47,254 nt of DNA, from assembly GCA_001768235.1 (NCBI GenBank), contig MENK01000015.1:1-47254 (forward strand). The letters are read 5' to 3'. Source of the stretch: Bacteroidetes bacterium GWB2_32_14. GTDB taxonomy: Bacteria > Bacteroidota > Bacteroidia > Bacteroidales > UBA12077. This document shows, piece by piece, positions 1 to 47,254 of this stretch. A program made the position numbers and the translations under genes. Position 1 is the first letter of the stretch. The number at the start of each line of letters is the position of its first letter. The notes beneath the pieces are model-generated. The model had not been told where the DNA came from. It saw nothing but the letters and a program-made list of their open reading frames with translations, and did no database searches.

Positions 1-36
1 AATGAAGAAGAAGATAAAGATTATAAACTCTTTTAG
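1..36 (+). CDS. C-terminal tail of an upstream gene (partial)
   Basis: An open frame runs from the first base to a TAG at 34-36 and encodes the acidic tail NEEEDKDYKLF. A strong hairpin terminator follows within 20 bases, which supports this being the real 3' end of a plus-strand gene. Too little is present to name the product. Confidence 0.5.
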   Translation, partial: NEEEDKDYKLF

Positions 37-50
37 AGTTAAAAGTTTTT

Positions 51-80
51 AAAAGCCACCACCTTTGGTGGTGGTTGTTT
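51..80 (+). terminator. Rho-independent terminator after the upstream gene
   Basis: A perfect 8-bp stem (56-63 CCACCACC with 67-74 GGTGGTGG) closes a TTT loop. It is preceded by AAAA and followed by TTGTTT. It separates the truncated upstream gene from the porin transcription unit. Confidence 0.75.
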
Positions 81-117
81 ACTAAACCTGTCACGTTAAA
101 ATACCTATTATTTGGTA

Positions 118-148
118 TTGCCGCTTATTTAGAATGATTCTAATTTTG
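118..148 (+). promoter_or_regulatory. Bacteroidota-type promoter of the porin gene
   Basis: TTG at 118-120 and TAATTTTG at 141-148 are separated by 20 bases, matching the phylum's TTG/TAnnTTTG primary sigma promoter. Transcription would start near 155, about 28 bases before the porin ATG. The -7 element overlaps the palindrome at 129-143. Confidence 0.55.
129..143 (+). promoter_or_regulatory. 7-1-7 palindrome, candidate Fur/PerR-family operator
   Basis: TTAGAATGATTCTAA is a perfect 7-bp inverted repeat around one central base. This 7-1-7 geometry with an AAT-N-ATT core is typical of Fur, PerR and Zur boxes. It overlaps the first bases of the -7 element, so bound repressor would block transcription of the porin and probably the FMN-binding gene. 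Which Fur-family member binds cannot be told from sequence. Confidence 0.55.
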
Positions 149-182
149 TTGCGATAACTTTAACGATAATATAAAAAGCAAA

Positions 183-1382
183 ATGAAAAAAATACTATTA
201 TTCGCACTTGGCAATTTTATACTTGTAAGCATGATAGATGCCCAGATTAATGAGAAGGAAGCCCAAACGCCTGAATCTATAAGTGAAAGTATTTTCATTC
301 CTGAGAATCAGGATAAATTAAATTTTGGTGGTTATGGACAAATTGATTACAACCAGCCAATTGATAATGATTTTCGAAACAATGGAATACTTGATGTTCA
401 CCGCATTGTCCTTTTTGCAGGATATCAATTTAATGAAAAGACAAAGTTTATTACTGAAATTGAGTTTGAGCATGTTTCTGAAGTGTATATTGAGCAAGCC
501 TATTTGAATTATGAAGTATTAAACAACCTGTCGATAAAAGGCGGGTTGATTCTAATTCCAATGGGAATAATTAACGAGTATCATGAACCCCCGTCGTACA
601 ATGGTGTTGAGCGCCCAAATACTGATAATGTAATTGTTCCTACCACCTGGAGAGAAATAGGATTAGGATTCGACGGAAGAATTAGTAATGCTTCATTAAG
701 ATATCAATTATACATTGTAAACGGATTTAACGGTTACGATGGAACCGCAAGGTTTAACGGTTCAAACGGATTACGAAGCGGACGACAAAAAGGTGCGGAA
801 TCTTACATAAGCTCCCCCAACATTTCTGCAAAAGCTGACTATTCGGGAATAAGCGGGTTAAAGCTTGGTTTGTCAGGATATTTTGGAGAATCACAATCGG
901 AATTATACGATGGATTAGATAAAAACGACAAACTAGCACAATCTGCTGCAGATTCATCAGTAATAAGAATACGTATGGTTGGACTTGATTACAGGTATTC
1001 AATTTACGGGTTTCAAACTCGCGGGCAGGTTGTTTATAGCAAATTTACAAATGTTGATGAGTACAATTCATTTACCGGCAGTGATTTAGGTGAATCCATG
1101 TTGGGTTATTATGCTGAAGTTGCATACGATATTTTCAATACGAATGAGTCAATAAAAAACGAATTAACCCCATTTTTCCGGTTCGAACAATACAATACGC
1201 ATCAATCTGTTGTTTCGGGTACGACAAAGAATAACGCTTACAAAAAAACTGAACTGTTTGTTGGTTTTGCATTTAAAATGGACAGGGGGGCTGTATTTAA
1301 AGCAGATTACCAATGGTATAAAAATGGTACTGAAAAAACATTTAACTCCATGATTAATATGGGTGTAGGAGTTTGGTTCTAA
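183..1382 (+). CDS. Outer-membrane porin (OprP/phosphate-selective porin-like)
   Basis: This 399-residue protein has a signal peptide (about 1-20, cleavage MIDA/QINE) followed by a long series of alternating amphipathic strands from about residue 45 (LNFGGYGQIDYN) to a C-terminal GVGVWF ending in an aromatic residue, as expected for a monotopic outer-membrane beta-barrel. The segment around residues 120-165 (GGLILIPMGIINEYHEPP, then ERPNTDN and TTWREIG) is the characteristic part of porins in this superfamily. Substrate cannot be inferred from family membership; the overlapping Fur-type palindrome suggests metal or redox control. The ATG at 183 lies in an A-rich, SD-less leader. The FMN-binding protein gene follows 164 bases downstream on the same strand. 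Confidence 0.75.
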   Translation: MKKILLFALGNFILVSMIDAQINEKEAQTPESISESIFIPENQDKLNFGGYGQIDYNQPIDNDFRNNGILDVHRIVLFAGYQFNEKTKFITEIEFEHVSEVYIEQAYLNYEVLNNLSIKGGLILIPMGIINEYHEPPSYNGVERPNTDNVIVPTTWREIGLGFDGRISNASLRYQLYIVNGFNGYDGTARFNGSNGLRSGRQKGAESYISSPNISAKADYSGISGLKLGLSGYFGESQSELYDGLDKNDKLAQSAADSSVIRIRMVGLDYRYSIYGFQTRGQVVYSKFTNVDEYNSFTGSDLGESMLGYYAEVAYDIFNTNESIKNELTPFFRFEQYNTHQSVVSGTTKNNAYKKTELFVGFAFKMDRGAVFKADYQWYKNGTEKTFNSMINMGVGVWF

Positions 1383-1390
1383 TTAAATAG

Positions 1391-1435
1391 TTTCGTGACT
1401 TTCCATCGTCAGAAAGACATGGAAACGTCACGAAA
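1391..1435 (+). repeat. Long hairpin between porin and FMN-binding gene
   Basis: Bases 1391-1406 pair with 1419-1435 over 16 bp with a single bulged C, around a 12-base loop. The 3' arm is followed by A residues rather than a T-tract, so it is not a standard intrinsic terminator for the plus strand. It may be an mRNA processing or stability element that sets different levels of the two products. Confidence 0.55.
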
Positions 1436-1546
1436 AAAATTAACGAATAATTAAAAGATAAACCATGAAATATCCATGCAAAGAATTGCGCAAAACGAAA
1501 ATGAATAGAATACAAACAATCTAAACATCACAAAAAATTTATACAC

Positions 1547-2029
1547 ATGAAAAAAATATTTCTTGCAGTACTCATTATCAACTTATCGCTTGGTTTAAGT
1601 GCGCAGAATTCTGATGCACGCGAGAAATTTGAAAAGGAGCTTGCAAATTACTTTTATCAAAAGAAGGTAGAAAAAACAGAATTGATAAATGATCGATCGT
1701 CTGATAAAATTTACAAGCTGAATATTGACGAAAAATTTTACGGGTATTCAGTTCTTTCGTCAGCAAAAGGCAGGTACGATTTATTTGATTTTATAGTTGT
1801 TTATAACACGAACAAAGAGGTAGAGTATATTAAAGTTTTAATTTACAAATCACAATACGGACAAGAAATTACCAATAAAAACTGGCTTAAACAGTTTTAT
1901 AAAAAAACAATTTTTTTTGTATATGGAAAGGATATTCAAGCTATTTCGGGGGCTACTTTTTCTGCGGAATCAATTACAAATAAGATCAATAAATTAAACG
2001 AAATTCTTACAGATATAATTCAAAACTAA
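1547..2029 (+). CDS. Secreted FMN-binding domain protein
   Basis: A 160-residue exported protein: signal peptide 1-19 (GLSA/QNS), then a single FMN-binding domain. The C-terminal SGATFS motif (residues 134-139) matches the ApbE flavinylation motif of NqrC/RnfG-type domains, in which the Thr (T137) carries covalent FMN. The protein would therefore be a periplasmic or cell-surface flavoprotein. No transmembrane segments or haem motifs are present and no apbE lies in the window. It follows the porin and probably shares its Fur-box promoter, suggesting a role in electron transfer to iron or another extracellular acceptor; this is inference. Its stop codon overlaps the aroK stop on the other strand (2026-2029). 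Confidence 0.75.
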   Translation: MKKIFLAVLIINLSLGLSAQNSDAREKFEKELANYFYQKKVEKTELINDRSSDKIYKLNIDEKFYGYSVLSSAKGRYDLFDFIVVYNTNKEVEYIKVLIYKSQYGQEITNKNWLKQFYKKTIFFVYGKDIQAISGATFSAESITNKINKLNEILTDIIQN

Positions 2030-2535
2030 AGTTCAGTTTTTATAAGGGTTACGAGATTGTTAACAGTAAGATTTTTACCATTAACTTTGTATTTAGCCTG
2101 GCTGTAAAACTCATTTCTTTTTTCGAGTAAATTTTTAGCATATTCGGTTAAATCTGCTTTAGTTTTGCCCCACACAAGCGGGCGATCAATCTTTGAGTGC
2201 ATCAACCTGTTTACAAGCGTCGGAATATCAACTTCAAGATATACAGTTATGCCACGGGAATTCATGAGTTGCATGTTATTAAAAAAACAAGGTGTACCAC
2301 CACCTGTAGAAATTACGGCATTTTCATTTTCGTTTATTACTTTTTCAAGTATTTCCTTTTCTATTTTACGAAAAGCATCTTCACCGTACTTGTACATATA
2401 CAAGCGGATGGTTGTTGCCTGGTTATTTTCAAATACTTTATCAAGGTCGATAAATGGCAAATTTAAATTATTGGCTAATTTCTTTCCAATAGTAGATTTG
2501 CCGCTGGCCATGAACCCTAGTATAAAGATTCTCAT
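2026..2535 (-). CDS. aroK: Shikimate kinase
   Basis: Phosphorylates shikimate with ATP in the chorismate pathway (cytoplasm). The 169 residues match the usual family length. Visible motifs are the Walker A loop GFMASGKST (7-15), the DLD metal and shikimate-binding acidic pair (D30, D32), the FRKIE arginine near residue 56, the STGGG loop near 77-81 and the lid arginine in DRPLVW. It is the third gene of a minus-strand run parE-parC-aroK, 31 bases after parC. Its stop overlaps by 4 bases with the convergent FMN-binding gene, leaving no room for a separate terminator. Confidence 0.93.
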   Translation of the reverse strand: MRIFILGFMASGKSTIGKKLANNLNLPFIDLDKVFENNQATTIRLYMYKYGEDAFRKIEKEILEKVINENENAVISTGGGTPCFFNNMQLMNSRGITVYLEVDIPTLVNRLMHSKIDRPLVWGKTKADLTEYAKNLLEKRNEFYSQAKYKVNGKNLTVNNLVTLIKTEL

Positions 2536-2566
2536 ATAACGTGTTATTAATGAGTTCTAAAAAACA

Positions 2567-5182
2567 TTAATTACTGTCCAAATCAAAAAGACTCATTTGA
2601 GAAGTATCTTCTTCGGTATGATCTTTTTCTTCAGCAACTTCTTCTTTTTCGATTTTAATAAGTGGTTCAATTTCAGTAACTACTTTTACTTCGTAATTTG
2701 ATAACCGCTTGCCTTTAGCTTTATAGCTTTTTATTCCAATAAAATCAGCTACTTCGATAATTTCATTCTCCCTGTTTTTATGTCTTCCCCCAAAGGATAC
2801 TTCAAGCCTGGGATAATCGACTTCTGTAATTTTTAATAATCTTGATTCTTCATTATCACCAATAAAACTAGTCAGTTTATCAGTAGGTTCAAAAGTAAAC
2901 CGTTTAAGGTAATAAAACTCTAAATCGGCATCGTAGTAAACAGCCGAGAATATTTTCTCTGGTCTGAATTTTTCAATGATTAACAAATCGTCTTCGAAAT
3001 GATTCATTAAATCGTAGGTCGATAACCTGAATTTTCCCGATTTAGTAATAACAAGAATTTTTTCGTCGGCATGAAACTCTCCAAGGAATATACCACGACC
3101 ATCAGCATTTAGTCTAAGAACTTCTTCTTCGAACCAAATTTTCCTGCCACCCAGGGTGGAAATACCTTCTTCTTTGAGAATGATTTTATGAATAGCATAT
3201 TTCGAAAGTACATTACCCATTGATTGTCGGCCTTTTATAGCTAAATCGCTAAAATTGTATTCAAAAACCGGTTTTTTCAATCGTGGTCGTGGACGCAAAT
3301 ATACTTTAACAACCTCGGCTTCACCGTTTGGGTTAACACTCATGTACAGAACTTTTGAACCCTTAGTTCCTTTTGAAATATCATATTCTTTATCGCGGGT
3401 AATGCCTGTAATTGCACAGCGTTTTACCATTATAGCCCCATTCAGCCCATCACGATATACAATATTGTAAATTGTACGATTATCATTTCGTTTGAATACA
3501 GCAGCATGAATAATATCTTTCCCGACAAAGTTTTTTTCAGCAACTTTTGTAATAATGTATTTTCCATCGCTCAGGAATACAATAACTTCATCAATATCGG
3601 AGCAATCGCAGATGTATTCATCTTTTTTAAGTCCATAACCTATAAAACCTTCTTCGCGGTTCACGTACAATTTTTCGTTTGCAACAACAACCTCGGTTGC
3701 AGCAATAGTTTCAAGGTTACGGATTTCGGTTTTACGCTCACGCCCATCGCCATGTTTCTTACGTATTTGCTTGAAATAATTTATTGCATATTCAATAATA
3801 TGATCGAGATGATTTTGTACTTCTTTAATCTGGTCTTCAATTCCACGGATGAACTCATCAGCTTTTTTGACATCGAATTTTGAAATACGCTTGATTTTAA
3901 TTTCGGTTAGTTTTTCGATATCTTCAATAGTAATATCGCGAAGGAATAGCTTTTTATATGGTTTTAAGCCATTATCAATAGCTGCAATAACTTCTTCCCA
4001 TGTTTCGCATTCTTCAATATCACGATATATTTTCTTTTCGATAAATATTTTTTCTAATGAAGACATATGCCACGATTCCTGTAATTCAGCTTTTTTAATT
4101 TCGAGTTCTTTGGTAAGCAATCTTACAGTATTATCGGTTGAAATTTTAAGCATTTGTTTAACACCAATAAACAAGGGTTTTTTATTTTCAATAACACATG
4201 AGTTTGGCGAAACGGGGACTTCACAATCGGTAAAAGCATACAAGGCATCAATGGTTTGGTCGGGAGATATTCCGGGAACAAGGTGAATTAAAATTTCAAC
4301 ATTTTGGGCAGTATTGTCATCGATTTTGCGAACTTTAATTTTCCCTTTTTCAACGGCTTTAAGAATAGAATCTATAAGGCTTTGAGTTGTTTTGCCAAAA
4401 GGTACTTCGGTAATTTTTAATGTTTTTTTATCTTCTTTTTCGATTTTAGCCCTGATTTTTACAGAGCCTCCTCGTAAACCATCGTTATAACGGCTAAAAT
4501 CGGCAATACCACCTGTTGGGAAATCGGGGTATAATTCAAAATCTTTTCCTTTTAAATGTGCTATAGATGCATCAATTAATTCATTGAAATTATGGGGTAA
4601 AATTTTCGAAGCCAGGCCAACAGCAATACCTTCAACACCTTGTGCGAGTAAAAGTGGAAATTTTATAGGTAAAGTTACAGGTTCGTCGTTACGGCCATCA
4701 TAAGATTTTTTCCATTCCGTGGTTTTTGGGTTAAATACAACGTCGGCTGCAAATTTTGAAAGACGGGCTTCAATATAACGGGGAGCAGCGGCACTGTCTC
4801 CGGTGAGAATATTACCCCAGTTTCCTTGTGTATCAATAAGTAAATCTTTTTGGCCAAGCTGAACCAGTGCATCGCCAATAGATGCATCTCCATGCGGGTG
4901 ATACTGCATGGTGTAACCAATAATGTTTGCAACTTTATTGTAACGTCCATCATCCAGACGTTTCATAGCATGTAAAATACGGCGCTGAACGGGTTTTAAT
5001 CCATCGTTCAGGTGTGGAACGGCACGTTCAAGAATAACATAGGATGCATAATCTAAAAACCAGTCTTTATACATTCCGGAAAGATGTAAGATTTTATGCA
5101 ACTCTCCATTACTATTTTCAGTGTTCTGATTTAAATCTTCTATGTTTTGTTGTTCCATATTATCCAATTGCTCTGTACTCAT
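2567..5182 (-). CDS. parC: DNA topoisomerase IV subunit A
   Basis: Type IIA topoisomerase breakage-reunion subunit of 871 residues; with ParE it decatenates replicated chromosomes. The winged-helix region is clear (GLKPVQRRIL at 61-70, YHPHGDASIGDAL), and the catalytic tyrosine is Y136 in AAAPRYIEARLS. A coiled-coil region and C-terminal beta-propeller repeats follow. The propeller lacks the QRRGGKG GyrA box (the equivalent reads IKGRQSMGN), which, with the adjacent parE, argues for topoisomerase IV rather than gyrase. The C-terminus is acidic. The ATG is 48 bases after parE, consistent with one operon. Confidence 0.93.
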   Translation of the reverse strand: MSTEQLDNMEQQNIEDLNQNTENSNGELHKILHLSGMYKDWFLDYASYVILERAVPHLNDGLKPVQRRILHAMKRLDDGRYNKVANIIGYTMQYHPHGDASIGDALVQLGQKDLLIDTQGNWGNILTGDSAAAPRYIEARLSKFAADVVFNPKTTEWKKSYDGRNDEPVTLPIKFPLLLAQGVEGIAVGLASKILPHNFNELIDASIAHLKGKDFELYPDFPTGGIADFSRYNDGLRGGSVKIRAKIEKEDKKTLKITEVPFGKTTQSLIDSILKAVEKGKIKVRKIDDNTAQNVEILIHLVPGISPDQTIDALYAFTDCEVPVSPNSCVIENKKPLFIGVKQMLKISTDNTVRLLTKELEIKKAELQESWHMSSLEKIFIEKKIYRDIEECETWEEVIAAIDNGLKPYKKLFLRDITIEDIEKLTEIKIKRISKFDVKKADEFIRGIEDQIKEVQNHLDHIIEYAINYFKQIRKKHGDGRERKTEIRNLETIAATEVVVANEKLYVNREEGFIGYGLKKDEYICDCSDIDEVIVFLSDGKYIITKVAEKNFVGKDIIHAAVFKRNDNRTIYNIVYRDGLNGAIMVKRCAITGITRDKEYDISKGTKGSKVLYMSVNPNGEAEVVKVYLRPRPRLKKPVFEYNFSDLAIKGRQSMGNVLSKYAIHKIILKEEGISTLGGRKIWFEEEVLRLNADGRGIFLGEFHADEKILVITKSGKFRLSTYDLMNHFEDDLLIIEKFRPEKIFSAVYYDADLEFYYLKRFTFEPTDKLTSFIGDNEESRLLKITEVDYPRLEVSFGGRHKNRENEIIEVADFIGIKSYKAKGKRLSNYEVKVVTEIEPLIKIEKEEVAEEKDHTEEDTSQMSLFDLDSN

Positions 5183-5230
5183 CCTCGTCCAAAATAAAAG
5201 TAGTAATTTGTATTAATTCACCAGGTTTAT

Positions 5231-7066
5231 CTAACCTTCATCGATAACTTCGATTTTAAGGTTTTCAACGATAAAGTCCTGTCGTTCGGGAGTGTTTTTT
5301 CCCATATAAAACTCAAGCAAATCATTTACAGCATCATCGCGTCGTAAACGAACCGGATCAAGGCGAATATCTTTGCCTATGAAATGCGTAAATTCATCGG
5401 GTGAAATTTCTCCTAATCCTTTAAACCGTGTAATTTCGGGGTTTGCTCCTAATTTTTTTAATGCATCTTCTTTTTCTGTTTCGCTATAACAATAAAACGT
5501 ATCTTTCTTGTTACGAACCCGGAAAAGAGGCGTTTGTAAAATATATAAGTGTCCGTTTTTAACCAAATCGGGAAAAAACTGCAAGAAAAAAGTAAGTAGC
5601 AATAAGCGGATATGCATGCCATCAACGTCGGCATCGGTGGCAACAATTACTTTATTGTAACGAAGATTTTCAATACCTTCTTCAATGTCCAGAGCAGCTT
5701 GTAACAAGTTAAATTCCTCGTTTTCGTAAACTATTTTTTTTGTTAAACCATACGTGTTTAATGGTTTTCCTTTTAAACTAAAAACGGCCTGGGTATTTAC
5801 ATCGCGTGATTTTGTAATAGAACCACTTGCAGAATCACCCTCGGTAATGAAAATCATTGTTTCACTTTTTAATTCATCGCCGGAATTAAAATGAAACCTG
5901 CAATCGCGCAATTTTTTATTATGCAGATTTGATTTTTTTGCCCGTTGTTTTGCAATTTTTTTAATATCAGAAATGGCTTTACGTTCTTTCTCCGAATCTT
6001 GAATTTTTTGGAGAAGGATTTCAGCAGCTTCCTGATTTCTATGAAGGTAGTTATCCAGTTCTTTTTTAAGGAAATCACGAATAAAGTTTGTTATGGATAC
6101 TCCGTCGGGAGAAATATTTTTTGAACCCAGTTTTGTTTTTGTTTGTGATTCGAAAATGGGTTCTTCCACTTTTATGCTTATTGCAGCAACAATTGATGTT
6201 TTGATATCGGCCGGGTCGAAATCTTTGTGGTAAAATTCTCTGATAGTTTTCACTAACCCTTCGCGGAAAGCAACAAGATGAGTTCCACCCTGAGATGTAA
6301 ACTGACCGTTTACAAAACTGTAATATTCTTCTCCATAGTGATTCCCGTGAGTAATAGCAACTTCAATATCTTCGCCTTTAATATGGATTATCGGGTACAA
6401 TCCATCGGAGCTCATGTTTTCTTCAAGTAAGTCGCGAAGACCATTTTCAGAGAAGAATTTTTTACCATTCAGATTAATAACCAAACCGGAATTGAGATAA
6501 ACATAGTTACGAATCATGCTTTCTACATATTCTTCCACGTAATGGAAGTCGCCAAAAAGAGACTCGTCGGGTTTAAAAGTTACCAGTGTTCCATTTTTTT
6601 CAGAAGCAGGCTGAATGTCATCTTCGTGAACAATAACACCATGCGCGAATTCAATTAATTTTTTTTCACCTTCACGGTAAGCTTCAATCTTAAAATGAGA
6701 TGATAATGCATTAACCGCTTTAATACCAACGCCGTTTAATCCGACAGATTTTTTAAATACTTTAGAATCGTATTTAGCACCGGTATTCATTTTCGAAGCC
6801 ACATCGAGTACTTTGCCTAATGGTACGCCACGTCCGTAATCACGAACTTTTACTTTCTGCCCGGTAATTTCAATATCTATCGTTTTCCCGTATCCCATCA
6901 TGTATTCATCGATAGAGTTATCAATTACTTCCTTCATTAACACGTAAATACCATCGTCGTGAGAGGTTCCGTCGCCCAATTTTCCTATATACATTCCGGG
7001 ACGTTTTCGAATATGTTCCTGCCAGTCGAGGGTACGAATGCTATCTTCTGAATAAATTTCTGCCAT
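5231..7066 (-). CDS. parE: DNA topoisomerase IV subunit B
   Basis: ATPase subunit partner of ParC, 611 residues. The GHKL ATP-binding fold is shown by [14 protein letters not shown] (Bergerat N-box Asn and Glu), DYGRGVPLG and [13 protein letters not shown]. The TOPRIM domain is shown by [10 protein letters not shown] and [12 protein letters not shown], and the C-terminal RFKGLGE motif is intact. Length fits ParE-type proteins rather than longer GyrB proteins with insertions. It is the first gene of the parE-parC-aroK run. A terminator for plsC lies immediately upstream, so parE probably has its own promoter near 7083-7090. Confidence 0.93.
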
Positions 7067-7082
7067 TCAATCAAATTTTTGT

Positions 7083-7090
7083 CAAATATA
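7083..7090 (-). promoter_or_regulatory. Possible -7 element of the parE operon
   Basis: On the minus strand these bases read TATATTTG, an exact TAnnTTTG match 17 bases before the parE ATG. No TTG lies at the expected -33 distance, so this is only a half-supported promoter. Confidence 0.35.
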
Positions 7091-7111
7091 AATAAAAGTA
7101 GTGTTTGTAGT

Positions 7112-7143
7112 AAAAAAGTTTATCAACAGGCAGATGATAAACT
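7112..7143 (-). terminator. Terminator after plsC
   Basis: A perfect 9-bp inverted repeat (7117-7125 with 7135-7143, 9-base loop) is followed on the minus strand by TTTTT from 7116-7112. It lies 42 bases beyond the acyltransferase stop and separates that gene from parE. Confidence 0.75.
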
Positions 7144-7184
7144 GGTAATAAAAATTTTATTATGAATTTTAAAATATCTAAAAA

Positions 7185-7922
7185 TTAATCAGATGGAAAG
7201 TTGTTTTGTTCTTTTTCCAAAATAATTTTCACTTGTTTTGCCAATTCGGCAGTATCAATATCCTTAAACTGAGAATAAGGGATTGGATTCATGACTTTTA
7301 AGACCACGTTATGCTTGCCTTTAAAAATCCCGTATTTTGAAAGGAGGTCATCATTAGTTCCTTTAATAAATACTGGCAGGATTGGTGTTCTTGTGTTTTG
7401 AGCCAATTTAAATGCTCCTTCTTTAAAATTCCCCAGCTGGCCGTTTTTTGAGCGGGTACCTTCGGGGAAAATAAATAATGTAATTCCTTTTTTCAGAACC
7501 TGCTCACCATCAACAATCATTTTTTTAATGCTGGTTTTACTGGTACGGTTTAATTTAATATCACCGCTAAGATACATGGCCCATCCGAAAAAGGGAATTT
7601 TAAAAACATCGGCTTTTGAAACCCATCGAAAAGGTTTCCCTAAACGGTACATTACTATGATATCTTCCAAGGCCTGGTGGTTTGCCACAACTACATAAGT
7701 ATCATTTTTTTTAATTTTTTCTTTACCAATAACAGTTACATTCCAAAGCGGATTTAAGCGGGTATAAAGTGAACCCCAGAACAATGCCAACTTACTTAAA
7801 AGGTAAAGACGACTATCGAATAACACAGTTGTAAGCCATGTTAATGTAAAAACCGGAGTAAAAAAAAGTATAGTTAGTAAAATAAACAACCATATAATAA
7901 ATGAACGAATAATACCAATCAT
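7185..7922 (-). CDS. plsC: 1-acyl-sn-glycerol-3-phosphate acyltransferase (PlsC family)
   Basis: Membrane acyltransferase of 245 residues, expected to acylate lysophosphatidic acid to phosphatidic acid. A hydrophobic N-terminal anchor (about 5-35) precedes the NHQALED box (H82, D87 of the HX4D motif), the region with R125 (KLNRTS), and FPEGTRS (152-158), then ILPVFI. All four family blocks are present. It is monocistronic: a terminator follows and a divergent hypothetical gene lies upstream. Other lyso-lipid acyltransferases share these motifs, so the exact substrate is inferred. Confidence 0.88.
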   Translation of the reverse strand: MIGIIRSFIIWLFILLTILFFTPVFTLTWLTTVLFDSRLYLLSKLALFWGSLYTRLNPLWNVTVIGKEKIKKNDTYVVVANHQALEDIIVMYRLGKPFRWVSKADVFKIPFFGWAMYLSGDIKLNRTSKTSIKKMIVDGEQVLKKGITLFIFPEGTRSKNGQLGNFKEGAFKLAQNTRTPILPVFIKGTNDDLLSKYGIFKGKHNVVLKVMNPIPYSQFKDIDTAELAKQVKIILEKEQNNFPSD

Positions 7923-7957
7923 ACTCTTTAATCGTATTTCTGTACTTTAAAACGAAG

Positions 7958-7965
7958 CAAAATTA
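7958..7965 (-). promoter_or_regulatory. Possible -7 element of plsC
   Basis: Reads TAATTTTG on the minus strand, an exact TAnnTTTG match about 35 bases upstream of the plsC ATG. No good -33 TTG is visible. Confidence 0.3.
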
Positions 7966-8082
7966 AAAATAAAAATTATTGAATAAAACTTTAAGTTGAA
8001 AATATGATGCTTAATTTAACTACTCTCATAAATCAATGAATTTTATTTTTTTTAATAAAAAATAAAGTCGCATGGTATATTT

Positions 8083-8140
8083 TTTGATTAATTCTAATTT
8101 ACTTATTAATTTCACAGTCTGTTTTTGTAAATAAAAACAG
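8083..8140 (+). promoter_or_regulatory. Possible promoter and 5'-end hairpin of the hypothetical gene at 8159
   Basis: TTTG (8083-8086) and TAATTTCA (8107-8114) are 20 bases apart, a near match to the phylum promoter. Transcription would begin near 8120, exactly where an 8-bp perfect hairpin starts (8119-8126 with 8133-8140, 6-base loop), 18 bases before the ATG. The hairpin could protect the mRNA 5' end. The rest of the 7923-8158 gap shows no gene. Confidence 0.35.
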
Positions 8141-8158
8141 CTCTAAAATTTAAAAATT

Positions 8159-8764
8159 ATGATTCTAAAAAGGTTGATTTTGGCGGGATTTTTCTTAATT
8201 GTTAGTTTATCATTATTTGCACAGGAACAAACTCAGAAACTAGATACAATATTATTATTAAGTAGAAAAAAGCTTGTAGTACATATAAAAAATGTATCGT
8301 CGGCAACAGTACGTTATTTTGATCCCAAAACACAAGAGTCGATAACAATTGAAAGAAAACAAATTCAACAAATTGTATTCAGTAATGGACGCAAAGAAGT
8401 ATTTAACAAACCTGTTTTTAGCATGGTTGATGAGGGTGATTGGAAAACAGTAATAGTAACAGACAGGAAAAGCGATGTTGAAGGATTATATGAACTGGGA
8501 ACAGCCACGGGAATGTCACCTGCCGGTAGCAGGAATGCGAAAGCGGCTAAAAACAATGCCGTTATCAGAATACAAAAACGTGCAGCCCAAATGGGTGGTG
8601 CAATTGTACTTGTAACGAAGGAAGAACCTATTGGAGGATTTGGTGAATCTCCTTCATATTACATCGAAGGTATTGTTTACGGGTTCGAACCGCCTAAAGA
8701 AGAAGATAAACCCAAAGAAGAAGACAACTCCAAAAATGATAAGAAATCAAAAGAAAAGGATTGA
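8159..8764 (+). CDS. Exported hypothetical protein
   Basis: I do not recognise a named family with confidence. The 201-residue product has a signal peptide (1-21, LFA/QEQ) and no other hydrophobic segment. An N-terminal part of about 75 residues rich in beta-strand patterns (VVHIKNVSSATVRYFDPK) is followed by a conserved-looking block around 110-160 (GLYELGTATGMSPAGSRN, then RAAQMGGAIVLVTKE), reminiscent of small envelope proteins that detect or bind at the outer membrane. It ends in a highly charged low-complexity tail of Lys, Glu, Asp and Pro (about 178-201). It is convergent with the flavoprotein gene, 9 bases apart. Confidence 0.7.
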   Translation: MILKRLILAGFFLIVSLSLFAQEQTQKLDTILLLSRKKLVVHIKNVSSATVRYFDPKTQESITIERKQIQQIVFSNGRKEVFNKPVFSMVDEGDWKTVIVTDRKSDVEGLYELGTATGMSPAGSRNAKAAKNNAVIRIQKRAAQMGGAIVLVTKEEPIGGFGESPSYYIEGIVYGFEPPKEEDKPKEEDNSKNDKKSKEKD

Positions 8765-8773
8765 TACAGTTTA

Positions 8774-9334
8774 TTAAACACTGTCTTTAGTTGAATAAGA
8801 CAAGATTTTTTCAGATAATTTTTGAATCATATCCATTGCTTTCAGATCGTTTTCAGCATCTCCAACATTGTAAGATTCGGATGACACAACTCCAACAAAT
8901 TCTACATCTAATGCCTGAAAAGAGCGTTTAAACATTTCAATGGTAAGATCACAATCTCCGGCACCTGATCCTGCAGGTAGAATTAAGGCAGCCTTTTTAC
9001 CATTTAATTTTTTATTTACAAAATATGGCCTGAACCGGTCTAAAAGCAATTTAGTTTGAGCAGTCGGCCCAAACCAGTAAATAGGTGAAGCAAAAATAAT
9101 TGTATCTGAAGCATCGATTTTTTCGTATAGTTCAATCATCCCGTCATTCAAAACACATTTCATTTCACCATTTTTGCAAGCCCTGCAGTCGATACATGGT
9201 TCGATATTAAAGCCATAAAGAAAAGCGGTTTCAATTTCTACTTTGCCTTTGAGTTTATTCGCCAAACTGGTTGTAAGGAATGCCGAGTTTCCCTTTTTTC
9301 TTGGACTACCGATTAAAATCAATGCTTTATTCAT
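8774..9334 (-). CDS. Iron-sulfur flavoprotein / NAD(P)H-dependent FMN reductase family
   Basis: A 186-residue flavodoxin-fold protein. GSPRKKGNS (9-17) is the phosphate-binding loop for FMN, SPIYWFG near residue 93-99 is the second flavin loop. C47, C50, C53 and C60 (PCIDCRACKNGEMKC) form the compact cysteine cluster of iron-sulfur flavoproteins, so an added [4Fe-4S] cluster is likely. No signal peptide, hence cytoplasmic. It lies 13 bases downstream of the T9SS metallophosphatase on the same strand, so probably co-transcribed, though no functional link is obvious. Electron donor and acceptor are unknown. Confidence 0.82.
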   Translation of the reverse strand: MNKALILIGSPRKKGNSAFLTTSLANKLKGKVEIETAFLYGFNIEPCIDCRACKNGEMKCVLNDGMIELYEKIDASDTIIFASPIYWFGPTAQTKLLLDRFRPYFVNKKLNGKKAALILPAGSGAGDCDLTIEMFKRSFQALDVEFVGVVSSESYNVGDAENDLKAMDMIQKLSEKILSYSTKDSV

Positions 9335-9347
9335 ATCAAATTGTATT

Positions 9348-12300
9348 TTATTTAATATAAATTATTTGTTTCATGTCAACTTGTTCTCCATTAAGCAAGA
9401 ATTTATAAAAATATATTCCATTTTCAATATTATTTCCTGAAGAATTAGTAGCATCCCATTTAATAACGTGCCTTCCTGAACTCTCCCTTTGATTTACAAG
9501 TACCTTAATCAACTGCCCTGCCATATTATGAACAGATATATATACATTAGCTGCTTGTTTAGTCTCATACTCCATATATACTTTATTACAAAAAGGATTA
9601 GGATAAATATTTAAGCCCGAAGTGTTTTCTAAAATATTGATACTGGTAGTATTGGTATAAGTAGATTGTAAATTCCCAATAATAGAGAATAATAAATTAT
9701 GCCCGTTAAAGTTCGAACCAGCCAGTTGTACATTAGCCACTCCTGTTGACAGTGGAGTAAATTTCAGTTTTAATAATGTATCATTTTTAATTAAATTAGC
9801 AGTTCCTGAATAATTTAATTCAATGGCACCTGTTGCTGACAAGTCACTAATCGATCCCGATTCTGAAATTGTACTTTCCTTATCGTACCCGTTGTATTGA
9901 AATACATTATTATTGTACTGAACCTTTAATGAATATGTATTAATCTCTTTAGCTGACTGTAACATTGATATTTTTACAGGATAACTTATTTCAGAATTAT
10001 TATCAACGGTTGAATCATCAGTAATAATAATAAAACCATCGTCTGCTGCCAGGATATCTGCCAATGATCTGGGTTGAATAGAAGTTACACCATAAGTATA
10101 TGCAACCACACCTTTAATACTTTTAAAATTATAATCATTAATCAGGACAAAATCATCATTCATTAAACTATAAATACCCGGCCTTATTTCACAACTGCCT
10201 GTTCCATCATTAACAGCAAAGTTCCCATTTTGATCAAAAACAGTACTTACTGCACAATTATTTACTTCTACCAATACTCCTTCAAATTCCTCGTTTTCAA
10301 TATCATTTGTTGAGATTGAAACAGCATCGGGTAAATCATTGCCTGAGCTTATTACCTGGAATGATGTTAGGTTTAGTAACTCTGTAGAACCATTGTATTC
10401 CGAAACAGTACCTGTTATTAAAACACTATCTCCAATCACGGGAGAATAATTATTATCGTACACCAATATTCCATTCCAGGCACCTCCTTGTGATGATGAA
10501 ATAAAAAATCTGCCATATAAATATCCTGTAGCCGTAACAATACCTCCTGTAGTAACTGTTTGTCCATTCAACATTGAAGGATAGGTTCCATCGCCTGCTT
10601 CAGTTGTATGCTGAATATCATAAACAGAGGTAATATCACTGGATGAAATTTTTTCAATAGTTGTGGTTATTTGCCCATTTGCAGGAATAGATACTTCTAC
10701 ATAACATGTAACCGTAGAAGTATTCTCCACAAATTGCATCAACCTTCCATTGGTCACGTTATAGCCAAATTCACTGGGTGGCATAACAAATTTAACTAAG
10801 CCGTGATCGAAATTTAAGCTATAATTATTTTGAACAGTTGCTGATACCAGATTCAAGGAACCATCGTTAACCATGTTGTAATTCAATGTTAACATATCGC
10901 CACTGGAATGAGTGTGTACAGAACTTTCAGCATTTAAATTATCACCATTTACCCGAATTACTCTAAAGGTTCTGTTCCCATCGCATACACTTGCCGTTGA
11001 AATGTTATATGGATGAGTTCCATTATTATAGTCTGAATGAGTATGCCCCCATAAAGCCATATCAACATCTAAGGTTGAAAAATCTAATTCATGTTTAAAG
11101 TCGTAATGATAAAATAATACTTTTGTTTTGTCTCCCGCATTTTGAAGATCGTTCTGGAGCCAGGTAATTTGCGAAGGAATAAAACTTGTCGGGCCATAAA
11201 CATCGTACATATAGCTATCGTAATTATCATAAGCTTCCAGGCCTGTGTAATGTACATTTCCATAATCAAAGCTATAATCATGGGTTAAATATTCAGTTTC
11301 TGTTGGAGGTATTTCCCTTTGTCTCCAGCCAAAAAACCGCCACCACTCGCGTCGGGATGTACCCTGAGGAGGAGGTGTAGCATCCCATCCTCCTAAATCA
11401 TGATTTCCGGGAACAATATAAACCGGCACTTCGAATTTTTCTAATAATTCTACGGCCTTTGTAAAATTTCTGAGACATTCAAAATCTTCCAGCTCTCCTT
11501 CATTTATCAAATCACCTGTTAATAAAACAAACTCGGGATTAAGTAAATTAATATCTTTCATTACCTCATATAAATCATCCATTTCCGATTCATCTGTTTC
11601 ATACCCGGCATCTCCGTAAAATGTATGTCCAAGAAGGTGCAAATCGGTAATATGTATAAAATAATAATCGTCTTTAAAAGTATCAATTATTTTTACAGCA
11701 TTAGTTACATCATCAAGAATACCGCCATCGGCTGTTACCCTAAGGTCGTACAGTTCGTAAAAATCAACAGTTGGAATGTTTGTAGTCAAAGTCCATCGGC
11801 CTAAATCAGAATCATAATTTGATTGACTAATTTCTAAATCAACAGTATGATCTTCATAAACTAACTGAGCATCCCAACCAGTAGTTGATTCCGGGGCAAA
11901 ACAAACAATGCTTAAATCTTGTCCGGGAATAACTATGGATGGAATATTAAGTAATGGCCGTTGTACAATGGTTAATGTATCGCCTATTGGAATATTGCAT
12001 TCTGCAACACCATTCAGCAATTCTCCTGATGAATAGTACATCACATCGGTACCATTTATTGTAGATATACTGAACTGTACATTTGCATTCCCAACAGACA
12101 CCGTTGTAAAATTAAGATTGATCAATGTTTCTATCTCATTGCATATAATATTGCCTGTAAAATTCAGTTCAATATTTCCTTCTATTGATTCATCGGTTAT
12201 TGTTCCCGGCTCAGAAATTGTCCCGCTTTTTGAAAATCCGGTATATTGAATAATTGCAGGATCATATTGCATTACCAGAGAATAACTGGTTATAATTTCA

Positions 12301-13037
12301 GATTGATTTAATATGGATAAGTTAACAGGATAAGAGAAACTTCCCTCTGTTTCTACTGTTTTATCACTTGTAGATAAAACAAATGCTCCTGGGTTTGATT
12401 GAAAATCATTGATATCCCGAGGCTGAACAGAAATTGATCCATAATTTATACCAATAACTCCAATAATACTTGTAAATGAGTAATTATCCATTAATGGAAA
12501 TCCATAATCTTTTAAACTAAAAATTCCGGATCGAATTTCATTCGCTCCGGAACCATCATTGATCCAGAAATTTCCATAAGAATCATAAACCGATGTTACA
12601 AAACAGTCATTTATTTCAACCAAAACACCTTCGTAAGCTTCACTTGTAATCTCATTTGACAAAATTTGAGCTGCATCAGGCAATGCGTTCCCTGTACTTT
12701 TTACAGAAAATGAAGTTAAACTTTTTATTTCAGTATATCCACTATATTCGGTTACTGTTCCTGTAATTATTATACTATCACCAATAGCGGGTGAATAATT
12801 ATTATCGTAAACAAAAATTCCATTCCAAGCTCCTCCTGCTGTTGATGAAATATAATAGCGGCCTCCTAAATAATTTATTGCAGTAACAATTCCTCCGGTA
12901 GTTACTGTTTGATCAGCATAGGGCGATGGATATGTGCCGCTACCAGCATCTGTTGTATATTGAATATCATAAATACTTGTTTGTGCAATTAATAAATAGG
13001 GGAATAGTATTAAAAATAAAATTAAAAATTTTTTCAT
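9348..13037 (-). CDS. T9SS-exported multidomain metallophosphatase with duplicated OB/cohesin modules
   Basis: A 1229-residue secreted protein. Order: signal peptide 1-18 (LLIA/QTS); OB-like module about 20-215; cohesin-like beta module about 218-350; calcineurin-like phosphoesterase about 455-700 with ITDLHLLGH (D465, H467), GDL (508-510), GNHD (544-547), H644 and GHTH (664-667); a beta linker; a second OB-like module about 804-995 near-identical in pattern to the first (both contain VTTGGIVTA and GAWNGI); a second cohesin-like module about 1000-1125; and a type A T9SS sorting domain from LNIYPNPF (1142) to the end. All metal ligands are present, so it should be active, on the cell surface or released. 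Substrate is unknown; the neighbouring GH92 gene suggests a glycan or phospho-glycan context. Confidence 0.85.
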   Translation of the reverse strand: MKKFLILFLILFPYLLIAQTSIYDIQYTTDAGSGTYPSPYADQTVTTGGIVTAINYLGGRYYISSTAGGAWNGIFVYDNNYSPAIGDSIIITGTVTEYSGYTEIKSLTSFSVKSTGNALPDAAQILSNEITSEAYEGVLVEINDCFVTSVYDSYGNFWINDGSGANEIRSGIFSLKDYGFPLMDNYSFTSIIGVIGINYGSISVQPRDINDFQSNPGAFVLSTSDKTVETEGSFSYPVNLSILNQSEIITSYSLVMQYDPAIIQYTGFSKSGTISEPGTITDESIEGNIELNFTGNIICNEIETLINLNFTTVSVGNANVQFSISTINGTDVMYYSSGELLNGVAECNIPIGDTLTIVQRPLLNIPSIVIPGQDLSIVCFAPESTTGWDAQLVYEDHTVDLEISQSNYDSDLGRWTLTTNIPTVDFYELYDLRVTADGGILDDVTNAVKIIDTFKDDYYFIHITDLHLLGHTFYGDAGYETDESEMDDLYEVMKDINLLNPEFVLLTGDLINEGELEDFECLRNFTKAVELLEKFEVPVYIVPGNHDLGGWDATPPPQGTSRREWWRFFGWRQREIPPTETEYLTHDYSFDYGNVHYTGLEAYDNYDSYMYDVYGPTSFIPSQITWLQNDLQNAGDKTKVLFYHYDFKHELDFSTLDVDMALWGHTHSDYNNGTHPYNISTASVCDGNRTFRVIRVNGDNLNAESSVHTHSSGDMLTLNYNMVNDGSLNLVSATVQNNYSLNFDHGLVKFVMPPSEFGYNVTNGRLMQFVENTSTVTCYVEVSIPANGQITTTIEKISSSDITSVYDIQHTTEAGDGTYPSMLNGQTVTTGGIVTATGYLYGRFFISSSQGGAWNGILVYDNNYSPVIGDSVLITGTVSEYNGSTELLNLTSFQVISSGNDLPDAVSISTNDIENEEFEGVLVEVNNCAVSTVFDQNGNFAVNDGTGSCEIRPGIYSLMNDDFVLINDYNFKSIKGVVAYTYGVTSIQPRSLADILAADDGFIIITDDSTVDNNSEISYPVKISMLQSAKEINTYSLKVQYNNNVFQYNGYDKESTISESGSISDLSATGAIELNYSGTANLIKNDTLLKLKFTPLSTGVANVQLAGSNFNGHNLLFSIIGNLQSTYTNTTSINILENTSGLNIYPNPFCNKVYMEYETKQAANVYISVHNMAGQLIKVLVNQRESSGRHVIKWDATNSSGNNIENGIYFYKFLLNGEQVDMKQIIYIK

Positions 13038-13079
13038 CTTGTTGATTTTTTAGGGATATAAAAATATAAAATAAGTCTC

Positions 13080-15374
13080 TTAATCTCTGGGTTTTGATTC
13101 TAAATAAAATACAATATGGCAGCCTTTAATCAAATCAGAATGCAATAATAAATTATTTTTTAATTGGTTCCCATTAATTACAACTTTGTTAACATAAACA
13201 TTACCAGGTTTTTGATTTTTTGTTTCAATAACCAGTTGTTTTCCATTTTCGAGATTTATAACAGCCGATTTGACCATAGGGCTCCCGATAGCGTATTGAT
13301 CGCTACCCGGGCAAACAGGATAAAATCCCAATGCGCTGAAAATATACCATGCTGACATTTGGCCTGCATCGTCGTTTCCACATAATCCATCCGGTGTGTT
13401 TGAGTACATGGTTTCCATAATCATGCGTACCCGCTCCTGGGTTTTCCATGGTTGGCCTGTCCAATTGTACAGGTATGGAATATGATGCCCGGGTTCATTC
13501 CCGTGTATATAATTTCCAATAATTCCATCCCGTGTAATATCTTCTGTTTCTGCAAAATGTTTGTCATCAATTTGCATTGAAAATAACGAATCGAGATGTT
13601 GGGTAAATTTTTCTTTTCCTCCCATCATTTGTATTAATTGCCCGGGTTGATGGGGAACATACAAACTGTAATTCCATGCATTCCCTTCTATAAAACCCTG
13701 TCCGTGTGTACTCAGGGTGTTAAAATCAGGTTTCCATGTACCATCCGATAATTTGGGTCTCATAAAACCAGTAGAAGAGTCATAAACATGAATAAAATTT
13801 TGTGATCGGGTAATAAATTTATCATAAACTTTCTGATTCCCCAAATGTTTGGCCATTTGTGCAATGCACCAGTCATCGTAAGCATATTCGAGTGTTTTTG
13901 ATACCGATGATGAATTTTTATCTTCGGGAACATACTCCAATTGCATATAAAAATTAAGTCCGTCGTAATAGTTATTTTCAGCAGTATTCACACATGCCCT
14001 GAGCAGGGCTTGTGGATCGGTATTTTTTATATTTCCTTTTATAAATGCATCGACAATTACAGGAACACTGTGATAACCAATCATACACCAGTTTTCGTTG
14101 GCGTAATGCGACCAAACAGGAAGCATTTTATGAACGCTCTGATTATAATGTTCCAACATGGAAGTTACCATATCTGAATTTCTTTTGGGTTGAATAATAT
14201 TGTAAAGCGGATGTAATGCACGGTAGGTATCCCAAAGCGAAAAAATAGTATAATTGGTAAATCCGTTTGCAAAATGATTATTCTGATCTAATCCACGGTA
14301 AGCTCCATTTACATCCATATAAACAACCGGACTCAAAAAAGTATGGTACAGTGCCGTGTAAAATGTTTCTTTTTCTTTCAGGGTATTTGTTTCAATAACA
14401 ATTTTACCAAGCTCGTCATTCCATTGTTCCTGGCTTTCGGATTTAGTTTTATCAAAGTCCCAGTGAGGAATTTCTGCAGCCAGGTTTTTTAGCGCCCCTT
14501 CGGTACTTACAGGCGATAATGCAAATTTGATTTTAATTTTTTCTCCTTCGGTGGTTTTAAAATCGAAATATGCACGAATATTTTTACCTGCCATTTCGGG
14601 AAAGTTTTGAGATTCGTCGAACTTACGCCAAAAACCTTTGTAAATGTTCTGATCGTATTTTTTATGGCCATATTGGTAAAATGGTTTTGAAAATACCATT
14701 GCAAAATATAAGGTTCGTGTTCTTGCCCAGCCATTGGTTTGTCTATAACCGGTAATTAACGTGTCGTTTTCAACTCGTACGAATGTCCAAACATTCTTTT
14801 CGTTGTAATTGTATATTCCCGAAATCATATCAAGAATTATATGCGAAGTATCTGATTGAGGGAAAGTATATTGATGAAAACCAGTGCGTGTTGTAGCAGT
14901 AAGCTCAGTTGTAATATTATAATCATCCAGGTGAACTTTATAATATGCCGGTTCGGCAATTTCGTTCGTGTGTGAGAATCTTGATCGATAGCCACTTTCG
15001 GGGTTTTCTGATGTTCCCGGGTTTAACTGTAACTTTCCAACTGTTGGCATAATTAAGAAATCGCCTAAATCGGAATGCCCGGTTCCGCTAAAATGAGTAT
15101 GGCTGAATCCAACAATGGTTTTGTCATCGTATTGATATCCTGAACAATACCTGTAAACAGTGCTATTGTATTTTCCATTGAATTCGTACTGAACGGTATC
15201 GGTTTCGGGGCTTAATTGTACCATTCCAAACGGAACAGTTGCCCCGGGGAAAGTATGTCCCATGTTTTTTGTTCCAACGAATGGATTGACATATTGAATA
15301 AAATTTTGCGGTTTAGTTTGTGCAACTACATGAATAGATAGCACACAGAATAACATTGCAAGATACGTTCTCAT
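13080..15374 (-). CDS. GH92 family alpha-mannosidase, exported
   Basis: A 764-residue glycoside hydrolase of family 92, calcium-dependent exo-alpha-mannosidases that invert. Family blocks are visible: NPFVGT and GHTFPGATVPFGMVQLSPET near the N-terminus, GFSHTHFSGTGHSD, LWDTYRALHPL, EGNAWNYS (E563, candidate catalytic acid), GNEPGHHIPYLYN and GNDDAGQMSAW (about 666-676, base aspartates). The signal peptide is 1-18 (HVVA/QTK). I start at the ATG 15374, not the in-frame TTG at 15404, because that TTG lies inside the -7 promoter element. It heads a run with the metallophosphatase 42 bases downstream. The target may be an N-glycan or other mannose-containing polymer. Confidence 0.9.
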   Translation of the reverse strand: MRTYLAMLFCVLSIHVVAQTKPQNFIQYVNPFVGTKNMGHTFPGATVPFGMVQLSPETDTVQYEFNGKYNSTVYRYCSGYQYDDKTIVGFSHTHFSGTGHSDLGDFLIMPTVGKLQLNPGTSENPESGYRSRFSHTNEIAEPAYYKVHLDDYNITTELTATTRTGFHQYTFPQSDTSHIILDMISGIYNYNEKNVWTFVRVENDTLITGYRQTNGWARTRTLYFAMVFSKPFYQYGHKKYDQNIYKGFWRKFDESQNFPEMAGKNIRAYFDFKTTEGEKIKIKFALSPVSTEGALKNLAAEIPHWDFDKTKSESQEQWNDELGKIVIETNTLKEKETFYTALYHTFLSPVVYMDVNGAYRGLDQNNHFANGFTNYTIFSLWDTYRALHPLYNIIQPKRNSDMVTSMLEHYNQSVHKMLPVWSHYANENWCMIGYHSVPVIVDAFIKGNIKNTDPQALLRACVNTAENNYYDGLNFYMQLEYVPEDKNSSSVSKTLEYAYDDWCIAQMAKHLGNQKVYDKFITRSQNFIHVYDSSTGFMRPKLSDGTWKPDFNTLSTHGQGFIEGNAWNYSLYVPHQPGQLIQMMGGKEKFTQHLDSLFSMQIDDKHFAETEDITRDGIIGNYIHGNEPGHHIPYLYNWTGQPWKTQERVRMIMETMYSNTPDGLCGNDDAGQMSAWYIFSALGFYPVCPGSDQYAIGSPMVKSAVINLENGKQLVIETKNQKPGNVYVNKVVINGNQLKNNLLLHSDLIKGCHIVFYLESKPRD

Positions 15375-15401
15375 AAAATCCTGTTTATAGATATTGACTT
15401 C

Positions 15402-15430
15402 CAAAGATATAAGAAAAGAAAACTTTCCAA
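15402..15430 (-). promoter_or_regulatory. Promoter of the GH92 cluster
   Basis: On the minus strand TTG (15430-15428) and TATCTTTG (15409-15402) are 18 bases apart. Transcription would start near 15395, about 20 bases before the ATG at 15374. It overlaps the hairpin that ends the upstream gene. Confidence 0.5.
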
Positions 15431-15452
15431 AAGTTTAATGTTTTGGAAAGTT
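15411..15452 (-). terminator. Terminator after the queuosine-precursor transporter gene
   Basis: A perfect 12-bp inverted repeat (15421-15432 with 15441-15452, 8-base loop) is followed on the minus strand by a T-rich tract (15420-15411). On the plus strand it is also followed by a T-run (15455-15462), so it would work in both directions. Confidence 0.75.
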
Positions 15453-15477
15453 AATTTTTTTTATTTGCGAAAATAAT

Positions 15478-16263
15478 TTAAGCAGATGTAGCTACTTCAA
15501 TCATTTCGTGAGCTCTTTCTTTACCAAGATATTTGTCAATAATATAATGCATCCAATAAATAACGGGAGTCAATACTATAGCGATAGCAATTTTATAGAT
15601 ATATTGAATTAAACCGACAGATATAACCTGAATAAATGTCCAGTTTCCTAAAAGATAAAATGCTATAAAAAGAATTAAAAAACTGTCCACGAGTTGTGAT
15701 ACAACAGTAGATCCTGTGGCTCTGAGCCAAAGCCACTTGTGGTTGGTAAGGATTCTGAGATAATGGAATGTATATGCATCGACTAACTGACCAACGAGAA
15801 AAGCAGTTATTGATCCAACAATAATTCCCATACCTTGCCTGAAAATAGAGTTGTAAGCAAAATTAATATTAAACGGATTGCCATCGGGATCAACAGAATT
15901 ATTTGCTAACCAGAAATCAGCCGGGGGAGATTGTGTTGAGAATACTACAATAATAAATGCATAAGATATAAGTAATGCTGCAATTACACTAATTTTTCGC
16001 ACACCTTTCCGGCCATAATATTCATTAATAATATCAGAAATAATAAATACAATAGGCCAGATTATAACTCCCACACTCATATCTAGGTTGAGAAGTGAAT
16101 CGCCAATAAACGGGATATTTAACGGATTAATATTTAATATCTTTTCAAGGGATAGAATTTTTACGCCTATAAACTCTGCCATCAGGGCATTTGTAATGAA
16201 AAGAGCTGAAAGAATAATGAAAAGGTTATGATTCTTTGCGGTAACTGATTGTTCCTTACTCAT
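15478..16263 (-). CDS. yhhQ: Queuosine precursor transporter (YhhQ/VUT family)
   Basis: A 261-residue inner-membrane protein with about six to seven transmembrane helices, of the family that imports preQ0/preQ1 for tRNA queuosine. Diagnostic segments are IIWPIVFIISDIINEYYGRK, the VGQLVDAYTFHYLR block and RATGSTVVSQLVDSFLI. It is monocistronic, with its own promoter and a strong terminator. The leader is only about 22 bases, too short for a preQ1 riboswitch, so control by queuine precursors at this site is unlikely. Name based on family; transport specificity is not visible. Confidence 0.87.
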   Translation of the reverse strand: MSKEQSVTAKNHNLFIILSALFITNALMAEFIGVKILSLEKILNINPLNIPFIGDSLLNLDMSVGVIIWPIVFIISDIINEYYGRKGVRKISVIAALLISYAFIIVVFSTQSPPADFWLANNSVDPDGNPFNINFAYNSIFRQGMGIIVGSITAFLVGQLVDAYTFHYLRILTNHKWLWLRATGSTVVSQLVDSFLILFIAFYLLGNWTFIQVISVGLIQYIYKIAIAIVLTPVIYWMHYIIDKYLGKERAHEMIEVATSA

Positions 16264-16291
16264 TTACGATTATTTATAAAATTGATTAAAT

Positions 16292-16321
16292 CAAAGATAT
16301 TAAATAATTAACAGATTACAA
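16292..16321 (-). promoter_or_regulatory. Promoter of the queuosine-precursor transporter gene
   Basis: Minus strand TTG (16321-16319), 19-base spacer, TATCTTTG (16299-16292); start site expected near 16286. The remaining 16322-16439 stretch is AT-rich and shows no further feature. Confidence 0.6.
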
Positions 16322-16439
16322 TACAGAATGTTTGATAAAAATAATTTGAAAAATATATTGTTATTATAGCTATATTGACTGAATCCCTTTATTTGCGTGA
16401 TAATTACGATATGTAAAATGAATAAAATTTTTGTCAAAT

Positions 16440-16982
16440 TTATTTTTTCTCTCTTTTTATTTCACTTATTACCAATAAGAAATGAGATATTCCAAAAATC
16501 ACAATTAATCCCCCGGTGAGATATGCTGCTAAATCAAAAATATCTGAAAAAAAGTAAGCAGATATGCAGCCATTAATAATTATTAAAGAGCCTAAAATAA
16601 TAAAAGTAGGCATTTTATAGGCCCATGCAAATGGAAGGTAATGTGCACCTATTAAAATAGCAAATGCCGGGAAAAACCAGTTAATATTATGCTGACAGGC
16701 CATATATACAATTGGAATGCTTAATGGAATGGTAAAACTCAACAGGGGGAAAAGTTTTGCAAGATCGTTATTCTTGCTCATAATATCCGGATATTTAAGA
16801 ATCTTTCGAAATAATTCTCCTATGGGAAAGTTTATAGCTGTGGCAAAGAAAAAAAATAATATTGCAGTTATAGTTGATACATAATTTGAAACAATCCCGC
16901 TTATTATCCATATCGTGCCTACAGTTATTGTGTGTGGCGCAGCTCCCAAATATGTTTGTCTGAATTCTTTATGGTTATTCAT
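16440..16982 (-). CDS. Six-helix membrane protein of unknown function
   Basis: A 180-residue protein with about six hydrophobic helices, starting after a short polar N-terminus (about 20-40, 38-56, 75-95, 100-118, 125-145, 150-172). Similar small membrane proteins of roughly this length carry DUF names; I cannot assign one with certainty. Polar or charged residues inside the membrane region are few (E55 in GELFRK, H98, H113), giving no clear transporter or enzyme signature. It has its own promoter directly upstream and is separated from the queuosine transporter by 176 bases, so the two are not clearly an operon. Confidence 0.75.
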   Translation of the reverse strand: MNNHKEFRQTYLGAAPHTITVGTIWIISGIVSNYVSTITAILFFFFATAINFPIGELFRKILKYPDIMSKNNDLAKLFPLLSFTIPLSIPIVYMACQHNINWFFPAFAILIGAHYLPFAWAYKMPTFIILGSLIIINGCISAYFFSDIFDLAAYLTGGLIVIFGISHFLLVISEIKREKK

Positions 16983-17003
16983 GTCGGTTTATTTAAATGT
17001 TGC

Positions 17004-17033
17004 CAAATCTAATAATTTAGTACAAATTAACAA
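17004..17033 (-). promoter_or_regulatory. Promoter of the six-helix membrane protein gene
   Basis: Minus strand TTG (17033-17031), 19-base spacer, TAGATTTG (17011-17004); start site expected near 16998, about 16 bases before the ATG. Confidence 0.6.
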
Positions 17034-17292
17034 TTTTAATTTTTAAAACGAATGGGTTAATTATTGATTTTTTATTCGGGAATACTTGTTTTCTTCATCT
17101 TTCCTGTTCGAGTTAACGTAACTTTTTAAATATAGAATCATTGTAGTAAACAGGAATGCATAATTTTAATATTGTGTTTTAGAATGAAATACCTGGTTAA
17201 AAAACCGCTGTTGGGTTAATTTTTAAAATAAATAGTAATATATTTATCATTCAAAATTTACATTTACAGGAGGCATATAGCAGGATTAATTT
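17034..17292 (+). other. Non-coding leader region of the SGNH/MBOAT genes
   Basis: Between the divergent promoter and the first SGNH gene there is no open frame worth calling. A weak promoter candidate is TTG-N17-TAATTTTA ending near 17175. AGGAGG at 17268-17273 is a good Shine-Dalgarno sequence but lies 19 bases from the ATG, farther than usual; CAGGA at 17281-17285 is closer. Confidence 0.4.
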
Positions 17293-18846
17293 ATGAAACC
17301 GATTAAAACATTCTTGTTTTTATTTATTGTTTTTACGCTACTTGCCACTTTATCTTATTTTTTCCCACCTGAAGGGATTAAAATCGGGTCTGGTTATTTA
17401 CGTTTTCCGCAACTTAAATCTATTTATATAATAGAGAATGATAAACTGGCTGATATTTCAGGAATAATTGAAAAATACCAGGTACATCAACAGGATACAA
17501 CTATTGAAAATGATTTAGTTGATATTGATTCAGATAGTATTTTAATTTTATCCGATTCGTTAACAACTCAATTTCACACGGATTCAATTGATTTTACAGA
17601 CAGTATAAAAACAGCCAACAGGCCATTATTGCCAGGTTCTGTAAGACAAAAGCTTGAATACCCTGAAAACAATACTCAAATTCTTTATCCTTTTTTTAAT
17701 AGTTTAAAGAAACTAAAATCGTCGGATGATCTGATTCGCATTTTACATTATGGCGACTCTCAAATAGAAGGCGATAGAATAAGTTCTTATCTTCGTTACG
17801 AACTCCAAAAGGAGTTTGGCGGATCAGGCATTGGATTATTTCCTGCTGTAATAATTAAAGGAACAAGCATATCGTTGGAGCAGGAATTAGCGGGCGATTG
17901 GGAACGATATACAATGCAAAGTATCAGGAATGGGAATATCTATCATAAACGGCTTGGGGTACTTATGAGTTTTAGCCGGTTTGCACCTGTAGTAAATCAG
18001 GGCCAAAACATGTATTCAGGAGAAATTACTCTTCGCAAATCAAATAATACGTATTTAAACACGAGGAAATTTAAACAATGCAAGGTGTTTTACGGGTTTA
18101 ATCAAAAACCTTTTATTGCCGAGCTAAAATACAGGGATAAAACCCTTGATGCAGAAATAATCCCGGTTTCACAACAATTAAATACTATTTCATGGGAAAT
18201 TGATAATGCTATTGATGAGATTACAATTAGCTTTAAGGGCGAAGACAGTCCGGATATTTATGCTATTGCTATCGATGATTATAAAGGAATTGCAGTTGAT
18301 AATATTCCTTTACGGGGAAGCAGTGGCACAGATTTTACAAAAACAGATATTCTTTTTTTACGATCAATGTACCAGAAACTCAATGTTAAACTTGTGCTGA
18401 TGCAGTTTGGAGTTAATCTTGTGCCTCATGTAATCGACAATTACACCTATTACCAGAAACAGCTCGAAAAGCAACTAGAAACAATCAAAAGCCTTCGTCA
18501 GGATATTAGCATTGTTGTAATCGGAGTATCTGATATGTCGCGTAATGAAGGAGGAAACTATGTTTCTTACCCGAATATTGAAAAAATAAGAGATGCACAA
18601 AAAACGGCTGCATTTAATGCCGGTTGTGCCTTTTGGGATATGTATGAAGCTATGGGCGGGAAAAATTCTATGCCTGCATGGGTAAAGACAAATCCTCCAT
18701 TGGCACGCCCTGATTTTACTCATTTTACATGGAAGGGCTCAACAGCAATTGCAAAAATGTTTTACGAAGCTCTTATGGCCGATTATAACGATTATTTAAG
18801 AATACAATACGAACAAGTACAATTAAGCAGTAATGAGAATAATTAG
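17293..18846 (+). CDS. Membrane-anchored SGNH/GDSL-like protein, probable O-acetyltransferase partner
   Basis: A 517-residue protein with one N-terminal membrane anchor (about 5-24), a Ser/Asp-rich linker (about 65-105) and an SGNH fold facing the periplasm. Catalytic blocks are GDS (154-156, nucleophile S156), the FGVN block III Asn, and D474-x-x-H477. It overlaps the next SGNH gene by 14 bases, with an MBOAT gene after that. AlgJ/AlgX, DltD and PatB show that SGNH proteins next to an MBOAT act as the periplasmic half of polysaccharide or wall acylation, so O-acylation of an exported glycan is the likely role. The polymer is not identifiable here. Confidence 0.78.
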   Translation: MKPIKTFLFLFIVFTLLATLSYFFPPEGIKIGSGYLRFPQLKSIYIIENDKLADISGIIEKYQVHQQDTTIENDLVDIDSDSILILSDSLTTQFHTDSIDFTDSIKTANRPLLPGSVRQKLEYPENNTQILYPFFNSLKKLKSSDDLIRILHYGDSQIEGDRISSYLRYELQKEFGGSGIGLFPAVIIKGTSISLEQELAGDWERYTMQSIRNGNIYHKRLGVLMSFSRFAPVVNQGQNMYSGEITLRKSNNTYLNTRKFKQCKVFYGFNQKPFIAELKYRDKTLDAEIIPVSQQLNTISWEIDNAIDEITISFKGEDSPDIYAIAIDDYKGIAVDNIPLRGSSGTDFTKTDILFLRSMYQKLNVKLVLMQFGVNLVPHVIDNYTYYQKQLEKQLETIKSLRQDISIVVIGVSDMSRNEGGNYVSYPNIEKIRDAQKTAAFNAGCAFWDMYEAMGGKNSMPAWVKTNPPLARPDFTHFTWKGSTAIAKMFYEALMADYNDYLRIQYEQVQLSSNENN

Positions 18847-20005
18847 TTTATTTTTTATTTTAACAATGATATCTTTCTTAACCACAGCCCAGGGTTTATG
18901 CGATACATTGAGTTTTATTAATTGTACAAAAAACGAAATCCAGATACCATGCAGCACCCGGGTTAAAATTAAAAAAGCACTTGAAACCGGTAGTTTACAA
19001 ATTGTACATATCGGGGATTCTCATTTGCAAGCTGCTTTTTTCACAGAAAAAGTTAAACAGCAATTGTACCAACACTTTCAGGGAGATGGCATGGTTGCAT
19101 CACCCGGTTTTATTTTCCCGTTTAGTGTGGCACAAACCAATAACCCCTTTTATTATAAAGTGGATTATACAGGAAAGTGGATTAGAACAAGAAACGTGGA
19201 TGAGGTAATGAGTTCAAAAATTGGTTTATCAGGAATAACAGTATCTACAAAATCACCTTTTGCAGAATTCAAAATTAAAATGCAGAACCGGAAATATAAG
19301 ATGTTATCAACATACCGTTTCGATAGAGTGATTCTACTGCATAATGCTGATAGTTCAGTTAAAATATTGGCAAATAATGAAAATGGAATTATCAGTAATT
19401 TTGGATCAACATGGAAGTTCGACAAACCTGTTGATTCAGTTCAATTTTCAATAGCAAATACGGATACATCAAAAAACTTTGACCTTTATGGATTAATCCT
19501 TGAAAAGGAGAATTCAACAGTTCAGTACCATACTATAGGAGTAAATGGATCGATGGCTCAATCGTATCTCAAATGTGTATTGTTCGATGATCAGTTTAAA
19601 TTATTAAATCCCGATTTGGTAATCCTTTCACTCGGAACAAATGAAGCTTTTAGCAAAGATTTTAAAAAAGATGAATTTATTTTCAATTTTACCAGTTTGC
19701 TTTCAAAGATTCACAATACAAATCCAGATGCAGTAGTGATAGTTACGATTCCAAATGATCATTTTAAGGATGGCAAACCAAATAAAAATATTGAAATTGT
19801 TCGGGAAAGTATGTATGATTTGCAAACATATTTTTCTTTTGGAATCTGGGATTTTTATGAAATAATGGGAGGCTCAGGATCAATAAACGAATGGTATAAA
19901 AAGCAGCTTACAGCCGAAGACAGGTTGCATTTTAATAAGAAAGGATATGAAATTCAGGGAGACCTTTTTTTCAATGCATTAATAACCCTTTTTAATAAAA
20001 ATTAA
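18833..20005 (+). CDS. Periplasmic SGNH/GDSL-like protein, second of a tandem pair
   Basis: A 390-residue exported protein: signal peptide 1-19 (TTA/QGL), GDSH motif (61-64, S63), LGTNEAF as block III and D363-R-L-H366 as block V, so the complete SGNH catalytic set is present. Sequence similarity to the preceding protein is visible in block order and in the shared WD[FM]YE-MGG pattern before block V (DFYEIMGGSG here, DMYEAMGGKN upstream), indicating old duplication. Start overlaps the upstream stop by 14 bases and the MBOAT gene begins 14 bases after, implying translational coupling of all three. Confidence 0.78.
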   Translation: MRIISLFFILTMISFLTTAQGLCDTLSFINCTKNEIQIPCSTRVKIKKALETGSLQIVHIGDSHLQAAFFTEKVKQQLYQHFQGDGMVASPGFIFPFSVAQTNNPFYYKVDYTGKWIRTRNVDEVMSSKIGLSGITVSTKSPFAEFKIKMQNRKYKMLSTYRFDRVILLHNADSSVKILANNENGIISNFGSTWKFDKPVDSVQFSIANTDTSKNFDLYGLILEKENSTVQYHTIGVNGSMAQSYLKCVLFDDQFKLLNPDLVILSLGTNEAFSKDFKKDEFIFNFTSLLSKIHNTNPDAVVIVTIPNDHFKDGKPNKNIEIVRESMYDLQTYFSFGIWDFYEIMGGSGSINEWYKKQLTAEDRLHFNKKGYEIQGDLFFNALITLFNKN

Positions 20006-20019
20006 AAACAAGAGCACAA

Positions 20020-21555
20020 TTGGAATTCCTTAAAAACATATTACTGTATTCCGAAAACAAACCCTTGTTATTCACAAGTCTTTATTTCTGGGTGTTTTTT
20101 GCATTCGTTTTACTTGTTTACTCATTTATTTACAAAAAAAATCCACTTCGTAACGCCTTCCTTTTTTTCATGAGTCTTTTCTTTTATTATAAATCAGGAG
20201 GGTACTTTTTTGTATTACTTATCTTTTCTACACTCGTTGATTATACTGCAGGAATACTTATTTATAATTCCAGAACAAAATTTAAAAAGAAACTTTTCTT
20301 AACAATGAGTGTTGCCACAAATCTGTCATTATTGGTATATTTTAAATATGCTTATTTCTTTACCGGCCTGTTTAACCAGTCATTTCATTCCAATTTTGAA
20401 GTAATAAACAGGCTTGCTCTATGGACAAATCAACTTACCGGATCGGGATTTGATATTTCGAAAATTATTTTGCCGGTAGGGATCTCGTTTTTTACTTTTC
20501 AAACTATAAGCTATTCTGTTGATGTGTATCGTGGAAAGCTGGAACCTGTTCGAAGCATTATTGATTTTGGATTTTATGTTACTTTCTTTCCCCAGCTCGT
20601 TGCCGGGCCAATTGTTCGGGCAGCTGAGTTTATGCCACAATTGTACCAGAAATATAAATTAACAAAACAGGAATTTGGGCATGCTGTTTTTTTAATTCTG
20701 AATGGATTGATAAAAAAAACAATGATCTCCGACTATATATCAATCAATTATGTTGACAGGATATTTGATTCGCCATCGTCATTTTCTGGTTTTGAAAACC
20801 TGATGGCTGTTTATGGATATTCAATACAGATTTATTGTGATTTTTCGGGTTATACTGATATTGCAATCGGGGTTGCTCTTTTACTGGGATTTAGATTGCC
20901 AATTAATTTTAATTCACCATATAAAGCGGTAAATATTACTGATTTTTGGCATCGCTGGCATATTTCCTTGTCATCGTGGTTGCGCGATTATTTGTATATT
21001 CCCTTGGGCGGAAATAAAAAAGGAAAAACTAGAACAACAATTAACTTATTTATAACGATGCTTTTGGGAGGATTGTGGCATGGAGCAAACCTGCGGTTTG
21101 TAATTTGGGGAGGATTACACGGGTTAGGATTAGTAATTCATAAACTGTGGGTTAAACTAAATACATCGTTTAACAAGTATTACAATGTTCGTTCCAGCAA
21201 AAATTGGTTTACTCATTTTATATCTGTTTTTTTAACCTTTAACCTGGTTAGTTTCGCATGGATTTTTTTCAGAGCCGTGGATATGCAAAGTGCTCAGGCA
21301 ATGATAAACCAGATTGCAGGGAATTTTTCGTTCGGGCTGGTTCCAATTATGATATTATCGTATTATAAAATATTCCTGGTAATTATTATCGGGTTATTGA
21401 TTCATTGGTTACCATCTTCATTTAAAGAGAACAATAGAGGGAAGTTTATTCAAAGTCACATATCTTTTAAAATTTTAGTTGTAGTTGTTGTAGTATTTAT
21501 AATTTACCAGGCAAAATCGGCAGAAATACAACCTTTTATTTATTTTCAATTCTAA
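20020..21555 (+). CDS. MBOAT family membrane O-acyltransferase (AlgI/DltB-like)
   Basis: A 511-residue multi-helix inner-membrane acyltransferase that should move acyl groups across the membrane to the neighbouring SGNH proteins. Key family segments are FFTFQTISYSVDVYRG, FFPQLVAGPI, FWHRWHISLSSWLRDYLYIP (309-328) and GGLWHGANLRF with H354, plus the GGLHG histidine H367. The start is a TTG: an in-frame stop at 19996-19998 precedes it and no ATG or GTG lies between; the next ATG is 51 codons in and would remove the first helix. Last gene of the three-gene acylation unit. Confidence 0.88.
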   Translation: MEFLKNILLYSENKPLLFTSLYFWVFFAFVLLVYSFIYKKNPLRNAFLFFMSLFFYYKSGGYFFVLLIFSTLVDYTAGILIYNSRTKFKKKLFLTMSVATNLSLLVYFKYAYFFTGLFNQSFHSNFEVINRLALWTNQLTGSGFDISKIILPVGISFFTFQTISYSVDVYRGKLEPVRSIIDFGFYVTFFPQLVAGPIVRAAEFMPQLYQKYKLTKQEFGHAVFLILNGLIKKTMISDYISINYVDRIFDSPSSFSGFENLMAVYGYSIQIYCDFSGYTDIAIGVALLLGFRLPINFNSPYKAVNITDFWHRWHISLSSWLRDYLYIPLGGNKKGKTRTTINLFITMLLGGLWHGANLRFVIWGGLHGLGLVIHKLWVKLNTSFNKYYNVRSSKNWFTHFISVFLTFNLVSFAWIFFRAVDMQSAQAMINQIAGNFSFGLVPIMILSYYKIFLVIIIGLLIHWLPSSFKENNRGKFIQSHISFKILVVVVVVFIIYQAKSAEIQPFIYFQF

Positions 21556-21634
21556 TTAATCCTTTCCTTTTAAAAAGCATCAAACGATAAAATTGTTCGT
21601 CTTTTAAAACAGAAAAAGACTAAAAATTTTATCA

Positions 21635-24229
21635 ATGATGAAAATGAAAATTGTACTGTTTGTATTTTTAACAACAGCAGTAATCTCGGCATATTCGCAG
21701 CAAAATGGAGTTGAAAAAAGAATATATACCACGCAGCGGGTAAATGGAGAAGCGATTGAAATTAACGGGTATATCGACGAAAGCACCTGGAATCTTGTAG
21801 AGTGGTCGGGCGATTTTATTCAACGTGAACCTCATAACGGGGCACAACCTTCGCAACAAACAGCAATAAAAATTTTGTACGACGATGATAATTTATATGT
21901 TGCCATTAGAGCCTTTGATACCGAGCCTGATAAAATCGTAAAGCGGATGTCACGGCGCGACGGTTTTGATGGCGATTGGGTTGAGATTAACATAGACAGC
22001 TACTTCGATAAACGTACAGCTTTTTCCTTTACAGCTTCTGTTTCGGGAGTAAAAGGCGATGAAGCTGTTACAAATGATGGTGATATGTGGGATTCTACCT
22101 GGGATCCAATCTGGTATGTAAAAACCAGTATCGATAGTTTGGGATGGGTTGCCGAAATGAAAATCCCGTTTACTTCTCTTCGCTTTAGCAACAATAAAGA
22201 AAGCCAGGTATGGGGAATACAGGTTAACCGTCGATTTTACAGAAACCAGGAACGCTCCAACTGGCAATATGTTCCTAAAGATGCTTCAGGATGGGTTCAC
22301 AATTTCGGCGAGTTACATGGTATTAAAGGAATAAAACCAAAAAAACAATTTGAAATTTCGCCTTATGTTTTATCAAAGCTCGAGACCTATACTAAAGATT
22401 CTGATAATCCATTTTCAAAAGGTAAAGAATTAGGTTATGGAATTGGTTTGGATGGGAAAATAGGAATTACTAACGATTTCACGTTAGATTTCACGATTAA
22501 TCCTGATTTTGGCCAGGTGGAAGCCGATCCTTCTGAAGTGAATCTTACCGCGTTTGAATCTTATTTTGAGGAAAAACGGCCATTCTTTATCGAAGGTAGA
22601 AATATTACCAATTTTCAAATATCCGGGGGAGGAAATTCATTTGCCCTGGATAATTTATTTTATTCACGAAGAATTGGACGAAACCCGCAATATTATCCCG
22701 ATGTTGACGAAGATAAGAATGAATATGTTGACATGCCTGAAAATACAACAATTTTAGGAGCATTAAAACTTACCGGGAAAACAAAAGACGGGTTATCTGT
22801 TGGAATAATCGAAAGTTTAACTGCAAAAGAAATTGCCGAAGTTTCTCGTGATGGAGCTAAAAGTAAAGAAACAGTCGAACCCATGACAAACTATTTTGTT
22901 GGAAGAGTTCAAAAAGACATGAACAACAGCAATACAATTGTTGGCGGTATGTTTACATCAACAAACAGGGCTATTAACGATGAACATCTGAATTATTTAA
23001 ATAAAGATGCATATACCGGCGGTGTTGATTTTACCCAATACTGGAAAGAGAAGAAATATTATTTCAATTTAAATTACGCGATGAGCCATATAACAGGCGA
23101 TAGTACTGCAATAATATCACAGCAAGAGTCCTCAAGAAGATATTTTCAACGCCCTGACAACTCGTACAATACATTTGATTCATCAAGAACATCATTAACA
23201 GGCCATGCCGGAACTGTTCAGATTGGAAAACAAGGATTCAGCAAGTGGCGGTGGGTATTCTGGACAACATGGAGATCGCCAGAGTTTGAAACAAATGATG
23301 TTGGGTACTTACATCATTCCGATGCAATTTTCCAGGTTTTTTGGGCAGGATATAGATTTACCGAACCATTCAGCATATTCAGAACTATGCAAATAAACTT
23401 TAATCAGTGGAGTGGATGGGATTTTGGGTTTAATAGCAGTTTTTATGGTGGTAACATCAATACGTATATGGAGTTTAAAAACTACTGGTCGTTTGGCGGA
23501 GGAATAAACTATGAAGGTAGTGCAGTATCTAATACCATGTTAAGAGGCGGGCCATCGATTAAATATCCGGGAGCATATAATTACTGGTTAAATTTTGGTA
23601 CCGATAACCGAAAGAAAATACAGCTTTTTGGAGATGTAAGCAGCAACTATGGTTTCGAAAACTCATCAAAATACACATCATATGGCATTGATTTGATTTA
23701 TCGCCCATTTGATGCTTTACGAATTTCACTTATGCCAGATATTTCATTTTCGAACGACAAACTCCAGTATATTACAACAGAGGAATACAACAATGAAGAT
23801 CGCTATATTTTTGGTACAATCGATCAGGTAACTACTGATTTAACTATACGTATTGATTACACGATAACTCCCGAATTAACAATACAATATTATGGTTCAC
23901 CTTTTGTAAGCGCTGTTGATTATTCTGAGCCTAAATACATTACAAATCCGAATGCCGATAAATTTGAAGACCGGTTCAGCACAGATGTTTCATTCTCTGG
24001 TGATGATTTTGAAAACGGGTATGATTTTAACTTCCGACAGTTCAGATCGAACTTCGTTGCCCGATGGGAGTATCGCCCGGGGTCATTAATTTACCTGGTT
24101 TGGACTCAAAGTAAAACAGGAAGTGTTGATACCGGAGACTTCTCTTTTATTGATGATTTTGATGGCCTGTTCAATATTCATCCATACAATGTTTTTTTGA
24201 TAAAACTTTCATATCGTTTTAGTAACTAG
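21635..24229 (+). CDS. DUF5916 outer-membrane protein with CBM9-like domain
   Basis: An 864-residue exported protein: signal peptide 1-21 (AYS/QQN), a carbohydrate-binding family 9-like domain about 35-230 (INGYIDESTWN, LYDDDNLYVAIRAFD, WVAEMKIPFTSLRF), and a long beta-strand-rich region (DUF5916) ending in KLSYRFSN, a beta-barrel-type C-terminus. The segment FTLDFTINPDFGQVEADPSE is typical of this family. Function is unproven; such proteins are often near surface peptidases or glycan genes. It follows the MBOAT by 79 bases and has a strong terminator, so it may be the last gene of that transcription unit or separate. Confidence 0.82.
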   Translation: MMKMKIVLFVFLTTAVISAYSQQNGVEKRIYTTQRVNGEAIEINGYIDESTWNLVEWSGDFIQREPHNGAQPSQQTAIKILYDDDNLYVAIRAFDTEPDKIVKRMSRRDGFDGDWVEINIDSYFDKRTAFSFTASVSGVKGDEAVTNDGDMWDSTWDPIWYVKTSIDSLGWVAEMKIPFTSLRFSNNKESQVWGIQVNRRFYRNQERSNWQYVPKDASGWVHNFGELHGIKGIKPKKQFEISPYVLSKLETYTKDSDNPFSKGKELGYGIGLDGKIGITNDFTLDFTINPDFGQVEADPSEVNLTAFESYFEEKRPFFIEGRNITNFQISGGGNSFALDNLFYSRRIGRNPQYYPDVDEDKNEYVDMPENTTILGALKLTGKTKDGLSVGIIESLTAKEIAEVSRDGAKSKETVEPMTNYFVGRVQKDMNNSNTIVGGMFTSTNRAINDEHLNYLNKDAYTGGVDFTQYWKEKKYYFNLNYAMSHITGDSTAIISQQESSRRYFQRPDNSYNTFDSSRTSLTGHAGTVQIGKQGFSKWRWVFWTTWRSPEFETNDVGYLHHSDAIFQVFWAGYRFTEPFSIFRTMQINFNQWSGWDFGFNSSFYGGNINTYMEFKNYWSFGGGINYEGSAVSNTMLRGGPSIKYPGAYNYWLNFGTDNRKKIQLFGDVSSNYGFENSSKYTSYGIDLIYRPFDALRISLMPDISFSNDKLQYITTEEYNNEDRYIFGTIDQVTTDLTIRIDYTITPELTIQYYGSPFVSAVDYSEPKYITNPNADKFEDRFSTDVSFSGDDFENGYDFNFRQFRSNFVARWEYRPGSLIYLVWTQSKTGSVDTGDFSFIDDFDGLFNIHPYNVFLIKLSYRFSN

Positions 24230-24250
24230 ATAATTATTCAACTCACGATT

Positions 24251-24283
24251 AAATCTCCGGTATGTAAAACCGGAGATTTTTTT
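24251..24283 (+). terminator. Terminator after the DUF5916 gene
   Basis: Perfect 11-bp stem (24251-24261 with 24269-24279), 7-base loop and a seven-base T-run 24277-24283. Confidence 0.9.
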
Positions 24284-24312
24284 GATTTGTGATTTTTAAT
24301 TTAATATCTTTC
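24281..24312 (+). promoter_or_regulatory. Possible promoter of the metallo-beta-lactamase-fold gene
   Basis: TTTG (24281-24284), at the end of the terminator T-run, is 20 bases from TATCTTTC (24305-24312), one base off the -7 consensus. A start near 24319 would give a 20-base leader to the ATG at 24339. Confidence 0.4.
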
Positions 24313-24338
24313 AGATTATTCATAAAAAATAGTTGAAA

Positions 24339-25085
24339 ATGAAACATTTAATGATACTTATTTGTGTAATCACAATAAACATTCAAACATCCATGGCACA
24401 AGAAACTCAAAAAGATCGATTTACTACTGGTCAGGGTGAACTTATCATTAATTTCGTTAAACATGCTTCTTTGTATTTCGAATTTGATGGTAAAGTAATT
24501 CATATCGATCCTGTAGCCCGAATGGGGAATTATGAATCTTATCCCGATGCAGATTTAATTATTATTACTCATCATCACGGAGATCATTTAGACTTAAATG
24601 CAATTGAATCTGTCAGGAAAGAAAACACAAAAGTTATTTTAACAGAAAAATGCAAGGAGTTGAGTGAAAATCTCTCAGATTATATAATCATGAAGAATGG
24701 GGATGTTTTAACAATTAACGGGCTTGAGATTGAAGCTGTTCCGGCATATAATATCGAACATAAGCGGCCCAATGGCGATCCGTTTCACATGAAAGGAGAA
24801 GGCAATGGATACATTATTACATTTGCCGAAAAACGGATTTATATTGCCGGTGATACTGAAAACACGGATGAAATGAAATTGTTAAAAAATATTGATATCG
24901 TTTTTTTACCTATGAACCTTCCATATACAATGACACCGGAAATGGTTGCCGATGCGGCAAAATCGTTCAGGCCCAAAGTTTTATACCCTTACCATTATGG
25001 CGATACCGATACATCTATTTTGGTTGAATTATTAAAAAAAGAATCGGGTATTGAAGTTAGAATTCGAAAAATGGAACTTCAATAA
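24339..25085 (+). CDS. Exported metallo-beta-lactamase-fold hydrolase (UlaG-like)
   Basis: A 248-residue protein with signal peptide 1-20 (SMA/QET) and a compact MBL fold. THHHGDHLD (H78, H80, D82, H83) is the HxHxDH zinc motif, YIAGDTEN carries the bridging Asp and YPYHYGDTD the last histidine. The short fold with an early INFVKHAS strand resembles UlaG/YycJ-like hydrolases rather than class B lactamases. I start at the ATG 24339; an in-frame TTG two codons upstream is less likely. Monocistronic by position. Substrate unknown; periplasmic location is predicted from the signal peptide. Confidence 0.82.
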   Translation: MKHLMILICVITINIQTSMAQETQKDRFTTGQGELIINFVKHASLYFEFDGKVIHIDPVARMGNYESYPDADLIIITHHHGDHLDLNAIESVRKENTKVILTEKCKELSENLSDYIIMKNGDVLTINGLEIEAVPAYNIEHKRPNGDPFHMKGEGNGYIITFAEKRIYIAGDTENTDEMKLLKNIDIVFLPMNLPYTMTPEMVADAAKSFRPKVLYPYHYGDTDTSILVELLKKESGIEVRIRKMELQ

Positions 25086-25188
25086 TCAATCAGCAATAAA
25101 CAATTCGCAATTTTTTATTTATAAAAAAATCAAAATAGATTCCGTCTTTTTTTACAACATGCAGTCTTTTAATTAAACTGTTTAAATT

Positions 25189-25743
25189 TTGGGCAAGGAA
25201 ACTGTTGAAATACAATTAAAACTCATTGAGCGTGCACGCGAAGGCGATCAGCAGTCGATGTACAGACTGTATAAACTATATGTACAAGCCATGTATAATA
25301 CTTGTGTCCGAATGGTTGTAAATCAATACGATGCAGAAGATATTATACAGGAATCGTTTACAAGTGCTTTTAAAAATCTAGATTCTTTTCGTGGAGAATC
25401 TTCGTTTGGAAGCTGGCTGAAACGAATTGTAATCAATAAATCGATAAGCCATTTACGAACTAAAAAACACGAATTTACCGATATCGATCATTTACATATT
25501 GTAGATGACGAAGATACAGATGATGAAATACCCGATATTAAACCGGAACAGGTACATGAAGCAATTAAATCACTGCCCGAAAAAGCAAGAGTAATTTTAA
25601 ATATGCATTTGCTGGAGGGATATAAACATCGGGAAATTGCAGAACTGCTTGATATTTCAGAGTCAACATCAAAATCGCAGTATCAACGGGCAAAAATGCT
25701 ATTACGCGAAAAACTGATAAAAGAAATGAGCTATGAAAATTGA
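25189..25743 (+). CDS. ECF-type RNA polymerase sigma factor
   Basis: A 184-residue sigma-70 family protein with region 2 at about 11-92 (the DAEDIIQESFTSAFKNL core-binding helix, FGSWLKRIVINKSI) and region 4 at about 121-176 (LPEKARVILNMHLLEG, HREIAELLDISESTSKSQYQRAK helix-turn-helix), joined by an acidic linker. Regions 1 and 3 are missing, the ECF pattern. The start is TTG at 25189: an in-frame stop lies at 25183-25185 and the first ATG would cut region 2. It overlaps the following membrane protein gene by 11 bases, the usual arrangement of sigma and anti-sigma pairs. Confidence 0.9.
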   Translation: MGKETVEIQLKLIERAREGDQQSMYRLYKLYVQAMYNTCVRMVVNQYDAEDIIQESFTSAFKNLDSFRGESSFGSWLKRIVINKSISHLRTKKHEFTDIDHLHIVDDEDTDDEIPDIKPEQVHEAIKSLPEKARVILNMHLLEGYKHREIAELLDISESTSKSQYQRAKMLLREKLIKEMSYEN

Positions 25744-26257
25744 AGAATACATAAGAAAAAATCGTGACAAGCTCGATACAGAAAAACCTGATGAAGATTA
25801 TTTGTGGACAGGAATTTCTCAATCTTTTATGAAACCGAAAAAAACAAAACGGTTTTATATTATTCGAATCGCGGCAGCAGCATTAATACTAATAACTTTA
25901 ACCTATACAGGATTTGAGCTTGCCACAATTCGAAAAAATCAACAGCTCATATTAAGCAAAATAGATCCTGTACTTGCTCAACAGGAAGCCCAGTTTCAAG
26001 AACAAATAAACAGTTATTACAAAATTTTACATCAAACAAAATTTGATAAAAATCAATTAGTTACCAATTACGGTGAGCTTCAAAATATTGATGAAATGAT
26101 TCAACAATATTCTGACGATTTAAAAAAACATGGGCCCAATCCTAAAATTTTAAATTCTCTAATGGATTTATATCAAAAGAAAATCCTGGTCTTAGACCGC
26201 ATGTTAAACGAAATTGAAAAAAATAAAAACTATGAAAACAATAAAACTCAAATTTAA
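25733..26257 (+). CDS. Single-pass membrane protein, candidate anti-sigma factor
   Basis: A 174-residue protein with a 40-residue cytoplasmic N-terminus, one transmembrane helix (about 41-64) and a helical, Gln- and Lys-rich periplasmic part (about 68-170) likely to form a coiled coil. There is no HxxxCxxC zinc motif, so it is not a ZAS-type anti-sigma factor. Its position, overlapping the sigma gene by 11 bases, is the main evidence for the role. It overlaps the next gene by 26 bases, implying tight coupling. Alternative: a scaffold or sensor without direct sigma binding. Confidence 0.7.
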   Translation: MKIEEYIRKNRDKLDTEKPDEDYLWTGISQSFMKPKKTKRFYIIRIAAAALILITLTYTGFELATIRKNQQLILSKIDPVLAQQEAQFQEQINSYYKILHQTKFDKNQLVTNYGELQNIDEMIQQYSDDLKKHGPNPKILNSLMDLYQKKILVLDRMLNEIEKNKNYENNKTQI

Positions 26258-27539
26258 TATTCTGATAACCCTGGCCAGTATTTTATTTGTAAGCTTTAAT
26301 TCACAAGCCCAGGAAAAGAAAGATAGTTTTGAAAAAACATATAACCTGGCATCAACTGGCGAGTTCACATTTTCATGTTACGATACCGATTTAAAAGTGA
26401 ACACGTGGAATAAAAATGAAGTAAAAATTTATGGAGAAATCATTATTAAAGGGGGCGATGCAGATGATCAGCAAAAACTAATAGAAGTTTTTAAAAATCC
26501 TGAAGTAAATCAAAGTTCGAATATACTTGAGATAAAAACAAATATTGCTAAAAGTACTGTAATGATTGGCCCATTCTCAAAAACTACATTGGTTGATGGA
26601 AAAACAATTACAGTTGATAAATTCGAAATTAAATATACACTTTGGATTCCTGAAAGTATCGCGTTTAATTTAAAAAGCAAATACAACGATATTGAAACAG
26701 CCCTATTAAAGGGTAAGCTCAAATTCGATTTATACGATGCCGATATTACAATGGCAAGTTTTGGTTCTGATGCTCATTTTACCATGAAATATTCGAATGC
26801 ATCAATAGGTACGGGCGGTGATGCTGTAATGGATATTTACGATTCGGATATTGAAGCCCTGGAAATGAATAACGTAGAAATAACATCGAAATATTCGGGA
26901 ATAACTATTGAATCGATAAGTACGTTGGATTTAAATTCGTACGACGATAATATTCAAATAGGTAAAATCAATTCGTTAAAAAGCGAAGCAAAGTATTCCG
27001 AATATAAAATCAGAAGTGCTGTAGCGAATTGTATATTAAATATATATGACTCTGATGTTGAAGCACTGGATTTTGGGAAACTGGTTTATTCAGCCAAATA
27101 TTCAGATATTAAAGCAGGAAATATCAATCAGTTTTTTGTAACATCAATATACGATAGCGAAGTTAAGCTTGGAGAAGTGGGAGAGTTTAGCTGTGATGAA
27201 TCGAAATACGACAACTTTGTTTTTACAGGTATTAAAACATCTGTAAAAATGACAAATACTTACGATTCCGATTTTTCTGCCGGTAAAGTTTCAGAATCTT
27301 TTAAATTTTTCGAAGGAAATTTTAAATATTGTTCAATTACAATGCCGTTGGATCCGGCTCTAAATTTCTCTCTCGAATTCGAGACTACTTATGGAGAAGT
27401 TAAATTTCCCCGTGACCGTTTTTCTAAAAATATTACCAGTATAAAGGAAAACAGTAAGCATCAATTTAAAGGATCTACAAGTGAAAATGCTGCCTGTAAG
27501 ATTTTATTTACAGCTTATGACAGCCAATTTAGTTTTTAG
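26232..27539 (+). CDS. Exported repeat protein with alternating YDSD/KYS units (DUF4097-like)
   Basis: A 435-residue protein: signal peptide 1-26 (QA/QEK), a non-repetitive N-terminal region, then about 13 units of 17-18 residues between residues 151 and 387. Units alternate between a YDSD type (LYDADI, IYDSDI, IYDSDV, IYDSEV, TYDSDF) and a KYS type (KYSNAS, KYSGIT, KYSEYK, KYSDIK, KYCSIT), a pattern fitting a beta-solenoid. No anchor, sorting domain or catalytic motif is seen. I start at ATG 26232 rather than the in-frame TTG at 26214, because the signal peptide then begins properly. A strong terminator follows, closing the sigma/anti-sigma unit. Confidence 0.8.
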   Translation: MKTIKLKFNILITLASILFVSFNSQAQEKKDSFEKTYNLASTGEFTFSCYDTDLKVNTWNKNEVKIYGEIIIKGGDADDQQKLIEVFKNPEVNQSSNILEIKTNIAKSTVMIGPFSKTTLVDGKTITVDKFEIKYTLWIPESIAFNLKSKYNDIETALLKGKLKFDLYDADITMASFGSDAHFTMKYSNASIGTGGDAVMDIYDSDIEALEMNNVEITSKYSGITIESISTLDLNSYDDNIQIGKINSLKSEAKYSEYKIRSAVANCILNIYDSDVEALDFGKLVYSAKYSDIKAGNINQFFVTSIYDSEVKLGEVGEFSCDESKYDNFVFTGIKTSVKMTNTYDSDFSAGKVSESFKFFEGNFKYCSITMPLDPALNFSLEFETTYGEVKFPRDRFSKNITSIKENSKHQFKGSTSENAACKILFTAYDSQFSF

Positions 27540-27563
27540 ATAATTACGATTTTATATGTGATT

Positions 27564-27593
27564 AAAAATGCCGGATATTTCCGGCATTTTTTT
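27564..27593 (+). terminator. Terminator of the sigma-factor operon
   Basis: Perfect 12-bp stem (27564-27575 with 27580-27591), TATT loop and a T-run to 27593. The A-rich 5' arm makes it usable on both strands. Confidence 0.9.
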
Positions 27594-27602
27594 CTATGCA
27601 AC

Positions 27603-27772
27603 TAATCAGTGTGTTTATGGTGTTAAATTTATAATTATTACAAAATTTATTTTTACCACAATGGGCACAAAGTATTTACACAATGAGCACTAAGTTGTTG
27701 AATATGTATGTTTTGTGAATTTTGTGATTCATTGCTAACTTTGTGGTTAATTTTATTATTATACACTGATTA
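27603..27772. repeat. Nested inverted-repeat element, MITE-like, non-coding
   Basis: TAATCAGTGT (27603-27612) and its exact complement ACACTGATTA (27763-27772) bound a 170-base stretch without a gene. Inside is a second imperfect inverted repeat (ACCACAA 27655-27661 with TTGTGGT 27741-27747) and short direct repeats (ATGGGCACAAAG 27661-27672 with ATGAGCACTAAG 27683-27694; TTTTGTGA at 27711 and 27720). No clear target-site duplication is seen. It fills the gap between two convergent genes. Confidence 0.55.
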
Positions 27773-27784
27773 CTTACTTTTCTT

Positions 27785-30700
27785 CTATTTTATTTCCATT
27801 TCATTCCATTTCGATCGGTCAGGATCGGCAGGTGAATTAACTTTTTTAACTGGATTTTCTTGCAATTGTTTTAATAAAACTTCAACAGCTTTCTCAATGC
27901 AAGGATCAATACCTTTGGCGATTAAATGCGGGGCATCAATTACTTCAATATCCGGTGATACGCCAACGCCTTCAATTATCCATTCTTCGTTTTCGTTGTA
28001 AACGCCAAATTGGGGAACATTAATATATCCTCCATCTACCAGGCCTGCATTTCTGCTTATTCCAACTAATCCTCCCCAGGTACGGGTTCCAATTAAAAGT
28101 CCTAATTCTTTCTTTTTAAAATAATAAGGGAAAGCATCGCCACCTGATGATGAATAACCGTTTATAAGCATTACTTTTGGCCCGTCGTGTGCAATGGCAG
28201 GCGATTTCATTGATTGCAATCCCCTGCGGTGCCAGTAGCTTAGTGTTTCACGATCGAGTAAATCGGCCATGTTCTCAGGAATAAAACCTCCTCCATTATC
28301 TCTGTCGTCAATGATTAATGCTTCTTTATCGTGATAAGCATACATGCCCCTGTGTAATTCGTAGTTTCCTTCTACAGCTGTATTCGGAACATGAATATAC
28401 CCGATTTTACCTCCTGAAAGTTTATCAACCATCTCACGGCGTTTATCAATAAGATCGATATAAAATAATTCCAGTTCACTCTTTATGGGTTTTATTTCAT
28501 AAGTTTTTGAACCATCGGTTGAAGGTTTTGAGTTAACAGTAATTTCAATTACTTTACCAACAGTGTTCTCCATGAATTTGTATGGATTATCGGCTAAAGT
28601 AACATTACTTCCATTCAGGGTAATTAAGTAATCACCTTCTTTAATATTAACACCTTGTTCTGTTAGCGGAGAACGGCGGTCTTCATTCCAGTTTTCACCT
28701 TTATATATTTTTGAAATAATATACCTGTTAGCAGCGGGATCTGCTTTAAGCTCGGCACCCAATAATCCACCGTCGATTCGTTTTACTCTTTCAAAATCGC
28801 CCCAGTTGTCGTATGCATGGCCTGTATTGCTTTCGGCAATTATTTCTCCAAAAATGTAATCCAAATCAGCTCTATGGCTCACGTAAGGTACCAATTTCTC
28901 ATATTTTGCTTTTAAGCCGGCCCAATCGATATTATGAAGATTTGCAACATAAAAATAGTCCCTGAAAATTCTCCATCCATCGGTATATATTTGTTGCCAT
29001 TCTTTTTTAGGATCGATTTTCATAACCAGGTTGCTCAAATTCAGCTTACCATCGCCTGATTTCTGCCCGGGTTTAATATCAACTATACCAAAATCAGGAC
29101 CTGCATTATACATTAATTTTTTCCCATCGGCAGAAACTATTGCCTGGCGAATACCTGAAATGATTAAATCATCTTTTTCATCTTCAATAGCGAATTTATG
29201 TAATCCATCTTCAGACATAAAAAGAATTCCTCCATCAATAGCTTCAAGGTTTCCCATGTTTCCAGCCTTTACAGGGAAATCCATTATGCGTTCAGAAATC
29301 CCGTCGAAGTCAATTTTAATTAATAAACCTTCTTTTTCAGGTTCTTTAGTCTCTTTTGATTTAGGGTCTGTTGGTACTTCTTTCTTAACGGATTCAACAT
29401 CATTTTTGTATTTAAATAGTTTTGGGCTGTCTTTTTTAAGAGCTAAGGCATAAATGCGTGTAGCATTATTATATAAGTATGTAAACTCAAAACTCGAGAA
29501 TTCTAAATTAAAATCGCGGTTAGATAAAAAGAAAATGTAATTTCCGCATTTAGAAAACACGGGAGAAAACTCGCTAAAAGTATTATCTGTAAGTTTATTG
29601 CTAAGGCCGGATTCAATATTGTAAACCCAGATAGCGCTATTTCCATTTTCTGCGTTATTAGAATAAGTTACCCATCTTGAATCAGGAGAGAATTGATAAT
29701 CCTGAATTTCATTTGAATAAGCATTAGCGATATCTTTGATTATACCTGTTTCGATAGTTAAAATCCGGAGTTTTAAGGTTCGGTCGAAGAATAAGATGTA
29801 TTTACTATTTGGCGACCAAATGGGATTGTATTTCCACGATTTAGAGTTAAAAGTGATTTGCTTTGGTGCTGCTCCTTTTTTGTTTTCGAGAATATAAATT
29901 TCGTATTCGCCTGTAGCATCTGAAACATAAGAAATATATTTAGCATCGGGCGACCATGCAGGCAACATTTCACGAATGCCCTGCGTATTTGTTATATTTT
30001 CTGTTATTCCTTTTTCGGCAGGAACAGAAAAAATATCACCGCGGGCATCAAAAAGAGCACGTTTACCTGTAGGTGAAACAGAAAAATTTTCAATAAATTC
30101 AGATACATTCTTAAAATACGGGAGTGTATTTGGATTGTCGAAATTGATATTAACGGTTACCTTTTCTGATAAACCGGTTTCAACATTTAATTTATAGATG
30201 TACCCCCCGTTTTCGTAAGCCAACATTCCATTTTCACCTGAGGGCCACATTACATCAAATTCTTTATATGTAGTGATTTGTTTTGTTTCTTTGGTGTCAG
30301 TATCGTAACTATAAATGTTTAAAGTAAGATCCCGATCGGAAGCAAAGTAGATTTTATTTTTATACCAGGTTGGTATTTGGTCGGTACCTAAAAAGTTTGT
30401 AATTCGTTCTGATTTATCGTTTGCAAGATCGTAAATCCAAAGATCGGATGCACGGCCACCTTTATATCGCTTCCAGGTGCGGAATTCCCTATCAACAGGG
30501 GTAAAGCAAATTTTCGAAGCGTCGGGAGATAAAACACCGAAACCACCATTGATTATTTGTAGAGGTTTTTCTAATCCGCCATTGATATTCACAAGGAAAT
30601 ATTTCCCGTTTCTATCACCAAAAGGAGTTCTGTTTGCACGAATCAGGATATTTTTGCTGTCAGGAGTCCAATCAAGAACAACATTATCGAATCCGCCTCG

Positions 30701-31051
30701 TGGAGGCATTACACCAACCTCGTTGTAATAGGTTAATTGTTTTGGAGTTCCGCCATCAGACGGGATAATATATACCTGCCTGCTGCCTGAATATTCGGCA
30801 GAGAAAGCTATCCACTGTCCGTCGGGAGAAATTTTCGGGAATAGTTCCAGTCCTAAATGAGATGTCAGCCGTTTGGCATCGCCTCCATTTGAATTTACTG
30901 TCCATATATCCCCGGCATACACGAATGCTATAAGATCGTTGTTAATATCGGGGAATCGCAGTAGCCGCGAGTCATTTTCTGCTTTTATTATACTTGATGT
31001 AAAAAGTATTGAAAAAACAAAAATTGCAATTTTAAAGGGTAATTTTTGCAT
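27785..31051 (-). CDS. Tricorn-like protease (S41 family) with beta-propeller
   Basis: A 1088-residue exported protein. Signal peptide 1-24 (IIKA/END) is followed by WD40-like PD40 repeats (SPDGQWIAFSA, SPDAKYISYVS, SPNSKYILFFD), a second propeller region, a C1-type domain, a PDZ-like segment (LTEQGVNIKEGDYLITLNG) and an S41 protease domain. NTGHAY supplies the histidine, NGYSSSGGD (964-972) the nucleophile loop and IEGVGVSPD the Glu (E1027) of the tricorn tetrad, so it looks active. Archaeal tricorn degrades peptides from the proteasome; the exported bacterial forms probably trim peptides in the envelope. Last gene of a minus-strand run from porQ, 57 bases after the cyclase. Confidence 0.9.
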   Translation of the reverse strand: MQKLPFKIAIFVFSILFTSSIIKAENDSRLLRFPDINNDLIAFVYAGDIWTVNSNGGDAKRLTSHLGLELFPKISPDGQWIAFSAEYSGSRQVYIIPSDGGTPKQLTYYNEVGVMPPRGGFDNVVLDWTPDSKNILIRANRTPFGDRNGKYFLVNINGGLEKPLQIINGGFGVLSPDASKICFTPVDREFRTWKRYKGGRASDLWIYDLANDKSERITNFLGTDQIPTWYKNKIYFASDRDLTLNIYSYDTDTKETKQITTYKEFDVMWPSGENGMLAYENGGYIYKLNVETGLSEKVTVNINFDNPNTLPYFKNVSEFIENFSVSPTGKRALFDARGDIFSVPAEKGITENITNTQGIREMLPAWSPDAKYISYVSDATGEYEIYILENKKGAAPKQITFNSKSWKYNPIWSPNSKYILFFDRTLKLRILTIETGIIKDIANAYSNEIQDYQFSPDSRWVTYSNNAENGNSAIWVYNIESGLSNKLTDNTFSEFSPVFSKCGNYIFFLSNRDFNLEFSSFEFTYLYNNATRIYALALKKDSPKLFKYKNDVESVKKEVPTDPKSKETKEPEKEGLLIKIDFDGISERIMDFPVKAGNMGNLEAIDGGILFMSEDGLHKFAIEDEKDDLIISGIRQAIVSADGKKLMYNAGPDFGIVDIKPGQKSGDGKLNLSNLVMKIDPKKEWQQIYTDGWRIFRDYFYVANLHNIDWAGLKAKYEKLVPYVSHRADLDYIFGEIIAESNTGHAYDNWGDFERVKRIDGGLLGAELKADPAANRYIISKIYKGENWNEDRRSPLTEQGVNIKEGDYLITLNGSNVTLADNPYKFMENTVGKVIEITVNSKPSTDGSKTYEIKPIKSELELFYIDLIDKRREMVDKLSGGKIGYIHVPNTAVEGNYELHRGMYAYHDKEALIIDDRDNGGGFIPENMADLLDRETLSYWHRRGLQSMKSPAIAHDGPKVMLINGYSSSGGDAFPYYFKKKELGLLIGTRTWGGLVGISRNAGLVDGGYINVPQFGVYNENEEWIIEGVGVSPDIEVIDAPHLIAKGIDPCIEKAVEVLLKQLQENPVKKVNSPADPDRSKWNEMEIK

Positions 31052-31108
31052 AATAATTATTTTTAGATTTAGTTTTTATTTGACCTTATTTCGCGAAAAA
31101 AGATTAAT

Positions 31109-32209
31109 CTATTTCTGAATAAAATTTACCTCGAAAAGTTTGGGCCAGCGTTTACCTGTAATGAATATTTTCCCTGTTTTTGAATCACAGGCTATCCCGT
31201 TAAGCACATTATCTTGCTCTCCTTTGTATCCATCGGGAATAATTTTCCGGCAATCGATACGCTTTAATACCTTTCCTGTTTCAGGATCGAAAGCAATTAT
31301 TTCTTCTGTTTGATAAACATTTGCATATACCAGGCCATCAATATATTCCAGTTCGTTTAACATTTTTACAGGCCCGTTATTGTCATAAATATCTATACTC
31401 CCGGTTTGAGTGAAATATTCGGGATCGAGAAAATAAATGGTTGACGAACCATCGCTCATAATTAATCGCCTGCCATCATTGGTTAATCCCCATCCCTGGG
31501 TTGAATATTGAAGTGTTGTAAGTAGTTTGAAACTATTTTTATCGTAAACAAAACCAAGGTTTGATGTCCATGTAAGTTGAATAATTTTATCGCCAAAAGA
31601 AGTTATTCCTTCACCAAAATATTGTGCCGGAAGACTTAATTCTGCCAGAAGTTTTCCTGTTTCGAAATCTGTTTTTCGCAAAACGGATTCACCATATTGC
31701 CCTGTTCCTTCATACATAATCCCGTTTTCGAAAATTAAACCCTGGGTATAAGCTTTTTTATCATGCGGATATGATTTGATAATTTTACATTCGAGCAATT
31801 CTGGTATTACATCAGACCTGAACCTGAGTTTCAGGTAATAACTGTCGATTCTGTTTCCCCCGGAATATGCATAAACCCGTAATTGATTGTTTCCGGTTTT
31901 AAGGTTTTTTGTTTGCCATGTATATTTTAAATCGGTTGAATTTAAAGATGTTTTACTTTTTTCATCTTCAACAATCAGGGAATCAATTTTTAATTCAGTT
32001 TTATTAAGGGTAATGTCAATGGGGATATTATCGCCAATTGTAAAAAGCTCGCCTGCTTTAGGTGCATTAATGGCTAATACAGAAATTTTTTCAATGTTAT
32101 TTGAACTGGTTGATTGTTCTGATGAAATTTTATTTTCCGTTTTATTTGAACATGAAGCGATTAAGGAAAAAAACAATACAACCAGGATATTTTTGTGCAA
32201 AGTTCTCAT
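31109..32209 (-). CDS. Glutaminyl-peptide cyclotransferase lipoprotein
   Basis: A 366-residue lipoprotein (lipobox IASC, lipidated C20) with an N-terminal beta-sandwich-like domain (about 40-130) and a five-bladed glutamine cyclotransferase propeller (about 135-366). Family segments are YTQGLIFENGIMYEGTGQYG, FGEGIT, QLTW, GWGLTNDG, MLNELEYIDG, VLNGIACD and TGKRWP. It converts N-terminal Gln to pyroglutamate on exported proteins. Most exported proteins in this window have Gln directly after the signal peptide, so substrates abound. It lies between a BT0820-like HAD gene (35 bases upstream) and the tricorn-like protease (57 bases downstream). Confidence 0.88.
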   Translation of the reverse strand: MRTLHKNILVVLFFSLIASCSNKTENKISSEQSTSSNNIEKISVLAINAPKAGELFTIGDNIPIDITLNKTELKIDSLIVEDEKSKTSLNSTDLKYTWQTKNLKTGNNQLRVYAYSGGNRIDSYYLKLRFRSDVIPELLECKIIKSYPHDKKAYTQGLIFENGIMYEGTGQYGESVLRKTDFETGKLLAELSLPAQYFGEGITSFGDKIIQLTWTSNLGFVYDKNSFKLLTTLQYSTQGWGLTNDGRRLIMSDGSSTIYFLDPEYFTQTGSIDIYDNNGPVKMLNELEYIDGLVYANVYQTEEIIAFDPETGKVLKRIDCRKIIPDGYKGEQDNVLNGIACDSKTGKIFITGKRWPKLFEVNFIQK

Positions 32210-32244
32210 TTTTTAAGAATTAAAGATTTTAAATAGTAATTTCT

Positions 32245-32682
32245 TTAGAATAACAGGTACTTATTTTTCCGGCGAAACAGGTTCCAGGTAAATTTTTTTC
32301 TTTTCGGAATTTTCTCCATTTGTATTTTTATGTCGTTTGTATATTGCTCGGGATTCAATATTTGCCAAATAGAGCTCCATCCGGGAAATCCGCCAATATT
32401 CCTATCGTCAATATAGATATCGGCATCAATTTTTCTACTTATTGAGTTATCGAATATTTCTTCGGGGTAACTCTTGTTTACAGCATAAAATTCTATCCCG
32501 TTTTTCTTACAGAATCCGATAGCCTCATCGAGTTCTTTACCATTTCTGAATGTCCAAAGAATTAATAAATCGCCTCTTTTCTGAAGAGCTTTTAATGTTT
32601 CAAAGGCAAAGAGTTTAGGCTTTCCTATTTGAGGATATTCATGATCAACGATTGTTCCGTCGAAATCTACTGCAATTTTCAT
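32245..32682 (-). CDS. BT0820-like HAD-superfamily hydrolase
   Basis: A 145-residue HAD protein. DFDGTIV holds the nucleophile and acid aspartates, LWTFRNG the motif II Thr region, and IDDRNIGG motif III/IV. There is no cap domain, and the AVNKSYPEE and RKIDADIYIDDRN segments match the Bacteroidota BT0820 type. I begin at ATG 32682, which starts the family-typical MKIAVDFDGT, rather than at the upstream in-frame TTG (32703). The C-terminus adds a basic tail of about 25 residues (IPKRKK, LFRRKNK). No signal peptide. It sits between porQ and the cyclase; substrate unknown. Confidence 0.85.
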   Translation of the reverse strand: MKIAVDFDGTIVDHEYPQIGKPKLFAFETLKALQKRGDLLILWTFRNGKELDEAIGFCKKNGIEFYAVNKSYPEEIFDNSISRKIDADIYIDDRNIGGFPGWSSIWQILNPEQYTNDIKIQMEKIPKRKKFTWNLFRRKNKYLLF

Positions 32683-32730
32683 TGTTAATTGGTTATTAAA
32701 CAAAAGTAAGGAATATTTTAATGAAATAAA

Positions 32731-33819
32731 TTAATTGTTATTCTTTGAAGATTTTTTACGATCAAAAGAATACTTCAGAGAAAAAATGTTAGAATACAAA
32801 GCCAGCGAGTTATCGCCAATATCGGTTAAAGCATAATCAATGCTAAATCCTTTAAACTGGATACCTATACCAAAATTGGGCTGAAAAGTCATTGATTCTT
32901 TATTATCGAACTCAACTACCCGTTGAAAATTACCAATACCAAAACGAATGAAAGCGAGCTTGTTATAATTAAGTTCGATTCCGGCGTGAGGGTCAATACT
33001 TACAGGATCACCTTCGATTAATACATGGCGTTGCCCATCAAATGTGAAGTCTGCATCGATTTCAATTATTCCGTTAAATTTATTATAAACAGGAAACTCG
33101 CGTGAAATGCCGAGTAAAACTCTTGGTAGTGTTATTTCCAAAGAGCTTTCAGGGGCGTAGTTAAAAATACTATCCTGAACTTCAACGATTAGTTCAGCCT
33201 CGTTAAACGACCACGCGTTAAATGTTGATGTAATATCGCGAGCAAGAATTCCAAAGTTCCAATTGTTGTATTTATATTGAGCACCTGCATCGAGTCCAAA
33301 ACCCCATGCATGGGCAAATTTACCGATATTCCTGTAAATAATTTTTACATTGGCTCCATACGATAATCCTTGTATTTGCGATTTACGGGCATACGAAAAA
33401 AGAAAAGCATAATCCGCGGCAGAAAACTTTGAAATTCTCTCGTAATCAATGTTTCCATCTTTATCGATTAAATCAGTAGTATTTGGAATATCATCAACAC
33501 CAAAGCGGATAATACTTGCACTAATCCATTGAACAGTATCTAAAGCCATTGCAGCTCCCATATAGTCGTATTTTGCAATACCTGCGAAATATTCGGCATG
33601 CATTACACCGGCATCAAAATCATAGTTCAGTGATGTTAATCCTGCCGGATTCCAATAACCTGAAGTAACATCGTTGTTACTTGCAATTACAGAATTTCCC
33701 ATTGCCAATGCCCTGGCTCCAACACCTACTGATAAGAATTCGTTGCTATATTTAGGAGTCTGTCCCAAAGCAATTTGAACCACGAGAATTAAAAACGAAA
33801 TCAGGAAATATCTTTGCAT
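32731..33819 (-). CDS. porQ: PorQ/PorV family T9SS-associated outer-membrane protein
   Basis: A 362-residue beta-barrel protein: signal peptide 1-19 (ALG/QTP) followed by the family start FLSVGVGARALAMGN, SGYWNPAGLTSL, AEYFAGIAKYDYMGAAM and a C-terminal GFSIDYALTDIGDNSLALYSNIFSLKYSF-type barrel end. PorV shuttles and PorQ helps anchor T9SS cargo on the surface; length and these segments favour PorQ over PorV. Cargo for the system is present in this window (type A domain at 9348-13037, type B domain at 40288-40926). It has a good promoter just upstream and starts the porQ-HAD-cyclase-tricorn run. Confidence 0.83.
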   Translation of the reverse strand: MQRYFLISFLILVVQIALGQTPKYSNEFLSVGVGARALAMGNSVIASNNDVTSGYWNPAGLTSLNYDFDAGVMHAEYFAGIAKYDYMGAAMALDTVQWISASIIRFGVDDIPNTTDLIDKDGNIDYERISKFSAADYAFLFSYARKSQIQGLSYGANVKIIYRNIGKFAHAWGFGLDAGAQYKYNNWNFGILARDITSTFNAWSFNEAELIVEVQDSIFNYAPESSLEITLPRVLLGISREFPVYNKFNGIIEIDADFTFDGQRHVLIEGDPVSIDPHAGIELNYNKLAFIRFGIGNFQRVVEFDNKESMTFQPNFGIGIQFKGFSIDYALTDIGDNSLALYSNIFSLKYSFDRKKSSKNNN

Positions 33820-33850
33820 TTATTTTATATTCAAACTAATTTTCAGGAAC

Positions 33851-33882
33851 CAAACTTAGTAATTAATAAAATATTTATCAAA
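33851..33882 (-). promoter_or_regulatory. Promoter of the porQ run
   Basis: Minus strand TTTG (33882-33879), 20-base spacer, TAAGTTTG (33858-33851); start near 33845, about 26 bases before the porQ ATG. Confidence 0.6.
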
Positions 33883-33897
33883 CTCTAATTTTTAACT

Positions 33898-33905
33898 TAA
33901 ATTTG
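33898..33905 (+). promoter_or_regulatory. -7 element of the pssA-purS unit
   Basis: TAAATTTG matches TAnnTTTG; no TTG is at the -33 distance. Start near 33911 would leave 28 bases before ATG 33939 but only 4 before the TTG at 33915, favouring the ATG. Confidence 0.4.
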
Positions 33906-33938
33906 TGAATAATATTGTCCAAACTTATAAATCAAAAA

Positions 33939-34688
33939 ATGGGAAATTCTATTAAGCGGCATATTCCAAATACAATAACTTCTTTAAACCTGTTATCAGG
34001 GTGTCTTTCTATCTTATTGTCATTTGAGGGATATATTCTTGCAGCAGTTTACCTGATATTTTTTGCTGCTATATTTGATTTTCTTGACGGGATGACTGCC
34101 CGGCTGTTAAAAGTTTACTCAACATTAGGAAAAGAACTCGATTCACTTGCCGATGTCATCAGCTTTGGAGCTGCTCCGGCATTTATTGTTTTTCAGATGA
34201 TGAAAACAGCATTATACGGGACTGGACAATTGCCGTTTTATGAATATATTTCTGCTCAGGAATATTTATTTTTATTAATACCATTTTTAATTCCTGTTCT
34301 TTCGGCTGTTCGACTGGCGAAATTTAACCTTGACGAGCGTCAGGCAGATTCGTTTATAGGTTTACCAACTCCGGCAAATGCTTTGTTTTTTGTTTCTTTG
34401 TTTATTGTTACTTTAACTAATTCCAATGCATTTGTTTTGAATCTTTTCTACAACAAGTATTTTTTAGCCATATTAATCGTGATATTTTCACTTTTGCTTG
34501 TTGCAGAATTCCCCATGTTTTCATTAAAATTTAAAAACCTGGGTTTGCGCGATAATAAAATTCGGTATCTATTTATTGGCTTATCTGTAATTTTATTAAT
34601 ATTATTGCATTCGATTGCCGTTCCGGTAATTATTATTCTATATTTAATCTTATCAGCTATTAATAACTGGATTTTTAAACTGAATTAA
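33939..34688 (+). CDS. pssA: CDP-diacylglycerol-serine O-phosphatidyltransferase
   Basis: A 249-residue integral membrane enzyme making phosphatidylserine, precursor of phosphatidylethanolamine. The CDP-alcohol phosphatidyltransferase signature D-x2-DG-x2-AR-x8-G-x3-D-x3-D is complete, from DFLDGMTARL through G and the two downstream aspartates (KELDSLAD). N-terminal RHIPNTITSLNLLSGCLSI is typical of Bacteroidota PssA. I choose ATG 33939 because of the -7 element at 33898-33905. The matching decarboxylase (psd) and CDP-diacylglycerol synthase (cdsA) are at 43.7-45.1 kb. purS follows 10 bases later. Confidence 0.9.
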   Translation: MGNSIKRHIPNTITSLNLLSGCLSILLSFEGYILAAVYLIFFAAIFDFLDGMTARLLKVYSTLGKELDSLADVISFGAAPAFIVFQMMKTALYGTGQLPFYEYISAQEYLFLLIPFLIPVLSAVRLAKFNLDERQADSFIGLPTPANALFFVSLFIVTLTNSNAFVLNLFYNKYFLAILIVIFSLLLVAEFPMFSLKFKNLGLRDNKIRYLFIGLSVILLILLHSIAVPVIIILYLILSAINNWIFKLN

Positions 34689-34698
34689 TTATAAAAAG

Positions 34699-34953
34699 AT
34701 GAAATTTATTGCAGAAATAAACGTAATGCCCCTAAAAGCCCTACTCGATCCACAAGGGAAAGCAGTAACCAACAGCATGAAAAATATTGGATTTAGTGAA
34801 GTTGAAAATGTTCGTATTGGCAAGCACATTACTCTCGAAATCGAAGCAAAGAGTAAGGAAACAGCTATGAAACGGATAAATGAGGCTTGTAACAAAATCT
34901 TATCTAATCCAATTATGGAAGGTTACGATTACACGCTGAAAGAAATAAAATAG
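34699..34953 (+). CDS. purS: Phosphoribosylformylglycinamidine synthase subunit PurS
   Basis: An 84-residue protein of the size and pattern of PurS, the small subunit that joins PurL and PurQ in purine synthesis. Visible features are the starting beta strand KFIAEINVMPLKALLDPQG, the NIGFSEVENVRIGKHI block and the helical C-terminal CNKILSNP. It is 10 bases after pssA and probably shares its transcript; no purL or purQ is in the window. It ends 2 bases from the convergent aroF-type gene. Confidence 0.9.
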   Translation: MKFIAEINVMPLKALLDPQGKAVTNSMKNIGFSEVENVRIGKHITLEIEAKSKETAMKRINEACNKILSNPIMEGYDYTLKEIK

Positions 34954-34955
34954 AT

Positions 34956-36068
34956 TTATTTATTTTCCGAAGATTTTGCTTTACTCATAACTTCAGTTTG
35001 TCGTTGAATCGATTCTTTATGAACAAGCTGAAGTAATTTTCTTATAAACTCTTCTGATAATCCAAGTGATTTGCCCAGCCGTACTCTCGTGGTTACAATT
35101 TTTTCCCATCGGCGTAATTGTAAAATGGTAACCTGTTTTTGACTTTTATACTTACCAATTTCTTCAACCACATTCATGCGTTTAGCGAGTAATTCAATCA
35201 TTTGTTGGTCAATGGAGTCAATGCTGCTTCGTAACGATTCAAGGGCATTTGCAAAACTTTCGTCGCTGGTTGATACTTTACGAACAATTAAATTATTGAT
35301 TAGAATATTTAGCTGTTCAGGAGTAAGTTGCTGTTCGGCATCACTTAATGCTGCCCCGGGATTACAATGAGTTTCAATCATTAATCCATCCATATTCAGG
35401 TCGAGTGCTTTTTGAGCTATTTCGGGAATATATTCTGTATTTCCGGCAATATGACTAGGGTCGCAAATAATTGGCAAGCTATGGCATAAACTTTTTAGTT
35501 CAATTGGGATTTCCCATTTGGGAATATTCCGTAATGTTGTAGTTTCGAAAGGATAAAAACCACGATGTACAGCAGCCAATTTCTCAATACCGGCTTTATT
35601 GAATCTTTCAAGAGCACCAATCCAAAGCTGGATGTCCGGGTTAATCGGATTTTTTACCATGACAGGTTTGTCAATGCCTTTCATGTGATCGGCAAGTTCC
35701 TGAACCGAAAAAGGATTTGCCGTAGTGCGTGCCCCGATCCATAATACATCAATATCGTATTTAACTGCTAAATCGATATGTTCGGGCCTGGCAACTTCAA
35801 CGGCTGTTAACAAACCGGTTTCTTTTTTTACTCGTTGTAACCACTCTAACCCTTGTTCTCCAACACCTTCGAAACTTCCTGGCCTTGTTCGGGGTTTCCA
35901 TATCCCTGTCCTGAAAATTTTTACTTTTCCAATAGCTGCAATTTGTTTAGCCGTATTCATCATTTGTTCTTCCGACTCGGCGCTGCATGGACCGGCAATT
36001 ATCAAAGGAGAATCATTAATTCCTTTGAACCATTTTTTCAGGGGTGCAATATTTTTGAGTTTGGGCAT
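34956..36068 (-). CDS. Bifunctional DAHP synthase / chorismate mutase
   Basis: A 370-residue fusion. Residues about 1-265 are a DAHP synthase of the AroA-beta/KDO8P-synthase-like type (IIAGPCSAES, FRTGIWKPRTRPGSFEG, WIGARTTANPF, DPSHIAGN). Residues about 275-360 are a type II (AroQ) chorismate mutase (LRSSIDSIDQQMIELLAKRM, then RRWEKIV). This arrangement, catalytic domain first then AroQ, is the one usual in Bacteroidota, where the mutase domain also gives feedback control. It starts the aromatic amino-acid pathway and feeds phenylalanine/tyrosine; aroK lies at 2026-2535. It ends 2 bases from purS. Confidence 0.93.
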   Translation of the reverse strand: MPKLKNIAPLKKWFKGINDSPLIIAGPCSAESEEQMMNTAKQIAAIGKVKIFRTGIWKPRTRPGSFEGVGEQGLEWLQRVKKETGLLTAVEVARPEHIDLAVKYDIDVLWIGARTTANPFSVQELADHMKGIDKPVMVKNPINPDIQLWIGALERFNKAGIEKLAAVHRGFYPFETTTLRNIPKWEIPIELKSLCHSLPIICDPSHIAGNTEYIPEIAQKALDLNMDGLMIETHCNPGAALSDAEQQLTPEQLNILINNLIVRKVSTSDESFANALESLRSSIDSIDQQMIELLAKRMNVVEEIGKYKSQKQVTILQLRRWEKIVTTRVRLGKSLGLSEEFIRKLLQLVHKESIQRQTEVMSKAKSSENK

Positions 36069-36116
36069 TTTCTTACAAACAGGGTTATATCAAAAAGAAT
36101 TTATAAAATGTGATAA

Positions 36117-37070
36117 TTAATGTTTTTTTATGAAATTGTTTTTTACTTTTTCAATAAAAGAGACATATTTAAATTCCACGGGAGAATTTTTAATGCCTGG
36201 TTCTTTGTATCTTTCTGATATTTGGTCTTTTATGAATAAGCTGACATTTCCATGGCCTTCTTCGTACGTGTAAACAGTTTGTTTATCATCATCGTTTTTT
36301 TCAATTAAATAATCATTTTCGTTGTATGTATAACTTTCTGTTTCATCTGCAATCCATTCAGTATCGTTAAAGTAAAAGTAGTTAGCCTGAATAATTAAAT
36401 CTGAAGAATAATCGTAAATACATTTAAACCCTTCTTTCCAGGTATCCTGAAAATTAAAAAATTCAGTATAACTTATTAATTTGCCGTCAGTGTAACTAAA
36501 TGTTTCTTTATCTGTTTGATACCAGTCATCAGTATATTCTGAACTAAAACCTAAATATTCAGATATTTTACCATCGGTATAGTTTAGAATTTCCTTGTGG
36601 TAGATTTCCCATTGGTAGTTATCATTCATATAATAATACTCGGCCATCTCGCATTTGTCGCCGGAATAAATGTATTTTATTTTTTCTTCGCCAATATATG
36701 ATTGATCTTCATAATCCCAAGTAGTTAATTCTTTAACTAATTCATCGTCAAAAATAAAATCGAGTTTATAATTCAATACCCAGTTTTCGAGATCAAAATA
36801 ATACTCAAGCATAGTTGTATTGCCATTTGCATATTCAATTTCACTTTTCCTGTAGTTTTCCCATGTGCCACTATCACTAAGGTTATATTCGTTTACGGCA
36901 ATTAATTTTTCGTCGATATAATTAAACTCTGCTTTGTAGCTATTGTTTTCATAAGTTTCGATATATTCTTTAATTCTGTGAGAATTTTTTTTATTTACCG
37001 GTTCATCTTCATCACAAGATAAAAGGATAATTGCAAAATATGCAATAAGGATAAATAGATAGTTTTTCAT
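36117..37070 (-). CDS. Lipoprotein with 28-residue repeats
   Basis: A 317-residue lipoprotein (lipobox LLSC, C19) of no recognised enzymatic family. After an acidic linker it holds about seven degenerate units of 28 residues, marked by W70, W97, (Y125), W154, W183, W211 and W239 and by a recurring KxxxxYxxGKxxxY pattern, somewhat like the YD/RHS-type or DUF4595 repeat families. I start at ATG 37070; the longer frame adds 14 non-signal residues. It lies 10 bases after the small cydB-linked frame, so it may be co-transcribed with the oxidase genes or use an internal promoter. No sorting domain is present. Confidence 0.75.
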   Translation of the reverse strand: MKNYLFILIAYFAIILLSCDEDEPVNKKNSHRIKEYIETYENNSYKAEFNYIDEKLIAVNEYNLSDSGTWENYRKSEIEYANGNTTMLEYYFDLENWVLNYKLDFIFDDELVKELTTWDYEDQSYIGEEKIKYIYSGDKCEMAEYYYMNDNYQWEIYHKEILNYTDGKISEYLGFSSEYTDDWYQTDKETFSYTDGKLISYTEFFNFQDTWKEGFKCIYDYSSDLIIQANYFYFNDTEWIADETESYTYNENDYLIEKNDDDKQTVYTYEEGHGNVSLFIKDQISERYKEPGIKNSPVEFKYVSFIEKVKNNFIKKH

Positions 37071-37080
37071 AACAACGAGT

Positions 37081-37185
37081 TTACTTGTGTTTATCAAATT
37101 TGTGAATTGCAAAAACCGATAATTTATAGCTAACCCAAATAAATACAGGCCAACTGATTAACCAAATTATTTCTGTTAAATACAT
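37081..37185 (-). CDS. Small single-helix protein after cydB, candidate CydX-like subunit
   Basis: A 34-residue frame from ATG 37185 to TAA 37081, too short for a standard gene caller. It has an acidic residue near the start, one hydrophobic helix with two aromatic-rich patches (LISWPVFIWVSYKL) and a basic tail ending KFDKHK, giving an in-out orientation. Position is 30 bases after cydB on the same strand. Enterobacterial CydX is likewise a small single-helix Trp-rich protein encoded just after cydB that stabilises the haems of cytochrome bd; similarity here is in position, size and layout, not sequence. Homology to CydX is not claimed. Confidence 0.6.
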   Translation of the reverse strand: MYLTEIIWLISWPVFIWVSYKLSVFAIHKFDKHK

Positions 37186-37215
37186 ATTTTAATAGTTTAA
37201 AGTTGCGAGTTATTA

Positions 37216-38346
37216 TTAGTAAATATGAATATTTTCACCCATTTCGCCGGCATCAATTTTTTTATTATTAATTGATTTCCACGCATACCAGATGTAAGCT
37301 GCTACAAAAGGAACAAGTAAGGAAACATAGCTCATTATGGTTAATGTATATTTACTCGATGATGCATTTTCAATTGTAAGTGAACTTTGCAAATCATAAG
37401 TTGATGGATAAAAAGCGGTATTGTTGAGTCCCGCTATTAAAAATAATGCTAAAACGGTTAATATAGTTCCTGTTCCCGTGTACCAAATTCCATTTGTGCA
37501 ATTTTTCAAGATAGATTTACCAACTCCAAAAAGTACCAATAATACCCCTGCCAGAAAGATGATAAGTATGAATGGCATTTGTAAGAAGTTGTGTAAATAT
37601 TTAAAAGGCTCTAAAGTTACCTGTTTGGTAATTGAGTCGTAAGCAAAGCCATCAATAAAAAGTAACCAGACAACAAATGTTAAAAATAAAACCACAAATG
37701 GGATGGTGTTTATTATCAATTGTTTTTTAGCACGGGAAAAAATGTTTTCATCATTAATGGTATTCATAAAGTAGAGTATTCCAAGCACTCTTGCTAAAAA
37801 GAAAACAGCCAATCCAAGCGAAAGATTATGAATATTTAAAGCCAGTTCGAGACCGCGGGCAGCACCTTCCCACTTTGAAAAATTCATTTCATTAACCGAG
37901 AATTCAGAACCTGTAAAAAAAGTGGCAACGGCAGTTCCCAGGAGAATAGTTCCAAGAGCGCCATTTATAAACAGGAATATTTCGTAAGTTTTGGCTCCCA
38001 GAAAATTGTTTGGTTTCGAACGATATTCGTACGAGATGGCCTGAATTATAAACGCGAACAAAATTATCATCCAGACCCAGTATGCACCACTAAAACTGGT
38101 TGAATAAAATAACGGGAAAGAAGCAAAAAATGCTCCTCCAAAAGTAACGAGCGTGGTAAATGTAAATTCCCATTTTCGGCCTAAAGAATTAATCAACATG
38201 CGTCGTTCCATTTCAGTTTTCCCCAGTGTATAAATGAGTGTTTGCCCGCCCTGAACAAACATGAGGAAAACCAAAACAGAACCCAGCAGCGAGATAATTA
38301 CCCACCAGTATTGTTGTAATGCCAAGTGTGTTAATGATTCAACCAT
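37216..38346 (-). CDS. cydB: Cytochrome bd ubiquinol oxidase subunit II
   Basis: A 376-residue membrane protein with about eight to nine helices, non-catalytic partner of CydA in the microaerobic terminal oxidase. QQYWWVIISLLGSVLVFLMFVQGGQTL is the N-terminal family pattern, with RKWEFTFTTLVTFGGAFFASFP following. I choose ATG 38346, which begins 1 base after the cydA stop and is preceded by GGAGG; a longer start at 38361 would add five residues and overlap cydA by 14 bases. Second structural gene of the DUF4492-cydA-cydB unit. Confidence 0.92.
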   Translation of the reverse strand: MVESLTHLALQQYWWVIISLLGSVLVFLMFVQGGQTLIYTLGKTEMERRMLINSLGRKWEFTFTTLVTFGGAFFASFPLFYSTSFSGAYWVWMIILFAFIIQAISYEYRSKPNNFLGAKTYEIFLFINGALGTILLGTAVATFFTGSEFSVNEMNFSKWEGAARGLELALNIHNLSLGLAVFFLARVLGILYFMNTINDENIFSRAKKQLIINTIPFVVLFLTFVVWLLFIDGFAYDSITKQVTLEPFKYLHNFLQMPFILIIFLAGVLLVLFGVGKSILKNCTNGIWYTGTGTILTVLALFLIAGLNNTAFYPSTYDLQSSLTIENASSSKYTLTIMSYVSLLVPFVAAYIWYAWKSINNKKIDAGEMGENIHIY

Positions 38347-38347
38347 A

Positions 38348-39913
38348 TTAATGTCCTCCATCTTTAGGTCCGATTTGAATTTGTTTTGTCATAATTTTAA
38401 TTTCCGCGATGAGCAGGGTTGTAAATATCACCATGAACATCCAGAATGTTATTTGAACGGCACTGGCATCAATTTGAGAAACGGCAGCAACTGTAGGAAG
38501 CAAATCCTGAATTGTCCACGGTTGGCGGCCTACTTCAGCAACAATCCATCCCGACATGGATGCAATATAAGCCAAAGGTATAGTTAGTATTGAGATTCGC
38601 AATAGCCATTTCTTAGGTTCAAGATTGTTCTTGTAAGTAAAAAATAATACCAGGGTAAAAAACAGGATAAAGTAAAATCCTAAAGCTACCATAATGTGAA
38701 AACTATAAAAGGTCATGGGTACATTGGGGATAATACTTTTTGGATCGTTCAGGAAACCATAACCGAAATATTTAAAATTATCCTTAAAAACGATTAGTGA
38801 TTTATCCATTAATTGTTGGTCGTTATTATCTTTAGCTGTTTTATAGTCGTGAAGAGCTGCGATAGCAGTTTTACCAATTTCAATTTTTTGTTCGGCCGAT
38901 GGAGCAATTTGTTTATTTCCTTTATTCTCGGAATATTCATATTTCCCTTCAATTAAGTCTGTTACGCCCGGAACAAATGCATTGGCATTTCTGTAACCTA
39001 AGAGAGAAAGCATTTTAGGGATTTCAAACTTAAACACAAAGGCGTCTTTTTGATCGTTATATTCTTTGCCTGGAGTGAGCACGCCAATAACAATCAGCCC
39101 TGCACCTTCAGAGCCTTTGTACAGGCCTTCCATTGCAGCAAGTTTCATGGGCTGTTTTTGGGCAACCTGGTATGCAGAGCCATCGCCAGTATATACTAAG
39201 AACAAACTACTTAACAAGCCAAATACAGAGGCAATTATAATACTTCGTTTTGCAAGGATTTTTTCCCGCCCTTTTAATAAAAACCATGCACTTACACCAA
39301 TAACAAATATGGAGGCCAGCACGTAGCCAGATGTAATGGTATGAAGGAATTTATTAATAGCAATTGGCGATAAAAACACTTCCCAGAAATTCAACATTTC
39401 GTTTCGGGCAGTATCGGGATTGAAGTGCATCCCTACAGGAGATTGCATCCATCCGTTTGCAACGAGAATCCATAATGCAGACAGATTTGAACCAAAGGCA
39501 ACAAGCCAGGTTGATAATAAATGAAATTTCTTACTTACTTTATTCCATCCAAAAAACATGACTGCAATAAAAGTTGACTCGAGGAAAAATGCCATGATAC
39601 CTTCAATGGCCAGGGGAGCCCCGAAAATGTCGCCAACGAACCATGAGTAATTCGACCAGTTAGTGCCGAATTCGAATTCAAGGATTATACCTGTTGCAAC
39701 TCCTATGGCAAAATTTATTCCGAATATGGTCATCCAAAACTTGGTTATTTTTTTCCATTCAGGATCGCCGGTTTTAACGTAAATAGTTTCAAAAAAGGCT
39801 ATCAAAAAAGTTATTCCCAGGGTTAACGGAACAAATAGCCAATGATACATAGCCGTGAGTGCAAATTGTGCTCTCGACCAGTTTACCAGTGCTGTGTCTA
39901 AGTGTTCAATCAT
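38348..39913 (-). CDS. cydA: Cytochrome bd ubiquinol oxidase subunit I
   Basis: A 521-residue quinol-oxidising, haem-carrying subunit. H24, E104, E112 and H191 line up, with a constant offset of 5, with E. coli CydA H19, E99, E107 and H186 (haem ligands and proton path), and the later FHIMVALG supplies the Met ligand. GWIVAEVGRQPWTI near the C-terminus is the classic CydA block. The Q-loop is of moderate length. It overlaps DUF4492 upstream by 8 bases, so the genes are translationally coupled. Function: oxygen reduction with high affinity, protecting an otherwise anaerobic or microaerobic metabolism. Confidence 0.95.
   Translation of the reverse strand: MIEHLDTALVNWSRAQFALTAMYHWLFVPLTLGITFLIAFFETIYVKTGDPEWKKITKFWMTIFGINFAIGVATGIILEFEFGTNWSNYSWFVGDIFGAPLAIEGIMAFFLESTFIAVMFFGWNKVSKKFHLLSTWLVAFGSNLSALWILVANGWMQSPVGMHFNPDTARNEMLNFWEVFLSPIAINKFLHTITSGYVLASIFVIGVSAWFLLKGREKILAKRSIIIASVFGLLSSLFLVYTGDGSAYQVAQKQPMKLAAMEGLYKGSEGAGLIVIGVLTPGKEYNDQKDAFVFKFEIPKMLSLLGYRNANAFVPGVTDLIEGKYEYSENKGNKQIAPSAEQKIEIGKTAIAALHDYKTAKDNNDQQLMDKSLIVFKDNFKYFGYGFLNDPKSIIPNVPMTFYSFHIMVALGFYFILFFTLVLFFTYKNNLEPKKWLLRISILTIPLAYIASMSGWIVAEVGRQPWTIQDLLPTVAAVSQIDASAVQITFWMFMVIFTTLLIAEIKIMTKQIQIGPKDGGH
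38355..38359 (-). promoter_or_regulatory. Shine-Dalgarno-like site selecting the cydB start
   Basis: GGAGG on the minus strand, 8 bases before ATG 38346. Such sites are rare in this window, so it is taken as support for the shorter cydB start. Confidence 0.4.
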
Positions 39914-40142
39914 TGTCAGTATTTTTAGGATTTGTTAATTGCTCAATTACATAATCGCTTCGTTCTTCATCTGTTTTGAATTTTGAATTTAAAAAATCAG
40001 GGAAGAAGAAAAGTTTTAATATTGCAAACATGATAAAAAGCTTGATAATAATTATTACCCAAAGCTTTTTTCCAACGGTCATACTTCTAAAACCTTCGTA
40101 GTAGAATAGAAATATTTTTTGTATAATATTTTTATGAGCCAT
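39906..40142 (-). CDS. DUF4492 small membrane protein of the cyd operon
   Basis: A 78-residue protein with one membrane helix (about 26-48, KLWVIIIIKLFIMFAILKLF) preceded by GFRSMTVGK, the DUF4492 pattern commonly found just upstream of cydA in Bacteroidota. I start at ATG 40142; the longer frame begins with TTG three codons upstream and lies near the promoter. It overlaps cydA by 8 bases. Probably an accessory or assembly factor of cytochrome bd; no direct evidence is known to me. Confidence 0.82.
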   Translation of the reverse strand: MAHKNIIQKIFLFYYEGFRSMTVGKKLWVIIIIKLFIMFAILKLFFFPDFLNSKFKTDEERSDYVIEQLTNPKNTDND

Positions 40143-40158
40143 GTTTTTCAACCTTACC

Positions 40159-40166
40159 CAAAGATA
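40159..40166 (-). promoter_or_regulatory. Possible -7 element of the cyd operon
   Basis: Reads TATCTTTG on the minus strand, 16 bases before the DUF4492 ATG. No convincing -33 TTG is seen. Confidence 0.4.
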
Positions 40167-40255
40167 AGAAAATCTGTAAAAGAAAAACGAACTGAATGTT
40201 TCTTTCGGTTTGTTTCTAAATAAAATAAGTTGAAAAATAAGTTATAGCAGGGATT

Positions 40256-40287
40256 TTGAATAAATATTAAAAACAATATTTATTCAA
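40256..40287 (-). terminator. AT-rich hairpin after the T9SS type B protein
   Basis: Perfect 13-bp inverted repeat (40256-40268 with 40275-40287, AAAAAC loop) directly abutting the stop codon of the upstream gene. The following T-tract is short, so termination strength is uncertain. Confidence 0.5.
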
Positions 40288-40926
40288 TTAGTTATCTTTT
40301 TGGGGATTAAATAAATGAATAAAACCAGTTTGTGCATCTATATTGGGGTCGTCTGAAGTTAATATATAATAATAAACTCCTTCGCTCATTATTGAACCTG
40401 AAGAATTGCGCCCATCCCAAACAATTGTAGGTGATTTTATTTTAATTACCTGAATTCCTGTGCGACTAAAAATTGTAAATTCCAATACGGTTACACCATC
40501 ATAAAAAACAGTGAATAAATCGTTCACGTTGTCACCATTTGGGGAAAATACATTGGGAACTTTAATCAGGGCGGGCTTTGTTAAATTAATCGTTCTGGAA
40601 AATGTGAAATTTGTACTTGTTGATTTTTCAAGAACGGTTAAGTCAATGTTGTATGTACCATCTTCAACAAAATTATAAACTGCATAAGGCAATGTGTCAA
40701 TTAGCGGGGCTGAATCGCCAGACCATTTAAAAGAATAACCGGAAAGACTGGTTAAGTTAAACTCACTCGTATCACTACTCTCAACATATAATGCACTAAC
40801 ATATGCACTTAAATAAGTCTCAGGAAACTGGATTCTAATATCTATGGTATCAATATTAGTCTGAGCAATTACTTTATTGGTTAATAAGAAGAATGCTACA
40901 CAAATCAGAAGTTTTACCTTTTCCAT
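40288..40926 (-). CDS. Small T9SS type B (CHU_C) secreted protein
   Basis: A 212-residue exported protein: signal peptide 1-21 (VIA/QTN), a PKD-like beta domain (about 25-118) and a type B T9SS sorting domain from about residue 123 to 205 (VPNVFSPNGDNVNDLF, then VWDGRNSSG, EGVYYYIL). Type B cargo is normally a very large adhesin next to a porP/sprF gene; here it is short and no such partner lies nearby. I start at ATG 40926, which yields a proper signal peptide. It is 48 bases after the AI-2E permease gene. Confidence 0.85.
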   Translation of the reverse strand: MEKVKLLICVAFFLLTNKVIAQTNIDTIDIRIQFPETYLSAYVSALYVESSDTSEFNLTSLSGYSFKWSGDSAPLIDTLPYAVYNFVEDGTYNIDLTVLEKSTSTNFTFSRTINLTKPALIKVPNVFSPNGDNVNDLFTVFYDGVTVLEFTIFSRTGIQVIKIKSPTIVWDGRNSSGSIMSEGVYYYILTSDDPNIDAQTGFIHLFNPQKDN

Positions 40927-40974
40927 TAAATATTTTATTACACACGTAAATATATAAAATACCATCAGAAAACC

Positions 40975-42078
40975 TTAAATTTTTTCAGTTAATTTTTTAA
41001 CCACTTTGAAGTTGTTAAAGAATTCTTTAGCAAAAACCCGTATAATTGTATATGTTGGAACCGCCAGGATCATCCCTATGATACCCGCTAAACTTGCAGC
41101 TATCATTATTACAAGAAATATTTCCAGTGGATGAGCATTTACACTGCTTGAATAAATAAATGGTTGAAAAACAACATTGTCAACTACCTGGACTAATGAA
41201 AATACGATGGCCATATAAAGTAATAAAGGAAATAATTCTGTATAAAAATCGAGATTAATGTGGGTAGCAAAACCTATTATTATTCCTATAGATGAACCTA
41301 TCAATGGCCCAATATATGGGATAATATTAAATATTCCTGCAATCAATCCAATAACTAAGGCACTCTGAAAGTTAATGCCTACAATTGTTAAACCGATAGA
41401 TACTAAAGTGATTACTCCCAGAACTTCAATAATAATTCCTATAAAATATCTTGTTAATAACTTTTTTATTGAATTTAAAACATGAACAAAATTATCTGTT
41501 AGTTTTTCAGGAACAAAAATCAAAATTCCATTATAAAATAAGTTTTGGTCTTTTAGAAAGAAAAAGGTTATAAATGATATTGAAAATGCAGCTATAAAGA
41601 TATTTCCTAAAATTCCAACTATTGAATTAAAGAAATTGGATAAAAACGTGCCATTCATAAAAACGATTATTTTCTCACTCATATAATCTTCAACTGTTTT
41701 AGCATTTTCGGTTGAAATATTGTAATCAATAATTAACTGGTTAATTTTATTTATAGGTTCCTGAAATTTTGAAGTTAAGGTATTTATGTCTATTAATGAT
41801 AAATCGCTTGCCTGGTTTGCGATCAAAGGAATAAAAAACCGAAAAAAGAGAACAAAAACGGTCCATATTACTATTAATGTTGCCAAAGCTGATATAGCCT
41901 TTGGTATTTTAATTTTTTTAATATGGATTTTATCTAAAAGATCAACGAGAGGTTTCCCAACAATTGATAATACTGCCGAAATTAAAATATAGGTAACAAT
42001 TGATTTAAAATACCAAAGTATAAATCCAACAATTAAAATTCCAAGTGCTATAAATATATATTTAAATTTACTGTTCAT
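40975..42078 (-). CDS. AI-2E family transporter (PerM/YdiK-like)
   Basis: A 367-residue integral membrane protein with about eight helices. The AI-2E family pattern is clear: an N-terminal helical pair, a soluble stretch around 90-150 (ISTENAKTVEDYMSEK) and the late block GIFNIIPYIGPLIGS with the VVFQPFIYSSSVNAHPLEIF motif. Family members export or gate varied small solutes including Na+; autoinducer-2 export is demonstrated only for some, so no substrate is claimed. Divergent from the EamA transporter gene with 120 bases between, in which I find no clear promoter match. Confidence 0.85.
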   Translation of the reverse strand: MNSKFKYIFIALGILIVGFILWYFKSIVTYILISAVLSIVGKPLVDLLDKIHIKKIKIPKAISALATLIVIWTVFVLFFRFFIPLIANQASDLSLIDINTLTSKFQEPINKINQLIIDYNISTENAKTVEDYMSEKIIVFMNGTFLSNFFNSIVGILGNIFIAAFSISFITFFFLKDQNLFYNGILIFVPEKLTDNFVHVLNSIKKLLTRYFIGIIIEVLGVITLVSIGLTIVGINFQSALVIGLIAGIFNIIPYIGPLIGSSIGIIIGFATHINLDFYTELFPLLLYMAIVFSLVQVVDNVVFQPFIYSSSVNAHPLEIFLVIMIAASLAGIIGMILAVPTYTIIRVFAKEFFNNFKVVKKLTEKI

Positions 42079-42198
42079 ATTAAACTAATTTTAGATGATA
42101 CAATCTAATCAAAAGCAAAAAAGCTAAATTAAACTTTTTTGAGCGATTATAAAATTTGATATTCGAATTACACCAACCAGTATAAATAATTAATACTT

Positions 42199-43122
42199 AT
42201 GTTTCAATCTCATCCCGGCGAATTTGCAGCTTTATTAACAGCTGTATTCTGGACAATTACAGCTTTGGCATTTGAATCGGCCAGCAAAAAAGTGGGTTCG
42301 CTTTCTACTAACCTGATAAGACTTTTTATGGCATTTATATTCATTGGAATATACGGGCTTTTTTCACGTGGGCATTTTATTCCGGTTGGTGCTAGTACAC
42401 ATAACTGGGTATGGCTTTCTTTATCGGGCCTGGTAGGTTTTGTGCTGGGCGATCTTTTTCTTTTCCAGGCTTATGTGGTTGTAGGAGCAAGAGTCTCTAT
42501 GCTTATTATGTCGTTAACTCCTCCAATTACAGCATTTATCGGATGGATTGTCATGGGTGAAAAACTTACCGCTCAGAATTTTTTAGGAATGTTTCTCACT
42601 CTGTTTGGAATTATATTGGTATTATTCGATCGCCAACCTCGTGTTGATGAAGAAAATAATACAAATGGACGTAAGAAAGTAAAACTAATTTACCCGATTT
42701 TTGGAATTCTTTTAGCCTTTGGCGGAGCCCTGGGGCAGGCCGGAGGACTGGTATTAAGTAAATACGGGATGAAAGATTACGATCCCTTTGCAGCAACTCA
42801 GATAAGGGTTATAACAGGTGTTTTAGGTTTTGCATTAATCTTTATTATTACACGAAAATGGAGTCGATTAGTTGATGCTGTAAAAAATAAAAAAGCAATG
42901 TCGAGGTTGGGTATTGGAGCTTTTTTTGGCCCTTTTTTAGGTGTTTCATTTTCTTTGCTGGCAGTGAAACATACAACTACAGGAATTGCATCTACCATTA
43001 TGGCAATAGTTCCCGTGCTGATTATTCCCCCGGCAGTAATCTTTTTTAAAGATAAACTTACTTTGAAAGAAGTTATTGGTGCTGTAATTGCCGTAAGTGG
43101 CGTAATTTTGTTTTTTATGTAA
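42199..43122 (+). CDS. EamA-domain DMT family transporter
   Basis: A 307-residue inner-membrane carrier with ten predicted helices forming two EamA repeats (about 10-140 and 165-305), joined by a charged loop (FDRQPRVDEENNTNGRK). Segments such as TAVFWTITALAFESASKK, PPITAFIGWIVMGEKLT and PPAVIFFKDKLTLKEVIGA are typical of drug/metabolite exporters. Substrate cannot be told. A small lipoprotein gene follows 31 bases later on the same strand. Confidence 0.88.
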   Translation: MFQSHPGEFAALLTAVFWTITALAFESASKKVGSLSTNLIRLFMAFIFIGIYGLFSRGHFIPVGASTHNWVWLSLSGLVGFVLGDLFLFQAYVVVGARVSMLIMSLTPPITAFIGWIVMGEKLTAQNFLGMFLTLFGIILVLFDRQPRVDEENNTNGRKKVKLIYPIFGILLAFGGALGQAGGLVLSKYGMKDYDPFAATQIRVITGVLGFALIFIITRKWSRLVDAVKNKKAMSRLGIGAFFGPFLGVSFSLLAVKHTTTGIASTIMAIVPVLIIPPAVIFFKDKLTLKEVIGAVIAVSGVILFFM

Positions 43123-43153
43123 TGTTTTTTGTATTTTAGCAAAAAGCAATACA

Positions 43154-43651
43154 ATGAAAAAAAATATCTTTCTAATACTAATTGTTTTATTAGCCGGTTG
43201 TACTACAACAAAAAATAATGAACAATCATTCTCAAAAATGAGTAAAGAAGAATTCTTAGAAAAACCGTTTGGTTTCGAAGAGAATATTAAAAACTTTTCA
43301 ACCTTTACAGAGCCGGAGTTTAAAACCCAGAAATTACTGAGAAGAAATAGTCATTATCCTGAAAAAACAGATACAATCTATAAATTTTATTTTAGAAAAT
43401 CTGAAATATTCTTCTATAAAACTCATACAGGTAAAGAGTTTTTGCTGGCCGGGAAGATTATGAATAAACAGGTATATCTTGTAAATAATATACATGTTGG
43501 CTTAGCAAAAAATGATTTTACAAATCGCTTTTCAACTGAATTTGAGTTTACAGGCGATAGCATCCAAATGATTGGAGAAGGTACAAAATACACCTTTATC
43601 TTTAAAAAGGATAAGCTCTACAGGATTAATATCGACAATTATTTCGATTGA
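43154..43651 (+). CDS. Small lipoprotein of unknown function
   Basis: A 165-residue product with a clear lipobox (LLAGC, C16) and a Thr/Asn-rich linker. The mature part is a beta-strand-rich single domain, with repeated patterns like IYKFYFRKSEIFFYKTHTG and YTFIFKKDKLYRI. I do not recognise the family. It follows the DMT transporter by 31 bases and ends 2 bases from the convergent psd gene. Confidence 0.75.
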   Translation: MKKNIFLILIVLLAGCTTTKNNEQSFSKMSKEEFLEKPFGFEENIKNFSTFTEPEFKTQKLLRRNSHYPEKTDTIYKFYFRKSEIFFYKTHTGKEFLLAGKIMNKQVYLVNNIHVGLAKNDFTNRFSTEFEFTGDSIQMIGEGTKYTFIFKKDKLYRINIDNYFD

Positions 43652-43653
43652 TT

Positions 43654-44310
43654 TTACTTAAAAGTAGCAATTACAGTATGGGTACCTATTGCTTTTTGTC
43701 CAATCTCAACATGAATTTTTGCATCCAGGGGCAGGAAAATATCTACTCTTGAGCCAAAGCGAATGAACCCAACTTCTGAATTCTGTGAAAATTCTTTACC
43801 TTCACGGGCATAACAAATAATTCTTCGGGCTACTATACCTGCAATTTGACGAAAGAGCACCTGTTGTTTATTTTTATTTTCAACAACAACTGTTGTTCGT
43901 TCATTTTCGGTTGATGATTTGGGTAATCGTGCAACCAGGAATTTGCCCGGGTGATATTTAAAAAACTTTACAATTCCTCCAACAGGAAACCAGTTTATAT
44001 GAACATTCCAAACCGACATAAAAATAGAAACCTGTATTCGCCTGTCATTGAAATATTCGTTTTCTTCGGTTTGCTCAATAACAACAACCTTACCATCGCA
44101 TGGAGCATAAATAGCATTGTCATCAGTATTGATTAATCGTGAAGGTTTACGAAAAAAGCGGAGTATAAAAACAAAAAACAATAGTGAAATCGTGAATAAT
44201 ACCCATGTGATAAGAGATATGGAAATAAAACTAAATGAAAATGCATTTATTGCAACAAGAATTAAAAAAAGTATTGCAATAATTTTATATCCTTCTTTGT
44301 GAATTTTCAT
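43654..44310 (-). CDS. psd: Phosphatidylserine decarboxylase proenzyme
   Basis: A 218-residue short (PSD-A type) proenzyme. It converts phosphatidylserine to phosphatidylethanolamine. Two N-terminal helices (about 8-50) anchor it; YAPCDGKVVVIE (68-79), SVWNVHINWFPVGG (99-112) and RFGSRVDIFLP follow. Self-cleavage between G186 and S187 would give the alpha chain with an N-terminal pyruvoyl group. Third gene of ftsH-cdsA-psd, 15 bases after cdsA; its substrate is supplied by pssA at 33939-34688. Confidence 0.92.
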   Translation of the reverse strand: MKIHKEGYKIIAILFLILVAINAFSFSFISISLITWVLFTISLLFFVFILRFFRKPSRLINTDDNAIYAPCDGKVVVIEQTEENEYFNDRRIQVSIFMSVWNVHINWFPVGGIVKFFKYHPGKFLVARLPKSSTENERTTVVVENKNKQQVLFRQIAGIVARRIICYAREGKEFSQNSEVGFIRFGSRVDIFLPLDAKIHVEIGQKAIGTHTVIATFK

Positions 44311-44325
44311 GATTATAAATTGATT

Positions 44326-45138
44326 TTATTGAACAAATTGTAAATATAAATAAAACAGGGGCAGAGCCAGGAGAACGGCATCGAATCGGTCTAAAGTACC
44401 CCCGTGTCCCGGCAAAATTTTCCCGGAATCTTTTTCATCGACACTCCTTTTAAACGATGATTCAACTAGGTCGCCAAATGTTCCGGCAATAGCAACGATA
44501 AGAGCCGTTATTGCCCAATCAAAGAATCCAAGTTCTTTAAAAAATAAAGAAATAATATATGCAATACCAAGTGATGATAACGTTCCTCCTATAAATCCTT
44601 CCCATGATTTTTTAGGTGATATTCTTTCAAACAACCTGTGTTTCCCGAATGATATTCCAAATACATAGGCAAGAGTATCGTACGACCACATCAGGAAGAA
44701 AAATCCTAATAATAAGTTGGGGTTGTAATTTTGTTGATTATCGATTACAATATAATTAGCAAAAGATAACGGAATCGCGATGTATAATATTCCTAAAATA
44801 GTAAACCCAATATTTGTAAAGGGTTGATCCGACTTTCTGTAAAGTTCTATAATAAAGATTCCGATTATTAATGGTATTAATAGAAGGAAGCATTTATAGC
44901 TCATCAAATTATTAGCAAACAGGAAATTGGTTAATAAAGCAATTATTCCAACCAGGATACCATATATTTTTAATGGACGAATTTCGTCTTTTTGAGATAA
45001 TGTATAAAACTCATACATGGAACCCGCGAGGATGAATGTAAAAAGTATTAAAAAAGTTACTTTTCCCAATGTAATTGCACCAATTACAATAATCAAAAAA
45101 ATGATCCCGGTTATTGTGCGTTGAACAAGATTACTCAA
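44326..45138 (-). CDS. cdsA: Phosphatidate cytidylyltransferase
   Basis: A 270-residue membrane enzyme making CDP-diacylglycerol. About seven to eight helices and the C-terminal signature S-x-x-K-R-x4-K-D-S-G-x2-L-P-G-H-G-G-x-x-D-R-x-D (SSFKRSVDEKDSG then GHGGTLDRFD) are complete. The start is TTG at 45138: an in-frame TAA lies nine bases upstream, and the next ATG is 40 codons in and would remove the first helix. Middle gene of ftsH-cdsA-psd. Confidence 0.93.
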   Translation of the reverse strand: MSNLVQRTITGIIFLIIVIGAITLGKVTFLILFTFILAGSMYEFYTLSQKDEIRPLKIYGILVGIIALLTNFLFANNLMSYKCFLLLIPLIIGIFIIELYRKSDQPFTNIGFTILGILYIAIPLSFANYIVIDNQQNYNPNLLLGFFFLMWSYDTLAYVFGISFGKHRLFERISPKKSWEGFIGGTLSSLGIAYIISLFFKELGFFDWAITALIVAIAGTFGDLVESSFKRSVDEKDSGKILPGHGGTLDRFDAVLLALPLFYLYLQFVQ

Positions 45139-45159
45139 AACCTTTTAATTTAATGAATT

Positions 45160-47247
45160 TTACAATTTATCTTTATCTGTTTTTTTAACCCTGGGTTTAG
45201 TAACCTTTTTTGGCTTTTCAGCAATTTCTTTAACTATTTCCTGAGTTGAGTTTTCAATTTTTTTAACCGAATTGTATTGTCTTTCTTGGAGTGTAAGCCA
45301 TGGCCTTTTACCAAAAATATGTTCAAGATCTTCGGCAAATATAACTTCTCTTTCCAGTAAAATATCGGCAAGTTTATTCAGTCCGTCCATGTTTTTCTTT
45401 AGTATGGCTTTTGAGCGTTTGTAAGCTTCTTCGATAAGCTCTTTAACCTCGTTATCGATAAGTTCGGCGGTTTTTTCGCTATAGGGTTTGGTAAAAGCCA
45501 TATCGGTTTGTCCGGATGAATCGTAGAAACTCACATGGCCTACTTTCTCGCTCATTCCAAAATAGGCAATCATCGCGTAGGCTTGTTTCGTGATTTTTTC
45601 AAGGTCGTTCATAGCCCCTGTGGATATTTTACCAAATACCAATTCTTCGGCTACTCTACCGGCTAATGCTGCACACATTTCGTCTAAGAGTTGCTCGCGG
45701 GTAGTTATTTGTCTTTCTTCGGGCAAATACCAGGCAGCACCTAAGGCTCTGCCCCGGGGAATAATAGTAACTTTTACAAGAGGGTGTGCATGTTCAAGTA
45801 ACCAGCTTACAGTAGCATGTCCTGATTCATGGTATGCTATTGTTCGTTTCTCTTCTTTTGTAATAATCTTACTTTTTCTTTCTAATCCCCCAACAATACG
45901 ATCAATGGCATCAAGAAAATCCTGACGTTCGATAAATTTCTTTTCTTTACGTGCTGCAATTAAAGCGGCCTCGTTACAAACATTGGCGATATCGGCGCCA
46001 GAGAAACCAGGGGTTTGTTTCGAAAGAAATTCCAAATCGAGTTTTTCGTCGATTTTAAGAGGTTTTAAATGAACTTCAAATATCTCTTTTCGTTCATTAA
46101 TATCAGGTAATTCAAGATGTATTTGCCTGTCAAAACGTCCGGCACGCATCAATGCTTTGTCAAGAATATCGGCTCTGTTGGTAGCACCCATAATAATTAC
46201 ACCAACGTTATTGCCAAAACCGTCCATTTCTGTTAGTAACTGGTTAAGAGTATTTTCTCGTTCGTCGTTTGCTCCCCAGTTAGGATTTCGTCCACGTGCA
46301 CGGCCAATGGCATCAATCTCGTCAATAAAAATAATACAGGGAGCTTTTTCTTTAGCTTGTTTAAACAAATCACGCACTCTTGATGCACCAACACCAACAA
46401 ACATCTCAACGAAGTCGGAGCCCGACATGGAGAAAAATGGTACATTGGCTTCACCAGCAACTGCTTTTGCAAGTAATGTTTTTCCTGTTCCCGGAGGGCC
46501 AACTAATAATACCCCTTTAGGAATTTTTCCTCCTAAGTCGGTATATTTTTTTGGTGTTTTTAAAAAATCGACAATCTCCTGAACTTCGATTTTTGCTTCT
46601 TCTAACCCGGCAACATCTTTAAAATCAATTTTTATATTGCTTTCTTTGTCGAAGAGTTGTGCTTTTGATTTACCAACATTAAAGATGTTTCCACCTCCTC
46701 CGGGGCCTCCGGTTTTAGCCATACGCCTGAAAATAATTACCCAGATGGCAACAATAATAAAAATAGGGAGTAACCAGCTGAAAATATCACGCATGTAATT
46801 TTGTCGTGTATCGAAACTGTAGTCTAATGAATTGCCTGTAGGATATTTTATTTTCAACTCTTTAATCATATTATCGAACGACTGAATGTCGCCAATGTTA
46901 AAAATAAAATGAGGGCCTTCTTTCGACAGGCTTACAAATTTATTATCAAAAAGTTCCTTGTAACGGGTATTTTCCAGGCGGTCTTTCTTTATATATATTT
47001 CGGCATTTTCTTTATTAACGACAATTATTTTTTCAATATCGTCGTTTTTAAGCATTTCGTATTTATCGTTAATAAACTCGCCACGCTGAATTTCTTTAGG
47101 ACTTGGTGATACACGCATAAATTGAAGGCCTATAAGAGTAACAGCAATTATCCCGTAAATCCAGAAAACATTAAATTTAGGCTTATTATTATTTGGCCCC
47201 ATACTGCTTTTATTATCGGTAGGATTTTGTTTTTTTTCTTCTGACAT
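45160..47247 (-). CDS. ftsH: ATP-dependent zinc metalloprotease FtsH
   Basis: A 695-residue membrane AAA+ protease for damaged or short-lived membrane and cytoplasmic proteins. Helices at about 27-44 and 157-174 flank a periplasmic domain; then Walker A GPPGTGKT (250-257), Walker B IIFIDE (305-310), SRH TNRADILDKALMRAGRFDRQ, and the zinc site HESGH (473-477) with a following third-ligand Asp region (NDLEK). The C-terminus is a Lys-rich low-complexity tail. Complete at its N-terminus, 7 bases from the window end. Likely promoter and upstream gene are beyond the window. Confidence 0.96.
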   Translation of the reverse strand: MSEEKKQNPTDNKSSMGPNNNKPKFNVFWIYGIIAVTLIGLQFMRVSPSPKEIQRGEFINDKYEMLKNDDIEKIIVVNKENAEIYIKKDRLENTRYKELFDNKFVSLSKEGPHFIFNIGDIQSFDNMIKELKIKYPTGNSLDYSFDTRQNYMRDIFSWLLPIFIIVAIWVIIFRRMAKTGGPGGGGNIFNVGKSKAQLFDKESNIKIDFKDVAGLEEAKIEVQEIVDFLKTPKKYTDLGGKIPKGVLLVGPPGTGKTLLAKAVAGEANVPFFSMSGSDFVEMFVGVGASRVRDLFKQAKEKAPCIIFIDEIDAIGRARGRNPNWGANDERENTLNQLLTEMDGFGNNVGVIIMGATNRADILDKALMRAGRFDRQIHLELPDINERKEIFEVHLKPLKIDEKLDLEFLSKQTPGFSGADIANVCNEAALIAARKEKKFIERQDFLDAIDRIVGGLERKSKIITKEEKRTIAYHESGHATVSWLLEHAHPLVKVTIIPRGRALGAAWYLPEERQITTREQLLDEMCAALAGRVAEELVFGKISTGAMNDLEKITKQAYAMIAYFGMSEKVGHVSFYDSSGQTDMAFTKPYSEKTAELIDNEVKELIEEAYKRSKAILKKNMDGLNKLADILLEREVIFAEDLEHIFGKRPWLTLQERQYNSVKKIENSTQEIVKEIAEKPKKVTKPRVKKTDKDKL

Positions 47248-47254
47248 TATTTAA

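Follow-up and report, generated by a model that had tools for sequence, protein, structure and literature searches.

A candidate CydY/CioY-family gene at the end of the cytochrome bd oxidase operon in Bacteroidales

The window, i.e., the whole 47,254-nucleotide stretch of DNA analysed here, carries on its minus strand a cytochrome bd oxidase operon that runs from a DUF4492 gene through cydA and cydB to a small open reading frame, its last gene (Table 1). The small frame encodes a product of 34 residues, MYLTEIIWLISWPVFIWVSYKLSVFAIHKFDKHK, and lies on the same strand as cydB, 30 nt past its stop codon, which ends at 37216. CydA aligns over residues 9-517 with residues 4-502 of E. coli CydA, and the alignment runs through the Q-loop region. 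Searching Pfam and NCBIfam with the small product listed zero models at E ≤ 10, unlike its three operon neighbours, each of which is recognised by Pfam, and a search of the window's own genome with the small protein returned a single match. AlphaFold2, run on the single sequence, predicted one helix over residues 2-33 with a mean pLDDT of 91 (a monomer model, silent on partners). In line with these results, a preliminary description of the locus had read an ATG-to-TAA frame of 34 residues located 30 bases past cydB on the same strand, with one helix, and had placed a DUF4492 gene at the opposite end of the operon.

Table 1. The oxidase operon and its flanking genes in the window
Feature	Position	Strand	Evidence or remark
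Lipoprotein-like gene	36117..37070	-	YD-repeat similarity just below cut-off
cydY/cioY homologue, 34-residue single-helix membrane protein (putative)	37081..37185	-	ORF of 34 codons, ATG at 37185 to TAA at 37083-37081; conservation; profiles; pN/pS; AlphaFold2
cydB, cytochrome bd subunit II	37216..38361	-	PF02322, E 4.4e-70; TIGR00203 above cut-off
cydA, cytochrome bd subunit I	38348..39913	-	Pfam; residues 9-517 align with long-Q-loop E. coli CydA
DUF4492 protein, first gene of the operon	39906..40151	-	PF14899, E 2.3e-31; first listed start codon TTG at 40151
Type IX secretion (CHU_C) protein, upstream of the operon	40288..40965	-	

A terminator scan found zero terminator-like sites between cydB and the small frame. 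No Shine-Dalgarno-like motif was seen by eye in the 25 nt 5' of the ATG. This test is weak: Bacteroidota make little use of the motif, and its lack was not treated as defining when the gene was compared with known families. Promoter-like sites were scanned for as well and occurred at chance level (22 found, 20.5 expected). A perfect TTGACA-17-TATAAT site lies at 40700-40672 on the minus strand, inside the CHU_C gene; Bacteroidota promoters differ from this type.

The small frame is a real, conserved gene under purifying selection. Its protein was found at E ≤ 0.1 in 33 of 59 genomes (the window's own counted), and 18 of the 19 other genomes of the same genus gave a match, the sole miss being a genome listed as 79% complete. 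At all 30 fetched loci, again counting the window's, the frame lies 3' of cydB on the same strand, with a gap of 10-86 nt at 29 of them and of 218 nt at the last. Among 17 copies from the genus (counting the window's but not the divergent L025 and L026), pN/pS was 0.17 (pS 0.641, pN 0.111; 136 pairs), and differences at codon positions 1, 2 and 3 amounted to 0.169, 0.083 and 0.418, i.e., an excess at position 3. An ATG start was present in 84/84 copies, a weak count, as copies were chosen at an ATG and some genomes were repeated. The preliminary description had proposed to look for loss or breakage of the frame in relatives and for constraint at synonymous sites; among close relatives the frame persists, and the substitutions follow the pattern of a coding gene. 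Frames of 25-40 codons are common across the window, but the same-genus matches, the pN/pS value, the codon-position pattern and the profile results given below rule out a chance frame, to which we assign a negligible probability. Within the window's genus, two genomes (G014 and G006) carry divergent pairs of cydB and the small gene (L025 and L026), with cydB 65-66% identical as against 80-84% in the others, and another (G010) holds a second, weaker small-protein match; both observations hint at operon exchange.

Sequence places the small protein in the CydY/CioY family, as its Bacteroidales member. The name CydY goes back to Allen et al. in 2014, who gave it to proteins from long-Q-loop operons without cydX in epsilon- and deltaproteobacteria (PMC4325964). 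Its C. jejuni counterpart, CioY, is described as a protein of 34 aa encoded in the 3'UTR of cydB, with conserved W, P and Y residues, Ribo-seq support and, as reported in 2025, co-immunoprecipitation with CioA (PMC11955535). We reached named Campylobacterota genomes by a 16S signature, located cydB in them with PF02322, and read 61 distinct loci downstream (12 of the 20 records of the initial set had no cydB, and 10 of 65 cydB places were not fetched). A profile built from 30 Bacteroidales sequences only matched at the 3' end of cydB in 54 of these 61 loci at E ≤ 1e-3, leaving seven without a match at that threshold; 53 of the 54 frames overlap the cydB stop or sit just past it, and one lies 454 nt on. 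The best frame elsewhere scored E 0.37 among 10,769 frames (some loci doubled), three stronger matches that fell outside the position filter all being at the 3' side of cydB nonetheless. A Campylobacterota profile, which is partly self-fitting, recognised the frame in 60/61 loci, the exception (L303) having no recognisable frame. Aligning the Bacteroidales and Campylobacterota profiles with hhalign gave a probability of 99 and E 3.2e-18; because the second set was chosen with the first profile and is thus not independent, the 54/61 result is the stronger evidence for family identity.

Across 52 members (31 Bacteroidales, 21 Campylobacterota), W12, P13, I16 and Y20 each occur at 90% or more. 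The C. coli protein, 34 residues long, keeps the W, P and Y and so fits C. jejuni CioY as described in PMC11955535, a likeness drawn from the description and not from the C. jejuni letters. Bacteroidales and Campylobacterota members share a small ORF directly 3' of cydB, a long-Q-loop CydA, DUF4492 upstream, one helix and the conserved W, P and Y, and they are similar in length (30-56 residues, median 36, and 31-61, median 35.5, respectively). They differ in how often a W-x3-W-P motif is kept (33/54 sequences of the order survey below versus 13/24 of the Campylobacterota set), in tail charge, which is more basic in Bacteroidales (mean +2.45 versus +1.27), and in an Asn that is near-invariant in Campylobacterota CydY and not common to Bacteroidales. 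As in the operons of the 2014 set, the ORF in the cydX place of the window operon matches no CydX model (that ORF alone was scanned), whereas the strong ribosome binding site reported for that set (PMC4325964) has no Shine-Dalgarno-like counterpart visible by eye in the window. The preliminary description had proposed a CydX-like small oxidase subunit: the subunit reading is supported, and the 54 Campylobacterota matches correct the assignment to CydY/CioY. The family itself is already known; in the open-licence literature, supplements aside, we found no published report of CydY in Bacteroidota, and neither its distribution in Bacteroidales nor the common four-gene operon was found in print there. 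At two Campylobacterota loci (L310 and L314), the CydY frame 3' of cydB has a long N-terminal extension resembling a signal peptide and linker before the helix, and the cydB open frame is also longer, at 407 codons.

The four-gene operon DUF4492-cydA-cydB-cydY is common to Bacteroidales and Campylobacterota: DUF4492 precedes cydA at 40/40 Campylobacterota loci with upstream DNA. Allen et al. noted that each of these CydX-less operons has a hydrophobic protein, left without a name, encoded upstream of cydAB (PMC4325964), and since DUF4492 occupies that place at all 40 loci, the two are probably the same. Judging by size and position, DUF4492 is probably also the CydW of P. gingivalis (PMC4668044), which belongs to the same operon type and is a different protein from CydY. 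In the order of the window, DUF4492 occurs in 87 of 149 genomes, including loci without CydY. A DUF4492 search of plasmid records yielded one record and no Campylobacterota.

To describe the distribution of CydY, we surveyed these 149 genomes, of which 103 have PF02322, at 108 places. We examined 104 of these places, leaving out G545's second cydB together with N-terminal pieces from G530, G476 and G486, and set aside 13 as another type (10 at ≤30% identity to the window's CydB, three without a match). The ten distant copies (L032-L040 and L045), present in some genomes of the order, have no CydY match. Among the 91 window-type loci, the CydY profile (E < 1e-3) matched within 600 nt of cydB in 54, or in 44 of 81 when the 10 loci from profile-source genomes were omitted. 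A genome-wide search of the 37 genomes with no copy within 600 nt revealed a CydY copy 605 nt 3' of cydB in G514 and a CydY-like copy on another contig in G488; among the remaining 35 genomes, matches were doubtful in three (E 0.008-0.08, one in a stop-containing frame) and missing in 32. Two of the 37 loci have less than 600 nt of downstream DNA (L068, 238 nt; L087, 513 nt). In G488, the CydY-like frame (L345) has no match to the window's cydA, cydB or DUF4492 within 1.5 kb, and the genome's cydB is without an adjoining copy, so that L345 may be an unlinked cydY. Near cydB, CydY is accordingly missing from 36 of the 91 loci, and it is also missing 3' of cydB in five named records, Parabacteroides distasonis, Bacteroides ovatus, B. 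finegoldii, Phocaeicola massiliensis and Prevotella nigrescens; the enzyme evidently can do without it. A replacement helix was sought in the CydY-less loci, where a handful of hydrophobic ATG frames lie on the same strand within 400 nt, with no common sequence seen by eye.

Beyond the order, we sampled 395 genomes of the phylum, with the best 15-19 candidates scored in most listed genomes. The small-protein profile matched the window's genome only, in a sample with few genomes of the same order, and DUF4492 was found in six, the window's genome among them, none of which lies outside its order. These results fit, without proving, a confinement of both small proteins to this operon type, in a sample that may include genomes without cydAB. 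The preliminary description had suggested a Bacteroidota counterpart of the CydX-type subunits, to be sought after cydB in other genomes. This survives as a small-subunit reading and as a conserved frame in 54 of the order's 91 loci, but not as a feature general to the phylum or even to the order, given one match in 395 genomes and the 36 loci where CydY is missing near cydB.

We then mapped presence and absence onto trees of CydA and CydB. A quick CydA tree was built with CydX-type enzymes as its root. In it, 21 of the 33 absent rows, the five named records among them, form one clade (SH-aLRT 100), the remainder being scattered, and the label requires 10 changes, seven of them forced by starred branches. 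In the CydB tree, 28 of 41 absent rows fall on one weakly supported side together with two present rows, and the label requires 14 changes, five of them forced. The label clusters in either tree (0/500 shuffles were as low). Rows were labelled before the genome-wide search, such that G514 (L043, CydB tree) and G488 (L137, in either tree) are treated as lacking CydY; three too-short rows were omitted from the CydB tree, and 16 of 40 Campylobacterota rows were used in the CydA tree. In both, rows of the order surround the named records of Bacteroides, Parabacteroides, Phocaeicola and Prevotella, which is why we call the order Bacteroidales here. On the simplest reading, CydY was lost once, long ago, in the Bacteroides group and several times separately elsewhere, regain or transfer being also conceivable. 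This pattern agrees with a study of P. gingivalis, a species outside our sample, which reports no cydX in the genomes of that species and no cydY or cydZ immediately past cydAB (PMC4668044).

Campylobacterota are nested among the order's rows in the CydB tree but not in the outgroup-rooted CydA tree, and given this disagreement we claim no direction of operon transfer between the phyla. At one locus (L098, in G050), CydB groups with Campylobacterota (100/99) and CydA does not, possibly owing to recombination or transfer. In the quick CydA tree, which included no short-Q-loop rows, the seven CydX-type rows split from the 90 others (SH-aLRT 100), placing the window's CydA in a clade beside the CydX-type CydA.

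How CydY relates to CydX itself was assessed with models, profiles and residue patterns. The CydX models TIGR02106, NF011333 and PF08173 listed 0/52 CydY members at E ≤ 10, while 3/3 known CydX/AppX proteins used as controls matched them, and CydX proper was rejected on this ground. The two families share a gene 3' of cydB, a single helix, W-x3-W near the N-terminus and, in an ungapped register, an acidic residue at the membrane exit; CydY lacks the N-terminal M-W-Y-x2-W-x2-G (M-W-Y start and Gly9), which is invariant in seven CydX/AppX rows. It is conceivable that CydY is a diverged homologue, the two forming one ancient subunit family. Against seven CydX/AppX sequences, hhalign gave the Campylobacterota profile a probability of 54 and the combined profile 60, scores reached by 2/200 and 1/200 column shuffles respectively, and the Campylobacterota alignment is ungapped over 29 columns, pairing W-x3-W and Glu25; the Bacteroidales profile alone, however, reached 5, matched by 9/200 shuffles, and the small proteins, searched with a CydX profile, reached E 0.007 at best. 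Together with the missing curated matches and the missing M-W-Y start and Gly9, these values leave common ancestry possible though doubtful; it is in any case compatible with our preferred explanation, a CydY/CioY-family subunit. In the ungapped register, the residue facing CydX Glu25 (a float at the cytoplasmic end, according to PMC6853902) is a Glu in C. coli CydY and would by extension be Asp31 in the window protein; this correspondence, like the link between CydY and CydX, is suggestive. Other single-helix small subunits of bd oxidases are CydZ, CydS and CydH (PMC4325964, PMC8951039). CydZ (DUF2474), CydS (Geobacillus) and CydH/YnhF resemble CydY in having one helix, and CydZ differs in belonging to short-Q-loop operons (PMC4325964). 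None of these families appeared in scans of the 52 members, in libraries that may not hold CydS and CydH models, and a PDB sequence search with the small-protein profile returned zero matches at E ≤ 10.

Taken together, these results make it very probable that the small frame is the CydY/CioY-family gene of the window's order, last in DUF4492-cydA-cydB-cydY, whose one-helix product most likely lies along CydA in the place of CydX, clamping the haem-carrying helices during assembly. Charge is higher C-terminal than N-terminal of the helix in 71/74 Bacteroidales and 37/48 Campylobacterota sequences, which by the positive-inside rule argues for a cytoplasmic C-terminus. In the structure of E. coli bd-I, CydX is described as a clamp for helix bundles with its hydrophilic C-terminus in the cytoplasm (PMC6853902), contrary to predictions of a periplasmic C-terminus cited in an older paper (PMC5322542). 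By analogy, CydY would cross the membrane once, its N-terminus towards the periplasm and its basic C-terminus in the cytoplasm; its helix would run along CydA at the E. coli CydX position, its W-x3-W-P end may come near haem b558 and the Q-loop, and it would hold the haem-carrying helices in place during assembly, as CydX does. We infer CydA binding and the clamp role from the co-immunoprecipitation of C. jejuni CioY and the E. coli CydX structure, and presume transcription and translation in this organism.

The CydY-family subunit could instead occupy another site on the oxidase, e.g., a CydH-like one where it would block oxygen entry, with DUF4492 in the CydX-like role. CydH of E. coli is indeed an additional single helix, placed between CydA TM1 and TM9 (PMC8951039), and the operon is accompanied by DUF4492 more widely than by CydY, CydY-less loci included; yet the AlphaFold-multimer pose reported for C. 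jejuni CioY sits on CioA much as CydX does on CydA (PMC11955535), and the ungapped 29-column alignment of the Campylobacterota profile with CydX also speaks for the CydX place, so that we consider this alternative improbable. Still less probable, and very much so, is a small protein co-transcribed with cydAB in a different role, such as regulation or service as a translated leader to the gene that follows. The lipoprotein-like gene does begin just 10 nt past the small frame, but in the fetched flanks of 136 oriented loci a relative of it (34% identity) was present at one other locus only (L012), which speaks strongly against a translational leader for it and indicates that the small frame belongs with cydB, beside which it stays in two phyla.

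Finding this family in Bacteroidales extends to a second phylum a small protein whose C. jejuni form has a known binding partner, and ties it to DUF4492 as a partner gene. Gene callers easily overlook small oxidase subunits, which matter for judging the completeness of a purified bd oxidase; the CydY profile can be used to annotate the gene, and the sampled genomes of the order are now sorted into CydY-bearing and CydY-less ones, which renders testable what the enzyme loses or changes without a CydX-like helix. Tentatively, and with rather more doubt than confidence, we propose that Bacteroidales and Campylobacterota share a distinct class of four-subunit long-Q-loop bd oxidase, in which DUF4492 (CydW) and CydY would both be structural, with CydY in the CydX site, and that an ancestor of Bacteroides, Parabacteroides, Prevotella and their relatives lost CydY and kept DUF4492, their enzyme then compensating in CydA or DUF4492. 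If this four-subunit class and the loss of CydY hold true, they would amount to a natural experiment on what one-helix subunits are for.
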